Part shown: positions 1 to 64,000 of the stretch, in pieces
How positions within the stretch are numbered: the stretch's first letter is position 1
Layout of the letters: each line of letters begins with the position of its first letter
DNA from: Rhodococcus sp. P-2
GTDB lineage: Bacteria; Actinomycetota; Actinomycetes; Mycobacteriales; Mycobacteriaceae
Length of the DNA stretch: 64,000 nt
NCBI RefSeq assembly: GCF_016598535.1
Contig: NZ_CP066779.1
Span: 558,001-622,000 of the forward strand
Direction: 5' to 3'
Position numbers and translations under genes: made by a program
Notes under the pieces: generated by a model
Told to the model about the DNA's origin: nothing
Database searches by the model: none
Seen by the model: the letters and a program-made list of their open reading frames with translations, nothing else

Positions 1-1
1 C

Positions 2-541
2 CGCGACAATCCCTCTGACCTCGGGGCTCGCCTGTCCTCCCTCGGCTGTCTGCGCTCCGAGGAAGAACGAGCGATGACGGCGGGACTTGAGGTCGTCCCG
101 TATCCGACGGCTGTCCCAGAACTCTCCGTTCATCAGGTGACTACCCGTTCTCAGCTCGCCGACTATGCCGCCGTGATGGCCGCCAATTGGTCGCCTCCCT
201 CAGCCGCAGTTATCGGTTTCTTCGAAGACACCGCCGATGCCGCTCTCGATGAGCGTTCGCGGAGTTCATTCGTCGTGGGGTACGCGAACTCCCAGCCCGT
301 CGCCGGAGCCGAGGTCCATTTTGCGGCCGGCGTCGCCGGACTGTACGGCGTCGTCACGCTCGAAACGGCTCGCCGACGCGGATTCGGCTCGGCGGTCACC
401 CTTGCCGCACTCGACATCGCCCGCGAGCGAGGTGCCCGAACCGCCGTACTTCAGGCGTCCAGCGACGGCGCACAGCTCTATCGAAACCTCGGCTTCGAGG
501 ACGTCGGCACCTACACCGAGTACTCGATCGGCAGCGGTTAG
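2..541 (+). CDS. GNAT family N-acetyltransferase, 5' end outside window
   Basis: The frame is open from the first bases of the window, so the gene begins upstream; the in-frame ATG at 74 is probably internal. The C-terminal part has the GNAT pattern: a strand ending in GLYGVVTLETARRRGFGSA, where R-R-x-G-x-G/A is the acetyl-CoA pyrophosphate-binding loop, then a helix and the late motif LYRNLGFEDVGTYTEY. GNAT enzymes move an acetyl group from acetyl-CoA to an amine; the substrate cannot be told here. The part before the core (about 60 visible residues) suggests a longer protein with an extra N-terminal domain. Confident on family, not on substrate or true start. Confidence 0.8.
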   Translation, partial: RDNPSDLGARLSSLGCLRSEEERAMTAGLEVVPYPTAVPELSVHQVTTRSQLADYAAVMAANWSPPSAAVIGFFEDTADAALDERSRSSFVVGYANSQPVAGAEVHFAAGVAGLYGVVTLETARRRGFGSAVTLAALDIARERGARTAVLQASSDGAQLYRNLGFEDVGTYTEYSIGSG

Positions 542-604
542 ACGTCCCCGCGGGGACGCTTTCGGACCCCGTTCGGAAGTGTGTGTCGGCACCCACCTCT
601 AATA

Positions 605-620
605 TCGAACGTACATTCGA
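605..620 (+). promoter_or_regulatory. LexA (SOS) box
   Basis: TCGAACGTACATTCGA matches the actinobacterial SOS box TCGAAC-N4-GTTCGA at 11 of 12 fixed positions (the second half-site begins with A). It lies 32 bp before the start codon of the DUF222-HNH gene, where a LexA dimer would block transcription. SOS boxes upstream of 13E12/DUF222 genes are known in mycobacteria; activity here is inferred. Confidence 0.75.
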
Positions 621-652
621 ATTGACGTCGGAGACAGGCCGGGGGGCAAGTC

Positions 653-1918
653 ATGAACGCAACACTGATCGACGAAGAAACTCGGAGTTCCACCCGAGAC
701 GGCGTTGAGCAACTCGGCACGGAAATCTGCGCCCTCGCCGGCCAGATCGCTGCAGCCACCGCCCGATTCCTCACCCTCCTCGCAAAATTCGACGAAGACC
801 GCGGCTGGACCGGCCCTGGACTTCACTCCTGCGCCCACTGGCTGTCATGGAAGTGCGGAATGAGCCTGCACACCGGCCGCGAATATGTTCGCGTCGCCAA
901 AGCACTCCGATCATTGCCAGAGATGCGGAAGGCGTTCGAACAAGGCCGCCTGTCGTACTCGAAGGTTCGCGCACTCACCCGAGTCACGACACCTTCGAAC
1001 GAGAAGCAGATGGTTCGGTTCGGCTGCGAGGCGCCCGCAGCCCAGATCGATCGTCTCGCTGCCGGCCTGCGTAAAGCAACCGACAACGAATCCGGCAAAA
1101 CCAAAGCGCCCGCACATCTTCAAGTCCGCTGGCATTGGGACTCGGATACGGGCGAGTTCGTCATCAAAGGACGCCTGCCTGCGCAGGACGGCGCCCGAAT
1201 CCTCGCAGCGTTAGCTCTGGCGGAACGTGAACGCACTCGAACCACCGCCACCGTCCCCGCCGACGAGACAGCCACCAAGAACCCCGTCGGAAACATCGGG
1301 CCGGGCCTCGTCGCAATGGCTGAGCTCGCCACCGCCGCGGCCGCAGACCCCACATCCAAGGCCGCCGCGAACGAAGTTGTGTTCTTCCACGAAGCGGACT
1401 CTGTCCGCATTCCTAGCGGGCCCGCCCTCTCCGAAAACGATGCCGAGGAAGTGCTCTGCAATGCCAAGCTTCGCCTGGGAACAACAAAGGATGGATGCGT
1501 TCTGAATCTGGGCCGGCGGACCCGCGTCGTCAGTGCCAAACAGATGTTGGCATTGAATTACCGCGACGGATGCTGCCGCACACCAGGATGCGGACGGACC
1601 CGCTTCCTGCACGCACATCACGTGAAATTCTGGGGACGCGGCGGCAATACGGACTTGGACAACCTGATCATGCTCTGCGGTACCTGCCACCGCGCGCTGC
1701 ACGACGGCCTGTTCACGATCACTGCACTCGGCGAGCAGAAGTTCGAGTTTCGCTATGCCGACGGCGACGTCATCGACCCAGCACCGCCAACCGAGGGGTT
1801 CGCCGATGACCTATTGCGCGGGGACGTGCCCGACGACGCGATCGTGCCGGCGTGGGGCGGAGAGCCCCTCCACCTCGATCACGCGGTCAGCGTCATCCTC
1901 GACGGCTGGGCCGCGTGA
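653..1918 (+). CDS. DUF222 / 13E12-repeat family protein with C-terminal HNH endonuclease domain
   Basis: The 421-aa product has the N-terminal helical DUF222 region (about residues 20-250, including the GLHSCAHWLSWKCGMS stretch) and a C-terminal HNH motif at about 300-350: CRTPGCGRTRFLHAHHVKFW, then DLDNLIMLCGTCHRALHDG. The two Cys pairs can bind a structural zinc and the HH pair carries the nuclease site. These proteins are highly repeated in actinobacterial genomes and their role is not settled; a DNA-damage-inducible nuclease is plausible given the LexA box just upstream. The start ATG follows a G-rich SD (ggggggcaag). Full length, no frameshift. Confidence 0.9.
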   Translation: MNATLIDEETRSSTRDGVEQLGTEICALAGQIAAATARFLTLLAKFDEDRGWTGPGLHSCAHWLSWKCGMSLHTGREYVRVAKALRSLPEMRKAFEQGRLSYSKVRALTRVTTPSNEKQMVRFGCEAPAAQIDRLAAGLRKATDNESGKTKAPAHLQVRWHWDSDTGEFVIKGRLPAQDGARILAALALAERERTRTTATVPADETATKNPVGNIGPGLVAMAELATAAAADPTSKAAANEVVFFHEADSVRIPSGPALSENDAEEVLCNAKLRLGTTKDGCVLNLGRRTRVVSAKQMLALNYRDGCCRTPGCGRTRFLHAHHVKFWGRGGNTDLDNLIMLCGTCHRALHDGLFTITALGEQKFEFRYADGDVIDPAPPTEGFADDLLRGDVPDDAIVPAWGGEPLHLDHAVSVILDGWAA

Positions 1919-1924
1919 GCAAAC

Positions 1925-1940
1925 ATTGGTCTAGTCCAAT
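1925..1940. promoter_or_regulatory. Palindromic operator copy 1 (GntR/HutC-like)
   Basis: ATTGGTCTAGTCCAAT is a near-perfect palindrome (ATTGG-N-CTAG-N-CCAAT). It resembles sites of HutC-subfamily GntR regulators, such as DasR dre sites (TGGTCTAGACCA) and mycobacterial PhnF sites (TGGTATAGACCA). A second copy lies 64 bp downstream, in front of the phosphodiesterase-like gene. The regulator is not in this window. Confidence 0.55.
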
Positions 1941-1988
1941 CTGAATCCGTCGTGAACAATCGGACAACCCTCGCATTCAGATAGTGCA

Positions 1989-2004
1989 ATTGGTCTAGTC
2001 CTAT
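1989..2004. promoter_or_regulatory. Palindromic operator copy 2 (GntR/HutC-like)
   Basis: ATTGGTCTAGTCCTAT repeats the site at 1925-1940 with one arm mismatch. It ends 15 bp before the GTG start at 2020, so a bound repressor would overlap the promoter or transcript start. No clear SD precedes the GTG, so the transcript may be leaderless or nearly so. Confidence 0.55.
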
Positions 2005-2019
2005 CGCAATATCTTTAGC

Positions 2020-3000
2020 GTGACCAAGAAAATCGCACGCACCTCAGCAGCTATCACACTCCTCCTCGCCGGCGCTGTTGCTGCCGGAACCGCAACTGCC
2101 GCAGCAATTCCCGGATCGTCCGACCTCAATCCGTCGGCCGCCGAGAAGACAGTTGTCATCGGGCTCGACGGCACTATGCTCAGCCACATCAAGACCGCCG
2201 ATGCTCCCCGTCTCCAGAAGCTCATCGCCGAAGGAACCAGTGGAGAATCTTCCATCCTCGGCCACACCACCATCTCCGGACCGTCGTGGTCGACCATCCT
2301 GACCGGAGTCTGGGACACCAAGCACGGCGTCAAGGACAACACGTACGCGGGTGCCCGCTTCGATCTCTACCCGAGCGTGTTCACACGGTTGGAAACAGCA
2401 CAGCCATCTCTGCTCACCGAGTCGATCTCCACCTGGGGTGGCATCGACAACATCGCATCCAGCGGCACGCCGAAAGCCGACGTTGTCGTCACCACTACCG
2501 ATGCAGGGTCCGGAGCGGCCACCGATGCTGCGACCGCTGACGCCGTCGCCCGCGACATCACCGACAAGGGACCTGACCTGATCTTCACCCAACTCGATCA
2601 GGTGGACGGCGCGGGGCACAGCGGCGGCACCAACGGCGCTGCGTACGAAGAGTCGATCGCCTCCGTCGACGCTCAGGTAGGCAAGATCATCGATGCTGTT
2701 GATCAGCGCGCTGCGAAGACCGGTGAGAAATGGACCGTTCTGGTCACTGCGGATCACGGCCACAAGCCCGCCGGCGGACATGGAGGTCAGACACCGGCAG
2801 AAGCAACGACATTCGTCATCGCGCGTGGTGCGGGATACGCAGCCGGTAAGACGACCGACTCGTACACGATCGCCGACATCACTCCGACCATCCTCCAGAG
2901 CCTGGGTGTCGCATTGCCTGCCGATCTGGACGGTAAGCCGCTGACGAAGGACGCTCCCGGCTTCGTCGGCTCGATCGACTTGGGATTCTTCGGCTCCTGA
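2020..3000 (+). CDS. Secreted alkaline-phosphatase-superfamily phosphodiesterase / nucleotide pyrophosphatase-like protein
   Basis: The 326-aa product starts with a Sec-type signal peptide (TKK, a hydrophobic Ala-rich run, cleavage near ATAAA), so it is exported. The mature part has the alkaline phosphatase/NPP fold: a metal-binding Asp in VVIGLDGT (about residue 48), the nucleophile region GHTTISGPSWSTILTG, a DQVDGAGHSGG metal motif and TADHGH near residue 248. Family members hydrolyse phosphodiesters or phosphonates outside the membrane. The two HutC-like palindromes upstream suggest control by nutrient state, possibly phosphate or phosphonate/sugar related; that link is inference. Start is GTG. 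Confidence 0.8.
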   Translation: MTKKIARTSAAITLLLAGAVAAGTATAAAIPGSSDLNPSAAEKTVVIGLDGTMLSHIKTADAPRLQKLIAEGTSGESSILGHTTISGPSWSTILTGVWDTKHGVKDNTYAGARFDLYPSVFTRLETAQPSLLTESISTWGGIDNIASSGTPKADVVVTTTDAGSGAATDAATADAVARDITDKGPDLIFTQLDQVDGAGHSGGTNGAAYEESIASVDAQVGKIIDAVDQRAAKTGEKWTVLVTADHGHKPAGGHGGQTPAEATTFVIARGAGYAAGKTTDSYTIADITPTILQSLGVALPADLDGKPLTKDAPGFVGSIDLGFFGS

Positions 3001-3050
3001 TCTCGAGAAGACACCGACGCTCAGCAGAGTGCTGCAGCACCACAGCAAAG

Positions 3051-3088
3051 AGGTCGGGCCGAAGAGCGTGTGCTCTCCGGCCCGACCT
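3051..3088. terminator. Bidirectional hairpin terminator
   Basis: An 11-bp stem (AGGTCGGGCCG with CGGCCCGACCT) is extended by an inner AGAGC/GCTCT stem. It lies between the 3' end of the phosphodiesterase-like gene (+) and the 3' end of tmRNA (-) and can serve both. Confidence 0.75.
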
Positions 3089-3092
3089 GTTG

Positions 3093-3460
3093 TGGAGCTG
3101 CCGGGAATTGAACCCGGGTCCTACGTTGAATCGCTAGGGCTTCTCCGTGTGCAGTTCGCTAAGTCTCTACTTGGATCTCCCAGTCTCGCGAACAAGCCAG
3201 GATGACGATCCCAGTCACTGTTTGATGTCCCATCCGACTCCGTGACCGAGCCGAACAGTAAAGCCCTCTAGCTGATGCCAGGAACCGGGTCGAGGGCAAC
3301 CCCGGGCTGACAGACACGCTTCGCTACTTAGGCAGCGAGAGCGTAGTCGCGCTGATTGGAATCGGCGCTTATAGGTTTGCAGCGACGCTTACGGTGGTCT
3401 CTTGCCTGCACCGACACGCTTCCCCTAACTCAACACACGCAGTCGAAACCGTTCAGCCCC
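3093..3460 (-). ncRNA. ssrA: Transfer-messenger RNA (tmRNA)
   Basis: Read on the minus strand, the 5' end is GGGGCTGAACGGTTTCGAC and the 3' end has the T-arm GGTTCAATTCCCGGC and acceptor strand CAGCTCC followed by A; the acceptor halves pair. CCA is not encoded. The resume reading frame at 3366-3328 reads ADSNQRDYALAA then TAA, one residue different from the recalled mycobacterial tag ADSHQRDYALAA. tmRNA with SmpB rescues stalled ribosomes and tags the peptide for proteolysis. smpB is 4 kb away on the same strand. Confidence 0.95.
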
Positions 3461-3492
3461 GTGTGTGCCCCGCGTCTTTCGTGGGGCTATTC

Positions 3493-3498
3493 ACTATA
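3493..3498 (-). promoter_or_regulatory. Probable -10 element of the ssrA promoter
   Basis: On the minus strand TATAGT lies about 33 bp before the mature tmRNA 5' end, leaving a short leader for RNase P to remove. No clear -35 was identified. Confidence 0.4.
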
Positions 3499-3526
3499 AC
3501 GCGCCGAAGTTCGGAAGTCATACCAA

Positions 3527-5104
3527 TTAATCGGCGGCACTTTCCGTGTCCTGGACCCCAGCCGTTTCCTGCACCCCAGCCGTTTCCTGAACTGCAGCGG
3601 TTTCCTGCACTGCAGCCATCTCACGCTCGGCAGCACCGGTGATGTTGGTGATCATCCCCTGGAAGACGACTCCGTGGAAAGGCAGGATCGAGTACCAGTA
3701 CGCCCGGCCGGCCAGCCCGCGAGGGAAGAAGACCGCACGCTGATCGAGATGTGAACCCACCGGCCGTCCATCCGCACCCGCCGGACCTTCCGACACTCGC
3801 AACTCCAACCATGCTCCGCCCGGGACCTTCATCTCGGCGCGCAATCGGAGCAACTTACCTCGATCGATTTCTTCGACCCGCCAGAAGTCCAGGGCTTCAC
3901 CGGTGTTGAGCCGACGTGGATCCCGCCTACCCCGGCGCAGTCCGACCCCGCCGACCGCACGGTCCATCCACCCCCGGATGGCCCACGCCAAAGGGAAGGA
4001 ATACCAACCATTCTCGCCGCCGATCGACTCGACCACCGACCACAGGGTTTTCGGATCCGCCGAGCAGTCACGTTCGCGATGATCGACGTAGACGGCTTCG
4101 CCGGCCCAATCCGGGTCGGATGGAAGAGGGTCGGATGGAGCGCCCGCGATCGTTGCACCGGACCACGCCGTCTCCACCTCACCGGTCTCGATCTTGCGAA
4201 GCGCCAAACGCACTGCTTCCCGGTACGGCGTGAGGCCACCGGCCGGAGGCGGGATGAAGTCGTCGATGTCGTGGTCGTGCATCACCGCGTCGTTCTGCAG
4301 TGATTCGATCAGCGGCATCGCCAGACCTCGCGGGATCGGCGTGACCAATCCCACCCAGTGACCGGCCAGACGCGGGGTGAGGACGGGCAGGACGAGGATG
4401 CGTCGGCGTACCAATCCTGCGACGTCGGCGTAGGTGTTCATCATCTCGCCGTACTGCATGACATCGGGCCCACCGATGTCGAAGGCGCGGTTGACCTCCG
4501 GCGTCGTCGTCGCGGCTGCGATCAAATAGTGGAGTACGTCACGCACGGCGATCGGCTGAATGTTGTTGTGCACCCACTTGGGTGTGGTCATCACCGGAAG
4601 TCGATTGGTCAAGTGGCGCACCATTTCGAAGGACGCCGAACCCGATCCGATCACCACGCCGGCCTGGAACACAACCGTCGGAACGTCGGAGTCGAGCAGG
4701 ATCCGACCAACTTCGAGCCGAGACTGCAGGTGAGTCGACAGCTCTCGATCGGACGGATGAAGCCCGCCCAGGTAGACGATCCGGCGCACCCCCGCATCGC
4801 GCGCAGCGGCGGCCACGTTCTGCGCGCTCTGCTTGTCGATATCGGAGAACGAGCCTCCCCCACCCATGGCATGAACGAGGTAGTAGACCACGTCGATATC
4901 GTCGAAAACACCTGAGAGGGAATCACTGTCGGTCAGATCCCCACGCGTGATCTCCACCGAATCATGCCAGGGCACATCGCGTAGTTTCTCGGGGCTTCTC
5001 ACCACCACACGCACATGATGGCCCTCTTCGACCAGGCGAGGGGCAAGACGGCCGCCGATGTATCCGGTCGCACCCGTGATCAACACTCTCACTGCGTCCA
5101 TCAC
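3527..5104 (-). CDS. NAD(P)-binding SDR/NmrA-like protein with C-terminal DUF2867 domain
   Basis: The 525-aa product starts with an atypical short-chain-dehydrogenase Rossmann fold: VLITGATGYIGGRLAPRL at residues 7-24 with the GxxGxxG dinucleotide motif, then GDLTDSD and YYLVHAMGGG. The C-terminal half (about 320-495) matches the DUF2867 type, including the SILPFHGVVFQGMI stretch. The reaction is unknown; NmrA-like proteins can be redox sensors or reductases. The last ~25 residues are four imperfect copies of a hexapeptide (AVQET-type), encoded by an 18-bp tandem repeat at 3550-3621, a low-complexity tail that looks recently expanded. The double-Met start leaves a choice of one codon. Confidence 0.8.
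   Translation of the reverse strand: MMDAVRVLITGATGYIGGRLAPRLVEEGHHVRVVVRSPEKLRDVPWHDSVEITRGDLTDSDSLSGVFDDIDVVYYLVHAMGGGGSFSDIDKQSAQNVAAAARDAGVRRIVYLGGLHPSDRELSTHLQSRLEVGRILLDSDVPTVVFQAGVVIGSGSASFEMVRHLTNRLPVMTTPKWVHNNIQPIAVRDVLHYLIAAATTTPEVNRAFDIGGPDVMQYGEMMNTYADVAGLVRRRILVLPVLTPRLAGHWVGLVTPIPRGLAMPLIESLQNDAVMHDHDIDDFIPPPAGGLTPYREAVRLALRKIETGEVETAWSGATIAGAPSDPLPSDPDWAGEAVYVDHRERDCSADPKTLWSVVESIGGENGWYSFPLAWAIRGWMDRAVGGVGLRRGRRDPRRLNTGEALDFWRVEEIDRGKLLRLRAEMKVPGGAWLELRVSEGPAGADGRPVGSHLDQRAVFFPRGLAGRAYWYSILPFHGVVFQGMITNITGAAEREMAAVQETAAVQETAGVQETAGVQDTESAAD
3550..3621. repeat. 18-bp tandem repeat, four units, inside a gene 3' end
   Basis: Units at 3550-3567, 3568-3585, 3586-3603 and 3604-3621 share the frame CCTGNACYSCAGCSGTTT (units 1 and 2 differ at one base; units 3 and 4 diverge). 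The length is a multiple of three, so copy changes keep the DUF2867 protein in frame. Confidence 0.85.
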
Positions 5105-5121
5105 CCCACGCTACGCAGAAT

Positions 5122-6081
5122 TCAACTGCGAAGCGCGAGTGCAACCTCGAGGTCGTCGTTGGTCAACATCATGTTGATGCCCGCTCCGGCCTTCGCCCCG
5201 GCGGCCGCGGCCATGATGACCTGGGCACCTGGGTCGACGACGTTGCCCGCGGCGAACACCCCGGGCACGCTTGTGGCCCCCATCATGTCGACCGTCACGA
5301 AATCGCCCATCATCGTCTCGGCGCGCGATGCGCCGAATGCGCGCAAGATCGCATCGTTGGGGTCCATCGTGAGGGCGCCACCGACAAAGACCGCCGAACG
5401 CGCGACCACAGTGCTGTCGGCCAAACGCACGCCCACCAACCGATCGTCCTCGACGACGGGACCGGCGACCTCACCCTCGACGATCGAAATACCTCGAGCT
5501 GCAAGCTTTTCCCGGTCCTCGGAACCCAGTTCGGTGATTCGATGGAGGAAGAGAACCACGTCGTCGGACCACTGGCGAACCATGAGCGCCTGGTGCATCG
5601 CAAATTCCGCACTCTTGGCGATCACGCCAAGCGGCTGATCACGCACGCCGTACCCGTGGCAGTACGGGCAGTGCAACACATCGCGGCCCCAACGCTCGCC
5701 GAAGACTTCGAGCTCGACCGGCAGACGGTCCGTCAGACCTGTGGCAACAAGGACTTTGCGCACCTGAATCTTGCTGCCGTCAGCGAGTTCGACGGAGAAA
5801 TCGGCCGAAAGATCCTCGCTGTCCCGTGTCACGGAGACGACTGTGCCGTCATGGAACTCGCCGCCGAATTTGCGGACTTCACCTCGGCCGATGGTCAGCA
5901 ATTCGGCGGGGTTCATGCCGTCGCGGGAGAGGAATCCGTTCATGTGATCGGCGGCCGCGTTCCGTGGTGAGCCGTTGTCGAAGACGATCACGGACCTGCG
6001 CGCCTGACCAAGGATGAGTGCGGCGTTCAGCCCTGCCGCGCCGGCTCCGATTACTGCTACGTCGAATGAGTTCTGCGTCAT
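5122..6081 (-). CDS. Thioredoxin-reductase-like NAD(P)/FAD-dependent oxidoreductase
   Basis: The ~319-aa product (start ATG at 6081, MTQNSFDVAVIGAG) has the FAD Rossmann motif GAGAAG near residue 13, ATG at the end of the first FAD segment, a CPYC redox pair at about 137-140 (CPYCHGYG) and a closing GVFAAGNVVDP FAD motif. It belongs to the class II pyridine nucleotide-disulphide oxidoreductases and could reduce a thioredoxin-like protein or small molecule; no thioredoxin gene is adjacent. An upstream in-frame ATG would add 26 residues but overlaps the shared promoter. Divergent from the XRE-cupin regulator gene, 65 bp apart, suggesting shared control. Confidence 0.85.
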   Translation of the reverse strand: MTQNSFDVAVIGAGAAGLNAALILGQARRSVIVFDNGSPRNAAADHMNGFLSRDGMNPAELLTIGRGEVRKFGGEFHDGTVVSVTRDSEDLSADFSVELADGSKIQVRKVLVATGLTDRLPVELEVFGERWGRDVLHCPYCHGYGVRDQPLGVIAKSAEFAMHQALMVRQWSDDVVLFLHRITELGSEDREKLAARGISIVEGEVAGPVVEDDRLVGVRLADSTVVARSAVFVGGALTMDPNDAILRAFGASRAETMMGDFVTVDMMGATSVPGVFAAGNVVDPGAQVIMAAAAGAKAGAGINMMLTNDDLEVALALRS

Positions 6082-6122
6082 GAATCCAGAATGACAAGAG
6101 ATCGCAGTCTTGACAAACACTG

Positions 6123-6137
6123 TTGCCGTTTTGGCAA
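6123..6137. promoter_or_regulatory. Palindromic operator in the divergent promoter
   Basis: TTGCC-GTTTT-GGCAA is a perfect 5+5 inverted repeat between the oxidoreductase gene and the XRE-cupin gene, 9 bp before the latter's ATG. A TTGACA hexamer at 6110-6115 (plus strand) could be the -35, so the palindrome sits over the -10 region. It is the likely binding site of the regulator encoded next to it. Confidence 0.5.
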
Positions 6138-6146
6138 AATGGTTGA

Positions 6147-6731
6147 ATGACCGAAACATCGTTCGAAGCCGTTCTAGCCGGCATCGGCCCTCGCCTACGT
6201 GCGTTGCGCCAGCAGTCCGACATGACCCTGGCCGACCTGTCGGAGACCACCGACATCAGCGTCAGCACACTGTCGAGACTCGAATCCGGTACTCGCCGAG
6301 CCAACTTGGAGTTGCTGCTGCCGATCGCCAAGGCACACGGCGTCCCGTTGGACGACCTGGTGAACAGCAAGATCAAAGACCCCCGCGTTCGAGAAGAACC
6401 GCGAACGGTCGGATGCATGACGGTCATTCCGCTGACGAGTCAGCCTGGCAACCTCCAGGCCTACAAGATGATCATCTCCCCCACCGACGACGATCGCGAG
6501 CCGGGATCCCACGAGGGCTACGAGTGGGTCTACGTTCTGTCCGGGCGCATCAGACTCCAACTCGGCGACCGCGATTTCATCATGGGGGCAGGCGAGGCCG
6601 CCGAGTTCGACACCCACATTCCGCACCGCATCAGCGCTGCCGACGGCCGACCTGCCGAGGCGATCAGTCTCTTCGGGAAGCAGGGCGAGCGTGTTCACCT
6701 ACGCGCAGCGCCGGCCGACAGACGCGGTTGA
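6147..6731 (+). CDS. XRE-family regulator with C-terminal cupin domain
   Basis: The 194-aa product has an N-terminal Cro/CI-type helix-turn-helix (residues 15-70: LRALRQQSDMTLADLSETT, then SVSTLSRLESGTRRANLELL) and a C-terminal cupin (about 95-180: HEGYEWVYVLSGRIRLQLGD, then FDTHIPHRIS). This architecture is typical of regulators sensing a small ligand through the cupin. It probably controls the divergent thioredoxin-reductase-like gene and itself. Ligand unknown. Confidence 0.88.
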   Translation: MTETSFEAVLAGIGPRLRALRQQSDMTLADLSETTDISVSTLSRLESGTRRANLELLLPIAKAHGVPLDDLVNSKIKDPRVREEPRTVGCMTVIPLTSQPGNLQAYKMIISPTDDDREPGSHEGYEWVYVLSGRIRLQLGDRDFIMGAGEAAEFDTHIPHRISAADGRPAEAISLFGKQGERVHLRAAPADRRG

Positions 6732-6746
6732 ACTGCCAGGACCGAA

Positions 6747-7592
6747 TCAGGCGCCCGCAACGGCAATCATGCCGACTGCCGCCAGCGCCAACAGCATTCC
6801 CGCTTGTTGCACGCGGCTTACCCGCTCGCCCAGCATCACCATGGCGAGCAGAACCGTCGCAGCCGGATACAGCGAACCGATCACACTGACCAGTGAAAGC
6901 ATTCCACCTTGGAAGGCGTAGATCATCGTCCCGTTCGCGACGACGTCGAGGACGCTGACGTACACCGCGAGCTTGAGTGGCTCGCCTCGTGGGAGAACGA
7001 AGTGACCGGCCGCCAGCGCGACCAACCACACCACGACGGTCGCGGCGCCCCGCGACACGGCCAACGCCCACAGCCCGCTGCCCTCGCCGATCTGGTGAAG
7101 TGCGATGAACGAGAGTGCAAATGCACCACCGCTTCCGACCGTCAGAAACGCCACCTGTCTGGTGAAGCGGAGAGTGATTCCGCCGGCAACCTCACCCGCG
7201 GTGTCGTCAGGCGACTCGCGGCTGACCAGGACGACGGCGACCAGCGCGACGGCGATACCCAGGTACGCGATCAGCCCCGGCCGCTCGCCGAAGGCGAATC
7301 CGACGAGCACCGGAATACCCGCCACCAGAACAGCTGTCAGCGGTGAGACCACAGACATAGGTCCGGTCGCCAAGGCGAGATAGAACCACCACACCGCCAG
7401 ACCACTCGTGACGCCCGCGATCGCGCCCCAGATCAAACCGTTCAGCGTCAACGTGCCGGAAACGAAAGGTGCTGCGATCAGAACGATGACGAGCGAGAGC
7501 GGATACGAGACGATCACCACACGGAGTGCGGCAACTCGTCGTGACGCAACTCCGCCGACGAAGTCGCTGACTCCGTAGGCAACTGCCGCCAC
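6747..7592 (-). CDS. EamA/DMT-superfamily transporter
   Basis: The 281-aa product is almost wholly hydrophobic with about ten membrane segments arranged as two EamA repeats (first near residues 1-125, second near 140-281), as in DMT permeases for amino acids, metabolites or drugs. Substrate unknown. The GTG at 7592 cuts into the first membrane helix: the frame continues upstream as [15 protein letters not shown] to a CTG at 7616 that overlaps the smpB stop, so the real start may be that CTG, coupled to smpB. Confidence 0.82.
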   Translation of the reverse strand: MAAVAYGVSDFVGGVASRRVAALRVVIVSYPLSLVIVLIAAPFVSGTLTLNGLIWGAIAGVTSGLAVWWFYLALATGPMSVVSPLTAVLVAGIPVLVGFAFGERPGLIAYLGIAVALVAVVLVSRESPDDTAGEVAGGITLRFTRQVAFLTVGSGGAFALSFIALHQIGEGSGLWALAVSRGAATVVVWLVALAAGHFVLPRGEPLKLAVYVSVLDVVANGTMIYAFQGGMLSLVSVIGSLYPAATVLLAMVMLGERVSRVQQAGMLLALAAVGMIAVAGA

Positions 7593-7612
7593 GAGGGCAA
7601 GCAGGATGGAGG

Positions 7613-8086
7613 TCAGCGCATGCCCTTGATACGACGACCGAGCTCGCGGGTCACCTCGCGCTCGGCGGTGCGCTTGGCCATGTCCTGGCGCTTGTCGTAG
7701 TCCTGCTTACCCTTTGCCAGCGCGAGTTCGACCTTGACCTTGCCGTCGTTGAAGTACATCGACAGCGGGACCAGTGTCTGGTTTCCCTCGCGGGTCTTGC
7801 CGACGAGGTGCTCGATCTCACGCTTGTGCAGCAGGAGCTTTCGGGTACGACGCGGCGAATGGTTGTTCCACGTACCTTGCGTGTACTCGGGAATGTGCAA
7901 CGAGCGCAACCACACTTCGCCGTTGTCCACGGTGGCGAACGCGTCGACGAGCGACGCCTTGCCTTCGCGCAGACTCTTGACCTCGGTCCCGACGAGCGCG
8001 ATACCGGCCTCGTAGGTGTCGATGATCGTGTAGTTGTGACGTGCTTTGCGATTGGTCGCAATGACCTTGCGGCCCTTTTCCTTCAC
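7613..8086 (-). CDS. smpB: SsrA-binding protein SmpB
   Basis: The 157-aa product matches SmpB in length and motifs: [45 protein letters not shown] and the basic tail [20 protein letters not shown] that reaches into the ribosomal mRNA channel. SmpB binds tmRNA and is required for trans-translation. Start is GTG. It follows ftsE-ftsX on the same strand, as recalled for mycobacteria; ssrA lies 4 kb further on. Confidence 0.96.
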
Positions 8087-8173
8087 TGTCCGGGCCTCTC
8101 AGTCCGCTGTCTTGCTGTCGAATACTGTCCTACCGTCAAATACAGTTCCAGCATAGAAGCTCGTGCAAACCGA

Positions 8174-9079
8174 TTATTCGCGGACGTACAGACGCAGCGT
8201 CACGTACGCCGTCACCGCTGCCATACCGACACCGGCAAGCACGAGGATCGGCGAGACGAACAGCACGTCACTGTTGGAGATCCGCGCCACGATGTTGGCT
8301 TCGTAGACGTCGGACAGGACCCCGTCGATGAAGACGTTCTTCGCCGTGAACAGTCCGGCGATGGCGAGCACCGCACCGATCAAGGCTGCAACGACGGCTT
8401 CGAGGAGGAACGGAAGCTGGGTGTACCACCGCGTCGCGCCGACCAATCGCATGATGTTGACCTCGGTACGACGCGTGAACGCCGCGATCTGGACCATGTT
8501 GGCGATCAGCAGGATGGCCGCGATCGCCTGGACGATCGCGATCGCGAACGCTGCGTTGCGCACTCCGCCCAGCACGCTGAAGAGTCGGTCCACCAACTCG
8601 CGCTGATTGAGCACACTCTCGACGCCGGGCCGCGAACCGAAGGTGTCGTTGATGACGCCGAATCGCTCCGGGTCACTGAGCTTGACCTTGAACGACGCCG
8701 GGAAGCTGTCCGGGCTCACCAGCGCTGCCAGCTCGGGCTGGTCCTTGAACACGCGCTCGGTGGCGTCCTTCACGGCGTCTTCGCGGTTGAGGTACTGAAC
8801 GGCGACAACGGACGGCGTCTGCTCGAGTTCCTTGCGCAACGAACTGCAGATCTCCTGCTCGCAACCGGGATCGGCCGAAGAGATGTCGTCGGTCAGGAAG
8901 ATCTGCACCTCGACGCGTTCGAGGAAGATCTGCTGGGTCTTGCCTGCCATCTGCACGACCAGCAGACCACCGCCGAAGAGGCCGAGGGAGATCGCCGTCG
9001 TCAAGATCATGGCGATGGTCATCGTGATGTTGCGGCGTAGGCCGGTCAGGACTTCACTGAAAATAAAGCTGGCGCGCAT
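8174..9079 (-). CDS. ftsX: Cell-division ABC-type membrane protein FtsX
   Basis: The 301-aa product has the FtsX layout: short cytosolic N-terminus, one membrane helix (about 20-45), an extracellular domain (about 45-165, with EQEICSSLRKELEQTPSV), then three more helices in the FtsX/MacB permease domain. FtsEX transmits ATP hydrolysis across the membrane to peptidoglycan hydrolases at the septum. It lies 81 bp after ftsE on the same strand. Confidence 0.95.
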   Translation of the reverse strand: MRASFIFSEVLTGLRRNITMTIAMILTTAISLGLFGGGLLVVQMAGKTQQIFLERVEVQIFLTDDISSADPGCEQEICSSLRKELEQTPSVVAVQYLNREDAVKDATERVFKDQPELAALVSPDSFPASFKVKLSDPERFGVINDTFGSRPGVESVLNQRELVDRLFSVLGGVRNAAFAIAIVQAIAAILLIANMVQIAAFTRRTEVNIMRLVGATRWYTQLPFLLEAVVAALIGAVLAIAGLFTAKNVFIDGVLSDVYEANIVARISNSDVLFVSPILVLAGVGMAAVTAYVTLRLYVRE

Positions 9080-9160
9080 CGGGGAATCCGATTCCTTTTC
9101 GAGAGGCCGGTTGTTTCACGACAACCGGTGGGCGTACGGGACGTGTGGTCGTAGTCGGCG

Positions 9161-9850
9161 CTACCTGCCGACGCCGTACACACCCCGCGCTTCGTCTCTG
9201 GTCACCTTGCCGAGATCGAGTTCGATGACGCGTCGACGCATGGAGTCGACGATGTGGTGGTCGTGGGTCGCCATCACGACGGTGGTACCCGTGCGGTTGA
9301 TCCGCTCGAGCAGCAGCATGATGTCCTGGCTCGTTTCGGGGTCCAGGTTGCCGGTGGGCTCGTCGGCGAGCAGCACGAGCGGGCGGTTCACGAATGCGCG
9401 GGCGATGGCGACGCGCTGTTGTTCACCGCCGGAAAGTTCGGTGGGCAGTCGATCGGCTTTTCCGGCCAGCCCGACCATGTCGAGGACCTCGGGCACAGTG
9501 CGCGCGATGACGTTGCGGGGTTTGCCGATGACCTCCAGGGCGAAGGCCACGTTCTCGGAGACCGTCTTCTGCTGAAGCAACCGGAAGTCCTGGAACACAC
9601 AGCCCATGCTCTGACGAAGCTTCGGCACACGGCGAGCCGCCAGCTTGTTGACGTGGAAATCCGCGACCTCGATATCGCCGGACGTGGGCGACTCCATCTT
9701 GAGCAGCAATCGCATGAACGTCGACTTGCCAGAGCCGGAGGGGCCGATGAGGAAGACGAACTCCCCCTTCTCCACCTCCACACTGACTTTGTCGAGCGCC
9801 GGCCTGGTGGAGGCCTTGTAGGACTTCGACACATTCTTCATGCTGATCAC
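9161..9850 (-). CDS. ftsE: Cell-division ATP-binding protein FtsE
   Basis: The 229-aa ABC ATPase has Walker [10 protein letters not shown] (about 36-44), the Q-loop region [14 protein letters not shown], signature LSGGEQQR (about 140), Walker [13 protein letters not shown] and the switch His in [28 protein letters not shown] and the close spacing to ftsX identify it as FtsE. Start GTG at 9850. Confidence 0.96.
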
Positions 9851-9912
9851 AACTAGCCAGTCTAGCCGTTATCTAACGGTGACCTTGGCGCCACGCGCGA
9901 CGAGCCTCGTCC

Positions 9913-10398
9913 TTATCCGGTACCGGTGGTCTCAGGTGACTGCGGCACCGACGTCGGTGCCTGCATTGCCGCGCCAGGTTGCGGGACGGTCGTTGTCGCC
10001 GGAGTGGTCGGCACTGTGGTTGCGGACTGTTCGGCGTTTCCCGGAGCCGGAGCGGGACCCGACGTCGGCGTCGGCGAACCGGAACTGCCCGTGCTCGATT
10101 CCGCGGACGGAGTCTCGGATGTGGTCGTCGGCTCGGTCGAGGACGGCACGGGGGTGGTCGTCGACGGTTTGACCGACGGAGCGACGTACGGCTCGGTCTG
10201 CGACGTGTCCACGCTGGGCGGTGGTGTGGCTGCGGGCTGTTCCTCAGGATTGAGGTACGTATGCAACAGATACGTCGCCAGCCACGCCACGATGAGGATG
10301 AAGGTCGACGTTCGCATCCGGCCACCGAAGAGCCGTGACGGAAGCCAGTCCAGGTGAAACAGTCGGTCGAGTCCGCGGCGCGGTTCCTGATCGGTCAT
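9913..10398 (-). CDS. Membrane-anchored Pro/Thr/Ser-rich protein
   Basis: The 161-aa product (ATG at 10398, MTDQEPRRGLDRLFHL) has a ~30-residue cytosolic part, one membrane helix (STFILIVAWLATYLLHTYL, about 31-50) and a long extracellular Pro/Thr/Ser/Ala-rich region with no globular domain, possibly a cell-wall-spanning linker. Its start overlaps the stop of the mscS-like gene by 4 bp (ATGA), so the two are translationally coupled. It holds the place recalled for the proline-rich Rv3103c of M. tuberculosis, between ftsE and an MscS-like gene. Function unknown. Confidence 0.8.
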   Translation of the reverse strand: MTDQEPRRGLDRLFHLDWLPSRLFGGRMRTSTFILIVAWLATYLLHTYLNPEEQPAATPPPSVDTSQTEPYVAPSVKPSTTTPVPSSTEPTTTSETPSAESSTGSSGSPTPTSGPAPAPGNAEQSATTVPTTPATTTVPQPGAAMQAPTSVPQSPETTGTG

Positions 10399-11279
10399 TC
10401 GCTCGCCTCCTCGGTCCGTGCGGTGTGCAGATCCGGTGACACCGTGATCCCCTGTCGTCGCAGTGCCGCGGCGACGCGGACACGAAGAGCGCGTCCGACC
10501 TGGAACTGTTTGCCAGGGAGCGTTCGCGCGACCATCCGCACGTTGACCTGATCGACCTCGAGGCTTTCGACGCCCATGACGGTGGGCTCGTCGAGCAGAA
10601 GTTTCTTGAGTCCACGGTCGGCCATCGCGTCGACTCCGACCTGGCGAAGCACCTCGTTGACTCGGGTGAGGTCCGCGGTCGCCGGAACCGGCACGTCGAT
10701 GACGGCGCGTGCCCAATCCTTGGACAGGTTGGTCGCTTTCACGATCTGGCCGTTGGGAACGGTGATGACCTCGCCGTCGGAGTTTCGCATCCGCGTCACG
10801 CGCAGGGTCACGTCCTCGATAACGCCTTCGGCGTCGTCGGAGGAGCCGGTGATCGCAAGCCGGACGGTGTCACCGAAACCGTACTGGCGTTCGGTGATGA
10901 TGAAGAAGCCGGCAAGGATGTCCTGCACGACGCGTTGAGCACCGAAACCGAGCGCCGCACCGAGAACAGTTGCCGGCGCCACGAGACTTCCGATCGGCAG
11001 GTTCAGTTGGTCGAGAACCTTCAGCGTCGCGATCACGTAGATGAACGTGATGACCACCCAGGTGATCACCTGCGCGACCGAGTGACGATGCTTGGTCGCC
11101 TCGGAGCGAACCAGCGCATCGCCCAACTGATAGTTGGAGTCGATCTGGTCGGTGACCTTGTTGCCTCCCCAACTGACCAGCCGGGCGAGAATCATCGCGC
11201 CGAGCACGGTCATGAGGACTGACAAACCGGTGGTTTGAAGCCAATCGAGCAGGTTCTGCCCAGGTCTGAGTAAAGTCAT
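10395..11279 (-). CDS. MscS-family mechanosensitive ion channel
   Basis: The 294-aa product has N-terminal membrane helices (to about residue 110) with the pore helix and following beta domain: VLGAALGFGAQRVVQDILAG, then FFIITERQYGFGDTVRL and VITVPNGQIVKATNLSKDW, all MscS hallmarks. The C-terminus (about 200-294) is the alpha/beta vestibule. Such channels release solutes under hypo-osmotic shock. Coupled to the Pro-rich membrane gene downstream by ATGA overlap; prfB lies 22 bp upstream. Confidence 0.92.
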   Translation of the reverse strand: MTLLRPGQNLLDWLQTTGLSVLMTVLGAMILARLVSWGGNKVTDQIDSNYQLGDALVRSEATKHRHSVAQVITWVVITFIYVIATLKVLDQLNLPIGSLVAPATVLGAALGFGAQRVVQDILAGFFIITERQYGFGDTVRLAITGSSDDAEGVIEDVTLRVTRMRNSDGEVITVPNGQIVKATNLSKDWARAVIDVPVPATADLTRVNEVLRQVGVDAMADRGLKKLLLDEPTVMGVESLEVDQVNVRMVARTLPGKQFQVGRALRVRVAAALRRQGITVSPDLHTARTEEASE

Positions 11280-11301
11280 CGTGCCTTTCGGTATCCGAAC
11301 G

Positions 11302-12408
11302 CTATGCGGACTGGTTCTCGCTCATGCGCCAGCGGATGCCGGCCTCGAGGAACCCGTCGATGTCGCCGTCGAGCACTGCCGACGGGTTGTTGACCTCGTA
11401 CTCGGTACGCAGGTCCTTGACCATCTGGTACGGATGCAGAACGTAGGAGCGCATCTGGTTACCCCACGAGCTGCCGCTGTCGCCCTTGAGCGCATCCATC
11501 TCGGCGCGCTCTTCCTGACGCTTGACCGCGAGCAGCTTGGCCTGCAGGACGCGCATCGCCGACACCTTGTTCTGGAGCTGCGACTTCTCGTTCTGACAGG
11601 TGACGACGATTCCGGTCGGGATGTGTGTGAGTCGAACAGCGGAGTCCGTCGTGTTCACGGACTGTCCACCGGGACCGGACGAGCGGTAGACGTCGACGCG
11701 GATGTCGTTCTCGTTGATCTCGATGTGGTCGGTGGTCTCGACGACGGGCAGGACCTCGACCTCGGCGAACGACGTCTGGCGACGCCCCTGGTTGTCGAAG
11801 GGGCTGATGCGAACGAGCCGGTGGGTGCCCATCTCGACGGACAGCGTGCCGTACGTGTACGGGCCCTTGATCGCGAACGTCGCGCTCTTGAGTCCGGCCT
11901 CTTCGGCGTACGACGTGTCGTAGACCTCGACGCCGTAGTCGTGCTTCTCCGCCCAGCGGATGTACATGCGCATGAGCATCTCGGCCCAGTCGGCAGCGTC
12001 GATACCGCCGGCACCCGAGCGGATGTTGATGAGTGCGTCGCGCTCGTCGTACTCGCCCGAGAGCATGGTCTTGACTTCCATCGCCGCGATGTCGTCACGC
12101 AGGCTGGCCCGTTCGGCGTCGGCATCGGCCACTGCGTCAGGGCCTTCGTCTTCTGCCAGTTCGTAGAGGATCGGCATCTCGTCGAGTCGCTCGCGCAGTG
12201 CCACGATCCGGCGCAGTTCGGCCTGAGCGTGGGAGAGCTGGCTAGTGACCTGCTGGGCGTGTTCCTGGTCGTTCCACAGACCCGGGTCGGCTGCCTGGTG
12301 CTCGAGCTCGTCGATGCGTCGGCGCAGCTCCTCGACGTCCACAACCGATTCGCAGGTGCGAAGGGTGGTGTCGAGGGCGTTCAGGTCTGCAATTACGTCG
12401 GGATGCAC
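11302..12408 (-). CDS. prfB: Peptide chain release factor 2
   Basis: The 368-aa product has the RF2 anticodon-mimic tripeptide in [11 protein letters not shown] (SPF reads UGA/UAA) and the catalytic GGQ in [17 protein letters not shown]. The start was set at GTG 12408 ([16 protein letters not shown]) because this matches the usual N-terminus of actinobacterial RF2; a longer frame to 12480 has no family support. The coding frame is continuous, so the +1 programmed frameshift of enterobacterial prfB is absent. Gene order prfB, mscS-like, Pro-rich gene, ftsE, ftsX, smpB is as recalled for M. tuberculosis. Confidence 0.95.
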
Positions 12409-12542
12409 GGTTCTCAAGGCTACCGGGTGCCGACCTGGGCTCTGCCGTGCGTCACCCTCTCGGCTCGCCCCGTCCGTCACGTATTGGGATCACCGGGACT
12501 GGAAGCCTTGCCAACGTCCCTCCGAGGGAACCTACTGGAACG

Positions 12543-13037
12543 ATGACTGTCACCGACGAATACCTGCAGAACAACGCCGCCTACGCCGAGCAGTTCACCG
12601 GACCGCTCCCCCTCCCACCCAGCCGACACGTTGCCGTTCTCGCGTGCATGGACGCGCGTCTCGACGTCTATCGGGTGCTGGGAATCAAGGAAGGTGAATC
12701 GCACGTCATCCGCAATGCGGGTGGAGTCGTCACCGACGACGAAATCCGTTCCCTGGCCATCAGCCAGCGTCTGCTGGGAACCACCGAGATCATCCTCATT
12801 CATCACACCGACTGCGGGATGCTGACGTTCACCGACGACGACTTCAAGCGATCCATCCAGGACGAGATCGGCATCAAACCCAACTGGGCTGCCGAATCGT
12901 TCCCGGACATCGACGAGGACGTTCGTCAGTCGTTGAAGCGTATCGAGAACAGTCCGTTCGTCACCGCGACGACCTCCCTACGCGGATTCGTCTTCGACGT
13001 CGCCACCGGAAAGCTGAACGAGGTTCTCCCCGATTGA
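12543..13037 (+). CDS. Beta-class carbonic anhydrase
   Basis: The 164-aa product has the zinc and active-site residues of beta-carbonic anhydrases: Cys35-x-Asp37-x-Arg39 (ACMDARLD), [15 protein letters not shown], and His88-x2-Cys91 (HHTDCGM). It interconverts CO2 and bicarbonate. Start ATG 12543 gives a normal N-terminus; the frame runs upstream but that part has no homology pattern and overlaps the prfB promoter. The length fits the short actinobacterial subclass. Confidence 0.93.
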
Positions 13038-13056
13038 GCCGGTAGGTTGTGTACCC

Positions 13057-13839
13057 GTGACCGATCGCGCATCCGACCTCGCACTCGCCCTCCGTATCGC
13101 CGACGAGGCTGACGCGATCACTCGCGCCCGCTTCGGCGCACTCGATCTTCGAGTGGACGACAAGCCGGACCTCACCCCCGTCTCCGACGCCGACCTGGCT
13201 GTCGAGCGAGCGGTGCGCGCGACGCTCGGTGAGCATCGCCCTGCAGATTCCGTTCTGGGGGAAGAATTCGGCGGCGACGCAGTCTTCGAGGGCAGGCAGT
13301 GGGTGGTCGACCCCATCGACGGGACCAAGAACTTCGTCCGCAACGTGCCGGTGTGGGCCACGCTGATCAGCTTGCTCGAGGACGGTGTCCCGGTTGTGGG
13401 CGTCGTGAGCGCACCCGCACTGAATCGGCGATGGTGGGCGGCAACAGGTTTGGGCGCTCACACGTCCTTCGGGGACGGTGACGCGCGGGCGATCCGGGTA
13501 TCCGCCGTCGACCGCAGCGAATCAGCGAGCCTGAGCTTCTCGAGCCTATCCGGGTGGAAGGACCGCGGAATTCGCGATCAGTTCGTCGAACTCACCGACC
13601 ATGTGTGGCGCGTGCGCGGTTACGGGGACTTCTTCTCCTACTGCCTCGTGGCGGAGGGTGCCGTCGACATTGCTGCCGAACCCGAGGTTTCCCTGTGGGA
13701 TCTGGCAGCGCTCGACGTATTGGTCCGTGAGGCCGGCGGCGCGTTCACCGATCTGGACGGCGGCGCGGGTCCGCACGGCGGGAGCGCGGTCGCCACCAAC
13801 GGACTGCTGCACGAGGACGTACTTGCTCGCCTGAGGTAA
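13057..13839 (+). CDS. hisN: Inositol-monophosphatase-family phosphatase, likely histidinol-phosphatase
   Basis: The 260-aa product has the IMPase-family metal motifs: GEEFGG (about 68), [19 protein letters not shown] (about 82-100) and [15 protein letters not shown] (about 213-227). In actinobacteria this subgroup includes HisN, which makes histidinol from histidinol phosphate in His biosynthesis. No other his genes are here, so the assignment rests on family and on position before the acyl-CoA dehydrogenases (as recalled for Rv3137-Rv3140). Start GTG. Confidence 0.8.
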
Positions 13840-13938
13840 CCAACCGCGTACCAGAACATCCCACCCGTCGCAAGGGTCCGAGGGAGGAGTCCCGTCAGGC
13901 CCGTCGGCAGGATTCGGCACGACATCTCGACCCGTTGA

Positions 13939-13969
13939 CTGGAAGTAGTTGATCACGCACTACTTCCAG
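13939..13969 (+). promoter_or_regulatory. 11-bp inverted repeat over the SD of the multicopper oxidase gene
   Basis: CTGGAAGTAGT (13939-13949) and ACTACTTCCAG (13959-13969) are perfect inverted copies around a 9-nt spacer. The right arm runs into the SD (aggagaa) 7 bp before the ATG at 13977. It could be an operator or an mRNA hairpin limiting ribosome access. Confidence 0.6.
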
Positions 13970-13976
13970 GAGAACG

Positions 13977-15503
13977 ATGAACCGGATTTCCAGGCGCACG
14001 ATTCTGTTCGGTCTGGCCGCCGCGCCCCTCGGGCTCACGGTGGGCTGCGGCGCCGACCCAGCAGCGAAGAGCGCCACGCTGGCAGTGTCCGGATCTTCGC
14101 GTCCGCTACCGATTCCGCCGCTGGCCGACTCCACCGTCGACCCCGCCGGTATTCGCCACTTCACACTCCGCGCCGGTGCCGGAACCACCGAGGTCGTCGC
14201 GGGAAAACTCACCGACACTTGGGGTTTCAACGGATCCATCCTGGGACCCACCATCCGTGCCGAACGCGGAGAATCTGTCGCTTTCACGATCGACAACACA
14301 CTGGCCGAGCCCACGACCGTCCATTGGCACGGCATGCATCTGCCCGCCAGATACGACGGTGGCCCGCACCAGACCATCGAAGCCGGCGGACGCTGGGAAC
14401 CGGCGTGGACGATCAGCCAGTCTGCCTCGACGCTCTGGTATCACCCACACCCGCACGGATCCACCGAGCGGCACGTGCAGCGCGGTCTCGCCGGACTGTT
14501 CCTGATCGACGATGCCGACACGCGGGCGTTGGACATCCCCAAAACCTATGGTGTCGACGATGTTCCGCTGATAATCCAGGACCGTCGATTCCTCGCCGAC
14601 GGTAATTTCGACGAATCAGATCCGACCGACATCGGCCTGCTCGGCGACACGATCGTCACCAACGGCATCTCCGACGCCTACCTCGACGTCACCACCGGGG
14701 TCGTCCGGTTGCGCATTCTGAACGGCTCCTCCGGCCGTCTCTACAACCTGGGGTTCCCCGACGACCGGACGTTCGATCTGATCGCCACCGACGGCGGACT
14801 GCTCGAATCACCGATTCCGATCAAGCGGATTCAGCTCAGCCCCGGCGAACGAGCCGAGATCGTGGTTCGCGTCGACCCCGGCGCGACGACCACACTTGTG
14901 TCGTTCCCGATCGAGGACGGCGGCGGCGTGAGCGCCTCCGACGCAGAGAACTTCGGCATGAACGACCGCTTCGACATCGTCGAGCTGCGGGGGGTCGCCA
15001 GCCGCGCGTCACGGTCGACTCTCCCGGCGCAGTTGGTCGTACTGCCGCGTCTGGATCCGTCGAAGGCAAGCGTGTCCCGAACCTTCGATCTGCAGTGGTA
15101 CATGATCAACGGGCAACGAATGGACATGAACCGCATCGACTTCGAGGCCGAGGTCGGCGCCGCCGAGGTGTGGACGATCACCAACAAGGACAACTGGCCA
15201 CACAATTTCCATGTCCACGACGTACAGTTCCAGATCCTCGACGTCGACGGTCGCACTCCCCCGCCGCACTTGCGCGGACCCAAGGACACCGTCTACGCAC
15301 CGCCAGGCAGCAGGATTCGCGTCGCACTGCAGTGGTCCGAGTACACCGATCCCACCTTCCCGTACATGTTCCACTGCCACCTGCTGATGCACGAGGACCA
15401 AGGGATGATGGGCCAATTCCTCGTCCTCGAACCGGGGCAGAAGGCGGCTCCGATGCAGATGGACATGCCGATGCCTTCGTCTGGTTCGCACTCCGGTCAC
15501 TGA
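13977..15503 (+). CDS. Exported multicopper oxidase (copper-resistance/laccase-like)
   Basis: The 508-aa product begins with a twin-arginine-like leader (NRISRRTILFGLAAAPLGL) ending in a lipobox (TVGC), so it is probably an exported lipoprotein. The four copper-ligand clusters are intact: HWHGMH (~118), WYHPHPHG (~154), NFHVHDVQF (~410) and FHCHLLMHEDQGMM (~465). The tail is Met/His-rich (MQMDMPMPSSGSHSGH), common in copper-handling oxidases. It probably oxidises Cu(I) or phenols outside the cell. A perfect inverted repeat covers its SD region. No copper chaperone or regulator gene is next to it. Confidence 0.92.
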   Translation: MNRISRRTILFGLAAAPLGLTVGCGADPAAKSATLAVSGSSRPLPIPPLADSTVDPAGIRHFTLRAGAGTTEVVAGKLTDTWGFNGSILGPTIRAERGESVAFTIDNTLAEPTTVHWHGMHLPARYDGGPHQTIEAGGRWEPAWTISQSASTLWYHPHPHGSTERHVQRGLAGLFLIDDADTRALDIPKTYGVDDVPLIIQDRRFLADGNFDESDPTDIGLLGDTIVTNGISDAYLDVTTGVVRLRILNGSSGRLYNLGFPDDRTFDLIATDGGLLESPIPIKRIQLSPGERAEIVVRVDPGATTTLVSFPIEDGGGVSASDAENFGMNDRFDIVELRGVASRASRSTLPAQLVVLPRLDPSKASVSRTFDLQWYMINGQRMDMNRIDFEAEVGAAEVWTITNKDNWPHNFHVHDVQFQILDVDGRTPPPHLRGPKDTVYAPPGSRIRVALQWSEYTDPTFPYMFHCHLLMHEDQGMMGQFLVLEPGQKAAPMQMDMPMPSSGSHSGH

Positions 15504-16135
15504 AAGTTCTGCAAGTGGTACACGGCGAGGCGAACCCGATTGTCGCAACCGGTCTTCGACATCAGGTTCGCCACGTGCGTCTTCACCGTGGTCACACCGA
15601 GATGCAGCGTGTCCGCGATCTCCTGATTGCTCTTCCCTTCTGCCACCAGTGCGAGGACCTGCGATTCGCGATCGGTCAACGGAACCTTGTCCGTCACAGC
15701 AGTGTCTGCGATACCACCGATCACCGCTCGATCCACGACGCGGCGGAGAAGTTCCGGAGTGAACACCATCTCGCCCTCGGCGATCCGCCGAATGGCACCG
15801 AGCAACTCGGCGGGTTCGGTGTCCTTGACGAAGAATCCCGAAGCCCCCGCGGCGAGTGCGGGATACAGATGATCGTCGTCGTCGAAGGTGGTCAGCACGA
15901 GAATTCGCGCTCGTCGACCTGCCTTGACGATCTGCTGCGTGGCACCGATCCCGTCCAGCCCGGGCATTCTCAAGTCCATCAGAATCACGTCGGGATCCAG
16001 TTCCGCAGCGAGCGCTACCGCATCGACGCCGTTCGACGCCTCACCGGCCACGGTCATGTCCTCGGCTGCCGCGCACAGCATCCGCAAACCGGCGCGCACC
16101 AGTCGCTGGTCGTCGACGATCAGCACGCTGATCAC
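15497..16135 (-). CDS. NarL/LuxR-family response regulator
   Basis: The 212-aa product has a receiver domain (SVLIVDDQRLVRAG; phospho-acceptor Asp in VILMDLRMPG; Lys in FFVKDTEPAEL) and a C-terminal LuxR helix-turn-helix (LTDRESQVLALVAEGKSNQE, then LGVTTVKTHVANLMSK). The start GTG at 16135 overlaps the sensor-kinase stop (GTGA), so the pair is translationally coupled. The gene ends 6 bp inside the convergent multicopper oxidase gene. Targets unknown. Confidence 0.92.
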   Translation of the reverse strand: MISVLIVDDQRLVRAGLRMLCAAAEDMTVAGEASNGVDAVALAAELDPDVILMDLRMPGLDGIGATQQIVKAGRRARILVLTTFDDDDHLYPALAAGASGFFVKDTEPAELLGAIRRIAEGEMVFTPELLRRVVDRAVIGGIADTAVTDKVPLTDRESQVLALVAEGKSNQEIADTLHLGVTTVKTHVANLMSKTGCDNRVRLAVYHLQNFQ

Positions 16136-17277
16136 GAGACACCGCCCGAGACGACCAGTGGAATACTCACGTGCACTTCCCATTTCCCGTCACTATTGGT
16201 GCCGGCGGTCATCTCGCCGCCGACCAACTCCGCGCGCTCCTGCATTCCCACCAGGCCATGACCTGCATTCCGGGGCGATCCCTCGACGTCGTTGACAACT
16301 CTGACGTCCACCCGGTTGTCGTCGCGACCGACCGAGACCGATACCGGCCCCTTCTTGTCGCCGTGCTTCATGACGTTGGTCAGTGATTCCTGAACCACCC
16401 GCAACAACGTCAGCCTCCCGATCGCGTCGAGGTCGGCTGCGCCTGACCCGACATTCCCCTGGGTATCGAAGACTGCCTGCACCTCGAAACCCGCCGCACG
16501 CACACGATCTATCGCCGCCTCGATTTCCGCGTCGACGGCATCCGGCTCGACCAGAGCGACTTCACCGAGCGAAGGATCACGAAGGGCGACCAGGAGGCGA
16601 CGGATATCGGCCAGCGCATCGGACGCAGTCCCACGCACATCCGCGAGGACCTCGCGCACGGCCTCGTCTTGGGGTGCCAAGACATGTTGAGCCACGCCGA
16701 TTCTCAGGACGATCGATGCCATGTGGTGTGCAACCAGGTCGTGCAGTTCGCGGGCAAGCGCACTGCGCTCCGCAGCGCGGGTCTGCGCAAGATTGTTCGC
16801 GGCCAATTCACGCTGCGAGCGCAGGTACAGCCCCAGGAGCAGCGGCAGCCCTACGTAGGCAAGCACTTTCACAGCCGTGGTGACAGAGAAGAATGCTTCG
16901 TGAGATTCGAACCAGATCCCCGCGAGCACCGAACCGCACCATCCTGCTGCCGATACGGCAACTGTTTCTCTACGCTCGGCCCGCATCGTGACGTCGACGA
17001 CGGCGACCGCCCCGAGATACGGGACCAGTTCGGACAGTCCCCAGGCGTCGGCGACGAACATCGGAACAGCCAGCGCCGAGATGACCAGGGACGCGAAGAC
17101 CGGCCATCGACGGCCGACGACGAAGGCGAGCGCCGACAGCATCGACAGAATCCAGTAGCTGACAGGAACTCGATACTCCCCCGGATACGTGCTGGCGATC
17201 AACAGGCACGGGACCACCACCAACGGTGCGTAGCGCACATACCGCTGTATCCGATCTGGCACCTCTGTCCGGTTCAC
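16132..17277 (-). CDS. Two-component sensor histidine kinase (HisKA_3 type)
   Basis: The 381-aa product has several N-terminal membrane helices (to about 160) with almost no extracellular domain, a HisKA_3 dimerisation helix with the phospho-acceptor His (ALARELHDLVAHHMAS, about His179) and a HATPase_c domain (VVQESLTNVMKHG; AGHGLVGMQERAELVGG). The layout is typical of NarL-partner kinases that sense membrane or cell-envelope state. Signal unknown. Start GTG; the response regulator follows with a 4-bp overlap. Confidence 0.92.
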   Translation of the reverse strand: MNRTEVPDRIQRYVRYAPLVVVPCLLIASTYPGEYRVPVSYWILSMLSALAFVVGRRWPVFASLVISALAVPMFVADAWGLSELVPYLGAVAVVDVTMRAERRETVAVSAAGWCGSVLAGIWFESHEAFFSVTTAVKVLAYVGLPLLLGLYLRSQRELAANNLAQTRAAERSALARELHDLVAHHMASIVLRIGVAQHVLAPQDEAVREVLADVRGTASDALADIRRLLVALRDPSLGEVALVEPDAVDAEIEAAIDRVRAAGFEVQAVFDTQGNVGSGAADLDAIGRLTLLRVVQESLTNVMKHGDKKGPVSVSVGRDDNRVDVRVVNDVEGSPRNAGHGLVGMQERAELVGGEMTAGTNSDGKWEVHVSIPLVVSGGVS

Positions 17278-17325
17278 CCCTCGAGCCTATGACGCGCATC
17301 ATTTCTCGGTTTCTCGACAACAGAC

Positions 17326-17341
17326 CTTACTGATGAGTAAG
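17326..17341. promoter_or_regulatory. Inverted repeat in the acyl-CoA dehydrogenase promoter
   Basis: CTTACT-GATG-AGTAAG is a perfect 6+6 palindrome. A -35-like TCGACA (17314-17319) and -10-like TAAGAT (17338-17343), 18 bp apart, put the palindrome over the promoter. TetR-type regulators of fatty-acid genes bind sites of this shape. Its position argues that the ATG inside it (17333) is not the start codon. Confidence 0.5.
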
Positions 17342-17386
17342 ATAAGAATCGTCCAACGCCCCAACACCGAGAAACAGCTGGTGATC

Positions 17387-18829
17387 ATGACCAAGCAAGA
17401 CAGTGTTGCCCCCGACAAGAGCGCTCAGCGCAGCGAATCGGGCGCGCAGCGCGGCGGCGCCAAGGGTGCGCCCCGCGACACGTCCGCCGTCGGCCTGAAC
17501 CCGATCAAACGCGACGCCATGGGCGCAGCCATGCGTGTGCTTACCAAGATCACCGGTTCGGAACTGGCCGAGAAGTTCAATCTGCGTCAGACCATCGATC
17601 GCGTGACCTACGAGGGCACCAAGACGGGCTTCAAAACCCTCGGTGCCGCGACTCGCGGATTCCAGAAGGTCTCGGGCAACGGTGCACCCAAGCGCCTGCC
17701 CGACAACCCGAGCAAGAACGCCGACTACTTCGACCTCACCCCGGACGACGACCAGAAGATGATCGTCGAGACGGTGCGTGAGTTCGCGGCCGAGATTCTG
17801 CGTCCAGCAGCGCACGACGCCGACGGCGCAGCGCAGGCCCCCGCCGATCTCTCCAAGCGCGCGGCCGAGCTCGGTATCACGCTGATCAACGTTCCCGAAG
17901 AACTCGACGGAGCAGCCGCCGATCGCGGCGCAGTCACCAATTCTCTTGTTGCCGAAGCACTTGCGCACGGAGACATGGGACTTGCACTTCCGATCCTCGC
18001 ACCCAGCGGCGTTGCAGTTGCACTGACGCAGTGGGGCACCGACGCGCAGCAGAAGACCTACCTTCCGGCCTTCACCGGCGAGCAGGTCCCCGGCGCAGCA
18101 GTGGTGGTCAACGAACCACGCGCACTGTTCGATCCGTTTGCCCTGCAGACCAAGGCAGTGCGCTCCCCCAGCGGCTACAAGCTCAACGGCGTCAAGAGCT
18201 TGGTGCCCGCCGCCGCTACGTCCGAACTCTTCGTCATCGCCGCAGAACTCGACGGCAAGCCGTCCTTCTTCATCGTCGAATCCGACACCAAGGGACTCGT
18301 CGTCGAAGCAGATCCCAGCATGGGTCTGCGCGCCGCCGGTCTGGGTCGCCTGATCCTCACCGACGTCGCCGTGTCGGAGTCCGCACTGCTCGGCGACGGT
18401 GATGCCGATCAGCGCAAGGCCGAGTATGCCGACGCGATTCGACTGGCCCGCCTCGGTTGGGCGTCCATGGCCGTCGGAACCAGCCAGGCAGTTCTCGACT
18501 ACGTGATTCCGTACGTCAACGAGCGCGAAGCGTTCGGCGAGCCGATCAGCCACCGCCAGGCGGTTGCATTCATGGTCGCCAACATCGGCATCGAACTCGA
18601 CGGACTGCGTCTGGTCACGCTTCGCGGCGCTTCACGCGCCGAGCAGGGCTTGTCCTTCGCTCGCGAATCCGCTCTGGCCCGGAAGCTGGCTTCCGAGAAG
18701 GGCATGCAGATCGGCCTCGACGGTGTGCAACTCCTCGGTGGACACGGTTTCACCAAGGAACACCCGGTCGAGCGCTGGTACCGCGACCTCCGTGCCATCG
18801 GCGTTGCCGAGGGCATCGTCCTCATCTGA
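17387..18829 (+). CDS. fadE24: Acyl-CoA dehydrogenase, FadE24-like
   Basis: The 480-aa flavoprotein has the acyl-CoA dehydrogenase fold: helical N-terminal domain (QKMIVETVREFAAEIL), central beta domain and a C-terminal helical domain with RLGWASMAVGTSQAVLDY and VQLLGGHGFTKEHPVERWYRDLRA. The N-terminal ~85 residues are an extra charged/Ala-rich extension. Family members introduce the first double bond in beta-oxidation with FAD. Start ATG 17387 is chosen because an apparent promoter palindrome covers the earlier ATG at 17333. It forms an operon with a second dehydrogenase 27 bp downstream, as recalled for fadE24-fadE23 of mycobacteria. Substrate chain unknown; the pair may act as a heterocomplex. 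Confidence 0.82.
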   Translation: MTKQDSVAPDKSAQRSESGAQRGGAKGAPRDTSAVGLNPIKRDAMGAAMRVLTKITGSELAEKFNLRQTIDRVTYEGTKTGFKTLGAATRGFQKVSGNGAPKRLPDNPSKNADYFDLTPDDDQKMIVETVREFAAEILRPAAHDADGAAQAPADLSKRAAELGITLINVPEELDGAAADRGAVTNSLVAEALAHGDMGLALPILAPSGVAVALTQWGTDAQQKTYLPAFTGEQVPGAAVVVNEPRALFDPFALQTKAVRSPSGYKLNGVKSLVPAAATSELFVIAAELDGKPSFFIVESDTKGLVVEADPSMGLRAAGLGRLILTDVAVSESALLGDGDADQRKAEYADAIRLARLGWASMAVGTSQAVLDYVIPYVNEREAFGEPISHRQAVAFMVANIGIELDGLRLVTLRGASRAEQGLSFARESALARKLASEKGMQIGLDGVQLLGGHGFTKEHPVERWYRDLRAIGVAEGIVLI

Positions 18830-18856
18830 CGCCGCTGAACTTCCAGGAGAACCACG

Positions 18857-20062
18857 ATGATCAACCTCGAACTTCCCAAGAAGCTCAAAGCATCAGCGAA
18901 CCAGGCACATCAGGTCGCGGCGCAGATCTTCCGACCCATCTCACGTAAGTACGATCTTGCTGAGCACGAGTACCCCGTCGAACTCGACACCATGGCCGCC
19001 ATGGTCGAAGGTCTCTCCGATTCCGGTGGAGACATCGGCGGTGCCAGTGGCGGACGGTCAGACGCGAGCGCCAAGGGCGGCAACGCCAACGGCGGCAACA
19101 TGTCTGCGCTCCTCAACTCGCTCGAAACATCTTGGGGCGACGTAGGACTCATGCTCTCGATCCCCTACCAGGGGCTCGGCAACGCCGCGATCGCCGCAGT
19201 GTCCACCGACGAACAGCTCGAACGTTTCGGCAAGGTGTGGGCGTCGATGGCCATCACCGAACCGAGTTTCGGTTCCGACTCCGCCGCAGTGACCACCACC
19301 GCCGTTCTCGACGGCGACGAGTGGGTTCTCAACGGCGAGAAGATCTTCGTCACCGCCGGTGAGCGTTCGACGCACATCGTCGTGTGGGCGTCGGTCGACA
19401 AGTCGAAGGGTCGAGCGGCCATCAAGTCGTTCGTCGTTCCGCGTGACGCACCGGGCCTGAGCGTTGCTCGTCTCGAGCACAAGCTGGGCATCAAGGCCTC
19501 CGACACCGCAGTACTCCTGCTCCAGGATTGCCGCATTCCCGCGGACAACATCCTCGGCAGCCCGGAGGTCAACGTGGAGCAGGGCTTTGCCGGCGTCATG
19601 CAGACGTTCGACAACACCCGGCCCCTCGTTGCAGCCATGGCGGTCGGCGTCGGACGCGCAGCTCTCGAAGAACTGCGCGGCATCCTGACCGAAGCCGGTG
19701 TCGAGATCTCCTACGACACACCGGTCTACAACCAGCATGCAGCTGCAGCCGAGTTCATCCGTTTGGAAGCCGATTGGGAGGCCGCGTACCTGCTGTCTCT
19801 GCGCGCGGCGTGGATGGCGGACAACAAGAAGCCGAACTCGCTCGAAGCGTCCATGTCCAAGGCGAAGGCCGGCCGCACCGGCACCGACGTGACACTCAAG
19901 GCAGTCGAGTTGGCCGGCACCTACGGCTACTCGCAACGCCCGTTGCTCGAGAAGTGGGGCCGCGACTCGAAGATTCTCGACATCTTCGAGGGCACCCAGC
20001 AGATCCAGCAGCTGATCGTCGCACGCCGCCTGCTCGGAAAGTCGTCCGCCGAACTGAAGTGA
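18857..20062 (+). CDS. fadE23: Acyl-CoA dehydrogenase, FadE23-like
   Basis: The 401-aa product has ASMAITEPSFGSDSAAVTTTA (FAD/substrate-binding region), LNGEKIFVTAGERSTHIVVW and a C-terminal YSQRPLLEKWGRDSKILDIFEGTQQIQ. A good SD (ccaggagaacc) precedes the ATG. A Gly/Ser/Ala/Asn-rich stretch at about residues 55-78 (GGDIGGASGGRSDASAKGGN) interrupts the N-terminal helical domain and looks like an inserted flexible loop. Second gene of the fadE24-like operon. Confidence 0.85.
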   Translation: MINLELPKKLKASANQAHQVAAQIFRPISRKYDLAEHEYPVELDTMAAMVEGLSDSGGDIGGASGGRSDASAKGGNANGGNMSALLNSLETSWGDVGLMLSIPYQGLGNAAIAAVSTDEQLERFGKVWASMAITEPSFGSDSAAVTTTAVLDGDEWVLNGEKIFVTAGERSTHIVVWASVDKSKGRAAIKSFVVPRDAPGLSVARLEHKLGIKASDTAVLLLQDCRIPADNILGSPEVNVEQGFAGVMQTFDNTRPLVAAMAVGVGRAALEELRGILTEAGVEISYDTPVYNQHAAAAEFIRLEADWEAAYLLSLRAAWMADNKKPNSLEASMSKAKAGRTGTDVTLKAVELAGTYGYSQRPLLEKWGRDSKILDIFEGTQQIQQLIVARRLLGKSSAELK

Positions 20063-20108
20063 CGGTCGAATTGCAGTGACGGTCGCACAGACCCGATCCC
20101 GACACACT

Positions 20109-20140
20109 CCGCCCCGCCACCTTTCGAGGTGGCGGGGCGG
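20109..20140 (+). terminator. Hairpin terminator after the acyl-CoA dehydrogenase operon
   Basis: A perfect 14-bp GC-rich stem (20109-20122 with 20127-20140) closed by a TTCG tetraloop lies 47 bp after the fadE23-like stop. There is no clear T-run, so termination may be partly factor-dependent. Confidence 0.7.
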
Positions 20141-20235
20141 ACTGCTCGGTCGCCATCGTGAAACTTCACCACCGAAACCTGATTGCCCATTAGTGTGTAA
20201 TCAGTCCTACAACGACGCTCGGAAGAGGTTCACGT

Positions 20236-21870
20236 ATGCCCGGATTGGTCACCAAGGTCACTGACACCATCGGCGCGGCGGGGGTCATGATCCGAGCCGG
20301 ACTCGTCCCGTTCCCTCGCCTCGATCGCGGGCTCAAATCCATTGCAGCCGTGGACAAGTACGGACCCTTTGCCGGGCCGGTCCATGCACACGCCGAGAGC
20401 GGCTACGACGCGGTGGCGATCATCGACGAACGCGGACCCATCACCTATGCCGAGCTCGAGCGTCAGAGCAACGCGTTGGTCCGGGCGTGGCAGGCCGACG
20501 GCATCACGTCCGACTCCGTCATGGGTGCGATGTGCCGTAACCATCGAGGCTTGGTCCTGACCATGCTGGCGGCAGCGAAGAACGGAACAAAGCTCGTTCT
20601 CATGAACACGGGCTTCGCACGGCCCCAACTCGTGGACGTCGCCGCGCGGGAGAAGGTGGTCGCCTTCGTCTACGACGACGAGTTCGCGGACATCGCCGAT
20701 GCCTTGCCCGACGACGTCGTCGTCTATCGTTCCTGGCCAGAGGGCACGGCCGCTGACGGTTCCACGGCAGCGACTCTCGACGAGGCCATCGCCGGACGCA
20801 CCACGTCGTCGGTGCCGGCACCCGAGAAGAACGGTGGTTTCGTCCTCCTCACCAGCGGGACTACGGGAACTCCCAAGGGTGCGCCGCGTGGCCACACCTC
20901 CCCTCTCGCGTCGGCGCAATTCCTCGACCGCGTGCCGTTGCGCCGCGGACAAACCATGATGATGGCGGCCCCCGCCTTCCACGGAACCGGCGTCTCGCAG
21001 TTCGCTCTCGCATTGGCACTCGGCCAGACCGTCGTCATGCATCGAAAGTTCGATCCGGAGAACACGATCAAGCTTGTCGCCCAGTACAAGTGCGACAGTC
21101 TGGTCGTGGTCCCGACGATGCTCACTCGCATCATCGACCTCGGTCCCGAAGTGCTGTCCCAGTACGACACGTCGAACCTGAAGATCATCTTCTCGGCAGG
21201 GTCGTCACTCTCACCCGACCTGTGCAAGCGAGTCACGGCCTCGTTCGGGTACGTCCTCTACAACCTGTACGGATCCACCGAGGTCGCAGTGGCCACGGTC
21301 GCAACACCCGAGGATCTGACCATCGCTCCGGGAACCGCCGGTCGAGCCCCGGTGACGTGCCACGTCGAACTGTTCGACGAGAACAACAAGAAGATCACCA
21401 CCCCACACACGATCGGCAGGATCTTCGTCGCGAGCGGACTGAGCTTCGAGGGATACACCGACGGGCGTGACAAGGAACGTATCGACGGACTCCTCTCGAC
21501 CGGCGACGTCGGACACTTCGACGCCAACGGCCTCCTCTTCGTCGACGGCCGCGACGACGACATGATCGTTTCCGGTGGCGAGAACGTCTACCCGCTCGAA
21601 GTCGAGAACTTGCTCGCCGACCGCGAGGATGTCCTGGAAGCGGCAGTCATCGGAGTCGAGGACGCCGACTTCGGTCACCGCCTGCGAGCGTTTGTCGTCG
21701 TCGCTCACGGCGCCGACCAGAACTCCGAGGAATTGAAGGATCACGTCCGGTCGAATCTGGCGCGCTACAAGGTTCCCCGCGAGATCGTCTTCATCGACGA
21801 GCTTCCCCGCAACGCCACCGGAAAGCTGTTGCGCCGCGTCCTGATCGAGATGGAGATCAGCGAAGGCTGA
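20236..21870 (+). CDS. Fatty-acyl-CoA synthetase (AMP-binding, FadD-type)
   Basis: The 544-aa product has the ANL-superfamily motifs: P-loop LLTSGTTGTPKGAPRGH (about 210-226), NLYGSTEVA (about 345), STGDVGHFDANGLLFVDGRD with the adenylate-binding Asp/Arg, DMIVSGGENVYPLEVEN hinge and a C-terminal Lys in RNATGKLLRR. It activates a carboxylic acid to acyl-AMP and then acyl-CoA. SD ggaagagg precedes the ATG. It lies after the acyl-CoA dehydrogenase pair on the same strand but behind its own terminator, so it is a separate unit. Confidence 0.9.
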   Translation: MPGLVTKVTDTIGAAGVMIRAGLVPFPRLDRGLKSIAAVDKYGPFAGPVHAHAESGYDAVAIIDERGPITYAELERQSNALVRAWQADGITSDSVMGAMCRNHRGLVLTMLAAAKNGTKLVLMNTGFARPQLVDVAAREKVVAFVYDDEFADIADALPDDVVVYRSWPEGTAADGSTAATLDEAIAGRTTSSVPAPEKNGGFVLLTSGTTGTPKGAPRGHTSPLASAQFLDRVPLRRGQTMMMAAPAFHGTGVSQFALALALGQTVVMHRKFDPENTIKLVAQYKCDSLVVVPTMLTRIIDLGPEVLSQYDTSNLKIIFSAGSSLSPDLCKRVTASFGYVLYNLYGSTEVAVATVATPEDLTIAPGTAGRAPVTCHVELFDENNKKITTPHTIGRIFVASGLSFEGYTDGRDKERIDGLLSTGDVGHFDANGLLFVDGRDDDMIVSGGENVYPLEVENLLADREDVLEAAVIGVEDADFGHRLRAFVVVAHGADQNSEELKDHVRSNLARYKVPREIVFIDELPRNATGKLLRRVLIEMEISEG

Positions 21871-21876
21871 GCACGG

Positions 21877-23205
21877 TCACATAGCGCTGAGCGTCCGGAT
21901 CAATTCCGCCTCGTCGACGCGCGTGGAGTGCCCGTCGCGGAGCACGACCTCGCCTGCAACGAACACCGTGTCCACGATCTGACGACTGCCCGTCGTGAGA
22001 ATGGACGCGCCCGGATCTCGCACCGGGAGGCAGCCGAAGTCACGTTCGAACCGAATCATGGTGAGGTCGGCGGGATCGCCCACGGAGATCCCGCCAGACC
22101 TGGCCGGCAGACCGAGTGCTGCGTTTGCACCGCCGGATGCGATGTCGATCATGGCCTCGAAGCCGAACAGGTCGGCGCGGCCGCGCGCGGCTCGCTGGAC
22201 ATAGGCACCGGTGCGCAGCGTCTCGAGCATGTCCTGAGTGTCGTTGCTGGCTGCGCCGTCCACACCCAACCCCACCGCGATCCCCGCGTCGAGGAAACTC
22301 GGGACGGGCGCGATTCCGCTACCGAGGCGCATGTTGCTGACGGGGTTGTACGACACTCCGACGCCGCGCTCCGCCAGCACCTTCTGACCACGGTCGTCTA
22401 GTTCCACGCAGTGGACCGCCAGCACCCGGTCCCACAAAAACCCATGGGAATCCAGGTAGTCGACCGCGTTCACGCCCGCGTGTTCGGTACACATCGCGTT
22501 GTCGGTCTGCGTCTCGAGCAGGTGGATCGAGACCGTCAGGTCGCGAGCCTGCGCAAACTCACGCACTTCCGACATCCCCTCCGGGGTCAGCGAACGCGGG
22601 TTCGGTACCGCGACCGCCACGTCGACGCGGGAACCGGCAACGTCGCGCATCATCTGATCCGTATGTGCGAGAACATCTCCGAGTGGTTGCATGAGCCGCG
22701 GATCGAAGCCCCACTTCCTCGTCTTGTCCGCCCGGTCTGCGGTTCCGCGTCCCAGCACGGCTCGAATTCCGGTGTCGTGCAACGCCCGGATCACGGCATC
22801 GTGAACCTCGCTGGACGGGTGCGGCCACATGTGTTCGACCAGGGTCGTCGTACCGCTGCGCAATGCCTCCAGCGAGGCTGCGACAGATGCCGCGTATGCG
22901 CGCTCCGGCGTGATCTGAACCGACTCTTCTGCGACCGCGAGTAGCCATTCGAGAAGCGGTGTCCCTTCGGCTATGCCACGCATCAGTGACTGCTGAAGGT
23001 GCGTATGGGTGTTGACGAACCCAGGGATCAGATACGCCCCCGATCCGTCCACACCTCCAGGTGTGGCAGTGCCGGTCGACTTCTCGATCGATTCGACCAC
23101 CCCATTCGAGACGACGACGTCACGGCCGGTCAGCCATTGCCCGCCGCTGTACAACGTCACGTCCCGGATGATCGCGTCGGTAATGTTCTTGGGCACGGTA
23201 GTCAT
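21877..23205 (-). CDS. TRZ/ATZ-family metal-dependent aminohydrolase (8-oxoguanine deaminase-like)
   Basis: The 442-aa amidohydrolase has the metal and catalytic residues in order: HTHLQQSL after GFVN (HxH, about 68-70), SIHLLETQTD (His plus the deaminase Glu, HxxE), AVHCVELDD, and GLGVDGAASNDTQDM (Asp). The NMRLGSGIAPVPSFLDAGI stretch is typical of 8-oxoguanine deaminase, hydroxydechloroatrazine aminohydrolase and relatives, which remove an amino group from an N-heterocycle. The usual HCP before SNMRL is SYNPV here, so specificity may differ. It is the last gene of the minus-strand operon with an ABC binding protein and an Fe(II) oxygenase; SD aggagaa. Function in that pathway is inferred. 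Confidence 0.82.
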   Translation of the reverse strand: MTTVPKNITDAIIRDVTLYSGGQWLTGRDVVVSNGVVESIEKSTGTATPGGVDGSGAYLIPGFVNTHTHLQQSLMRGIAEGTPLLEWLLAVAEESVQITPERAYAASVAASLEALRSGTTTLVEHMWPHPSSEVHDAVIRALHDTGIRAVLGRGTADRADKTRKWGFDPRLMQPLGDVLAHTDQMMRDVAGSRVDVAVAVPNPRSLTPEGMSEVREFAQARDLTVSIHLLETQTDNAMCTEHAGVNAVDYLDSHGFLWDRVLAVHCVELDDRGQKVLAERGVGVSYNPVSNMRLGSGIAPVPSFLDAGIAVGLGVDGAASNDTQDMLETLRTGAYVQRAARGRADLFGFEAMIDIASGGANAALGLPARSGGISVGDPADLTMIRFERDFGCLPVRDPGASILTTGSRQIVDTVFVAGEVVLRDGHSTRVDEAELIRTLSAM

Positions 23206-23245
23206 CGCCAGTTCTCCTGAAAGTGTGTGACGGAACGGATACGGA

Positions 23246-24223
23246 TCAACGCGCGAAGTTCGCGCGTACTCGCTGGTCGATGTAGTCCTCGGCAGTGATC
23301 GGCGGGTACTTGCCCGCTGGGCCCTCGATGGTCACGTCGCGGTTCGCCTGAGCGAAGAACGCGAGGCTGTAGCGGGCTCCCCGATAGTCGGTGACTCCGG
23401 GACTCTTGACTCGATGAAAATTCGACGGCAGGACGTCATCACTCCATCTCATCAGCATGTCGCCGATGTTGCAGGTGATCGCTTCCTCGGCCGGCACCAC
23501 CGACGTCCATTCCTGGGTGTCCATCTCCTTGCCCGGGCACAGTTGCAACCCGCCCTGACCGTCACGCTGGAAAAGCAATGTCAGGCAATCGAAATCGGTG
23601 TGTGCTCCGGCACGCCACATCCCTTCGACATCTGCGTCGGCGGCAAGGGGGAAGTAGTGGAGTAGTCGCAGTGTGCTCTGGTAGGTGTCCACCGACGGGT
23701 CATGTGCCCTGGTGAAGAAGTCTCGTTCGAATCCCAGCTTCTCGGCGAAGCACGAGAGCAGGTCCATCGCAATGCCCCAGCACTTGGCTTCGAAGTCCAG
23801 GATCGTTTCGCGGAATCCGCCCAATTCGTCTGCAGTGGGCCACAGATCACCCATATGCGGGCGGGTCACCTGGTAGGACTCTTTCTGATCAGGTGTTCCG
23901 ATGGAGGGACGCACCTGCGTCATGCTCTCCCAGCCGGAGTTGAAACCCTTCTTGAGCGGATACTGCGCTTTGACCTCAGTGGGCAGTGCAAAGAATCGCT
24001 CGGCCGCCGCGAAAGCCTCGCGGACTTGGTCCAGATCGATTCCGTGATTGACGATTTGAAAGAATCCGATGTCGGTCGCTGCCGACCACAACTCCTCGGC
24101 GATCTCGCTTCGCCGGTTCTCGAAATCCGAGAGATCGATTCTTCGGACCTCGCGGTCGGTGGTCTCCGTGCCCAGGCCACCCATGCGAGTCTCGCGGTTG
24201 AGTTCTGTCATGTCGTACGTCAT
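23246..24223 (-). CDS. Isopenicillin-N-synthase-family Fe(II) oxygenase, copy 1
   Basis: The 325-aa product has a DIOX_N-like half (about 28-140, GFFQIVNHGIDLDQV) and a 2OG-FeII_Oxy core with HxD in AGAHTDFDCLT, distal His in SNFHRVKSP and the 2-oxoglutarate-binding RxS in RYSLAFFAQANRD. It should use Fe(II), O2 and probably 2-oxoglutarate to oxidise a small molecule in the cytosol. SD aaggag, 15 bp after the binding-protein gene, which places it in one operon with uptake and the aminohydrolase. It is clearly different from the second oxygenase at 27362-28432, so the two are not a recent duplication. Confidence 0.88.
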   Translation of the reverse strand: MTYDMTELNRETRMGGLGTETTDREVRRIDLSDFENRRSEIAEELWSAATDIGFFQIVNHGIDLDQVREAFAAAERFFALPTEVKAQYPLKKGFNSGWESMTQVRPSIGTPDQKESYQVTRPHMGDLWPTADELGGFRETILDFEAKCWGIAMDLLSCFAEKLGFERDFFTRAHDPSVDTYQSTLRLLHYFPLAADADVEGMWRAGAHTDFDCLTLLFQRDGQGGLQLCPGKEMDTQEWTSVVPAEEAITCNIGDMLMRWSDDVLPSNFHRVKSPGVTDYRGARYSLAFFAQANRDVTIEGPAGKYPPITAEDYIDQRVRANFAR

Positions 24224-24238
24224 TTGCTGTCAGCTCCT

Positions 24239-25429
24239 TCAGCGGATTCCGATGGACCGATCGGTGAATTTGTCGGTGTAGATCTCTTCAGCAGTCAGTG
24301 ACTGCGGTATCGCCGCACCCCCGGAGTTCAGGATGGGCTTCAGTTCTTCGACGGTGTGGGCGACTCGCGTCATGTCGAACGTGCCGACAGATCCGTCTGC
24401 CTCGTTCGCGATCAGGCCTTTTTCTTTCAGAAGCTGGGCACTGAACGCTGCTTCACCCTCGGTGTAGGGAGAGAACGACACGTCCTGCGAGACGACGTCG
24501 ACAATGGCAGCATTCGCCGTATCCGGCGCAGTGATGTAGTCCGCGGTGGCCTGCTGAATGATCGGAACCAGCTTGCTCAAACACGGCGAGAGTGTCTCGA
24601 CCTTGTCGGCACGAACGGAAACATTGGACGCGTAGATGTCGAAACCCGAATCTTTCAGCAGGTCATAGGAAACCGGCTTCTCCCACGCCGGCGTCTCCTT
24701 CTCGTACGTGTACGGTTCCGAATTCGCGAATCCTTGCTGAGCGATGGTCGGGTCACCGACAAATCGTGAGGGAGCTCCGTCGTAGCTCGTGTCGAGCTGA
24801 GACTGCTTCAGTAGTCCTTTCGCAACGAGCCACTGCGGAAAGAGTTGCTCTTTGGAAACGACGACACTCGCGTCGGACTTGCCGATGTCGGCAACACTCG
24901 TCCAGTCCGGATGCGACTCTTTGTCCCACATGAGGATTGCCGGACTGTATTTGAGCAATGGCGTGACGGCAACAACGGGCTGACTTGCCGCGGCCGCGAT
25001 CACCTGATCGCCGTGCACCAAGCCGAGAGTGATGGAATCGTCGACGTACATCTGGGAGCTGACGGTTTGGAACCCGATTGCCGGTCCCCCGGCCCGCAAG
25101 GTCAGGCCGACTCCGGTGTCCTTCCCTTCGGCGACGAGAGTCCCACTGACGGACTTGTCGTCGGTGTCGACCGAATAGCCGGGACCGAGCATCTCGAAGA
25201 GCGCTCCCATATCCGACTGTGGCTGCCATTGGAGTTGAACCACAACGTTTTCCGGACAGAGACCCGCCAGGTTCTGAGCCTCAGCAGCTGGTTCGAGAGA
25301 TTCAGCCTTGGCCGTCTCAGCCTCACTGGAGCTGCACGCAGTCAATCCGATGGCTGCACACAAGGCCAGTGCCGCGCCCGCCGCTCCCACACTTCTGCGA
25401 TTGGAATGCATCTTGCGGTTTGAACACAC
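24239..25429 (-). CDS. ABC transporter substrate-binding lipoprotein, NMT1/THI5-like
   Basis: The 396-aa product has a lipoprotein signal (basic N-terminus, LALCAAIGLTAC lipobox). The mature part resembles NMT1/THI5-type periplasmic binding proteins: VQLQWQPQSDMGALFEML near the start, then two alpha/beta lobes. Known members bind nitrate, sulfonates, or pyrimidines such as thiamin precursors. Start GTG 25429 is chosen for its SD (aaggaga); the ATG at 25411 also leaves a usable signal. It is divergent from the ATPase-permease genes across a 251-bp regulatory region and should deliver substrate to them. Confidence 0.85.
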   Translation of the reverse strand: MCSNRKMHSNRRSVGAAGAALALCAAIGLTACSSSEAETAKAESLEPAAEAQNLAGLCPENVVVQLQWQPQSDMGALFEMLGPGYSVDTDDKSVSGTLVAEGKDTGVGLTLRAGGPAIGFQTVSSQMYVDDSITLGLVHGDQVIAAAASQPVVAVTPLLKYSPAILMWDKESHPDWTSVADIGKSDASVVVSKEQLFPQWLVAKGLLKQSQLDTSYDGAPSRFVGDPTIAQQGFANSEPYTYEKETPAWEKPVSYDLLKDSGFDIYASNVSVRADKVETLSPCLSKLVPIIQQATADYITAPDTANAAIVDVVSQDVSFSPYTEGEAAFSAQLLKEKGLIANEADGSVGTFDMTRVAHTVEELKPILNSGGAAIPQSLTAEEIYTDKFTDRSIGIR

Positions 25430-25510
25430 AGCGTCTCCTTCGTGAAAACAATTGGGATGTGGGCGAACCAAGCAGGGTGATCCGATGAGCACACTCTGCA
25501 GCACTTGGAT

Positions 25511-25520
25511 TACATGCAAT
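25511..25520. promoter_or_regulatory. Repeated motif in the divergent promoter, copy 1
   Basis: TACATGCAAT occurs here and again at 25612-25621, about one hundred bp apart, one near each divergent transcription unit. Adjacent bases extend this copy to ATGCAATGCA, which contains the small palindrome TGCA-A-TGCA. It is a candidate operator for the GntR/FCD regulator at the end of the locus. Confidence 0.4.
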
Positions 25521-25611
25521 GCACTTGTTGTTTCCATCAGGTAACGCACGCCGTAGTTCGACCTTCACCTGCAATGTCACCTCACATTTACATTCAGCAA
25601 TCTAGGCGACA

Positions 25612-25621
25612 TACATGCAAT
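25612..25621. promoter_or_regulatory. Repeated motif in the divergent promoter, copy 2
   Basis: Exact second copy of TACATGCAAT, 60 bp before the ATPase gene; a related TTGCATGCATTA lies at 25652-25663. The pair brackets the divergent promoters. The rest of the 251-bp gap is AT-richer than its surroundings and holds nothing else recognised. Confidence 0.4.
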
Positions 25622-25680
25622 TCAAGATAGTTCCTACAACTTGAAGAACTTTTGCATGCATTATCGAACCGGAGGCTCAG

Positions 25681-26463
25681 ATGGAACTCGCGAACACGAT
25701 GCAGGATGCCGACGCTCGCAAGCTCACCGCGCCGATGCAGATGGTCTTTTCCGACGTCGTCAAGAAGTTCGATACCGGCACTGTCGCGCTGGACGGCATC
25801 GATCTGGACGTGGAGCGAGGAGACTTCGTCGCCGTGGTCGGGCCCTCCGGCTGTGGCAAGTCGACTTTGTTGCGCATGGCGGCCGGCCTCGAGCGACCGA
25901 CCAGCGGAGCGGTTGCCCTCGACACCGAATCAGTTGGCTTCATCTTCCAGGAGCCGACTCTCCTCCCCTGGCGAACCGTGCAGGCCAACGTCGAACTATC
26001 CGCCGAACTCGGTGGCGGCGACAAAGCAGCGCGAAAATTGCGCGCCGACGAGGCAATTCGCGCAGTGGGACTTGCGGACTTCGCGAAACAACTGCCCAAT
26101 GCGTTGTCAGGCGGAATGAAGATGCGCGTCTCTTTGGCGCGAGCGCTCACTCTCGCACCTGCTGTGATGCTGCTCGACGAACCTTTTGGTGCGCTCGACG
26201 AAATGACACGACTGGAGATGCAGGTAGAGCTCCAAAGGCTCTACACCGAAAAGGGATTCACCTCGATGTTCATCACGCACTCGGTATCCGAGGCCGTCTA
26301 CCTCGCAAACAAGGTGGTCGTCATGACCGCCCGGCCTGGACGAATCCATTCGGTCGTGGACATCGATTTCCCGTACCCGCGTAGCCCGGAACTGCGCTAC
26401 GACGCCCGATACACCGAATATGTCGCCGAGATCTCGGCCAGTCTGCACGGGAGCCTACGATGA
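25681..26463 (+). CDS. ABC transporter ATP-binding protein (nitrate/sulfonate/pyrimidine-type)
   Basis: The 260-aa ATPase has Walker A GPSGCGKST (about 54-62), Q-loop IFQEPTLLPWRTV, signature LSGGMKMRVSLARAL, Walker B VMLLDEPFGALDEMTR and switch His in MFITHSVSEAVYLAN, the SsuB/TauB/NrtD subtype. SD ggagg precedes the ATG. Its stop overlaps the permease start (ATGA), so the two are translationally coupled. It powers import with the divergent binding protein. Confidence 0.92.
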   Translation: MELANTMQDADARKLTAPMQMVFSDVVKKFDTGTVALDGIDLDVERGDFVAVVGPSGCGKSTLLRMAAGLERPTSGAVALDTESVGFIFQEPTLLPWRTVQANVELSAELGGGDKAARKLRADEAIRAVGLADFAKQLPNALSGGMKMRVSLARALTLAPAVMLLDEPFGALDEMTRLEMQVELQRLYTEKGFTSMFITHSVSEAVYLANKVVVMTARPGRIHSVVDIDFPYPRSPELRYDARYTEYVAEISASLHGSLR

Positions 26464-27365
26464 CCGAAGTTCTTGCAGTTCAACGAGAAAACGCCACACG
26501 CCCTACCGTTGTTCGCCCCGATTCTGCGACAACGAGCCAAGCCGAGGTACAGCCTCGACGGTCCTCTCGAATGAGAGCGCTCGGCGCCCTGGTGCTCTAT
26601 CCGTTGCTCTCACTTGCAGGCGCGGTCGCAGCGTGGTCGATCGTCAGCTACCTTGTCCTCTCCCCCGAACGCCGGTTTCTCCTCCCGCCCCCGAGTCAGG
26701 TGCTGACCAAGTCGCTGCTCGACTGGAAACATCTCTCTCCCATGCTCGAAGCCCTCTCCGTGACGGCGCAGGTTGCACTGGTCGGCTTCGTCGTCGCAGT
26801 GGCAGTCGGCGTCGGAACCGGCGTGTTGATGAGCCAAGCCAAGTGGATCGAGCGGATCGTCTATCCGTACGCCGTTGTTCTGCAAGTCATTCCCATCCTT
26901 GCCATCGTGCCCCTCATCGGCCTCTGGTTCGGCTACGGCATGACCGCTCGTACTCTGGTGTGTGTTCTCATCGCAGCCTTCCCGATCATCACCAACACAC
27001 ACTTCGGTTTACAGTCGGTCGATCGCGGATTGCACGAACTCTTCACCCTCGGACGAGCGTCACGGTGGGATCGACTGGTGAAACTCGAACTGCGAGCGGC
27101 AATGCCGGCCATTCTCACCGGCATTCGCACCGCCTCCGGCCTCGTTGTGGTCGGTGCCATCATCGGCGACATGTTCTTCGCCAAAGGACAACCCGGGATC
27201 GGAACCCTGCTCGACGTCTACCGAAGCCGCCTTCAGTCCGAGGATCTGATCGCCGCGATCGTGATCGCGTCGGTGTTCGGCGTCCTCGTCTTCTCTGCCT
27301 TTGGATTCCTCTCACGTGTGCTCGTCGGCAAGTGGCACACGTCCGGCCGCAAGGACTTTAAATGA
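26460..27365 (+). CDS. ABC transporter permease (SsuC/TauC-like)
   Basis: The 301-aa product has about six membrane helices and the coupling EAA-type loop near residues 195-225 (LHELFTLGRASRWDRLVKLELRAAMPAILTG), as in binding-protein-dependent transport permeases of the nitrate/taurine group. It overlaps the ATPase upstream and the second oxygenase downstream by 4 bp each (ATGA), so transport and oxidation genes are made together. Confidence 0.92.
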   Translation: MTEVLAVQRENATRPTVVRPDSATTSQAEVQPRRSSRMRALGALVLYPLLSLAGAVAAWSIVSYLVLSPERRFLLPPPSQVLTKSLLDWKHLSPMLEALSVTAQVALVGFVVAVAVGVGTGVLMSQAKWIERIVYPYAVVLQVIPILAIVPLIGLWFGYGMTARTLVCVLIAAFPIITNTHFGLQSVDRGLHELFTLGRASRWDRLVKLELRAAMPAILTGIRTASGLVVVGAIIGDMFFAKGQPGIGTLLDVYRSRLQSEDLIAAIVIASVFGVLVFSAFGFLSRVLVGKWHTSGRKDFK

Positions 27366-28432
27366 CCCACGAAATTCCTGTCTTCGACATTCCTACGATC
27401 GATATCACCCCGTACCGCCGCGGCGAGGCAGCGGTTGCGAACGCAACCAACAGCACTGCCTGCGCGGAGGTCGCAGCCCAACTCGATCGTGCGTGCCGGG
27501 AGGTCGGATTCATACAGATTGTCGGACACAGCATTCCACGATCGGTGACCGACGGACTGGCCGACGCTCTCGACGAATTCTTTGCTCTCCCACTCACGGT
27601 GAAGAACAACTATCGCCGTCCCTCGTCCGAGAACCGTGGCTACTCACCACCGAAGTCGGAATCACTCAGCATGAGCCTGGGCGTCGCCTCTGCAAACCAG
27701 ATGAACGATTTCTACGAAGCGATAGTCGTGGGCACGCAGGTGAGCGACTATCCGGGCGTCGACCTGCCCGAGTCCAGCTACGCCGCCAACACCTGGCCCG
27801 TGGCCGCGCCCGGATTCCGACCGGCCATCGAAGAGTATTTCCGTCATGCACAGGGCTTGGCACGAATCCTGATGTGCGCCTTTACCGACGCCCTCGGATT
27901 GCAGCCCGGGTACTTCGATTCGATGCTCGACCATTCGATCGACGCGATGAAGATGAACAACTACGCACTGCCCGAAGGTGAGATCCGCATCTCCGGCGAC
28001 ATGACGGGAATGGGTGCTCACACCGACTTCGGAATTTTGACCATCCTGTGGGCAGATCAAGTCCCGGGCCTTCAAGTTCTGAGTGCCGATGGCGTATGGC
28101 ACGACGTCCAACCTGCCGACGGCGCACTCTTGATCAACCTCGGCGACGCGATGGCACGCTGGACGAACGACCGATGGCGCTCGACCGTGCACCGAGTCGA
28201 CCCACCTGTCGTTGATGGTCGAATTATCCGACGTCGCTCTGCTGCATTCTTTTTCGACGGAAACCACGACGCCGTCATCGAAGCACTGCCAGGGACTCTC
28301 GCACCGGGCGAAGTGGGATACCCGCCGATCACGATCGCTGAGAACATCGCGGCCAAAGTGGCCGGACTGAAAGGCGCGATGAAGTCCGAGGTCGACAGTC
28401 GCAGCGCTGACCGAGTGCGCGCCGCTGGATAG
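27362..28432 (+). CDS. Isopenicillin-N-synthase-family Fe(II) oxygenase, copy 2
   Basis: The 356-aa product has an N-terminal DIOX_N half (REVGFIQIVGHSIPRSV) and a 2OG-FeII_Oxy core with HxD in MGAHTDFGILTILW, distal His in RSTVHRVDPP and RxS in RRRSAAFFFDGNHDA. It is a cytosolic Fe(II)/probably 2-oxoglutarate-dependent oxidase of unknown substrate. Translationally coupled to the permease. With the oxygenase at 23246-24223 the locus encodes two different family members, suggesting two successive oxidations or two related substrates. Confidence 0.88.
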   Translation: MTHEIPVFDIPTIDITPYRRGEAAVANATNSTACAEVAAQLDRACREVGFIQIVGHSIPRSVTDGLADALDEFFALPLTVKNNYRRPSSENRGYSPPKSESLSMSLGVASANQMNDFYEAIVVGTQVSDYPGVDLPESSYAANTWPVAAPGFRPAIEEYFRHAQGLARILMCAFTDALGLQPGYFDSMLDHSIDAMKMNNYALPEGEIRISGDMTGMGAHTDFGILTILWADQVPGLQVLSADGVWHDVQPADGALLINLGDAMARWTNDRWRSTVHRVDPPVVDGRIIRRRSAAFFFDGNHDAVIEALPGTLAPGEVGYPPITIAENIAAKVAGLKGAMKSEVDSRSADRVRAAG

Positions 28433-28479
28433 CGCTCCCGGGTACGGTCGAGATCGTGCAGGATCGAAATGAGGACAAG

Positions 28480-29124
28480 ATGACCACCACCGAACGAGCT
28501 TTACTCACCGAGTCCGTGCACGAAACGCTTCGCGAACTGATCTTTTCGGGAGAGTTGGCGCCGGGGACACCACTGAGCGTTCCCGCACTGGCGAGCAAAC
28601 TCAATGTCAGTCGAACGCCGGTCCGCGAGGCCGTGCAGCAGTTGATCTACGAGGGCATCGCCGTCCACACCCGAAATGCGGGTGCAAAAGTTGATTCACT
28701 GGACGCAGAGTCGCTGCGCGCGGTCTTCGAGGTGCGTGAGGTTCTCGACGGTCTCGCGGCGTTCAACGCGACAGCCAATGCCACCCACGAAACCGTGTCA
28801 CAGTTGAACAAGATGGTGCAGGTCCAACGCGAACTTCTCGAGAGCCCGCCGGATCAGCGTCGAGATTCGAAGCTGGACCTCGAGTTCCACACCTTGATTC
28901 GTGAGACTGCGTGCAATCACCCGCTCAGTGAAGCCCTTCACCGACTGGACGGACAATCACATCTCTTCCGTTCGGACATGTGGAGCCTCGAGCTCAATCG
29001 GCGGATCGCTGTCACCGAGCACGCTCGTATAGTCGCGGCCATCGAATCGGGTGACGCCTTGGGAGCCAGAACTGCCGCGAGCGCACACGTAGCCGGGCTA
29101 CTCGTCCGAACAACCCGGACCTGA
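28480..29124 (+). CDS. GntR-family regulator with FCD domain
   Basis: The 214-aa product has a GntR winged helix (residues 5-75: LRELIFSGELAPGTPLSVPA, then LNVSRTPVREAVQQLIYEG) and an all-helical FCD ligand-binding domain with LEFHTLIRE and metal-type His residues. FadR/FCD regulators usually respond to a carboxylate or pathway intermediate. Start ATG 28480 follows SD gagga; a GTG at 28456 is possible. It lies 47 bp after the second oxygenase gene and is the likely local regulator of the transporter/oxygenase/aminohydrolase locus. Confidence 0.88.
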   Translation: MTTTERALLTESVHETLRELIFSGELAPGTPLSVPALASKLNVSRTPVREAVQQLIYEGIAVHTRNAGAKVDSLDAESLRAVFEVREVLDGLAAFNATANATHETVSQLNKMVQVQRELLESPPDQRRDSKLDLEFHTLIRETACNHPLSEALHRLDGQSHLFRSDMWSLELNRRIAVTEHARIVAAIESGDALGARTAASAHVAGLLVRTTRT

Positions 29125-29128
29125 AGCC

Positions 29129-29905
29129 TCACCGAAATGACGGGAACAACGTGTCCGGCCAGGCGATGTCGCCGTCGCTCTCGTCCACGAACGAACCGAC
29201 ACAGTCGCGTCCCAGCGCACTGATCGTTCCCGAGAGCACCTCTGGATGCTCGAGTTCGGCGAGGTGGTCTGCTCCGGTTCCGGCACCGGGAACGCCATCG
29301 ATGTACACCCGGCACTGGCCCCCGTCCAACCGACCGTCCGCCCACTCACCCGAGCCCTGTACCACCGAATAGTAGGCGGAACCAGGAGTGTCCTCACCTG
29401 AGTTCAGCTTGGTCAGAACCTCGGAGAACATGCAGGTGTCGTAGCCGTCGGCAGGGCCTTGCACGCAGCCACCGGGGCTGCCGTATTGCGGCGCTCCGAT
29501 TGCGACCAATGAATCCACGGTGTCGGAGCCACCGAGGAACTTCGCGTAGTACCGGGCACTCAGTCCGCCGGCGCTGTGCGCGACCACGCCGACATATGTG
29601 GCGTCAGCGGCGTAGGTACGAATCGCCTCGGCCATCAGTTCGGCATCTGCGGCAATCGTTTTGCCGGGAGCATCGACGAAGTGCGTCTCGTAGCCCGCAT
29701 CCTTCAGTGCCCCGTCGAGGGCGCGGTAAGGCGCCTGATGTGCCTCGCCTGAGCTGTACAGCTGCTGGCCCGGAACGATGAAGACCACGCGTTTCCCTGT
29801 CGCGCCCCCTCCACCGGCGGTGGCAATGCCACCAGAGAGCACCAACGCAGCCGTCACGAGGAAAGCGGTCACTGCCGAAGACACGGGCACCGTCGAAAAT
29901 CGCAC
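29129..29905 (-). CDS. Secreted alpha/beta-hydrolase, lipase-like
   Basis: The 258-aa product has a signal peptide (hydrophobic Val/Ala run, cleavage near GIATA) and a class-2-lipase-like alpha/beta-hydrolase fold: oxyanion region VVFIVPGQQ and nucleophile Ser in VVAHSAGGLSARYY (A-H-S-A-G). Late His in AGTGADHLAELEHPEV fits the triad, and Cys residues suggest disulphides. Likely an exported esterase or lipase; substrate unknown. Start GTG. Convergent with the GntR gene, 4 bp apart. Confidence 0.78.
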   Translation of the reverse strand: MRFSTVPVSSAVTAFLVTAALVLSGGIATAGGGGATGKRVVFIVPGQQLYSSGEAHQAPYRALDGALKDAGYETHFVDAPGKTIAADAELMAEAIRTYAADATYVGVVAHSAGGLSARYYAKFLGGSDTVDSLVAIGAPQYGSPGGCVQGPADGYDTCMFSEVLTKLNSGEDTPGSAYYSVVQGSGEWADGRLDGGQCRVYIDGVPGAGTGADHLAELEHPEVLSGTISALGRDCVGSFVDESDGDIAWPDTLFPSFR

Positions 29906-29933
29906 GTCGCAACCCTACGACGGACGCACGCAA

Positions 29934-29974
29934 AAAAGGACCGCCGCACTGGAATCCAGTGCGGCGGTCCTTTT
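29934..29974. terminator. Strong intrinsic terminator, bidirectional
   Basis: A ~19-bp stem (AAAAGGACCGCCGCACTGG with its complement) around a 3-nt loop, with A-run on one side and TTTT on the other. On the minus strand it ends the initiator tRNA transcript. Confidence 0.88.
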
Positions 29975-29978
29975 CTAG

Positions 29979-30052
29979 TAGCGGGGACAGGATTTGAACC
30001 TGCGACCTCTGGGTTATGAGCCCAGCGAGCTACCGAGCTGCTCCACCCCGCG
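29979..30052 (-). tRNA. Initiator tRNA-Met (anticodon CAU)
   Basis: The minus strand folds as a 74-nt tRNA: acceptor CGCGGGG/CCCCGC with an unpaired first base (C1-U72), anticodon loop CTCATAA, and three G-C pairs (GGG/CCC) below the anticodon loop, the initiator hallmarks. T-arm GGTTCAAATCC. CCA is not encoded. A strong terminator follows directly. Confidence 0.95.
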
Positions 30053-30167
30053 ATGCATGGACAAAGTTACACGAGCAGATGAACGGAACGCAAATCGCCT
30101 GCGCTGGAGCGAAATACACGCCTGAAAGTCACAAATTCGAGTGACTGGGTTCACAAAATACTCGTGA

Positions 30168-31055
<888 letters not shown>

Positions 31056-31086
31056 TTCAGCTCGCACAGCTTCACCTGAGCACCCA

Positions 31087-31122
31087 AGAAGGCCCACCAT
31101 CCGATCGGATGGTGGGCCTTCT
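31087..31122. terminator. Bidirectional terminator between convergent genes
   Basis: A perfect 16-bp inverted repeat (31087-31102 with 31107-31122) around GATC; the whole 36 bp is self-complementary. It separates the convergent rpf and UPF0182 genes. Confidence 0.88.
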
Positions 31123-31144
31123 CTTGTTCACGAACTGACTCCGC

Positions 31145-34066
31145 TTACCTCGGCAGCGCCTGGTACGCGTCGACAGCCTTCTGCAGGCGGTCGAGCGCAG
31201 CACCGTAGCTGGTGAAGTCACCGCTCTGTTGCGCCGACTTCAATGCCGCCATTGCCGAATTGACCTCGGCCAGCGCCTTCGATACGTCATCCGAAGAAGC
31301 CGGCGGGGCCGGCGCCGTCGGAGTTGTCGGCGTTTCCGGTTGCGCTCCGGTATCCGGATCGGGTGCCGGCTGGGTGACCGTCGCTGCCGAACCTGCGCCC
31401 GGCCAAATCTGACTGATCGCCTCGGAGACGGTCGGTGCATAACCGATCCGAATGCCGTTGGTGTCGCTGAAGCTCACCAGCACACGCGCCAACTGAGGGA
31501 ACGCGTTCTGCGAGTTTCGCTGCGAGTACAAGGGCTCGACGTAGAGGATTCCGCCCTCGGCGATCGGCAGAGTCAGCAAGTTTCCGTACTGAATCTTGTT
31601 CGACTGCTTGAGCAGTGACACTTCCGAAGCAACACGCGAATCCGACGTCATCGCAGACTGAGCCTGCTGTGGACCCTGAGTCTGCGTATCGGTCGGCAAC
31701 TGAAGCACCGTGAACTTGCCGTAGTTCTCCTTGTCGTTCGCCACGGAGATGTAGGCCGACAGCAACTCACGACTGAACCCGACCATCGGACTGGTCAGAC
31801 GGAAATCCGCCTTCGCGGTGTCCTTGTCGCCCACCAGCACGTAGTACGGCGGCTGGTTGGCCGACGTGTCGATCGTCGGATCGCTCGGAACCGACCAGAA
31901 CGCGTTGTTGGTGAAGAACTCACTCGGATCGTCGACGTGGTACTTCGCGAGCATCTCTCGCTGAACCTTGAACATGTCTTCCGGGTAGCGGAAGTGCGCC
32001 TGCAGGTCGTCCGAGATTTCACTCTTCGGCTTGACGGTGTTCGGGAAGACCCCCATCCACGCCTTCAGAACCGGATCCTGCTCGTCGACCTGATACAGCG
32101 TGACGGTGCCGTCGTAGGCGTCGACCGTAGCCTTCACGGAGTTACGGATGTAGGAGAACTCCTGACGCGGAATGAGGCGCCCGGTCGTCTGGTCGATACT
32201 GTCCTCGACCAACCCGTCGAGCGAACTGCGCTGCGCGTACGGGTAGTCCTGGGCAGTGGTGTAGCCGTCGATGATCCACTGCATCTTGCCGTCGACCACT
32301 GCGGGGTAGGCAGCGCCGTCGGTCGTCAGCCAAGGCGCGACCTCCTCGACCCTTTCCTTCGGATCACGCTTGAAGATGATCTTGGAGTTCGAGCCGATTG
32401 CACTCGAGAACAGGATGTTGCGCTCGGTGTACTTCGCCGCGAATGCAAGACGGTTGAACCAGTTGCCGATCGAAACGCCACCCGAACCCGTGTAGGTGTA
32501 CTTCGAGGTGTCGGTGTCGTACTCACGCGGTCCCTCGCCGTCGACGGAACCGACGATCGAGTAATCGGCGTCCGACTGGCTGATCACCTCGCCGTAGTAC
32601 GAACGCGGATTGTCCACCTTGAGATTCTCGTTCTCGGGTGTGGTCGTCAGGTCACTGACCGAGTAGATCGGGTAGCCACCGGTGTTGTTCTGGCTGTCGC
32701 CCTGTACGGCCGTGACTTCGTTTGCCTGGGCCGCGACGAAACCGTTGCCGTGCGTGTAGACCGTGTGCTTGTTGATCCAGTCCGTCTGGTTGCCGGAAAG
32801 GTTGTTCGGCGACAGCTCGCGCGCTGCGACAACGAAGTCGCGCAACTGGCCGTCTTGTTCGTAACGGTCGACGTTGAGCGTCTGCGGGAACCCGTAGAAG
32901 TTCTTGAGCTGACGCTGAGCTGTGAACGTCGGCGACAGAATGGTCGGATCCAACAAGCGGGTGTTCGCGATCGTGGTCCGGTCGGCCGGAACATCCTGGG
33001 GCTGCTTGGTGCCAACTCCCGGATAGTCGACGTAGTCGACGTTTTCTTCGGTGATCCCGTACGCCTGACGAGTGGCTTCGATGTTCCGCTCGATGTACGT
33101 GCTCTCCTTCTGCGCCGCATTGGGCTTGACGGAGAACTGCTCGACGATCATCGGGTAGACCGCACCGACCAGCACCGACGAAAGAACCAGGAGAGCGACC
33201 GCCATGGCCGGTATCCGAAGATCCCGCGTGAAGATCGACGCGAAGAACGCCAAGGCGCAGATGACTGCGATGGACAACAGGATGAGCTTCGCCGGCAGCA
33301 CCGCGTTGATATCAGTGAAGCCCGGACCGGTGAACGTCGGTTCCTTACGACTGCTCGACATCAACGAGTACCGATCGAACCAGTACGCAACCGCCTTGAG
33401 GAGCACGAAGGTTCCAGCGATCACAGCGAGTTGAATACGAGCGGCAGTGGTGAATGTTCCAGCGCGCCCGGCCAATTTGATTCCACCGAAAACGTAGTGG
33501 GTGATCAGGTTTGCCACGAAGGCCAGCAGGATCGAGACGAACAACCAGTTCAACACGAAACGGTAGAACGGCAGATCGAACGTGTAGAAGCTGACGTCCA
33601 TGTTGAACTGCGGATCGGTGATGCCGAACGGTTGGCCGTTGAGGAACAACTGGATGGTGACCCAGTTTGCCTGCGCGATGAGACCGGACAGGATGCCGAT
33701 CGCCACCGGAATGATCACGCCGAACAGTCGAAGTCGCGACATCACGGTGGTGCGGTAGCGCGCGATCGGATCATTGGGTCCGGAGACCGGGACGAACACC
33801 GGCCGCGCGCGGTACGCGAGAAGCATCGCGAGCCACACGATGGCTCCGACGACAATTCCGACGACAAGGAAGAGAACGAATCGCGTCAGCAGAACCTTGG
33901 TGAACACACCACGGAAGCCGACTTCACCGAACCACAACCAGTCCGTGTACATGCCGATCAGTCGCGGCCCCACGAGCAGCAAGGCCGCCACTACGACAGC
34001 CACCACCAACAAGATTCGACTGCGTCTGGACAGAGAGGGTAAACCTGCGGGGGGCCGCATGCCCAC
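31145..34066 (-). CDS. UPF0182 family large membrane protein
   Basis: The 973-aa product has about seven N-terminal membrane helices (first at RRSRILLVVAVVVAALLLVG; TDWLWFGEVGFRGVFT is a family hallmark), then a large (about 650-residue) presumably extracellular domain and a Pro/Thr-rich segment before the C-terminus. It matches the UPF0182/COG1615 family (recalled homologue Rv3193c) of unknown function. Start GTG 34066 (VGMRPPAGLPSLSRR) matches the usual N-terminus; the frame stays open upstream to 34174. Divergent from the PPA1309 gene. Confidence 0.9.
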   Translation of the reverse strand: MGMRPPAGLPSLSRRSRILLVVAVVVAALLLVGPRLIGMYTDWLWFGEVGFRGVFTKVLLTRFVLFLVVGIVVGAIVWLAMLLAYRARPVFVPVSGPNDPIARYRTTVMSRLRLFGVIIPVAIGILSGLIAQANWVTIQLFLNGQPFGITDPQFNMDVSFYTFDLPFYRFVLNWLFVSILLAFVANLITHYVFGGIKLAGRAGTFTTAARIQLAVIAGTFVLLKAVAYWFDRYSLMSSSRKEPTFTGPGFTDINAVLPAKLILLSIAVICALAFFASIFTRDLRIPAMAVALLVLSSVLVGAVYPMIVEQFSVKPNAAQKESTYIERNIEATRQAYGITEENVDYVDYPGVGTKQPQDVPADRTTIANTRLLDPTILSPTFTAQRQLKNFYGFPQTLNVDRYEQDGQLRDFVVAARELSPNNLSGNQTDWINKHTVYTHGNGFVAAQANEVTAVQGDSQNNTGGYPIYSVSDLTTTPENENLKVDNPRSYYGEVISQSDADYSIVGSVDGEGPREYDTDTSKYTYTGSGGVSIGNWFNRLAFAAKYTERNILFSSAIGSNSKIIFKRDPKERVEEVAPWLTTDGAAYPAVVDGKMQWIIDGYTTAQDYPYAQRSSLDGLVEDSIDQTTGRLIPRQEFSYIRNSVKATVDAYDGTVTLYQVDEQDPVLKAWMGVFPNTVKPKSEISDDLQAHFRYPEDMFKVQREMLAKYHVDDPSEFFTNNAFWSVPSDPTIDTSANQPPYYVLVGDKDTAKADFRLTSPMVGFSRELLSAYISVANDKENYGKFTVLQLPTDTQTQGPQQAQSAMTSDSRVASEVSLLKQSNKIQYGNLLTLPIAEGGILYVEPLYSQRNSQNAFPQLARVLVSFSDTNGIRIGYAPTVSEAISQIWPGAGSAATVTQPAPDPDTGAQPETPTTPTAPAPPASSDDVSKALAEVNSAMAALKSAQQSGDFTSYGAALDRLQKAVDAYQALPR

Positions 34067-34234
34067 GTGCCACGCTCCAAGATTTGGCGACGCCGTGGCG
34101 TCGCAACCGATTGCATCGATCACTGCGGCCACGCCCGAGTGGACTTGGCCGTTTCCGACCACTCTACGTAACAACGGTCACGGGTTGACAACACGGAGAG
34201 CGGGGACCCGGACAGAAGGTGGGAGGATGAACGT

Positions 34235-34837
34235 GTGAGTGAAGAGAATATGAGCAGATCACCGAGTGCCCTCGCCCGGTGCGTTCATGAAGTTGTCGAC
34301 CACATCGACGCCGAAGGCTGGGATCAACCGCCGAAGCTGTACGCGTTGGTGCCCACCGAGATGCTCGCCGCGGCCGAGCCCGGACTGCTCGACCAACTCG
34401 CCGAGGGCGCCGAATACACACCGATCGAACAGGAATCGCTTCCCGAGGACATCATCGGCGGTTCTCGCGCACTCGACGAGTTTCTGGCTACGACGCATTG
34501 GCCCGAGTCGGTGCAGGGCTGCATCCTGGTGCAGGAGATCGTCGTCCTGCCGCCCGAGGCGGAATCGGATCTCGATCACGCGACAGCGCCGGTGTTGACC
34601 GATCAGCACGCGGCGGACGAGGTCGCTCGACTGACTGCCAACGCGCATCCCGATCGACGCGAAGCGCGACTGTTCGTCGGCGTGCTGCGTGACGGTCCTT
34701 CGCTGTCGCTTCTACAGATGCGTCCCGACGAGGATGCGGATCCGTACGGCGACTTGGAACTGCTCACCTACGACGGTCTTGCACCTCACCTCGTGCACGC
34801 GCTGTACGCGACGCTCGACGAGGTCGAAGAAGACTGA
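34235..34837 (+). CDS. PPA1309 family protein
   Basis: The 200-aa acidic, soluble product resembles the actinobacterial PPA1309 family (LARCVHEVVDHIDAEGWDQP at the N-terminus, VQGCILVQEIVVLPPEAE in the middle, then REARLFVGVLRDGPSLSLLQ). Function unknown; no catalytic motif seen. Start GTG 34235 follows SD gggagg; an ATG six codons later is possible. Convergent with the PDZ-protease gene. Confidence 0.8.
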   Translation: MSEENMSRSPSALARCVHEVVDHIDAEGWDQPPKLYALVPTEMLAAAEPGLLDQLAEGAEYTPIEQESLPEDIIGGSRALDEFLATTHWPESVQGCILVQEIVVLPPEAESDLDHATAPVLTDQHAADEVARLTANAHPDRREARLFVGVLRDGPSLSLLQMRPDEDADPYGDLELLTYDGLAPHLVHALYATLDEVEED

Positions 34838-34863
34838 CGGACTCTCTCTTCTGCAAACAGCTT

Positions 34864-35886
34864 TCAGCAGCGGGGTGCGTCGCCGCCCGTGTTGAGACTC
34901 TCGAGTGAGTCCACTGCGCCGGGCAGGTTGTCGACCTTGACGAGCCGAAGCCCGTCCGGCGCATTCTGTTTCGCCTCGTCACAGTTCTGGGCCGGCACGA
35001 GGAAGGTCTCCGCACCGGCTTCGGAGGCGGCGATCAACTTGTACCGAATGCCGCCGATCGGACCGACTTCGCCGGCGGAGTCGATGGTGCCCGTCCCGGC
35101 CACGAACTTTCCGCCGTTGAGCTCCCCCGGAGTCAGCTTGTCGACCAAGGCGAGTGTGAACATCAGTCCGGCAGAGGGACCGCCGATGTCGGCGAGATTG
35201 AACTGCACGGTGAAGGGAACGTCCGGGACCTCGTTCGGCGTGACGCCGAGGTAACCCGATTCGGGCTTGTTGGGCCGCGCCCCGACCGTGACCGGCACAA
35301 CGGTCTCCACACCCTCACGAAGGACAGTGACGTCGATCGCGGTGCCGGGCGCGATCTCACCGACCGTGTCCTGAACGCCGGTGATGGTGGTTACCGGAGT
35401 GTCGCCGATCTTGACCAGGACGTCGCCCTCTTGCAGGGCACCCGCAGCGGGGCCGTCCGGAGTCACCTTGGACACAGTGAGTGCCACCGGCTTGCCGAGA
35501 AAGTGCAGTGCAGCCAACTCGGCGCTGTCCTCGGACTGCTGGAAATCGGCGGTGTTGGCCTGCTGGATCTCTTCCTTCGACTTCTCGGGCGGATAGATCT
35601 CCGAGCGTGGGACGAGTCCGTTGCTGCCACTCGCCCACAGCCCGAACGCTTCGAAGATGTTGAGGCCGTCGCGAACCGACACCGTTGTCATGTTGAGGTT
35701 GCCGTCGGTGGGATCGACCTCGGTCCCCTGGATGTCGACGACGGGCTTACCGTCGACGTCGCCGAGCGTGTTGAAGGTGGGGCCCGGACCGAGTGCGACA
35801 TAAGGAACAGTGACCATTGTTCCGACGACTCCCAACACGACGATGGGTGCGAGTGCGGCCAAGAGCGTCACTATCCGTCGATTCAC
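34864..35886 (-). CDS. Membrane-anchored PDZ-domain Lon-type (S16) serine protease
   Basis: The 340-aa product has an N-terminal membrane anchor (IVTLLAALAPIVVLGVVGTM), a PDZ domain (about 130-200: KVTPDGPAAGALQEGDVLVK) and a C-terminal Lon S16 domain with the Ser of GGPSAGLMFTLALVD and the Lys of GGIRYKLIAASEAGA forming the Ser-Lys dyad. It probably degrades or processes proteins outside the membrane, as in the YlbL family; recalled homologue Rv3194c has the same length. Start GTG 35886 (VNRRIVTLL); the frame is open far upstream but overlaps the divergent gene. Confidence 0.9.
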   Translation of the reverse strand: MNRRIVTLLAALAPIVVLGVVGTMVTVPYVALGPGPTFNTLGDVDGKPVVDIQGTEVDPTDGNLNMTTVSVRDGLNIFEAFGLWASGSNGLVPRSEIYPPEKSKEEIQQANTADFQQSEDSAELAALHFLGKPVALTVSKVTPDGPAAGALQEGDVLVKIGDTPVTTITGVQDTVGEIAPGTAIDVTVLREGVETVVPVTVGARPNKPESGYLGVTPNEVPDVPFTVQFNLADIGGPSAGLMFTLALVDKLTPGELNGGKFVAGTGTIDSAGEVGPIGGIRYKLIAASEAGAETFLVPAQNCDEAKQNAPDGLRLVKVDNLPGAVDSLESLNTGGDAPRC

Positions 35887-36009
35887 CTGATCCAGAGTAA
35901 AGCGCGACGGCACCGGAGCACCGATCGCACCGCCTGAGCGCCGCGCGTGTTCGCCGTCAGCGTGACTCGGAGGGCGACTCCGACCGCTCGAGCCTTGTAC
36001 CGTTGAGGT

Positions 36010-37410
36010 ATGAGCAATATGCCGTTCGGCTTCTCCAACTCCGACGACGATCCCGATCGCGACAAGAACGCGGCGGGTGGCAATCCGTTCGGGGGTGGTG
36101 ACATGCCGTTCGGGTTCGGCGCGGGCGGTGAGGGATTCGATCCGGCTCAACTCGGCCAGATGCTCACCCAGTTCGGGCAGATGCTGAGCGGAATGGGCTC
36201 GTCGATGGGCCAGGGCGGTACGTCCGGCCCGGTCAACTACGACATCGCCAAGAAGCTGGCACGCCAACAGATCGGATCGGTCACACCGATCACCGAGGGC
36301 AACGTCAAGGCGATCGCCGACGCCGCGCACCTGGCCGAGATGTGGCTGGACGCCGCGACAACGCTCCCGGCCGGAGCGAGCCGCACTCTCGCCTGGACTC
36401 CCAACGACTGGCTCGACAACACGATCGACACGTGGAAGCGACTCTGCGATCCGGTGGCCGAGAAGGTAGCGGGCATGTGGGTCCAAGGACTTCCCGCCGA
36501 AGCGCAGCAGATGGCGGGCCCGATGCTGGGCATGCTCGGCCAGATGGGTGGACTCGCGTTCGGCTCGCAATTGGGCCAGGCACTCGGCCAACTGTCCACC
36601 GAGGTGCTCTCCTCCACTGACATCGGCTTGCCCCTCGGACCCGAAGGCACCGCGGCCCTTCTCCCCGCTGCGGTTCAGGCGTTCAGTGAGGGTCTCGAAC
36701 AGCCGCATCAGGAAGTTCTCGTGTTCCTCGCCGCACGTGAAGCGGCCCATCAGCGCCTCTACAGTCACGTTCCGTGGCTGCGCCAGCGTGTTCTCGCCAC
36801 AGTCGAGGAGTACGCCCGCGGGATCACGATGGACTTCTCGGCGATGGAAGAGTTTGCCAAGGACCTCGACCCCTCCGCTCTCACCGATCCGAGCAAGCTC
36901 GAGGCGCTGATGCAGCAGGGCACGTTCGAGCCGCAGAACACTCCGGAGCAGAAGGCTGCTCTCGAGCGTCTCGAGACGCTGCTTGCACTGGTCGAGGGTT
37001 GGGTCGAGACGGTGGTCACCGCCGCACTCGGCGAGCGACTGCCCGGTGTTGCCGCGATGAGCGAGACGTTGCGTCGTCGCCGTGCCACCGGCGGCCCCGC
37101 CGAACAGACCTTTGCGACGCTGGTCGGACTCGAACTTCGTCCTCGCAAGGTCCGCGAAGCGGCCGGATTGTGGCAGAAGCTCACCGCGGAAGCCGGTATG
37201 GATACTCGCGACGGCGTCTGGTCACATCCCGACCTGATGCCTGATTCGAGCGATCTCGACGCACCGGACGGGTTCGTCGCCCGTGTCCTCGGCGGCGGCG
37301 ACACCGGCAATTTCGACGACCCGATCGCCCAGCTCGAAGCCGTCCTGGCAAAAGAGCGTGCGGCCGAGGAAGCGATGGACAAGACCCGCGAGGACGACGA
37401 AGGCAAGTAA
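36010..37410 (+). CDS. Zinc-dependent metalloprotease-like protein (zincin_1 / DUF2342)
   Basis: The 466-aa product starts with a Gly/Asp/Phe-rich segment (residues 1-75) and then matches the actinobacterial DUF2342/TIGR03624 type: GFDPAQLGQMLTQFGQML, GSQLGQALGQLSTEVLSSTD, VLVFLAAREAAHQRLYSHVPW and a C-terminal LRPRKVREAAGLWQ. The REAAH segment stands where a zinc HExxH would be in zincins, so catalytic activity is uncertain. Divergent from the PDZ-protease gene, as recalled for Rv3194c/Rv3195. Confidence 0.85.
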   Translation: MSNMPFGFSNSDDDPDRDKNAAGGNPFGGGDMPFGFGAGGEGFDPAQLGQMLTQFGQMLSGMGSSMGQGGTSGPVNYDIAKKLARQQIGSVTPITEGNVKAIADAAHLAEMWLDAATTLPAGASRTLAWTPNDWLDNTIDTWKRLCDPVAEKVAGMWVQGLPAEAQQMAGPMLGMLGQMGGLAFGSQLGQALGQLSTEVLSSTDIGLPLGPEGTAALLPAAVQAFSEGLEQPHQEVLVFLAAREAAHQRLYSHVPWLRQRVLATVEEYARGITMDFSAMEEFAKDLDPSALTDPSKLEALMQQGTFEPQNTPEQKAALERLETLLALVEGWVETVVTAALGERLPGVAAMSETLRRRRATGGPAEQTFATLVGLELRPRKVREAAGLWQKLTAEAGMDTRDGVWSHPDLMPDSSDLDAPDGFVARVLGGGDTGNFDDPIAQLEAVLAKERAAEEAMDKTREDDEGK

Positions 37411-37511
37411 TCTCTTCGTGACACATTTTCGCAGATCAGCCACGATGACGGCCTGTGGATAACTGCCGCTGAGGCAGACTCGCGGGACGTACGCCATGCC
37501 AGCATCGAACG

Positions 37512-38450
37512 ATGACCGGTGACAGGCAACAAGACGCCACACAGAACAGCACTTCACAGCGATCCGCGGGACCCCGATGGGACCCGCGGATCGCTGTTCT
37601 GTCGCGCCCGGACGGTCGACTGCAGCTGGGATGGACACCCGGACGTGCCGTCCTGCTGACGCTGCCTGCCGGGGTCGATGCTCGCGCGGTGAAGTCGATC
37701 CTGCGCACGATGGACGGCTCGAAATCCCGCGCGGCCATCCTCTGGGAAGCGTCGAGGCGCGGGATTCCCACGTCGGTGACGGAGCAGTTTCTCGCGCAAC
37801 TCGCCGATTCCGGTTTCGTCCACACTGCCCGCAGAAACACCGCGACGGTCCGGATCCACGGCGTCGGTCCACTCTCGGACGCCGTCGAGCGCGCACTGGT
37901 CACCGGCGGGGTCAGCACGCGCCGCTCGCGCGGGTATCGCAACACCGATGTCGTGCGCTCGTGGAACGAGCAACTGGTGGTCCTGGCCGACGACGTCGTC
38001 ACCGATCCACGTTTGGTGAGCGATCTCGTTCGCTGCGGACTCCCCCACCTTTCCGTCCGCATCCGGGACGGTAACGGCGTGGTCGGCCCTCTGGTCCTGC
38101 CTGGTCGGTCGAGTTGCCTGCGGTGCGCCGACATCATCCGATCCGAACTCGACCCTCATTGGCTTCATCTGTCCGCGCAGCTACTCGGCAGCGCGGGTCA
38201 CGCGGAATCAGCGATGATCCATGCAAGTGTCGCGCTCGCCCTGGCCGAGATCGACGCGACTCTCGGTGCCCTGGACCTACCCGGTGTCGAGGACCTGCCC
38301 AGTGCGGCTACTGCGGCCAGTCTGTCGTCGACGCTCGAGATCGCGCTGCGTCCGTATCGGATCACAACCAGGCGCTGGCCTCGGCAAATATCCTGCAGTT
38401 GCCAATACCTGGCACCTGTTTCGGGCAAAGGACGCCCCAGTCAGACATGA
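37512..38450 (+). CDS. TOMM-leader-binding / ThiF-like cyclodehydratase-family protein
   Basis: The 312-aa product resembles the proteins annotated as TOMM precursor leader-peptide-binding or cyclodehydratase in actinobacteria (ThiF/E1-like fold without the ATP-binding core). Visible features are a winged-helix-like N-terminus (LDARAVKSIL-type region to SVTEQFLAQLADSGFV, about 55-100), a VRIHGVGPLSDAVERAL Rossmann-like segment and GRSSCLRCADIIRSELDPHW with a CxxC pair. No YcaO, precursor peptide or dehydrogenase is nearby, so a role in peptide modification is doubtful. Ends 7 bp before the ABC1-kinase start; recalled homologue Rv3196. Confidence 0.68.
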   Translation: MTGDRQQDATQNSTSQRSAGPRWDPRIAVLSRPDGRLQLGWTPGRAVLLTLPAGVDARAVKSILRTMDGSKSRAAILWEASRRGIPTSVTEQFLAQLADSGFVHTARRNTATVRIHGVGPLSDAVERALVTGGVSTRRSRGYRNTDVVRSWNEQLVVLADDVVTDPRLVSDLVRCGLPHLSVRIRDGNGVVGPLVLPGRSSCLRCADIIRSELDPHWLHLSAQLLGSAGHAESAMIHASVALALAEIDATLGALDLPGVEDLPSAATAASLSSTLEIALRPYRITTRRWPRQISCSCQYLAPVSGKGRPSQT

Positions 38451-38457
38451 TGGTGTG

Positions 38458-39798
38458 GTGTCCGAGATCCCACGCAAGAGTTCTGCCCGTACTGCCAAAC
38501 TCGCGAGCATCCCCTTGGGGATGGCTGGTCGCGCCGCCATGGGCTTCGGACGCAAGCTCGCCGGCGGCGACAAAGGCGAGATCGACGCGCAGTTGAGCGC
38601 GAAGGCCGCCGAGCAACTGTTCGCGGTGCTGGGCGAACTCAAGGGCGGCGCGATGAAGCTGGGCCAAGCGCTCAGCGTCATGGAGGCGGCAATTCCGGAG
38701 GAATTCGCGGAGCCGTACCGCGAGTCGCTGAACAAGCTTCAGGCCGCCGCCCCGCCACTGCCGACAAAGCAAGTACACAAGATGCTCGACCAGCAACTCG
38801 GAACCAAGTGGCGTGACCGATTCCAGTCGTTCGACGACGAACCGACCGCGTCGGCCAGCATCGGGCAGGTTCACCGAGCGGTCTGGGCCGACGGCCGCGA
38901 CGTGGCCGTGAAGGTTCAGTACCCCGGCGCCGACGAAGCTCTGCGCGCCGATCTCAAGACCTTGGGCAGATTTGCCGGCCTGTTCGGTTCGGTCATGCCG
39001 GGGGTCGATGTGCGGCCCGTGATCGAGGAGTTCACCGCTCGCACGGAGGAAGAACTCGACTATCGGATCGAGGCGAACAATCAGCGAGCTTTTGCCAAAG
39101 AGTTCGACGGCGATCCGCAGTTCGTGATCCCGCACGTCGTGGCGAGCGCGCCGAAAGTGGTCGTGACCGAATGGATGACGGCAACCCCGCTGACCAGAAT
39201 CATCGAGAGCGGAACGCCGGAGCAGCGCAATGCTGCCGGTGCACTGCTCGCCGAATTCCACTTCGCGTCTCCGGCCCGTGTCGGCTTGCTCCACTGTGAC
39301 CCGCACCCCGGCAACTTCATGCTTCTCGAAGACGGTCGACTCGGCGTCATCGACTTCGGTGCTGCTGCGCCGTTCCCGAACGGGCTGCCGCGGGTTCTCG
39401 GCACGATGGTGCGCTTGGCGGTCGAGGAACAATTCGACGAATTGACGGAGTTGTTGCGCGCCAACGGTTTCGTGATTCCTGGACGCACAGTGACCGACAA
39501 GGAGATCGCGGATTACCTGCGACCATTCACCGACCCGATCCAGACCGAGTCATTTCACTTCACTCGAGCGTGGCTGCAAAAGGCCGCCGGAACTGCCACT
39601 GACTTCAACAGTGCGCAGTTCCGAACGGCCCGTGCACTCAACCTTCCGGCCGAGTATTTGATGATCTTTCGTGTTCTTCTCGGTTCGGTCGGCATATGCG
39701 CCCAGTTGGACGCATATGCCCCGTACATGGAAATCCTGACTCGCTGGTTGCCAGGGTTCGCGGAGCCGGTTCTGGATGAAACCGGCTCCGCCGAATAA
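38458..39798 (+). CDS. ABC1/AarF/UbiB family atypical kinase
   Basis: The 446-aa product has the UbiB/ABC1 family features: the KxGQ motif region GGAMKLGQALSVMEAAIPEE, Ala-rich loop SASIGQVHRAVW, the ATP Lys in VAVKVQYPGAD, VTEWMTATPLTR and the catalytic HCDPHPGNFMLLEDGRLGVI with the DFG Asp following. In other organisms these act in quinone synthesis or lipid homeostasis. Start GTG 38458 (or GTG 38455); longer frames run into the upstream gene. The stop codon lies inside a 21-bp tandem duplication (39781-39821). Confidence 0.9.
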   Translation: MSEIPRKSSARTAKLASIPLGMAGRAAMGFGRKLAGGDKGEIDAQLSAKAAEQLFAVLGELKGGAMKLGQALSVMEAAIPEEFAEPYRESLNKLQAAAPPLPTKQVHKMLDQQLGTKWRDRFQSFDDEPTASASIGQVHRAVWADGRDVAVKVQYPGADEALRADLKTLGRFAGLFGSVMPGVDVRPVIEEFTARTEEELDYRIEANNQRAFAKEFDGDPQFVIPHVVASAPKVVVTEWMTATPLTRIIESGTPEQRNAAGALLAEFHFASPARVGLLHCDPHPGNFMLLEDGRLGVIDFGAAAPFPNGLPRVLGTMVRLAVEEQFDELTELLRANGFVIPGRTVTDKEIADYLRPFTDPIQTESFHFTRAWLQKAAGTATDFNSAQFRTARALNLPAEYLMIFRVLLGSVGICAQLDAYAPYMEILTRWLPGFAEPVLDETGSAE

Positions 39799-39824
39799 GA
39801 CACCGGCTCCGCCGAACAGGGCTC

Positions 39825-40169
39825 TCACGCGCACACAAGTTGCTTGCGTGGGCGCCCTCTCGGTCTCTTGCGCGCTATGACGGCCCCCTGATCGAGGATC
39901 TCGCCTCCCCACACCCCCCATGGCTCGGCGCGGTCGAGAGCCGCACTGAGACAACGGGAACGGATGGGGCACTGCGCGCACAGTGCCTTGGCCTGCTCGA
40001 GTTCGGCCGGAGCTTCGGCGAACCAGAGATCGGGGTTGGATGCCCGGCACGGCAGGTCGCGGCGGGTGGACGCGGCCTCGATGAACGTGACTGCAGCCGA
40101 AGTGACGTCGGTGGAAGTTACTGCAGTGGTGGAGTTTTCGGATTCCACGCGGATTGTCTGGGCAGACAA
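39825..40169 (-). CDS. whiB7: Transcriptional regulator WhiB7
   Basis: The 114-aa product has the WhiB iron-sulphur signature: Cys in DLPCRASNPDLWFAE, CAQCPIRSRC, the GVWGGE turn that binds SigA region 4, and a C-terminal AT-hook RGRPRKQ unique to WhiB7. It activates intrinsic antibiotic-resistance genes in response to translation inhibitors. Start is TTG at 40169 behind a strong SD (aggagaccgag). It has a ~400-nt leader with an uORF and attenuator. Position between the ABC1 kinase and uvrD2 is as recalled for M. tuberculosis. Confidence 0.95.
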   Translation of the reverse strand: MSAQTIRVESENSTTAVTSTDVTSAAVTFIEAASTRRDLPCRASNPDLWFAEAPAELEQAKALCAQCPIRSRCLSAALDRAEPWGVWGGEILDQGAVIARKRPRGRPRKQLVCA

Positions 40170-40277
40170 CTCGGTCTCCTAGTGCTCGGATGCGAAACTG
40201 TGTCGCACGATATGGGTTCGATGGGTGCGAACCTGAGCCGAGTCGGAAACCAGATCAAGAGGAGTATCCAACACAAA

Positions 40278-40311
40278 GGCCACGGTCCGCAGGGGCTGCG
40301 GGTCCGTGGCC
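40278..40311 (-). terminator. Attenuator hairpin in the whiB7 leader
   Basis: On the minus strand GGCCACGGACCCGCAG pairs with CTGCGGACCGTGGCC (one-base bulge) and is followed by TTTGTGTT. It lies between the uORF stop (40331) and the whiB7 start (40169), so it can end transcription unless ribosome stalling on the uORF changes the fold. This arrangement is established for mycobacterial whiB7. Confidence 0.8.
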
Positions 40312-40330
40312 GTAAGTGAACGGATGTGTC

Positions 40331-40507
40331 CTACCGAGGAATACCTCGATGGCTTAAGAACACGGACTCGACAGCTGCTTTCTTTGCTGCTGCTTGAGGG
40401 CGCAGGCGGAACGCATGCTGCGCCCATCCCGCTGCACGCGGCAGCATGGGGGCGGCAACAGCGAACTTTGCGCTTGCGCACGCTTCGTAAGAGATCAAGT
40501 TCGTCAT
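40331..40507 (-). CDS. whiB7 leader upstream ORF (uORF)
   Basis: A 58-codon frame starting MTNLISYEACASAKF and ending HRGIPR lies in the whiB7 leader, behind a GGAGG-type SD (ggaggtggcg), and stops 20 nt before the attenuator hairpin. It has no domain. In mycobacteria translation of such a uORF senses ribosome inhibition and lets transcription continue into whiB7; the same role is inferred here. In-frame GTG and ATG codons 4 and 6 codons upstream are other possible starts. Confidence 0.6.
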   Translation of the reverse strand: MTNLISYEACASAKFAVAAPMLPRAAGWAQHAFRLRPQAAAKKAAVESVFLSHRGIPR

Positions 40508-40580
40508 TTTTTTCGCCACCTCCATTTCGTGTCGGTCCGGATAGTTTCTGCGCACAGGTTGCCCCGTAACACTGAAAACC

Positions 40581-40620
40581 AGAGTAGAGAATCCGTCGAA
40601 TCTGCACAACCTATTTTTGA
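40581..40620 (-). promoter_or_regulatory. whiB7 promoter with WhiB7-binding AT-rich element
   Basis: On the minus strand TTGTGC (-35, 40609-40604) and TACTCT (-10, 40586-40581) are 17 bp apart, and TCAAAAATA (40620-40612) sits just upstream of the -35. An A/T-rich block next to the -35 is what WhiB7 with SigA recognises, so the gene is probably autoactivated. Predicted transcript start is near 40574. Confidence 0.7.
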
Positions 40621-40662
40621 CCTGCGGTTATGCAACTCACGGTTGTCGATTCGGATGTGTTG

Positions 40663-42801
40663 TCAGATATCGAGTGTTGCCGCTCGCAGTTCACCGCGAA
40701 TGACAGCTAGTACGTCTTCGCCGAAATTGTCGAGTTTCTTCGGCCCGATTCCGGGAATCGAGACCAGTCCACGATTGTCTTGTGGTCGTTGTTCGGCAAT
40801 AGCCATCAGCGTGTTGTCGCTGAAGACGACATAAGCCGGAACTTTGAGTTCTCGGGATTTGTCCAGACGCCAAGCCTTGAGATGTTCGAGCAATTCCAGG
40901 TCGACATTGGACGGGCACTTCTCGCAGCGTCCGAGCATTGTCGCCGACGTCCCGATCAACGGTTTGCCGCAGACTCGGCAACGCGGACGCTTCTTGTTCC
41001 CCGACGACGGCGCGGCTACGCGTGAAGCCGGTGAGTCCTCGGGAATGAGCCCGTTGAGGAACCTCGACCGGCGACGGGACTTGCGGCCACCCTCGTTGCG
41101 AGCCAATGCCCACGACAGCTGCAGATGCTCGCGGGCGCGAGTAACCCCCACGTACAGAAGCCGGCGCTCCTCCTCCACGGCGACGTCGTCGGCGCCCGAA
41201 TTGGCGTCGCCGAGAACGTGTTGGATCGGCAGCGTGCCGTCATTGAGGCCGACCAGGAACACCGCATCCCATTCGAGGCCCTTGGCGGCGTGAAGCGAAG
41301 CCAATGTCACGCCCTGCACGGTCGGTGGGTGCCGCGCCTCGGCTCGGGCTGTGAGCTCTTGCAGAAGCCCGGTGAGCGACAGTTCGGGTTCGTGGACGAG
41401 TTGTTCTTCGGTCAGCGCCACGAGAGCCGAGAGCGACGCCCAGCGCTCGCGGGCCTGGGTGCCCGAAGGTTCTTCATTGGTCAGACCGAGTGGTGCGAGT
41501 ACAGCACGAACCAGTGACACCAGTGCTTCGCCGTTGTCTGCGCCTTCGGGGAGGTCGTCTCGTCCAGCAGCCTGACGCAGCGCCGCCACCGCCTGACGAA
41601 CCTCGGTGCGAGTGAAGAAGCCCTCGCCGCCACGCACCTGGAACGGGATGCCGAGCTTGGTGAGTGCCTGCTCGTGCGCCTCGGACTGAGCATTGATCCG
41701 GTACAGAACAGCGATCTCGGCGGCGGGGGTGCCTGCCGCGATCAGCCGTTTGATCGCCCGCGCAACCCCGAGTGCCTCGGCCGGCTCGTCGTCGAACTCC
41801 ATGAACTCCGGTTCAGGGCCCGGTGCTCGTTGCCCGATCAACTGCAGGCGCGTCCCGGCGATCCGCCCGCGCGCCGCACCGATCACACGGTTGGCCAACG
41901 ACACGACCTCAGGGGTGGAGCGGTAGTCCCGTTCGAGCCGAACGACGGTCGCTTCGGGGAACTTCCGGGAGAAGTCCAACAGATAGTTCGGGGTGGCGCC
42001 GGTGAAGGAGTAGATGGTCTGATTCGCATCGCCCACCACGGTCAGGTCGTCGCGGTCCCCCAGCCACGCGTCGAGCACGCGCTGCTGCAGCGGGGTGACG
42101 TCTTGATACTCGTCGACCACGAAGCAGCGATACCGCTCGCGGAACTCGTCGGCAACCGTCGAATGCTCTTCGAGCGCAGCCGCTGTGTGAAGGAGGAGAT
42201 CGTCGAAATCGAGGAGCATGCCGTCCTGGCCGCGAGCCTTCAGTTCTTCGTATGCCGCGTAGACCTGGGCCACCTTGGCAGCATCGACCGGCGCCTCGCG
42301 ACGAATCTTGGCTATCGCGCGTGGGTAGTCCTCCGGCGCGATCAGCGACGCCTTGGACCATTCGATTTCACTGGCGAGGTCGCGGACGCTTTCCGTGCTG
42401 GTGGACAGTCCCACCCGGGCCGCGGCACTGCTCACGACCGCGAACTTTCGATCGAGCAGACGCCACGGCGTGTCACCGACCACCTGCGGCCAGAAGTACT
42501 TCAGTTGCCGGAGGGCGGCCGCGTGAAAGGTACGAGCCTGCACCTGCGGCCCACTCCCACCGACGCCGAGCTCACGAAGACGCCCGCGCATTTCCCCGGC
42601 CGCACGCGCGGTGAATGTCACGGCAAGCACCTGCCCGGCCGACACATGACCGTCGGCAACCAGATGAGCGATCCGGCGCGTGATTGTTCGGGTTTTGCCT
42701 GTTCCAGCGCCCGCGAGGACGCACACCGGGCCGCGTGGCGCGAGCACGGCGGCCGATTGTTCTGGATCCAGTCCGGTGTCCGCAGGCATGGGGACCATCA
42801 T
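40663..42801 (-). CDS. uvrD2: ATP-dependent DNA helicase UvrD2
   Basis: The ~712-aa SF1A helicase has Walker [35 protein letters not shown], Walker [30 protein letters not shown], and motif [18 protein letters not shown]. The C-terminus shows what defines UvrD2: a four-Cys zinc-type motif ([10 protein letters not shown], then CEKCPSN) and an HRDC domain ([20 protein letters not shown]). It unwinds DNA in repair. Start is one of the paired ATGs at 42801/42798 or the ATG at 42789; the frame is open to 42876. Confidence 0.93.
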
Positions 42802-42904
42802 GGCAGGACGTTCCGACACTCCGAACGCCGCGCCCGACGGTATGTGGGCAAGAGAACACGGCCCGATACGGAACAACGCTCACGGTCGTGGTGTTATATC
42901 GGCC

Positions 42905-43162
42905 GTGACTTCTACCGAAAATGCGCCTGCCCTGACCATCTACTCGACCACGTGGTGCGGCTACTGCCGCCGCCTCAAGACGCAGCTCAACGCGTCGGGG
43001 ATCGAGTACACCGAGATCGACATCGAGAACGATCCGGCGGCAGCCGATTTCGTCGGCAGCGTCAACGGTGGCAATCACGTCGTTCCGACCGTGAAGTACG
43101 GAGACGGCAGCGTCGCGACCAACCCATCGCTCAACCAGGTCAAGCAGGCCCTGGGTCTGTAG
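42905..43162 (+). CDS. mrx1: Mycoredoxin (glutaredoxin-like protein)
   Basis: The 85-aa product is a small glutaredoxin-fold protein with active site WCGYC, the cis-Pro in HVVPTVKYGDG and no extra domain. Mycoredoxins reduce mycothiol-protein mixed disulphides with mycothiol in actinobacteria. Start GTG 42905 (VTSTENAPAL) gives a standard N-terminus; the frame runs upstream into the uvrD2 antisense. Divergent from uvrD2, as recalled for Rv3198A. Confidence 0.9.
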   Translation: MTSTENAPALTIYSTTWCGYCRRLKTQLNASGIEYTEIDIENDPAAADFVGSVNGGNHVVPTVKYGDGSVATNPSLNQVKQALGL

Positions 43163-43177
43163 ATCTTCTCCGGCTGC

Positions 43178-43209
43178 TACTTGACCCGGCTCTTACTTGA
43201 CCCAGCTCT
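43178..43209. repeat. 16-bp tandem duplication at the nudC 3' end
   Basis: Two 16-bp units (43178-43193 and 43194-43209), 14 of 16 bases identical, straddle the nudC stop codon; read on the minus strand each is GAGCYGGGTCAAGTAR. Confidence 0.75.
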
Positions 43210-44098
43210 CGAGCATTCCGCGAGCGATGGAGATCGACCCGGGCAGCAGCAGTGGCGCGTCCGCTTCCGAACCCCAGTCGCCGAGTTCGAGAGCGGAACG
43301 CACCTCGTCCTTCGTGAACCAGGTGCCCTCGGCGATCTCGCCGTCCGCGAACAGAAGCGGAGCGGCGGGGTCGCCGATTGCGGCGAAGCCCAACATGACC
43401 GATCGAGGGAACGGCCAGGGCTGGCTCCCGAGGTATCGCACGCTGTGCACGTCGATACCGACTTCTTCCTTGATCTCGCGGACAACGCAGGTTTCGAGAG
43501 ACTCACCGGCCTCGACGAATCCCGCGAGAATCGAGAAACGTCGCTGCGGCCAGGTCGGCTGACGCGCGAGTAGAACTCGATCGCCGCCGTCGTGCACCAG
43601 GCAGATGACCGCCGGATCCGTTCGGGGAAACTCCTCGTGACCGGTGGACGTGGAAATGCGTGACCAACCGGACATGGTGGGTTCACTCGGTGCGCCGTCG
43701 ATAGCGCTGAATCCGGCACTGTCGTGCCAGTTGAGGATCGCGACGGCACCGGTCAACAAGCCGGCGTCCGCGTCGTCGAGTGTTCCGCCGAGCATCCGCA
43801 GTTCGGACAACGTGCCGGCCAGCAGCGACACTCGCACCGCCCAGACGTGGCGATTCTCCCGAATTCCCAGGAACACCGCGCCGCGTACCGGCTCGGGCCC
43901 CAACTCGGTTGCCTCGGCGAAGACCAATTGACCTTCCGGCGACACCTTGACCTGCCCCCGTGAATTCACACGAAGGAGCAGCGCATCCGCCCAACCCGTC
44001 GTCAGTGCAGCGGCGTCCGACCGCAATTCCTCGGCGCGGCCGACGCTCGAGCGTGAGAGCAGCGGTGTTTCGGTCAGCTGGAAGTCGTTCACGCTCAC
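43193..44098 (-). CDS. nudC: NAD(+) diphosphatase NudC (Nudix)
   Basis: The 301-aa product has the Nudix box GFVEAGESLETCVVREIKEE and the NudC hallmark SQPWPFP behind it, so it should split NAD(H) (and NAD-capped RNA 5' ends) to NMN and AMP. The region before the Nudix box (FSAIDGAPSEPTMSGWSRIS, then HEEFPRTDPAVI) corresponds to the zinc ribbon but all four Cys are replaced by Ser/other residues, so zinc binding is lost. Start GTG. Same strand as the K+ channel gene. Confidence 0.92.
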   Translation of the reverse strand: MSVNDFQLTETPLLSRSSVGRAEELRSDAAALTTGWADALLLRVNSRGQVKVSPEGQLVFAEATELGPEPVRGAVFLGIRENRHVWAVRVSLLAGTLSELRMLGGTLDDADAGLLTGAVAILNWHDSAGFSAIDGAPSEPTMSGWSRISTSTGHEEFPRTDPAVICLVHDGGDRVLLARQPTWPQRRFSILAGFVEAGESLETCVVREIKEEVGIDVHSVRYLGSQPWPFPRSVMLGFAAIGDPAAPLLFADGEIAEGTWFTKDEVRSALELGDWGSEADAPLLLPGSISIARGMLESWVK

Positions 44099-44130
44099 GA
44101 CATTACTGCGCGCACGAAGCTCGGTAACAC

Positions 44131-45198
44131 TCAGTTCGTGACGCGGCGGATGTACAGCAGGCGATCGTTCTCCTCGACAGCGTCCACCTCGGGCGAACCG
44201 ACGCGAACCAGGCGGCCGTCGCGAACGACGCCGAGCACGATGTCGGAGAGATGACGCGGAGAGCCGCCGACCTCGTCGCGCTCGACTGCGCGCTCGGCGA
44301 TCGCGAATCCGGCTTCCGGAGTCAGAAGGTCTTCGATCATCTCCACGACAGTCGGCGTCGTGGTCGCGATGCCGAGGAGCCGACCTGCCGTCTCCGAGGA
44401 GACGACGACGGAGTCCGCACCGGACTGACGCAGCAGATGCGCATTGTCGGCTTCACGGATGGCCGCGGCAATCTTCGCTTTGGGTGCGATTTCCCTCGCA
44501 GTCAGGGTTACCAGAACGGCTGTGTCGTCACGATTCGTGGCCACGATGATCGACGACGCGTTCTGTGCGCCGGCCAAGCGAAGTACGTCCGATTTCGTCG
44601 CCGAACCGAACACCGTCACCAGGCCCTTGCTCGCCGCAGAATCGAGGACGGTCTGATCGGTGTCCACGACCACGATCTCCGACGCCGGTACTCCGTCACC
44701 GAGCATTGCTTCGATTGCCGTCCGCCCCTTGGTCCCGTATCCGACGACGACGGTGTGATTACGCACGTGCTGCCTCCAACGCTGAATTTTGAACGCCTGA
44801 CGCGAACTCTCGGTCAGAGCTGAAAGTGTGGTTCCGACCAACACGATCAAGAAGAAGATTCGAAGTGGCGTGATCAACAGGACGTTGACCAGGCGCGCCG
44901 ACGGCGTGAACGGAGTGATGTCGCCGTAGCCGGTGGTCGAAAGCGAAACCGTCGCATAGTAGATGCAGTCGAGCAGCGAAAGCTCGTTGTCCTGCGCGTC
45001 GCGGTATCCGGCGCGATCGATGTACACGATCAAGACGGCGGCGGCGAGAGCACCGAGAGCGATGAGAACTCGCTTGTAGATGGCCCGCGCCGGGCTGGTC
45101 TGTAGCTGGGGAATGCGCAGCACCCCGACAAGGGCGAAGTCAGGCTGATCGGTCAATGCTTCCGACCTGGTCAAACGCGCCCGGAGCTTACCGGCCAT
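44131..45198 (-). CDS. Potassium channel family protein with TrkA-N and TrkA-C domains
   Basis: The 355-aa product has two membrane helices around the selectivity filter (TVSLSTTGYGDITPFT, with TGYGD), a TrkA-N/RCK Rossmann domain (VVVGYGTKGRTAIEAML, about 150-265) and a TrkA-C-type domain at the end (RLVRVGSPEVDAVEENDRL). It is a ligand-gated K+ channel, probably nucleotide-sensing. Recalled homologue Rv3200c lies in the same order (nudC, channel, adnB). Confidence 0.92.
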   Translation of the reverse strand: MAGKLRARLTRSEALTDQPDFALVGVLRIPQLQTSPARAIYKRVLIALGALAAAVLIVYIDRAGYRDAQDNELSLLDCIYYATVSLSTTGYGDITPFTPSARLVNVLLITPLRIFFLIVLVGTTLSALTESSRQAFKIQRWRQHVRNHTVVVGYGTKGRTAIEAMLGDGVPASEIVVVDTDQTVLDSAASKGLVTVFGSATKSDVLRLAGAQNASSIIVATNRDDTAVLVTLTAREIAPKAKIAAAIREADNAHLLRQSGADSVVVSSETAGRLLGIATTTPTVVEMIEDLLTPEAGFAIAERAVERDEVGGSPRHLSDIVLGVVRDGRLVRVGSPEVDAVEENDRLLYIRRVTN

Positions 45199-45355
45199 AC
45201 ATCGACTCTCTCACTCGAATTTACGAAATAACTACACGGACATCGGCAGGCAGCGTAACCCTCGAAGATCGACTTCGGAACTCGGGCGCCCATTAGCGCA
45301 CCGGTTGTGGGCGCCGATACTGGCAAGAAGGTCCACCGTGAGGCAGGCTGGGCAA

Positions 45356-45757
45356 ATGCCTTTCACCAGTTCGACGTCCACTCCCGGCCAAGCAGCAGCT
45401 CTTCGCTTGTCGGCCCTCCTACTCGGCGCCGGCACCATGCATTTCGTAGCGCCTTCCTTCTTCGACAGCACCGTTCCCCGCCAGCTTCCCGGCCAAGCGC
45501 GCACCTATACCCAGGTGTCGGGCGTCGCGGAACTGGCGATCGGCGCTGCCTTGGCCGTGCCGAAGACCCGCAAGCTCGGCGCGGGCCTTGCCGCCGCGCT
45601 CTTTGTTGCCGTGTTCCCCGCCAACATCCAGATGGCGATCGACTGGTGCCGAAGCCCGAAGACGTCCACACCGCAGAAGATCGGTTCGATCGCACGTCTC
45701 CCCCTGCAGGTTCCGCTGGTGACCGAAGCACTCAAGGCTCGTCGAAACGCAAGCTAA
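45356..45757 (+). CDS. DoxX-like small membrane protein
   Basis: The 133-aa product has about three to four membrane segments (LRLSALLLGAGTMHFVAP, SGVAELAIGAALAVP, LGAGLAAALFVAVFPANIQMAI) and resembles DoxX-type proteins of unknown function. Start ATG 45356; a GTG at 45305 is open but adds a charged non-matching segment. Its last 4 bp overlap the convergent adnB stop, so neither gene has a terminator between them. Confidence 0.75.
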   Translation: MPFTSSTSTPGQAAALRLSALLLGAGTMHFVAPSFFDSTVPRQLPGQARTYTQVSGVAELAIGAALAVPKTRKLGAGLAAALFVAVFPANIQMAIDWCRSPKTSTPQKIGSIARLPLQVPLVTEALKARRNAS

Positions 45758-48700
45758 TCTTGCGCGCCTGCCGTTCGGATGAGGCGAGCGAGAGCCTCAC
45801 CGTCCGGCAGGTTCTCGGGTGCGATGGTGCGACCCGATCGAACGTAGTGAAACGCCGCCCGCACCTTGTCGGCCGGAAACTGTTCGTTGCGCCCGGCCGA
45901 ACGAGCTCTGGCCGACATCAATTCGGCCCAGGCCACCCGGTACGCGGCCAACTGCATCACAACAGCGTCCTCGTTGGCGGCCGACGGTTCGGCACCGGTC
46001 TTCCAGTCGATCACCGTCCACCCGCCGTCGGGATCGGCGAACACCGCATCGATCCGACCTCGCAAAACGGTTCCGGCAATGGATGTTTCGAAGGGAACCT
46101 CCACTTCGATCGGGCTGCGATTGGCCCACGGGGACCGCAGGAACGCATCCTGAAGTTTCACCAGATCGGTCTCGGGACCCGCGCCGGTATCCGCGGCGCC
46201 TGGTAGCTCGTCGAGATCCAACAGCCGGGTCGCACCGAACCTTCGCTCGATCCAGGCGTGAAAAGCCGTGCCTCGCCGAGCGAGCGGATTCGGTGGGTAC
46301 GGCAGTGGCCTACGCAGCCGTGCCGCGAGTTCGTCCGGATCCGCTTTGAGGTCGACGAGCTGAGTCACCGAAAGCTGCGCCGGGAGAATCACTTCGGCAC
46401 GCGCGTTCGCCCGGGCCTCACGCTCGGCCAGGAGCACGTCGACATCCGAGGCCCAGTTCTCCGGATCGTCCTCCGGTTCTTCCGTCTCCTCGCTGTCGTT
46501 CGGCAGCGATGCGAGAGCGGACAGGACGCTCGCGGCTCCGGCCTCGACGGCGCCGCGGCGCGCACCCAGCGGATCTGGCGGCCACTGCGCGGTTCGGGGC
46601 GTGGAGGCCAACGGGTTCTCGGTGTCGGGTTCCGGGGCCGGTGCCCATTCCTCCACGACGCCGATCGCACGGTGCGAGTCTTCTACACCGGGATCGTTTT
46701 CGGCAGTGACCATCTGATGCAGCTCGTCCAGGAACTCCGAAGGCCCCTTCGGTTCCGAACCGGATTCCGCCCAGTGGTGAGCCGAGATGAACAGCGCCCG
46801 TTCGGTTCTGGTCAGCGCGACGTAGAACAACCGCCGATCCTCGTCCAGTCGACGGTTGGACAGCGCCTTCTTGTGCGCCGTGATGGCATTCTCGAGGTCC
46901 TTGCGGTTGTACAACTCCTCGAGGTCGAGCACGGGCACACCGTCCGCAGAATCCGCGTCGACGGCCCGGTCACCGCGCAACGACGGTGGCAGTTCGGCGA
47001 GCGCCCCGAGCCACGATCCGGACGCTGTGGACGAGGGGAAAACCCCGTCGCTGACATGCGGGATCGCCACCACTTCCCATTCGAGCCCCTTAGCCGAGTG
47101 CACGGTCAAGATCTGGACCCGATCCGGCGCCACCTCCACTTCGCCTGGCGTGAGGCCCTTTTCGATCTGTTCGGCGGCCGCGAAGAAAGCCAGCATCCCG
47201 GTCAGATTGGCCGTTGGGCGCGTCGCGTAGTTAGCGACAACGTCGGCAAATGCGTCGAGATGCTCGCGGCCCGCGGTCCCGACGACACCGACGCGGGTCC
47301 GCGCGCCCGCCTCGATTCCGATCCCGAGCACCCGCTCGACCTCCGCCACCAATTCGGTGAGCGGCTGGCCGATACGTTCGCGCAACGACGCCAACTCTGC
47401 CGCTATCGCGTTGATGCGTGTGTACCCGAGAGCCGAATAGCGTTCTGCCGGGCCTGGATCGGAGATCGAGTCGACCAATCCTGCTTGCTCGGCGTTCTCC
47501 CCGGGCAGAGCATCGTGGACCGCCGAGGTGAGCGCCTCGGCGTCGGTGACCGCACCCGCCGTTCCGTATCCCGCGGAGATGGCAAGTTCGCGGGAGCGTT
47601 GAGAGAGTGCGGCGAGATCCTTCGCGCCGATCTGCCATCGCGCGCCGGTGAGCAGCCGAACGGCAGCGCTGCCCGCCAGCGGATCGGCGACCACCCGGAG
47701 CATGGCGATCACGTCAGCCACCTCCGGTGTGTGCAGGAGCCCACCGAGTCCGACCACTTCGACCGGCAGACCCTTGGACCGCAAGGCTTCGGCCAGCGGA
47801 GCAGCATCGGCATTCCGGCGGATCAACACAGCCGCCGTGGGTGTCGGGCGGTCTTCGGCACGTGCCGCCTCGTATTCTCCGGCGATCTTCTCCGCCACCC
47901 ACTGACGTTCCTGCTCGACGTCGCCCAGCAACGCCAGTCGAACGTCTCCGGCGACGGCTCCCGGCCGCGCGCGCAGGGTACTGACGGCCACGCCCCGTCG
48001 ACGCAACGGCGCCGAAGACAGGTTGGCCAGCTCGAGAGCCTCCGGCGGGTTACGCCAACTGGTGAGCAGTTCGAGTGTCGGAGCCGGTTTTCCGTTGGCA
48101 AGCGGGAAGTCGGTTGCGAACCGCGGCAGGTTGGCCGCCGACGCGCCGCGCCAACCGTAGATCGACTGCATCGGATCACCGACGGCCGTCAACGCCAAGC
48201 GGCCGTCGGCTCCCCCACCGAACAACGAGGACAACAACACTCGCTGAGCGTGACCGGTGTCCTGGTACTCGTCGAGAAGAACTACCCGAAAGCGCTCACG
48301 CTCGGTCTGCCCGACCTCGGGATGCTCGGAGGCGACCCGGGCCGACAGTGACATCTGGCTGCCGAAATCCAAAGCGCCTTCACGCCGCAGCGTCTCAGCC
48401 AGCCGGGCGACGAGAGGCAACAGCTCGATGCGCTTATGTTGCACGTCAAGGTAATTCAAGAGCTCTTTGCTCGGTCCACCCCGCTGTTTCGGGCCGGCAG
48501 GCAGAGTGTGGATCAGCTTGTCCAACTCGGTGTGTGCCTCGAGCAACTGCTCGGGATCGACCAGATGCTCCGCCAACTGACCGGAAAGGGCCAGGACGGT
48601 TTCGGTGATGGACCCAGGATTCTTGTCGGTGTCCAGATCGCTGTCCCAACCGCTCACGACGCGGTGCGCAACCTGCCACAGTTCGGTCTCCGACAACAGC

Positions 48701-49146
48701 GTCGCCGAGGGCTCGATGGGCAAGAGGAGTCCGTGTTCGGACAGCAACCGTCCCGCGTACGCGTGGTAGGTACTGACTTCGGGTTCGCCGGCCAGAATCC
48801 GGGAACGCACTCCGCCGGTCGGGTCGAGTGCCCGCAGAACGTCCGAACCCGCCAGCCGCGCCAAGCGCTTGCGGATTCGCGAGGTGAGCTGTTGCGCAGC
48901 TTTACGCGTGAAGGTGAGGCCCAGAACCGCCTCGGGATCGACGAAGCCGTTGGCCACCAGCCACACGACGCGAGCAGCCATCGTTTCGGTCTTACCGGCG
49001 CCGGCACCGGCGACCACCAACGTCGGACCGAGCGGTGCGGCGATCACTGCCGCTTGCTCGGGCGTCGGCGGGTGCTGACCGAGCGCAACCGCCAGGTCGA
49101 CGGGGTCGATCTTCGGTCGGCGCGCCTTGGGCGTTGCGGCAGCCAC
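45754..49146 (-). CDS. adnB: Helicase-nuclease subunit AdnB
   Basis: The 1130-aa product has a UvrD-like SF1A motor (Walker A LVVAGAGAGKTETMAAR, LLDEYQDTGHAQR, GDPMQSIYGWRGA, FYVALTRTERALF) and a C-terminal RecB-type nuclease domain with DPDGGWTVIDWKTGAEPS. It forms a heterodimer with AdnA that resects DNA double-strand ends. Start GTG 49146 follows the adnA stop TAA directly with no gap, so translation is coupled. The pair is the actinobacterial counterpart of RecBCD/AddAB. Confidence 0.94.
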   Translation of the reverse strand: MAAATPKARRPKIDPVDLAVALGQHPPTPEQAAVIAAPLGPTLVVAGAGAGKTETMAARVVWLVANGFVDPEAVLGLTFTRKAAQQLTSRIRKRLARLAGSDVLRALDPTGGVRSRILAGEPEVSTYHAYAGRLLSEHGLLLPIEPSATLLSETELWQVAHRVVSGWDSDLDTDKNPGSITETVLALSGQLAEHLVDPEQLLEAHTELDKLIHTLPAGPKQRGGPSKELLNYLDVQHKRIELLPLVARLAETLRREGALDFGSQMSLSARVASEHPEVGQTERERFRVVLLDEYQDTGHAQRVLLSSLFGGGADGRLALTAVGDPMQSIYGWRGASAANLPRFATDFPLANGKPAPTLELLTSWRNPPEALELANLSSAPLRRRGVAVSTLRARPGAVAGDVRLALLGDVEQERQWVAEKIAGEYEAARAEDRPTPTAAVLIRRNADAAPLAEALRSKGLPVEVVGLGGLLHTPEVADVIAMLRVVADPLAGSAAVRLLTGARWQIGAKDLAALSQRSRELAISAGYGTAGAVTDAEALTSAVHDALPGENAEQAGLVDSISDPGPAERYSALGYTRINAIAAELASLRERIGQPLTELVAEVERVLGIGIEAGARTRVGVVGTAGREHLDAFADVVANYATRPTANLTGMLAFFAAAEQIEKGLTPGEVEVAPDRVQILTVHSAKGLEWEVVAIPHVSDGVFPSSTASGSWLGALAELPPSLRGDRAVDADSADGVPVLDLEELYNRKDLENAITAHKKALSNRRLDEDRRLFYVALTRTERALFISAHHWAESGSEPKGPSEFLDELHQMVTAENDPGVEDSHRAIGVVEEWAPAPEPDTENPLASTPRTAQWPPDPLGARRGAVEAGAASVLSALASLPNDSEETEEPEDDPENWASDVDVLLAEREARANARAEVILPAQLSVTQLVDLKADPDELAARLRRPLPYPPNPLARRGTAFHAWIERRFGATRLLDLDELPGAADTGAGPETDLVKLQDAFLRSPWANRSPIEVEVPFETSIAGTVLRGRIDAVFADPDGGWTVIDWKTGAEPSAANEDAVVMQLAAYRVAWAELMSARARSAGRNEQFPADKVRAAFHYVRSGRTIAPENLPDGEALARLIRTAGAQD

Positions 49147-52100
49147 TTAGTTACTCACCTGTCGTCCCTCGTCGTGTGCCGGGCAACTCGACCGCACCGG
49201 GCAATGTCTACATCCGTCGTTGACGCGGGCCAGGTATTCGGGTCCCTGCGTCGCTGCCGCAGCATTGTGAATGACGTCTCGCCACATCTCGACGGCCTCG
49301 GCAGTCAGCGGCGGCTGAACTCGCTGCGCCGCACCGTCTTTCTTGTTGGACTTGGCCACGAATACCAGGCGTGCACCGCCGGGTTGTGTGGCCGGTTCGC
49401 CTGCAATCGCACCTTCGGCCGCTGCGACCTGGTACGCCGCCAACTGCGCGTGAGATTGCGCGGCCTCGTTGCTGACGGGGTTTCGCGCAGTCTTGACGTC
49501 GACAACCACCGGACGACCTTCGGTGTCGCGCTCGAGCCGGTCGATCCGGCCGCGAAGCTTGACCGCGGGCGCGCCTTCTTCGCGCGGTTCGAGGACCCCC
49601 TCGACCGCGACCTCGACGCCGACTTCGGTCAGTTCACCGCGAGTTGCATTCATCCAAGCGGTGAACGTCGCCAGCATCTCCCGAGTTCGGTTCAGCTCAC
49701 GGCGCGAATACCACTGCGACCCCAGGTCTATCGATTCCCAAGCATTTTCGAGCGCCTTCTCGACCTGGTCCGGCGGAATCCTACCGGCCAGCGCCTGGAC
49801 CAGGGTATGGACGAGAGTGCCGGCGATCGCGTGAGTATTGTCTCCGTCGCTGCCGCCATGACGCTCGAACACCCATCGGAGCGGGCATGTTTCGAGAAGC
49901 TCGATGGTGGACGGCGAGAGTGACACCGGTCCGTCCTCGGGTTGCCACATGGGATCCGCGGTGCTCGGCTCGGCTGTGCCGTACCACTGATCCGGATGCG
50001 CGCCTCGTACTCCGGCGGCAGCCAGACGCGCCAACTGGCGAGCTGCACGGGAATGCTTCTCTGGGTCGAAATGCGCGATGTCGGGATCACACACCACACT
50101 GCGAAGCTGTGCGACCAGCGCGGGCAGCGACAGAACCCGGGTATCCCCGGTCTCGGGTGCAACGACGTCGAGATCGGACGTCGGATCATCCGAATACGCG
50201 TCGCCACGGATCAACTCGTCCACGAAACGCGAAGGCACCAGATCGGTGTCACCCGAAGCCGACTCGACCGCGGTGATCAGCAGGCGGCGACGAGCACGGC
50301 TACAGGCGACAAGGAACAACCGGCGTTCCTCGGCCAGCAGCGGCGCGGTTCGAGAGAGTCGTTCGGCGGCCGAGTCACTGCCGTCAGAGACTCCGTTGAC
50401 CAGGTCGATCAGTGCTTCGGTACGCAGCAGCGAGCCGCGTGCCCGCAAACTCGGCCAGAGCCCCTCCTGCACACCCGCCACCGCCACGACCGCCCATTCG
50501 CGCCCCGCTGCGGCGTGAGCGCTGACCACGGTGACGGCGTCGGGAGCGATGACCGATCGGCTCCGCGAGTCGGTCGGTATCTCCTGGCTGGTCAAGTAGT
50601 CGACGAAGCCGGCGAGTTGCGAACGCGGCAGCCGGTCGACGTAGTTGGCCGCGGCGTCGAAGAGCGCGACTACGGCGTCGAGGTCGCGATCGGCTTGTGA
50701 GCCGATCGGTCCCCCGCGCGCCGACGCAGCCGCCCAGCGTCGTTCGAGGCCCGTCGCCTGCCAGGCAGCCCACAGAACTTCCTCGACCCCGAGACCTCGC
50801 TCGAGCGGTACTCGGGCCTTGCGAAGGACCGACAGCACGCGATTCAGCGCAGCAGCCTCGACGTCCGTCAGTTTGCCCATGAGCCGCTTGGACTGCGCGC
50901 GATCCTCGTCGATCAGGATGAGCCGCAACAACTCCGACGAATCCCGATCACTTCCCGACGCCAACTCGACGCGGCGCAGACCACGACGCAGCCGGCGCAG
51001 GGTGACCGGTTCGGCGCCGCCGATGGGGCCGGCCATCAGGGCCAGGGCGTCGTCGCCGGTGAAGTGATCGCCGCCGAGCGCCCGGAGGACCAGCAGCAGG
51101 CCGGACACTCCGTGTTGCCGGGCGAGCGGCAACTCGGTGGCAGCAGTCGTCACGGGTACCCCCGCTGCGAGCAGAGCTCGCCGTAGCGGGGCAAGGGTGC
51201 GTGGGACCGAGCGCACGACAACCGCCATGTCGGACCACGCAATCCCGTCCAGCAGATGCGCCCGGCGCAAGGTATCTGCGACGACTGCCGCTTCCTTGGC
51301 CGTCGTACCGAGGACACGCACCGACGCCCGTCCCGGGTCCTCATCGGTGAGATCGGACGGAACCGCGATGCGGTGAGCGAGGTTGCCGGGCAGTCGCGCA
51401 GCGATCTTGGCCGCAATCGACGCGACGTCGGCATTGTTGCGAAACGTGGTGGGCAGGATGACTTGGCGCTCGTCTCCGCGCTCGGCGAGTTCGAGTAGAA
51501 AAGCCGAATCAGCACCGCGGAATCCGAAGACCGACTGATCGGGATCGCCGGCTACGACCGTGCCCGCAGTGCCGGTGCCGATCAGTCGAACCAGTTGCGC
51601 CGCCTGCGGATCCAGATGCTGTGCATCGTCGACCAAGAGGTGCCGGATACGGGCGCGCTCGGAGCGAAGGAGCTCGGGATCGGTGGCGAACGCCGTCAAC
51701 GCCGCACCGATCAACTCAGCCGCGTCGAGTGCCGGCGCCGTGGCCTCCGGGGCCTCGACGCCCACGCTGCCACGCAGCAGCACACCCTGCTCGTAAGCCT
51801 CGGCGAAGCGGCCGGCCGCCACCCACTCGGGGCGGCCGCGCTTCTTGCCGAGCTTGACCAGATCTTCGGGACCGAGCCCGCGCTCGTTGGCGCGCAGCAT
51901 CAAGTCTCTGAGTTCGACGGCAAAACCGTTCAAACCCAGCGCAGGACGCAGGCGCTCGGGCCAGCGCAGTGCGCCGTCCTCGATGTCCCCACGCAACATC
52001 TCGCGCAGTACCGAGTCCTGCTCGGCACCGGTGATCAATCGTGGCGGCGCGTTGCCGTGTGCGGCGGCTTGGAGCCGCAGCACGGCAAAGGCGTAGGAGT

Positions 52101-52509
52101 GAACGGTGCGTACCAGCGGCTCACGGGTTGCCTGCGGTCCGCGTTCCTGTTCGTACCCCAGCAATCCGGCTGTGATCTGCTCACGAACCTGCGTCGCAGC
52201 CCGACTGGATTGCGTCAGCACCAGGACCGATTCGGGGTCTTCGCCACCGGAGATCCTCTGCACCGCCAGATCCACGAGAAGGGACGTCTTGCCGGTTCCG
52301 GGGCTGCCGAGTACCTGCCAGGGATTCCAGGCGTCCGCCGAGCCGAATGAAGCAGGGCCGAACGCGAGCTGGAACGGATCATCGGACGGCGGCGCGAACA
52401 GCCGGGCCGTCCCTTCGTCCCATGTTCGGGGTGTCCGAGACGGCGCAGTTCGGTGCACCAACCGCGCCCGCGGAATGGTCACTTTGCTGCGTGTTGCCGT
52501 CTCACTCAC
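49147..52509 (-). CDS. adnA: Helicase-nuclease subunit AdnA
   Basis: The 1120-aa product has a UvrD-like motor (Walker A VLGSPGTGKTSLLVDLA, GDPDQSVFGFRGADSAF, LFLVACSRARRRLL) and a C-terminal RecB-type nuclease domain (EGRPVVVDVKTARNPVSNEA). The Cys set LLETCPLRWVF plus CRHCPVRSSCP (C, then C-x2-C-x5-C) fits an AddB-type 4Fe-4S cluster closing the nuclease domain. Partner of AdnB, encoded immediately downstream. Start GTG 52509; the N-terminal ~40 residues are a basic extension. Confidence 0.94.
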   Translation of the reverse strand: MSETATRSKVTIPRARLVHRTAPSRTPRTWDEGTARLFAPPSDDPFQLAFGPASFGSADAWNPWQVLGSPGTGKTSLLVDLAVQRISGGEDPESVLVLTQSSRAATQVREQITAGLLGYEQERGPQATREPLVRTVHSYAFAVLRLQAAAHGNAPPRLITGAEQDSVLREMLRGDIEDGALRWPERLRPALGLNGFAVELRDLMLRANERGLGPEDLVKLGKKRGRPEWVAAGRFAEAYEQGVLLRGSVGVEAPEATAPALDAAELIGAALTAFATDPELLRSERARIRHLLVDDAQHLDPQAAQLVRLIGTGTAGTVVAGDPDQSVFGFRGADSAFLLELAERGDERQVILPTTFRNNADVASIAAKIAARLPGNLAHRIAVPSDLTDEDPGRASVRVLGTTAKEAAVVADTLRRAHLLDGIAWSDMAVVVRSVPRTLAPLRRALLAAGVPVTTAATELPLARQHGVSGLLLVLRALGGDHFTGDDALALMAGPIGGAEPVTLRRLRRGLRRVELASGSDRDSSELLRLILIDEDRAQSKRLMGKLTDVEAAALNRVLSVLRKARVPLERGLGVEEVLWAAWQATGLERRWAAASARGGPIGSQADRDLDAVVALFDAAANYVDRLPRSQLAGFVDYLTSQEIPTDSRSRSVIAPDAVTVVSAHAAAGREWAVVAVAGVQEGLWPSLRARGSLLRTEALIDLVNGVSDGSDSAAERLSRTAPLLAEERRLFLVACSRARRRLLITAVESASGDTDLVPSRFVDELIRGDAYSDDPTSDLDVVAPETGDTRVLSLPALVAQLRSVVCDPDIAHFDPEKHSRAARQLARLAAAGVRGAHPDQWYGTAEPSTADPMWQPEDGPVSLSPSTIELLETCPLRWVFERHGGSDGDNTHAIAGTLVHTLVQALAGRIPPDQVEKALENAWESIDLGSQWYSRRELNRTREMLATFTAWMNATRGELTEVGVEVAVEGVLEPREEGAPAVKLRGRIDRLERDTEGRPVVVDVKTARNPVSNEAAQSHAQLAAYQVAAAEGAIAGEPATQPGGARLVFVAKSNKKDGAAQRVQPPLTAEAVEMWRDVIHNAAAATQGPEYLARVNDGCRHCPVRSSCPAHDEGRQVSN

Positions 52510-52561
52510 CCAGGCATTCCACCAGAGCGCACCGACAACTCACACATCGCCTGCATCCGGC

Positions 52562-53350
52562 ATGATTGCTCGTGTGTCTGCACTCCATACGTATCTCTAC
52601 GGACCCGCCGGGGCGCCTGAGATCCTCTCGCTGCACGGCCTGACGGGTCACGGTCGACGATGGCAGTCGATGGCCGAGAACCAACTGCCCGAAGCACGCT
52701 GGATCTCGCCCGATCTACGCGGTCACGGGCGCTCGACCTGGGCTCCCCCGTGGAACCTCGAATCCCACGTGGCGAGCTTGCTGGAGACACTCGACGAAAA
52801 TGCCACCGGACCGGTGGTGATTCTCGCGCATTCGTTCGGCGGAATGCTGGCGCTGCACCTCGCTGCCACCGCACCGGAACGCGTTCGTGGTCTCGTCCTG
52901 CTCGATCCGGCGATCGGCTTGGATCCGAATTTCATGCAGGAAGTGGCCGAACTCACAATCGGCTCACCGGATTACACCGATGCCGCCGAGGCGTACTCGG
53001 AGAAGATTCACGGCTCGTGGGGTGAGGTTCCCACCCAGGACCTCGACGTCGAGATGGCCGAGCACCTGATCCGACTGGGCAACGGGCGCGTCAACTGGCG
53101 CCTGTCCACACCGGCCGTCGTCACCGCGTGGGGAGAACTTGCCCGCCCGATCGTGCTGCCCCCGTCGTCGATGCCCACCGTGCTGGTTCAGGCGATGAAG
53201 GTTCAGCCGCCGTACGTCACCGACGAGTTCCGAGCAGCCTTGACCGAACACCTCGGTGAAAATCTCATCAGCGTCGAATTCGACTGCGACCACATGGTCC
53301 CGCACGTGCGGGCCGACGAGGTGGCAGACCTCGTCCGAACAGTGCTCTGA
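52562..53350 (+). CDS. lipV: LipV-like alpha/beta hydrolase
   Basis: The 262-aa product is a soluble alpha/beta hydrolase: oxyanion LHGLTGHGRRW, SPDLRGHGRSTWAPPWN, nucleophile Ser in VILAHSFGGMLALHLAA (about Ser112), and late His in FDCDHMVPHV. It resembles the recalled M. tuberculosis LipV (Rv3203), an esterase with low-pH activity. Start ATG 52562 or GTG 52574; the frame is open far upstream over the adnA antisense. Divergent from adnA. Confidence 0.85.
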   Translation: MIARVSALHTYLYGPAGAPEILSLHGLTGHGRRWQSMAENQLPEARWISPDLRGHGRSTWAPPWNLESHVASLLETLDENATGPVVILAHSFGGMLALHLAATAPERVRGLVLLDPAIGLDPNFMQEVAELTIGSPDYTDAAEAYSEKIHGSWGEVPTQDLDVEMAEHLIRLGNGRVNWRLSTPAVVTAWGELARPIVLPPSSMPTVLVQAMKVQPPYVTDEFRAALTEHLGENLISVEFDCDHMVPHVRADEVADLVRTVL

Positions 53351-53360
53351 CGAGGCAACG

Positions 53361-53657
53361 ATGGCAACCACCACGGAAGAGCAGATCGAAGAGGTGAGGC
53401 GGCTCATCGCCTCGATTCCCGCCGGTTTCGTGGCGACGTACGGCGACATAGCCGAAGCCGCAGGACTTTCCAGCGCTCGCACGGTCGGGTGGATCATGCG
53501 GACGGACTCTGCCGACTTGCCGTGGCACCGGGTGCTCGGCGCCTCCGGTAAACCGTCGGCACACCTGGCTCATCGTCAGATCGCCAAGCTCGAACTCGAA
53601 GGAGTACCGATCAAGGACGGTCGAATCGACCTGAAGAAAGCTCGGTATCACTTCTGA
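53361..53657 (+). CDS. Alkyltransferase-like (ATL) DNA-repair protein, MGMT family
   Basis: The 98-aa product is the MGMT DNA-binding domain alone: IPAGFVATYGDIAEAAGLSS and DLPWHRVLGASGKPS. The MGMT alkyl-acceptor motif PCHR reads PWHR, so the active Cys is Trp and the protein cannot accept an alkyl group. ATL proteins bind O6-alkylguanine and flag it for nucleotide excision repair. It is 10 bp after the LipV-like gene, as recalled for Rv3203-Rv3204. Confidence 0.92.
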   Translation: MATTTEEQIEEVRRLIASIPAGFVATYGDIAEAAGLSSARTVGWIMRTDSADLPWHRVLGASGKPSAHLAHRQIAKLELEGVPIKDGRIDLKKARYHF

Positions 53658-53706
53658 TCCCGTGTCACCGGTCGTCGTCGCCCCTGCCATGGGGCAGCAT
53701 GGAGAC

Positions 53707-55452
53707 ATGACCACCACGCCGCCCACCGCCGCCGTCATTCTGGCGGGTGGTCGCGGGACCCGAATGGGCGGCGTCGACAAACCCGGCCTGATCGTGCACG
53801 GCCGCAGACTCCTCGACATCGCGCTGTCAGCGACGGCGCATCTCGACGCCGTCGTCGTGGTCGGCCCGCATCGACCTGAACTTGCTGCACACATCACCCA
53901 GACCCAGGAATCTCCGGCCGGCGCCGGCCCTGTAGAGGCGATCTGGGCCGGGTTGGCCGCGACCCGGTTACCCGAGAACGCCGTGGTGGTGGTGCTGGCA
54001 TCCGACCTGCCGTACGTCGAGGCCGGATCGGTCGACGCGCTGATCGCTGCGACATCGGCCGACAATCCGGTGACGTGTGCGGTGGACGAGAACAACCGAA
54101 CCCAATTCCTGTTCTCCGCGTGGACCCTTCGCGAACTCCGACAACGCCTCGCTGCTCTGCGCCGGAGTTCGGGGCTCGAGAATCAACCGATGAAAGCGCT
54201 TGCCACCGAGCCGTTCTCGACCCTACGCGTGGCGGGCACCACCGACTGCGACACGCCGGCGGACATCGATCGCGCGAGAAGCCATCCCCGCCTGACGATC
54301 GAGCAAGCCCGCATCGTCATCACGAATGCCTTGACTCCGCTAACCCCGCACCGGGCCGATCTCGCCGACAGTCTCGGAGCAACGCTCGCGCAGCCTCTCG
54401 TCGCCCTGGGTGATCTCCCCAGGTCAGACGTTTCGGCGATGGACGGGTACGCCGTCTCCGGCGATGGTCCGTGGCGGGTGCGCACCGAGATCCGCATCGC
54501 GGGCGCCGACGGGCAACTCGACCTCCGCGAAGGCGAAGCAATCCGCATTGCCACGGGAGCTCACCTACCTGCCGGCGCTACCTCGGTGATTCGTGACGAG
54601 TACCTGTCCGTCGACGCACCGTCTCGAACGCTGCGGCGACTACCGGATGCGCCGCACCGCAACGACGCTCGCCCACGGGGAGAAGACTGGGGCACCGGAT
54701 TCACGATCGCTCCGACCGGTACCGCGGTGACTCCGGCGGTAATCTCCGCTGCTGCCAGTGGCGAGGTATTCGACGCCCTCGTCCGTGGCCCGGTCCGGGC
54801 ACGCGTCGTAGTCACCGGCGACGAGATCCGCCGGACCGGCCCACTGCGGGAAGGTCAGACTCGCGACTCCGTGGGCGGGATTCTCCCCTACCTGCTCGAA
54901 CGCAACGGCGCACGGTGCGTGTCGAATTCGCACTTGCGCGACACGGCCGACAGTTTCGAGCGTGTACTGGCAGATGCGACCGAACAGGACCTGCTTGTCG
55001 TCATCGGTGCGACGGGTGGCGGCGCTGCCGACGAAATGCGCAGTGCGCTCGATCGACTCGGCGCTCGCACGATTGTCGGGCGAGTGGCCTCGCGCCCGGG
55101 CGGATCTCAGATAACGGCGGTCCTGCCCAGTGGCCGGGTGGTTCTCGGCCTCCCCGGCAACCCGTACGCCGCGGTGACCACCCTGTTGACGATGCTGCCT
55201 ACCGTCGTGGCCGCCCTGACCGGGAGCGAGACGCCTCCGCCACTGCTCGGCATCATCGAGAACGCTGCTGCGGTGAGTTCCGATGCGGTACGCCTGTTGC
55301 CGGTCACACAATCCACCGACGGCCGCTGGCGCGCCGATCCGTCTGTACGTACTGCACACCTGGCGGGGCTGATCGGGCGCTCCGCGTTTGCTCTCGTTCC
55401 GGCGCACGCGCAAGACGGTGCCCTCGCCGAAGTGGTTGTCCTCCCCCGCTGA
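53707..55452 (+). CDS. MobA-MoeA fusion, molybdenum-cofactor guanylyltransferase and molybdopterin molybdotransferase
   Basis: The 581-aa product joins two enzymes in one frame. Residues ~1-190 are MobA-like: AAVILAGGRGTRMGGVDKP (GTP-binding) and VVLASDLPYV. Residues ~200-581 are MoeA: LGDLPRSDVSAMDGYAV, RIATGAHLPAGATSVI, VVTGDEIR, GATGGGAADEMRSAL and VVLGLPGNPYAAVTTLL. MoeA inserts molybdate into adenylated molybdopterin and MobA attaches GMP, so consecutive cofactor steps are fused. Start ATG 53707 after ggagac. No other mo genes are nearby. Confidence 0.9.
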   Translation: MTTTPPTAAVILAGGRGTRMGGVDKPGLIVHGRRLLDIALSATAHLDAVVVVGPHRPELAAHITQTQESPAGAGPVEAIWAGLAATRLPENAVVVVLASDLPYVEAGSVDALIAATSADNPVTCAVDENNRTQFLFSAWTLRELRQRLAALRRSSGLENQPMKALATEPFSTLRVAGTTDCDTPADIDRARSHPRLTIEQARIVITNALTPLTPHRADLADSLGATLAQPLVALGDLPRSDVSAMDGYAVSGDGPWRVRTEIRIAGADGQLDLREGEAIRIATGAHLPAGATSVIRDEYLSVDAPSRTLRRLPDAPHRNDARPRGEDWGTGFTIAPTGTAVTPAVISAAASGEVFDALVRGPVRARVVVTGDEIRRTGPLREGQTRDSVGGILPYLLERNGARCVSNSHLRDTADSFERVLADATEQDLLVVIGATGGGAADEMRSALDRLGARTIVGRVASRPGGSQITAVLPSGRVVLGLPGNPYAAVTTLLTMLPTVVAALTGSETPPPLLGIIENAAAVSSDAVRLLPVTQSTDGRWRADPSVRTAHLAGLIGRSAFALVPAHAQDGALAEVVVLPR

Positions 55453-55457
55453 TCGGG

Positions 55458-55811
55458 TCAGTCGTTTCGGCGCCTACGCCGGTTGACCTCCGCCATCCCG
55501 ATCACGCCGACAGCTATCGCGAGCACCAGGGAATACGCGCCCCACAGCACCAAGAACGGCAGCAGCCACCCGGCATCGACGGTCTGACCACGCGGTCCGA
55601 CGCAATACAACGTGAAATTGGTGGACGTGCCGTCGCCGTCGGTAAAGGTATCCGAGACGACCATCGCGCTCGATGTGGGATCTTCACAGAAGATCGGCGC
55701 CAGGTGAGCCACCTGGCCGGGCCAGATCACCGAAGACAGCAGTGCGGCAAAGATTCCCACGACCACGATCAACACTACGGAGATCAGCAACGGAGCGATA
55801 CGGCGGCTCAC
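55458..55811 (-). CDS. Small two-helix membrane protein, unknown
   Basis: The 117-aa product has a membrane helix at each end (SVVLIVVVGIFAALLSSVIW near 11-30 and FLVLWGAYSLVLAIAVGVIGM near 86-106) with an ~55-residue extracellular loop containing two Cys (FCEDPTSSAM, LYCVGPRGQ) and a basic C-terminus (RRRRND). Not recognised. The GTG start overlaps the stop of the upstream lipoprotein gene (GTGA), so they are coupled. Confidence 0.7.
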   Translation of the reverse strand: MSRRIAPLLISVVLIVVVGIFAALLSSVIWPGQVAHLAPIFCEDPTSSAMVVSDTFTDGDGTSTNFTLYCVGPRGQTVDAGWLLPFLVLWGAYSLVLAIAVGVIGMAEVNRRRRRND

Positions 55812-56386
55812 AGCGGCTGCACCAGAAAAGGTGTGCCGTCAGGCTCGAAGACCACCAGCACCCGCGAGCGTGGGGATTCCACCATCACGGAAGCGTGTAT
55901 CGCCTCGGTGCGAGAGACCGAGATCCCGGTGACTTCGCCGTCGTCGACACCGCTGCTCGCCAGCGCGTCGTCGACCAACTTCTCGAGATTCGACAATGCC
56001 GGCACTTGATCCAGCGTGAACGATCGAGCATCGAGGTCGTCGGTGACGCTGACTTGCACGGGACTCGGCTCGCCGAGAATGACGCCGTCGAAAGAGAACC
56101 GGTCGAGCTGTGACGGCTTCCCGGGGTCTCGAACGGTGACCCCGAGCGTCTCGATCGGGCTGATGTCGACGCTGGTCACCGACACTGCGCCGACACCGTA
56201 ACTGTGTGCGAGGCTGTCGAATCCGTCCCGCACCAACTCCGAGGTCAGCCCACCACCACGTTCACGCATCTGGTTGTCGAAATCCATCCGATCGACGGCA
56301 CCGATACATCCGCTCAGACTCGCGGCCGTCAAGGCGATCGCTACCGTCCACAGCGCCGACCGCACCTGCGAGGACGCGAGATTCAT
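55808..56386 (-). CDS. Putative lipoprotein, unknown
   Basis: The 192-aa product (ATG 56386) has a signal peptide ending in lipobox LSGC and a mature part with no recognised domain, about two alpha/beta segments (SVDISPIETLGVTVRDPG, ARSFTLDQVPALSNLEKLV). It is coupled to the two-helix membrane protein gene downstream and may work with it at the cell surface. Actinobacterial lipoproteins of this type are often lineage-specific. Confidence 0.7.
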   Translation of the reverse strand: MNLASSQVRSALWTVAIALTAASLSGCIGAVDRMDFDNQMRERGGGLTSELVRDGFDSLAHSYGVGAVSVTSVDISPIETLGVTVRDPGKPSQLDRFSFDGVILGEPSPVQVSVTDDLDARSFTLDQVPALSNLEKLVDDALASSGVDDGEVTGISVSRTEAIHASVMVESPRSRVLVVFEPDGTPFLVQPL

Positions 56387-56475
56387 GAGCGGAGCGTACC
56401 GCGAGTGTCCGGTTCCATCCCGGTGGACTGCGCGTCGCACGAATTACTGTCGGAGACTCGTGGGATCATCGCGCC

Positions 56476-57243
56476 ATGAATCGTGTCGACGAAGGATTCG
56501 AACCGCCGGACGCATTGGTCGAGTGGTGCCGCTCGCGCACCTTTCCACTGCACGTCCTCGACGACGAAGCCACCGTCGACCTGGATTGGTGGAACGCACA
56601 CCTGAAGGACGCCGGCCACACCATCAGCCTGCGCGGGCGTGATCTCGACGGCAAAGTGATCACCGAAGGCCGAGCCATCGTTCAACGCAACGACCTTCGC
56701 CCGTCGAGCGATCTCGTGGTCGCCGAGCATGACGGTCTCGGACTGCTGTTTCTCTGCGCGGCTTGGCAGGGCTCGCACGAGAGCAGACGGTTCACGCGGA
56801 GGTTCCCCAACGTCTTCAATCCGCATCACCGCGAGGACGAGGATCCGCTGACCCAGATCACAGCCATTCTCGATCACTGTTCGAAGAACAAGTCCATGCC
56901 GGTAGTCCGACGCGACACCTGGTCGGGCTGGCCGCTCACCCCCGGTGTCGGGGTATCGCTGATGGCCGCATTCATGTGGGCGGTAGGCGTGCAGGACGAG
57001 GGCCGACGCGCTCAGATGATCGACCAGTACGGCGTCTCGACGCTCATCCACGAGGGCTGGCTCGAGGATCCTTCCGTCACCGGCTTCACGACACGCCGCT
57101 ACCGCCGGTACTGCGAACTCCTCGACAGTTGGGCCTATGCGGCCGGCACCCAACCCGAGATCGTCGAGATGTGGTTGGTGAAAAGGTGGAGTGCGCGGTT
57201 GGCCCAAGCACGCAACGACGTCAGCTCCCCCACCCTGTTCTAA
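56476..57243 (+). CDS. Uncharacterised protein
   Basis: The 255-aa product is soluble, with Trp-rich stretches (DWWNAHLKDAGHTISLRGRD; RRDTWSGWPLTPGVGVSL; EMWLVKRWSARLA) and HHRED at about 120, but no motif I recognise. Start ATG 56476 lies 13 bases after a GTGGGA SD-like segment. Stands alone between a divergent lipoprotein gene and a convergent DinB-type gene. Confidence 0.72.
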   Translation: MNRVDEGFEPPDALVEWCRSRTFPLHVLDDEATVDLDWWNAHLKDAGHTISLRGRDLDGKVITEGRAIVQRNDLRPSSDLVVAEHDGLGLLFLCAAWQGSHESRRFTRRFPNVFNPHHREDEDPLTQITAILDHCSKNKSMPVVRRDTWSGWPLTPGVGVSLMAAFMWAVGVQDEGRRAQMIDQYGVSTLIHEGWLEDPSVTGFTTRRYRRYCELLDSWAYAAGTQPEIVEMWLVKRWSARLAQARNDVSSPTLF

Positions 57244-57274
57244 TCCTCGACACGGCTGGATCTCGGAACGACTG

Positions 57275-57922
57275 TCAGAACGGCCAGGCCGGGAGGGTAG
57301 GCAGCCCCACTCTCGTCGGCCTCCCGACCAACCAGGCCAAGGTCTCCGCGTCGGACAGCGATGGAACTCGTACACCCGGGACAGCCGTCTCCAATGCGCC
57401 CAATTGACTGGCGAGAGTGAATTCCACGAATTCGGCGGGCCAGTCGTGGCAGGTGTAACCGATGTCGAGGTCGATCAGGTGAATCTCGATCTCGTTCCAG
57501 CGCAGGATCGGTAGATCGAATGCGGTGACAGGTTTGCGCCACGCAACCGGAGTGTCCAGCCGATCCGTCGGCAGGTCAGCCAATGCGTCGACCAGCCTCG
57601 TTCCCGCGAAGCGGTAGTCGAGAGCCAACAACTCGGCCGGGCGATCGGCGCCTTCCTCGATTGCGGCATTGCGCGCGTCGGGTCCCCCGGGGTACATCTC
57701 CCCCGACTCGCCGCTGTGTACACCGGCAACAAATCTGCCCAGCGCGTCGGCGTTGCGCGACATGTGTGTGACGACGTGTCCCCGACTCCAACCGGGTAGC
57801 CCGGACGACTCACGGGCTTGCTCTTCGGTCAGTGCACCGATGAGAGCCTGTGCCTTGACGTCGGATTCACGAACTGCTGCGACCAGGTCGGCATACGTCG
57901 GTGTCATGGAGTGAGACGTCAT
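57275..57922 (-). CDS. Maleylpyruvate-isomerase-family, mycothiol-dependent (DinB superfamily) protein
   Basis: The 215-aa product has the DinB/MDMPI signature: GLPGWSRGHVVTHMSRNADAL (first metal His), ILRWNEIEIHLIDLDIGY (later His cluster) and a C-terminal LVGRPTRVGLP. Family members use mycothiol and a divalent metal for isomerisation or conjugation; substrate unknown. Starts ATG 57922 or 57907; the first overlaps the CbiX-type gene by 56 bp on the same strand, so it is likely coupled to the nitrite operon. Confidence 0.82.
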   Translation of the reverse strand: MTSHSMTPTYADLVAAVRESDVKAQALIGALTEEQARESSGLPGWSRGHVVTHMSRNADALGRFVAGVHSGESGEMYPGGPDARNAAIEEGADRPAELLALDYRFAGTRLVDALADLPTDRLDTPVAWRKPVTAFDLPILRWNEIEIHLIDLDIGYTCHDWPAEFVEFTLASQLGALETAVPGVRVPSLSDAETLAWLVGRPTRVGLPTLPAWPF

Positions 57923-58616
57923 GCAGCGATACTAGTTCCCCTCGCGCACTCTCATACCGATTCACGACAAGGTCCACCACTCCTTGGTCGACACCGAGTG
58001 GTTCGGTGACACCGTCGGCTCCTGCCGCGTGCAACCGCTCGTGGAACAGTCCGTGCGCGAGGAGGTACGAGGCGACGAACACTCGCTTCGTGCCGCGAAC
58101 GCGTGCTGCTGCAACAACATCGGCTACCTTCGGTTCCCCGGTCGCGATGTATCCGATGTCCACCCGGATCCCCGCCGCTTCGGCGAGCATCAGCGCGGCA
58201 CGCTCGACGTCTCGCAGCGCCCGCGCATCGGAGGACCCGGCGGCCGCAAGCACAATCGCGTCACCCGGATTCCACCCCGCTTCGGTCAAGCGTCGGAGCA
58301 GCACGCGTGCAAGCGCCGGATCAGGTCCGAGGGCGGGCGTCACAGTCACAGTCGGGTGCTCACTGATCGCCACTTCGCGTCGAACATCGGTGTGAACGTG
58401 GTAGCCGGACGCCAAGAAGGCCGGTACGAGAATCGCTCGCCCCGGAGTGTCCCGGAGGACTTCCGAAGGTGACGGGCCGAGCACATCGACAAAGGCAACG
58501 CGCGTGCGTCCGACGCGCTTGCCGACTGCTTCGGCCAGGGCGGCAACCATTTCCACGCCACGTGCACTACGTGTGCCGTGAGCTACCAGTACGAGGACAT
58601 CGTCATCGCGTTGCAT
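57867..58616 (-). CDS. CbiX-type sirohydrochlorin chelatase
   Basis: The 249-aa product (ATG 58616, MQRDDDVLVLVAHGTRS) has two CbiX-like halves: LVAHGTRSARGVEMVAALAE and LVPAFLASGYHVHTDV (metal His residues) in the first, and RVFVASYLLAHGLFHERL in the second. It should insert Fe(II) into sirohydrochlorin, giving siroheme for NirB. Its start overlaps the upstream regulator gene by 14 bp. Recalled homologue Rv0259c lies next to Rv0260c. Confidence 0.88.
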   Translation of the reverse strand: MQRDDDVLVLVAHGTRSARGVEMVAALAEAVGKRVGRTRVAFVDVLGPSPSEVLRDTPGRAILVPAFLASGYHVHTDVRREVAISEHPTVTVTPALGPDPALARVLLRRLTEAGWNPGDAIVLAAAGSSDARALRDVERAALMLAEAAGIRVDIGYIATGEPKVADVVAAARVRGTKRVFVASYLLAHGLFHERLHAAGADGVTEPLGVDQGVVDLVVNRYESARGELVSLHDVSLHDTDVCRPGRSSS

Positions 58617-59763
58617 AGTCACCTGGATTCTGTATGTAGTCACCGGGATCGAGGGCAAGTCGATAGCCCCGCTTGACCACGGTCTGAACGGCTTTGGGGG
58701 CGCCGAGGCACGCACGCAACCGGGCGACGGCGGTCTCGACGGCGTGAGTGTCTCCGCCGCCACCGGGAAGGGAGGCAAGGAGTTCGTCGCGGGAGACGAC
58801 CCGGCCGGGACTGGCCCCGAGTGTGCGGATCAACGACATCGCAGCGGGGGGCAATTGCTTCACTTCGCCGTCCACGACGACGCACCCCCCACGAATACTA
58901 ATTTCGTGTTCACCGGCTTGAATCTTGTTGGCTCGCTGCGGGAGTTCGTCGACGATGTGCCGCGCGAGCGCTCCCAGGCGTGCCCGCGCCGGGGCTGTGG
59001 TCGGTACATTCAACGCTTCGAGCGGCGCCGAGGTGACCGGGCCGACGCACATGGCCGCCACCGGACCTCGCATGGCCTCGAGCATGTCGCCGAGATCCCC
59101 GGTCTTGTCGGCGCGCATCAGCATCGACGCAACGGCAGGCGCACTCGTGAAACTGACGGCGTCGATTCCGGCTGACGCGATGGCGTCGATCATCCGGTCG
59201 AGTAGCGTCGGGTCCTCCGGCGGTTCCCACCGATAGACAGGAACCGCGATGACCTCGGCGCCTGCCTCGCGAAGTACCTGACAGAAGTCGGGAATCGGCT
59301 CCCACTCGGTGGTCGCACCATGCAGTTGCACAGCGATTCTCTTTCCCGAGACACCTTCTGCAAGAAGATGTTCGAGCACTTCGGCGGAAGATTCGGATGC
59401 CGGTGACCATTCTTCACGAAGGTCGGCCGCGCGGATTGCTCCCTTGGCCTTCGGCCCACGCGCGAGCAGACGAGCCGAACCGAGCGCAGAGCCGAGACTT
59501 TCGGCTTCGCCCCATCCGTCGGCGGCTTCCAACCAGCCGCGGAACCCGATGCCGGTGGTGGCGACGACCACCTCGGGAGGATCCGAGATGATCTGCTGTG
59601 TCACCCTTTCGAGCTCGCGGTCGTCGGCGAGCGGGATGATTCGAATCGCCGGAGCGTGAACGACATCCGCTCCCCGGCGGGTCAGCAACGTCGCGAATTC
59701 CTCGGCGCGGCGCGAAGCGGTGATACCTACCGTGAATCCAGCCAACGGCATGTCGTCACTCAC
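58603..59763 (-). CDS. HemD-like (uroporphyrinogen-III synthase) protein with C-terminal OmpR-type winged helix
   Basis: The 386-aa product has a HemD domain in the first ~275 residues (VGITASRRAEEFATLLTRRG, VVATTGIGFRGWLEAA, AVQLHGATTEW, VSFTSAPAVASML, MCVGPVTSAPLEALNVP) and an OmpR-type winged helix at the C-terminus (GRVVSRDELLASLPGGGGDT, HAVETAVARLRACLG, TVVKRGYRLALD). It may make uroporphyrinogen III, regulate transcription, or both; recalled homologue Rv0260c has the same layout. Start GTG 59763 overlaps the nirD stop (GTGA). Confidence 0.88.
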   Translation of the reverse strand: MSDDMPLAGFTVGITASRRAEEFATLLTRRGADVVHAPAIRIIPLADDRELERVTQQIISDPPEVVVATTGIGFRGWLEAADGWGEAESLGSALGSARLLARGPKAKGAIRAADLREEWSPASESSAEVLEHLLAEGVSGKRIAVQLHGATTEWEPIPDFCQVLREAGAEVIAVPVYRWEPPEDPTLLDRMIDAIASAGIDAVSFTSAPAVASMLMRADKTGDLGDMLEAMRGPVAAMCVGPVTSAPLEALNVPTTAPARARLGALARHIVDELPQRANKIQAGEHEISIRGGCVVVDGEVKQLPPAAMSLIRTLGASPGRVVSRDELLASLPGGGGDTHAVETAVARLRACLGAPKAVQTVVKRGYRLALDPGDYIQNPGDYATR

Positions 59764-60173
59764 GAGACTGCATCGTGGACAGTCGAGCGAACGCCCTGCA
59801 TCTGCAGGCTGTGGACCTGCACCACTCCGGCCCACACGCGAACCCCGTAAACCGGCAGGGCGACCGCGAAGTCGTCGAGCGCTCTGCCGTCGACCAGTGA
59901 GAATGCCTGCTTGAGCAGCGGCGAAACGACGATCGGTTCACCGTCCCGGTCGCCGACGAGTCCGCGAGACATCACCGCGGCGCGGCCGTACGGATCGAAG
60001 TTGCTGACGGCCCGGAGTGTGCCGTCCTCCAGCAGGAACAGTGCCACCTGCTCGCCGCCGCGAAGAAGCACGGCGACCCCGCGCCCAGGGATCAGATGGC
60101 TCAGCGGGCAGGCCGACGTCCATTCGAGTCGATCCGAATCCAGCTTGGCGATCTGCGCATCGATGACACTCAT
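59760..60173 (-). CDS. nirD: Nitrite reductase small subunit NirD
   Basis: The 137-aa product matches NirD in size and in WTSACPLSHLIPGRGVAVLL, FLLEDGTLRAVSNFDPYGRA and GEPIVVSPLLKQAFSL. It has the Rieske-like fold without the second ligand pair, as in NirD generally, so it binds no iron-sulphur cluster. With NirB it reduces nitrite to ammonium with NADH in the cytosol. Same strand as nirB, 90 bp downstream of it. Confidence 0.94.
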   Translation of the reverse strand: MSVIDAQIAKLDSDRLEWTSACPLSHLIPGRGVAVLLRGGEQVALFLLEDGTLRAVSNFDPYGRAAVMSRGLVGDRDGEPIVVSPLLKQAFSLVDGRALDDFAVALPVYGVRVWAGVVQVHSLQMQGVRSTVHDAVS

Positions 60174-60263
60174 CGAAGTCCTCCTGTCGATCCGGCGACA
60201 ACGTCGCGCGGGTTCTTGTCTACGTTTCTACGGATCCCGTGTTTCCCACGGGTTACGCGACTA

Positions 60264-62765
60264 TTACCGGCGCGTGGGGATGCTCGGCATGCCCATCAGG
60301 ACCGGAACCTTGCGCACTCCGGTCTCGTCGAACACAACCGTCGGGTCGGCTTCTTCCGGTGCGTTGACGAACGAGACGAACCTCGACAGTTTCTCCGGAT
60401 CACCCAGCACACCAGCCCATTCGTCCTGGTACCCCTCGACGTGCTTGGCCATCAGCGCCTCGAGTTCCTCACCGATTCCCAGGCTGTCTTCACAAATCAC
60501 GGCCTTGAGGTGATCGAGTCCGCCTTCGAGTGATTCGACCCACGGCGCCGTGCGCTGGAGGCGATCGGCGGTTCGGATGTAGAACATGAGGTAGCGGTCG
60601 ATGTACTTGACCAAGGTCGCGTCGTCGAGGCCTCCGGCAAGCAGCTGAGCGTGTTTGGGCGACTGTCCGCCGTTGCCGCCCACATACAGATTCCAACCGT
60701 TCTCCGTCGCGATGACGCCGACGTCCTTGCCTCGCGCTTCGGCGCATTCACGCGCACAACCCGAGACGCCGAACTTGATCTTGTGCGGCGAGCGCAGACC
60801 GCGGTAGCGGTTCTCGAGGTCGACTGCCATACCCACGGAATCCTGGACACCGTAGCGGCACCAACTCGAACCGACACAGCTCTTGACCGTCCGGAGCGAT
60901 TTGCCGTACGCCTGGCCTGATTCCATCCCGGCGTCGACAAGACGCTTCCAGATCGCGGGCAACTGTTCGACGCGGGCACCGAACAGGTCGATGCGCTGAC
61001 CGCCGGTCACCTTCGTGTACAAGCCGAAGTCTCGCGCCACCTCGCCGATGACGATGAGTTGCTCACCCGTCACCTCGCCGCCAGGCATCCGAGGCACCAC
61101 GGAGTACGTACCGTTCTTCTGGATGTTCGCGAGGAAGTGATCGTTGGTGTCCTGCAACGACGCCTGCTGGCGGTGCAGGATGTGATCGGAGTCGGTCGAT
61201 GCCAGAATCGACGCGACTACGGGCTTGCAGATGTCGCAGCCTGCGCCCTTGCCGTACTTGGCGATCAGCGCCGAGAAGGTTCTGGTCTGCGTCGACTGCA
61301 CGATCTGGAACAGCTCGGCCCTCGACTGCGCGAAGTGCTCGCACAGTGCCTTCGACATCACGACGCCGGAATCAGCCAGCAGCTGCTTCACGGCGGGAAG
61401 GCAACCGCCACAGGTGGTTCCGGCACTGGTGCACGCCTTCACCGAAGCGATGTCGCAGGCACCGGCCGCGATTGCGCCGCAGATGGCGCCCTTCGTCACC
61501 GCGTTGCACGAGCACACCTCGGCGTCGTCGGGCAGCGAGCCTGCACCCGGCTTCTCCCCCGCGGGCGAGATCAATGTCGCCGGGTCACCGGGTAGTTCGC
61601 GACCGACCAGCGGGCGCAGTGACGCGTAGGCCGATGCGTCACCGACAAGAATGCCGCCGAGCAGGATCTTCGCGTCATCGGAGACCACGAGCTTCGCGTA
61701 CGTTCCCTTGGACGCGTCGCTGAGGACAACTTCGAGAGCGCCCGATGAGGTCGCCATCGCGTCACCGAAACTGGCGACGTCCACGCCCATGAGCTTGAGT
61801 TTGGTGGACATGTCGGCGCCCGGGAAATCCGCGGCGCCGCCGAGCAGACGATCGGCCACGATCTCGGCCGTCGTGTAACCGGGAGCGACCAGACCGTAGC
61901 AACGGCCTTCCACCGCAGCACATTCGCCGACGGCATAGACGTTCTCGTCCGACGTCACGCAGCCGAGGTCGGTCAGGATGCCGCCGCGCTCACCCACAGC
62001 GATACCGGCGTCGCGAGCCAACTGATCACGCGGACGTACTCCGGCCGAGAAGACGAGCAGCGACGCGTCAATGGTGGAGCCGTCGGACAGCTCGACCACG
62101 ATTCCGTTGTCGGCCTGCGAAATTCCCGCCGTCCCGACTCCGGTGTGAACAGTGAGCCCGAGTTCGGTGACGAGCCGAGCGAGCAGTGCGCCGCCGCCCT
62201 CGTCGACCTGCATCGGCATCAGACGCGCATTGTGCTCGACGACGTGTGCCGTCATTCCCATGAGCGAGAGAGCATTTGCGGCCTCGAGTCCGAGAAGACC
62301 ACCGCCGACCACGACGCCGACAGCGCCAGGACCTGCCTTCTCGGCGGCGGCCCGGATACCGTCGAGGTCGTCGAGGGTGCGGTAGACGAAACATCCGTCG
62401 CCGTCGTGCCCCGGCACGGGAGGCACGAACGGATACGAACCGGTCGCCATCACCAGAGCGTCGTAGGAGATCGTGTCGCCGGTGGTCGTCGTGACAATGC
62501 GTGCATCTTTGTCGATCGAGAGCGCGCCTTCCCCCACCCGAAGATCGACCAGGCCGTCACCGACGTAATCGTTGCCGGCCAGTGCCAATTCCTTGGGGTC
62601 CCACGCTCCGACGTACGAGGACAGCCCGACTCGGTCGTACGCTGCGTACTGCTCGTCGCAGAGTACGGTCACCGACCAGGTGTTCGCTTCGTCGCGCGAA
62701 CGCAGTGCCTCGACGAATCGGTGTCCGACCATTCCGTGTCCGATGACAACAACCGACTTGCTCAT
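60264..62765 (-). CDS. nirB: Assimilatory nitrite reductase large subunit NirB
   Basis: The 833-aa product has FAD and NAD Rossmann domains (VVVIGHGMVGHRFVEAL; VGVVVGGGLLGLEAANAL), a BFD-like [2Fe-2S] domain (EVCSCNAVTKGAI; TCGGCLPAV, about 425-480) and a C-terminal siroheme/4Fe-4S module with Cys motifs CVGSSWC and CAREC. It takes electrons from NAD(P)H through FAD and iron-sulphur to siroheme and makes ammonium from nitrite. ATG 62765 was chosen over the adjacent GTG 62768. Preceded by the NarK-type transporter gene, 49 bp away. Confidence 0.95.
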   Translation of the reverse strand: MSKSVVVIGHGMVGHRFVEALRSRDEANTWSVTVLCDEQYAAYDRVGLSSYVGAWDPKELALAGNDYVGDGLVDLRVGEGALSIDKDARIVTTTTGDTISYDALVMATGSYPFVPPVPGHDGDGCFVYRTLDDLDGIRAAAEKAGPGAVGVVVGGGLLGLEAANALSLMGMTAHVVEHNARLMPMQVDEGGGALLARLVTELGLTVHTGVGTAGISQADNGIVVELSDGSTIDASLLVFSAGVRPRDQLARDAGIAVGERGGILTDLGCVTSDENVYAVGECAAVEGRCYGLVAPGYTTAEIVADRLLGGAADFPGADMSTKLKLMGVDVASFGDAMATSSGALEVVLSDASKGTYAKLVVSDDAKILLGGILVGDASAYASLRPLVGRELPGDPATLISPAGEKPGAGSLPDDAEVCSCNAVTKGAICGAIAAGACDIASVKACTSAGTTCGGCLPAVKQLLADSGVVMSKALCEHFAQSRAELFQIVQSTQTRTFSALIAKYGKGAGCDICKPVVASILASTDSDHILHRQQASLQDTNDHFLANIQKNGTYSVVPRMPGGEVTGEQLIVIGEVARDFGLYTKVTGGQRIDLFGARVEQLPAIWKRLVDAGMESGQAYGKSLRTVKSCVGSSWCRYGVQDSVGMAVDLENRYRGLRSPHKIKFGVSGCARECAEARGKDVGVIATENGWNLYVGGNGGQSPKHAQLLAGGLDDATLVKYIDRYLMFYIRTADRLQRTAPWVESLEGGLDHLKAVICEDSLGIGEELEALMAKHVEGYQDEWAGVLGDPEKLSRFVSFVNAPEEADPTVVFDETGVRKVPVLMGMPSIPTRR

Positions 62766-62814
62766 CACGCCTACTTCCTGAGGTACGAGATAGTTCTGAG
62801 ATTCCGCGGACCGC

Positions 62815-64000
62815 TCACGCCGTGACTGCGACCTTCGCCTCGTCGACGTCTGTGGTCAGCGTCGACGGCTTACTCAGGAAGACGAACCAGGTGACTGCGA
62901 TGCAGGCGATGTAGAAGGCCAGGAACACCCAGAAGGCCATGGTCGCCGACTTCGCGGGGCTGCTGTACGACGCGCGCAGCACCAGGTTGATGCCGACGCC
63001 GCCCAAACCGCCTACCGCACCGGCAAATCCGATGAGAGCGCCGGAGATACTGCGCGACCACGTTGCCTTCTCGCTTCGATCCATGTGGTCGAAGCTCTGA
63101 GCCTTCGCCTCGAAGATCGCCGGGATCATCTTGTAGACGGATCCGTTTCCGATCCCGGAGAGCAGGAACAGGGCGATGAATCCGAGAACGAACGTCACCA
63201 TGATTCCGGCGCTGGCGACGCCCGCGGTGTTGTCGTCCATCGTTCCGGCCGTCACGAGGATCGATGCAGCGAATGCCATGGCGACAAACGTCCACATCGT
63301 GATCTTGCCGCCGCCGATGCGGTCTGCCAGTTTGCCGCCGAGGGGCCGAGCGATCGAACCGAGGAGCGGTCCGATGAAGGCGATCTGTGCTGCGTGCAGC
63401 GCCGCTGCGGCCGGAGTTGCACCACCGGCGAGGAAGTTGATCTGCAGAACCTGACCGAAGGCGAAGCTGAATCCGATGAAGGAACCGAACGTACCGATGT
63501 ACAGGAAGCTGATCACCCACGACTCGGAGAACTTCAGCGCCTTGGCCATCGAGCGCAGGTCCGACTTCTGGTTACCCAGGTTGTCCATGAACAGCGCGGC
63601 ACCGACGGCAGCGGCCGCGATGAACACGAGATAGACGGCGCAGACGATCCACGGAGCGCGGTTGCCGACGGTGGCGATCACCAGCAGACCGATCAGCTGG
63701 ATCATCGGCACACCGATGTTGCCGCCGCCGGCGTTGAGACCGAGCGCCCAGCCCTTGAGTCGCTGCGGGTAGAAGGCATTGATGTTGGTCATCGACGACG
63801 CGAAGTTGCCGCCACCGATACCGGCCGTGGCCGCTACCAACATGAACGTGGTGTACGAAGCACCCGGGTTCATCATCAGGTAGAGCGTGAGAAGTGTTGG
63901 AACGAAGAGGAACAGCGCACTCATGACGGTCCAGTTACGACCGCCGAACCGTGCGGTGGCAACCGTGTAGGGAATACGGAGGACCGACCCGACAAGTGTG
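62815..64000 (-). CDS. NarK-type nitrate/nitrite MFS transporter, 5' end outside window
   Basis: The frame is open to the window edge, so the gene starts beyond 64000; about 395 residues are visible. The first visible segment (RIPYTVATARFGGRNWTV) and AGIGGGNFASSMTNINAFYP with the Gly-rich LNAGGGNIGVPMIQL are NNP-family signatures; about ten membrane segments follow. It imports nitrate or exports nitrite. It is first in the visible nirB operon, an arrangement of nitrogen assimilation genes often controlled by GlnR; no GlnR site is visible because the promoter is outside. Confidence 0.93.
   Translation of the reverse strand, partial: TLVGSVLRIPYTVATARFGGRNWTVMSALFLFVPTLLTLYLMMNPGASYTTFMLVAATAGIGGGNFASSMTNINAFYPQRLKGWALGLNAGGGNIGVPMIQLIGLLVIATVGNRAPWIVCAVYLVFIAAAAVGAALFMDNLGNQKSDLRSMAKALKFSESWVISFLYIGTFGSFIGFSFAFGQVLQINFLAGGATPAAAALHAAQIAFIGPLLGSIARPLGGKLADRIGGGKITMWTFVAMAFAASILVTAGTMDDNTAGVASAGIMVTFVLGFIALFLLSGIGNGSVYKMIPAIFEAKAQSFDHMDRSEKATWSRSISGALIGFAGAVGGLGGVGINLVLRASYSSPAKSATMAFWVFLAFYIACIAVTWFVFLSKPSTLTTDVDEAKVAVTA

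Follow-up and report, generated by a model that had tools for sequence, protein, structure and literature searches.

The closest described counterpart of the locus studied here is a proteobacterial gene set associated with a xanthine riboswitch. This set, published in 2020, comprises pcbC, NMT1, tauA, tadA and amidohydrolase genes, and the functions of its enzymes are not established there (PMC7373994). The riboswitch RNA, RF03054 or NMT1 motif, binds xanthine and urate and, according to the same paper, does not respond to thiamin-related or histidine-related compounds at up to 1 mM (PMC7373994). Searches of the open-licence literature found no later function for the riboswitch-controlled dioxygenases. 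For bacterial 2OG oxygenases that act on purines, the riboswitch papers and those on fungal XanA/HxnY were the only relevant ones among the matches listed. XanA is a model for 2OG-dependent purine oxidation in that it turns xanthine into urate, either in place of xanthine dehydrogenase (XDH) or alongside it (PMC5611559). The earlier note could name no pathway for the actinobacterial gene set described below; the set does have a published counterpart, but not one with established enzymes.

Gene content and importer

The locus is situated on the 6.34 Mb chromosome of a Rhodococcus of the R. erythropolis/qingshengii type, within a window of 64 kb (the whole stretch of DNA that was analysed), and consists of seven genes in a divergent layout. 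The minus arm begins with the gene for SBP, a lipoprotein substrate-binding protein of an ABC importer (24239..25411, lipobox LTAC). It is followed after 15 bases by Ox1, an Fe(II)/2OG oxygenase of the DIOX_N/IPNS type (23246..24223, Pfam PF14226 and PF03171), and after another 40 bases by AMH, a TRZ/ATZ-type aminohydrolase of the amidohydrolase superfamily (21877..23205, PF01979). In the plus arm, the SsuB/TauB-like ATPase (25681..26463, ABC_tran) and the SaoP/SsuC-like permease (26460..27365, BPD_transp_1) of the importer overlap by 4 bases, as do the permease and a second Fe(II)/2OG oxygenase, Ox2 (27362..28432, PF14226 and PF03171). A GntR/FCD regulator (28456..29124, Pfam GntR and FCD) starts after a gap of 23 bases. 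Coordinates, overlaps and Pfam domains agree with the genes and the divergent pair of operons that had been described earlier. A scan for sigma-70 promoters and terminators rendered nothing above chance.

Related loci were compared for the best 80 of 435 Ox1 relatives, many of which are close kin so that the counts given here are not independent. Genes of the relatives were called with a codon model, and the main counts were repeated by tblastn, which needs no such calls. The gene set is more than a chance assembly, as 24 of the 52 actinobacterial Ox1 loci contain SBP, ATPase, permease, GntR and Ox1 together in the tblastn count.

The start of SBP is the ATG ending at 25411, which gives the lipoprotein signal MHSNRR...LTAC, while the open reading frame as listed extends to a GTG at 25549. 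Pfam gives no match for the protein at E<=0.001 and a PDB sequence search none better than E 0.07, and the label NMT1/THI5-like that it had been given was not confirmed; the label rests on the lipoprotein start and on partner genes resembling sulfonate/taurine importers. Relatives of SBP (E<=0.001) are present in 36 of 298 genomes of the order, with its own genome counted. The best NCBIfam models are the aliphatic sulfonate ATPase for the ATPase (199 bits, under the cut-off of 395) and SaoP for the permease (96 bits, under the cut-off of 295), with SsuC next. The importer would take up a purine base or a close analogue.

The oxygenases and the aminohydrolase

Ox1 belongs to one tight family: its best 80 of 435 relatives, some of them from Proteobacteria, are 67-100% identical, and the proteobacterial copies 69-71%. 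In the alignment A5 the identities are 63-77%, the R. erythropolis copy aside. The closest solved structure is thymine-7-hydroxylase (T7H; 5c3p, E 4.6e-32). The iron triad HxD...H and the 2OG site R-x-S are present in Ox1, and so are all three of the T7H residues Asn87, Arg190 and Phe292 that line the base/2OG pocket (PMC4787775). Ox2 is 31% identical to Ox1 and its PDB neighbours are 9ovh followed by 5c3p; the Asn and Phe are kept and the position of Arg190 is occupied by Lys. Both oxygenases thus share with T7H the iron triad, the 2OG residues and the equivalents of Asn87 and Phe292, but they are only 29-34% identical to it and their genomic context is that of purine genes. As free-base oxygenases of the T7H kind, Ox1 and Ox2 might oxidise a purine, either by hydroxylation of the ring or by oxidative removal of an N-methyl group.

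AMH scores best against the NCBIfam model for 8-oxoguanine deaminase (NF006055) with 258.8 bits, which is beneath the curated cut-off of 532. The top PDB match is 3hpa, and triazine hydrolases are among the PDB relatives. The motif NMRLxSGIAP, pointed out in the earlier note, reads NMRLGSGIAP. Residues H67, H69, H228, E231, H265 and D316 are present in 30 of 30 cluster members and Q72 in 28 of them. Mapped through AtzB, the catalytic residues Q74, E243, H275 and D326 of NdmH correspond to Q72, E231, H265 and D316. The catalytic Gln, Glu, His and Asp together with the NMRLxSGIAP stretch are what AMH shares with 8-oxoguanine deaminase, AtzB and N2,N2-dimethylguanine hydrolase. The set of aromatic residues that flank the substrate in NdmH (W93, Y98 and Y133) is incomplete when mapped by eye: W87 is retained at the position of W93, but A92 and S95 replace the Tyr and Trp of NLYxIW and Trp127 replaces a Tyr. 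Compared with 3hpa and AtzB, AMH lacks the NLYxIW stretch and has Trp instead of Tyr in the DHLY stretch. AMH is a proposed deaminase of a guanine-type purine. Hydrolysis of the exocyclic amine would yield xanthine from such a purine, or urate from 8-oxoguanine.

One special case of a purine function is the salvage of methylpurines, in which Ox1 and Ox2 would N-demethylate methylxanthines or methylguanines, AMH would deaminate and the xanthine formed would pass to XDH. T7H oxidises a methyl group (PMC4787775) and the relatives of AMH include N2,N2-dimethylguanine hydrolases (PMC13054789), both of which favour such salvage, whereas the differences at the positions of Y98 and Y133 of NdmH, in the same by-eye mapping through AtzB, speak against it.

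The deaminase varies more than the oxygenase. Among 19 loci in which Ox2 adjoins Ox1, AMH is found in 7 and c5, an amidohydrolase of the cytosine deaminase family, in 12; no locus has both and none has neither. The resemblance of c5 to cytosine deaminase scores below the cut-off. A deaminase of the CDA fold occurs in 20 of 28 proteobacterial Ox1 loci, with Bacillus guanine deaminase as top PDB match and other deaminases nearly tied. A point against the purine module is that 11 of 53 actinobacterial loci, and 8 of 28 from Proteobacteria, show no deaminase at a distance of up to 6 genes from Ox1. The exchange of deaminase type between loci while Ox1 persists supports a purine substrate.

Purine genes near Ox1 and the predicted function

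In two Rhodococcus species the operon of SBP, Ox1 and AMH continues into genes for uric acid breakdown. The order in Rhodococcus sp. RD6.2 is SBP, Ox1, AMH, OHCU decarboxylase, uricase, HIUase, DUF6986, allantoicase and a gene of the polysaccharide deacetylase type. R. triatomae has the same order, with OHCU decarboxylase and uricase fused. From AMH onward, neighbouring genes in both species overlap or are at most 7 bases apart. In two other loci (L094 and L099) the module adjoins genes for amidohydrolase, uricase, HIUase, OHCU, NCS2 and XDH, and in four (L080, L082, L084 and L086) XDH genes lie a few genes away from Ox1. In Streptomyces, Ox1 adjoins or sits between NCS2 genes of the xanthine permease type. 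An NCS2 gene is found at most 6 genes from Ox1 in 15 of 53 actinobacterial loci, the window counted, and the one member tested scored above the xanthine permease cut-off. Uricase is present in 15 of 15 Ox1 genomes in the sample of the order, compared with 136 of 298 genomes overall. It counts against the purine module that a PF01014 uricase was lacking in 18 of 50 Ox1 genomes tested, namely in each of the 10 from Proteobacteria and in 8 of the 40 from Actinobacteria, the six Gordonia genomes all among them.

In Proteobacteria, RF03054 is located just upstream of the Ox1 orthologue and on the same strand in 19 of 21 loci (Rfam). These loci also share the ABC importer and, in the 20 of 28 mentioned above, a nearby deaminase. 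The actinobacterial locus differs in that its deaminase has another fold, in the presence of Ox2 and, in the two rhodococcal species, in the fusion to uricolytic genes. These operons tie the riboswitch-linked dioxygenase family to uricase, HIUase and allantoicase and give it a named partner deaminase, in organisms that are convenient for laboratory work.

Taken together, the comparisons suggest, with a probability of roughly three in four, that the locus is a module for uptake and oxidation of a purine base giving xanthine and/or urate; the substrate, the reactions and their order are deduced from gene families and neighbourhoods. The product might feed the XDH-uricase cluster of the same genome, about 130 kb away. 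What could be called some purine oxidation is now narrowed to a few reactions that can be assayed.

Catabolism of a pyrimidine, triazine, pterin or thiamin fragment, for which the earlier note had left room, is improbable. It would agree with a thymine dioxygenase as the closest solved relative of Ox1, with the triazine hydrolases among the relatives of AMH and with the likeness of c5 to cytosine deaminase, but the pathway neighbours that family searches identified belong to purine metabolism, and the riboswitch is reported not to respond to thiamin-related and histidine-related compounds up to 1 mM (PMC7373994). Thymine-to-uracil salvage was rejected on account of these neighbours despite T7H being the nearest fold, and so was triazine hydrolysis, for which AMH is about equally near to AtzA, AtzB and 3hpa. 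Uptake of thiamin or HMP was rejected because SBP has no NMT1 Pfam match and because of the reported riboswitch response (PMC7373994). Uptake, oxidation and deamination of an N-heterocycle, as first proposed from this DNA, thus fits the comparative evidence with an amino-purine favoured by riboswitch, uricolytic fusions and NCS2 genes, while pyrimidine, triazine and thiamin-fragment substrates are unsupported.

Another special case of the purine module is ring hydroxylation without molybdenum. Ox1 and Ox2 would then do the work of XDH, from hypoxanthine to xanthine to urate or by oxidation of guanine at C8, with AMH as the guanine-type deaminase. The set required is two hydroxylases and one deaminase, as found here. 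In the draft genome of Rhodococcus sp. RD6.2 no PF02738 or PF20256 matches and no XDH-type protein were found, yet a full uricolytic operon follows Ox1 and AMH, and AMH is the only match at E<=1e-30 to a guanine-deaminase-like query. A molybdenum-free route from purine to urate is therefore possible, and the 2OG chemistry of fungal XanA, which can make urate, is a precedent for it (PMC5611559). The same genome poses a difficulty for methylpurine salvage, as xanthine from demethylation has no known path to urate there. However, this draft genome does contain MoaA, and it carries the molybdenum-free case as a single genome because R. triatomae had to be discarded as a second one without XDH: its only molybdenum protein is XdhM-like at 52%, accompanied by a FAD subunit and by neighbours read as MobA-like and XdhC-like. 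Proteins of the molybdenum hydroxylase type (PF02738) are present in 49 of 50 Ox1 genomes tested, so that a second oxidation route is not obviously needed; this, with the XDH genes near Ox1 in the four loci above, suits methylpurine salvage. XDH of the XdhM type (E<=1e-100) was found in 4 of 15 Ox1 genomes and in 44 of 298 overall in the sample of the order, a count that says little because only this type of XDH was searched.

The xanthine-binding OFF switch suggests that Ox1 acts before xanthine and not on it. Such a switch is ill suited to a xanthine-consuming enzyme, and xanthine as the product of methylpurine salvage agrees with xanthine as the ligand. XanA is a TauD-type oxygenase of another family than Ox1 and Ox2, which match PF14226 and PF03171 only and have no TauD match. 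Methylpurine salvage is a possible reading within the purine module, although well short of even odds, and ring hydroxylation is about as likely. It is less likely than not that the locus represents a bacterial molybdenum-free purine-to-urate pathway, in which two T7H-like 2OG oxygenases and an unusual aminohydrolase would replace XDH and which, in some rhodococci, would extend within one locus from uptake to allantoate breakdown. Such a pathway would be a counterpart of fungal XanA that uses oxygenases of another family. Should the molybdenum-free reading be true, bacteria would have a further type of urate-making enzyme besides XDH and the Rieske-type hpxDE of Klebsiella.

Regulator and operator-like palindromes

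RF03054 was absent from the window and from 7 of 7 actinobacterial loci tested (Rfam). In the actinobacterial loci tested, GntR-FCD and palindromes replace the riboswitch. The divergent promoter region of the present locus contains one exact match to the palindrome TTRCATGYAA, ATTACATGCAAT (25509..25520), and two weaker copies with 2 mismatches each, CATACATGCAAT (25610..25621) and TTTGCATGCATT (25651..25662), the latter directly ahead of the ATPase gene. The copies with 2 mismatches are by themselves not above chance. Nor is the number of matches with at most 2 mismatches in the window alone, which is 4 and is also reached in 9 of 100 shuffles. No operator-like match was found at the XDH-uricase stretch of the same genome. 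MSMEG_5174 was considered as this regulator and rejected, since that GntR protein is of the YtrA type (PMC9309504).

GntR-FCD is the probable regulator of both arms, acting at the TTRCATGYAA sites, which it is predicted to bind. The palindrome is found at the promoters of the module in 30 actinobacterial loci, and a GntR/FCD gene accompanies the module in 26 of 52.

Conservation of the probable purine module

The locus is a real and conserved module, most likely for purines. A gene set already known from Proteobacteria has in it an actinobacterial version that is linked to GntR. The genes were located where the earlier note had placed them and Pfam upheld its domain assignments. Its NMT1/THI5 label for the lipoprotein of the ABC importer (SBP; start ATG ending at 25411, lipobox present) is unconfirmed because no relative by sequence was found in Pfam or PDB. 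The window (G000:C1:558001-622000) is part of a single 6.34 Mb contig, and its oxygenase 1 (Ox1) is 100% and 99% identical to those of L077 and L079, loci titled Rhodococcus erythropolis and R. qingshengii.

A profile built from six Ox1 sequences and searched against the genome collection rendered 435 relatives. The 80 best of these, each with a flank of at most 10 kb on either side, make up the loci compared here (L077-L156; 52 actinobacterial and 28 proteobacterial loci, split by record title and content). Partner genes within 9 kb of Ox1 were counted by tblastn with fixed identity cut-offs, and the 52 actinobacterial loci contained SBP (30), the ATPase (27), the permease (27), the GntR-FCD regulator GntR (26), the aminohydrolase AMH (26) and oxygenase 2, Ox2 (19). 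SBP, ATPase, permease, GntR and Ox1 occur jointly in 24 of the 52, with Ox2 also in 19 and AMH in 12 of these 24. Six of seven Gordonia loci have only Ox1 and AMH from the module in the neighbourhood examined, and the seventh (L155) has the complete module. SBP relatives were found in 36 of the 298 genomes in a sample of the order, the window's own genome counted. Two records are perhaps mislabelled or contaminated: L096, titled Kitasatospora arboriphila, has a Williamsia-like neighbourhood and L140, titled Pantoea, an Acidovorax-like one.

The deaminase is replaceable while Ox1 stays. Among the 19 actinobacterial loci with Ox2, seven have AMH without c5 and twelve have c5 without AMH, eight of the twelve being Williamsia-like records that are not independent. 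The c5 cluster consists of amidohydrolases, with one member tested closest to cytosine deaminase models but under their cut-offs, and its gene adjoins GntR. A small zinc deaminase lies close to Ox1 in 20 of 28 proteobacterial loci; its top PDB match is Bacillus guanine deaminase, in a near tie with other deaminases. Ox1 is therefore accompanied by deaminases of two folds, which is most simply explained by a need of the pathway to remove an amine. Loci with no deaminase gene within six genes of Ox1 count against this need (11 of 53 actinobacterial, counting the window, and 8 of 28 proteobacterial, some on short contigs).

Riboswitch and palindrome

In 19 of the 21 proteobacterial loci (out of 28) tested with Rfam, the xanthine riboswitch RF03054 closely precedes Ox1 and shares its strand; it was not found in the other two (L106, L151), nor in the window or seven actinobacterial loci. 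The available part of its description gives two ligands, xanthine, bound at about 3.7 uM, and urate, at about 25 uM, names pcbC-type dioxygenases, NMT1-like proteins, tauA, amidohydrolases and tadA as the associated genes, and states that the exact functions of the dioxygenases are not established (PMC7373994).

A recurrent palindrome was found in divergent promoter regions of Ox1 loci. The 80 loci total 1.55 Mb; 30 of them contain its exact core, TTRCATGYAA, in 36 copies altogether, and none of the 28 proteobacterial loci does. For all copies but one, a called SBP, ATPase or Ox1 gene (in L086, an NCS2 gene) begins no more than 310 bases downstream; the exception, a copy in L087, is more than 400 bases from any called gene. 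Sequence matches in the window are an exact copy at 25509-25520 and weaker copies at 25610 and 25651. By count, the four window matches with up to two mismatches are not above chance (9 of 100 shuffles reach four), and one of them is inside the GntR gene. The palindrome was not found at the stretch of xanthine dehydrogenase (XDH) and uricase genes in the window's genome. We infer that GntR binds the palindrome. With a riboswitch in proteobacterial loci and a palindrome in actinobacterial loci, one enzyme family thus seems to be under two modes of control, the second through a putative operator in many Actinobacteria.

Purine genes beside the module

In Rhodococcus sp. RD6.2 (L090) and R. triatomae (L081) the genes run in the order SBP, Ox1, AMH, OHCU decarboxylase, uricase, HIUase, DUF6986, allantoicase and a polysaccharide-deacetylase-type gene that we read as PuuE-like, with overlaps or gaps of at most 7 bases between neighbours from AMH onward and with OHCU decarboxylase and uricase fused in L081. 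From its place between HIUase and allantoicase (L090:14222-15460, L081:14253-15503), the DUF6986 protein may act in ureide or glyoxylate metabolism; the L090 protein matches PF22484 and, weakly, HpcH/HpaI. In L094 and L099 the module adjoins amidohydrolase, uricase, HIUase, OHCU decarboxylase, NCS2 permease and XDH genes (families tested on L094), and by similarity to L094 there are XDH genes a few genes from Ox1 in L080, L082, L084 and L086. In 12 Streptomyces loci an NCS2 gene comes after Ox1, seven of these loci being arranged NCS2-AMH-Ox1-NCS2, and the single NCS2 member tested is above the NCBIfam xanthine permease cut-off. Uricase is present in 15 of 15 order-sample genomes with Ox1 (E<=1e-60) compared with 136 of 298 overall, but the 15 are not independent cases because they come from 7 genera.

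The window's own genome has, by similarity, HIUase, uricase, a c8-cluster amidohydrolase and XDH in one cluster, and Pfam also supports the uricase and the molybdenum protein. Close to it, an Ox2 paralogue (54% identical) adjoins an NCS2-type permease gene (L162:16499-18950, about 723-725 kb of the genome, by similarity).

Acidovorax loci such as L098:4515-9549 have, adjoining the riboswitch-linked Ox1, a long conserved operon that may encode another route for purines or ureides, with a creatininase-family gene, a cytosine-deaminase-like gene (tested on L107) and, in our reading, RidA-like and ferredoxin-like genes. At L047:7759-14613, in a member of the order, a window-type SBP is near an MTHFR-like protein and two amidohydrolases, one cytosine-deaminase-like and one 8-oxoguanine-deaminase-like, a combination that may point to a form of the pathway in which C1 units are released.

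The reaction of the oxygenases

No established function for module-type oxygenases was found in the literature open to search. The nearest solved structure is thymine-7-hydroxylase (T7H, 5c3p) for Ox1, and 9ovh followed by T7H for Ox2. T7H binds the base and 2OG through Asn87, Arg190, Phe292 and Tyr217, according to the available part of PMC4787775. When aligned with T7H, Ox1 has the same residues at the Asn87, Arg190 and Phe292 positions and Phe in place of Tyr217. Ox2 shares Asn87 and Phe292 with T7H and has Lys at the Arg190 position; the Ox2 paralogue, unlike Ox2, has Arg there, and 9ovh has Trp at the Asn87 position. Judged from these residues, the pockets would fit a flat free base, whose identity they do not give. 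AMH has the same catalytic residues (Gln, Glu, His and Asp) as guanine deaminase and N2,N2-dimethylguanine hydrolase (NdmH; mechanism from the available part of PMC13054789) but differs from NdmH at two flanking aromatic positions by our mapping. It scores well below the 8-oxoguanine deaminase cut-off, and in our reading its sequence would place it in a separate subgroup.

Two roles fit the oxygenases. As demethylases they would make xanthine from methylpurines for XDH, which accounts both for Ox1 living beside XDH and for its control by a xanthine OFF switch. As ring hydroxylases they would replace XDH, a role for which fungal XanA is a precedent in kind, being 2OG-dependent and occurring as an alternative or addition to XDH (available part of PMC5611559). 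The L090 genome fits such replacement, with no matches to PF02738 or PF20256, uricolytic genes downstream, and AMH as its sole match at E<=1e-30 to a guanine-deaminase-like query; however, it is a draft in which MoaA is present, R. triatomae carries an XDH-like gene, and PF02738 proteins occur in 49 of 50 Ox1 genomes. Uricase is missing in 18 of these 50 (10 of 10 proteobacterial and 8 of 40 actinobacterial, including all six Gordonia tested), so the pathway does not end at urate in every case and may end at xanthine.

Rfam also places a tmRNA and a tRNA gene in the window, at 3090-3460 and 29979-30052.
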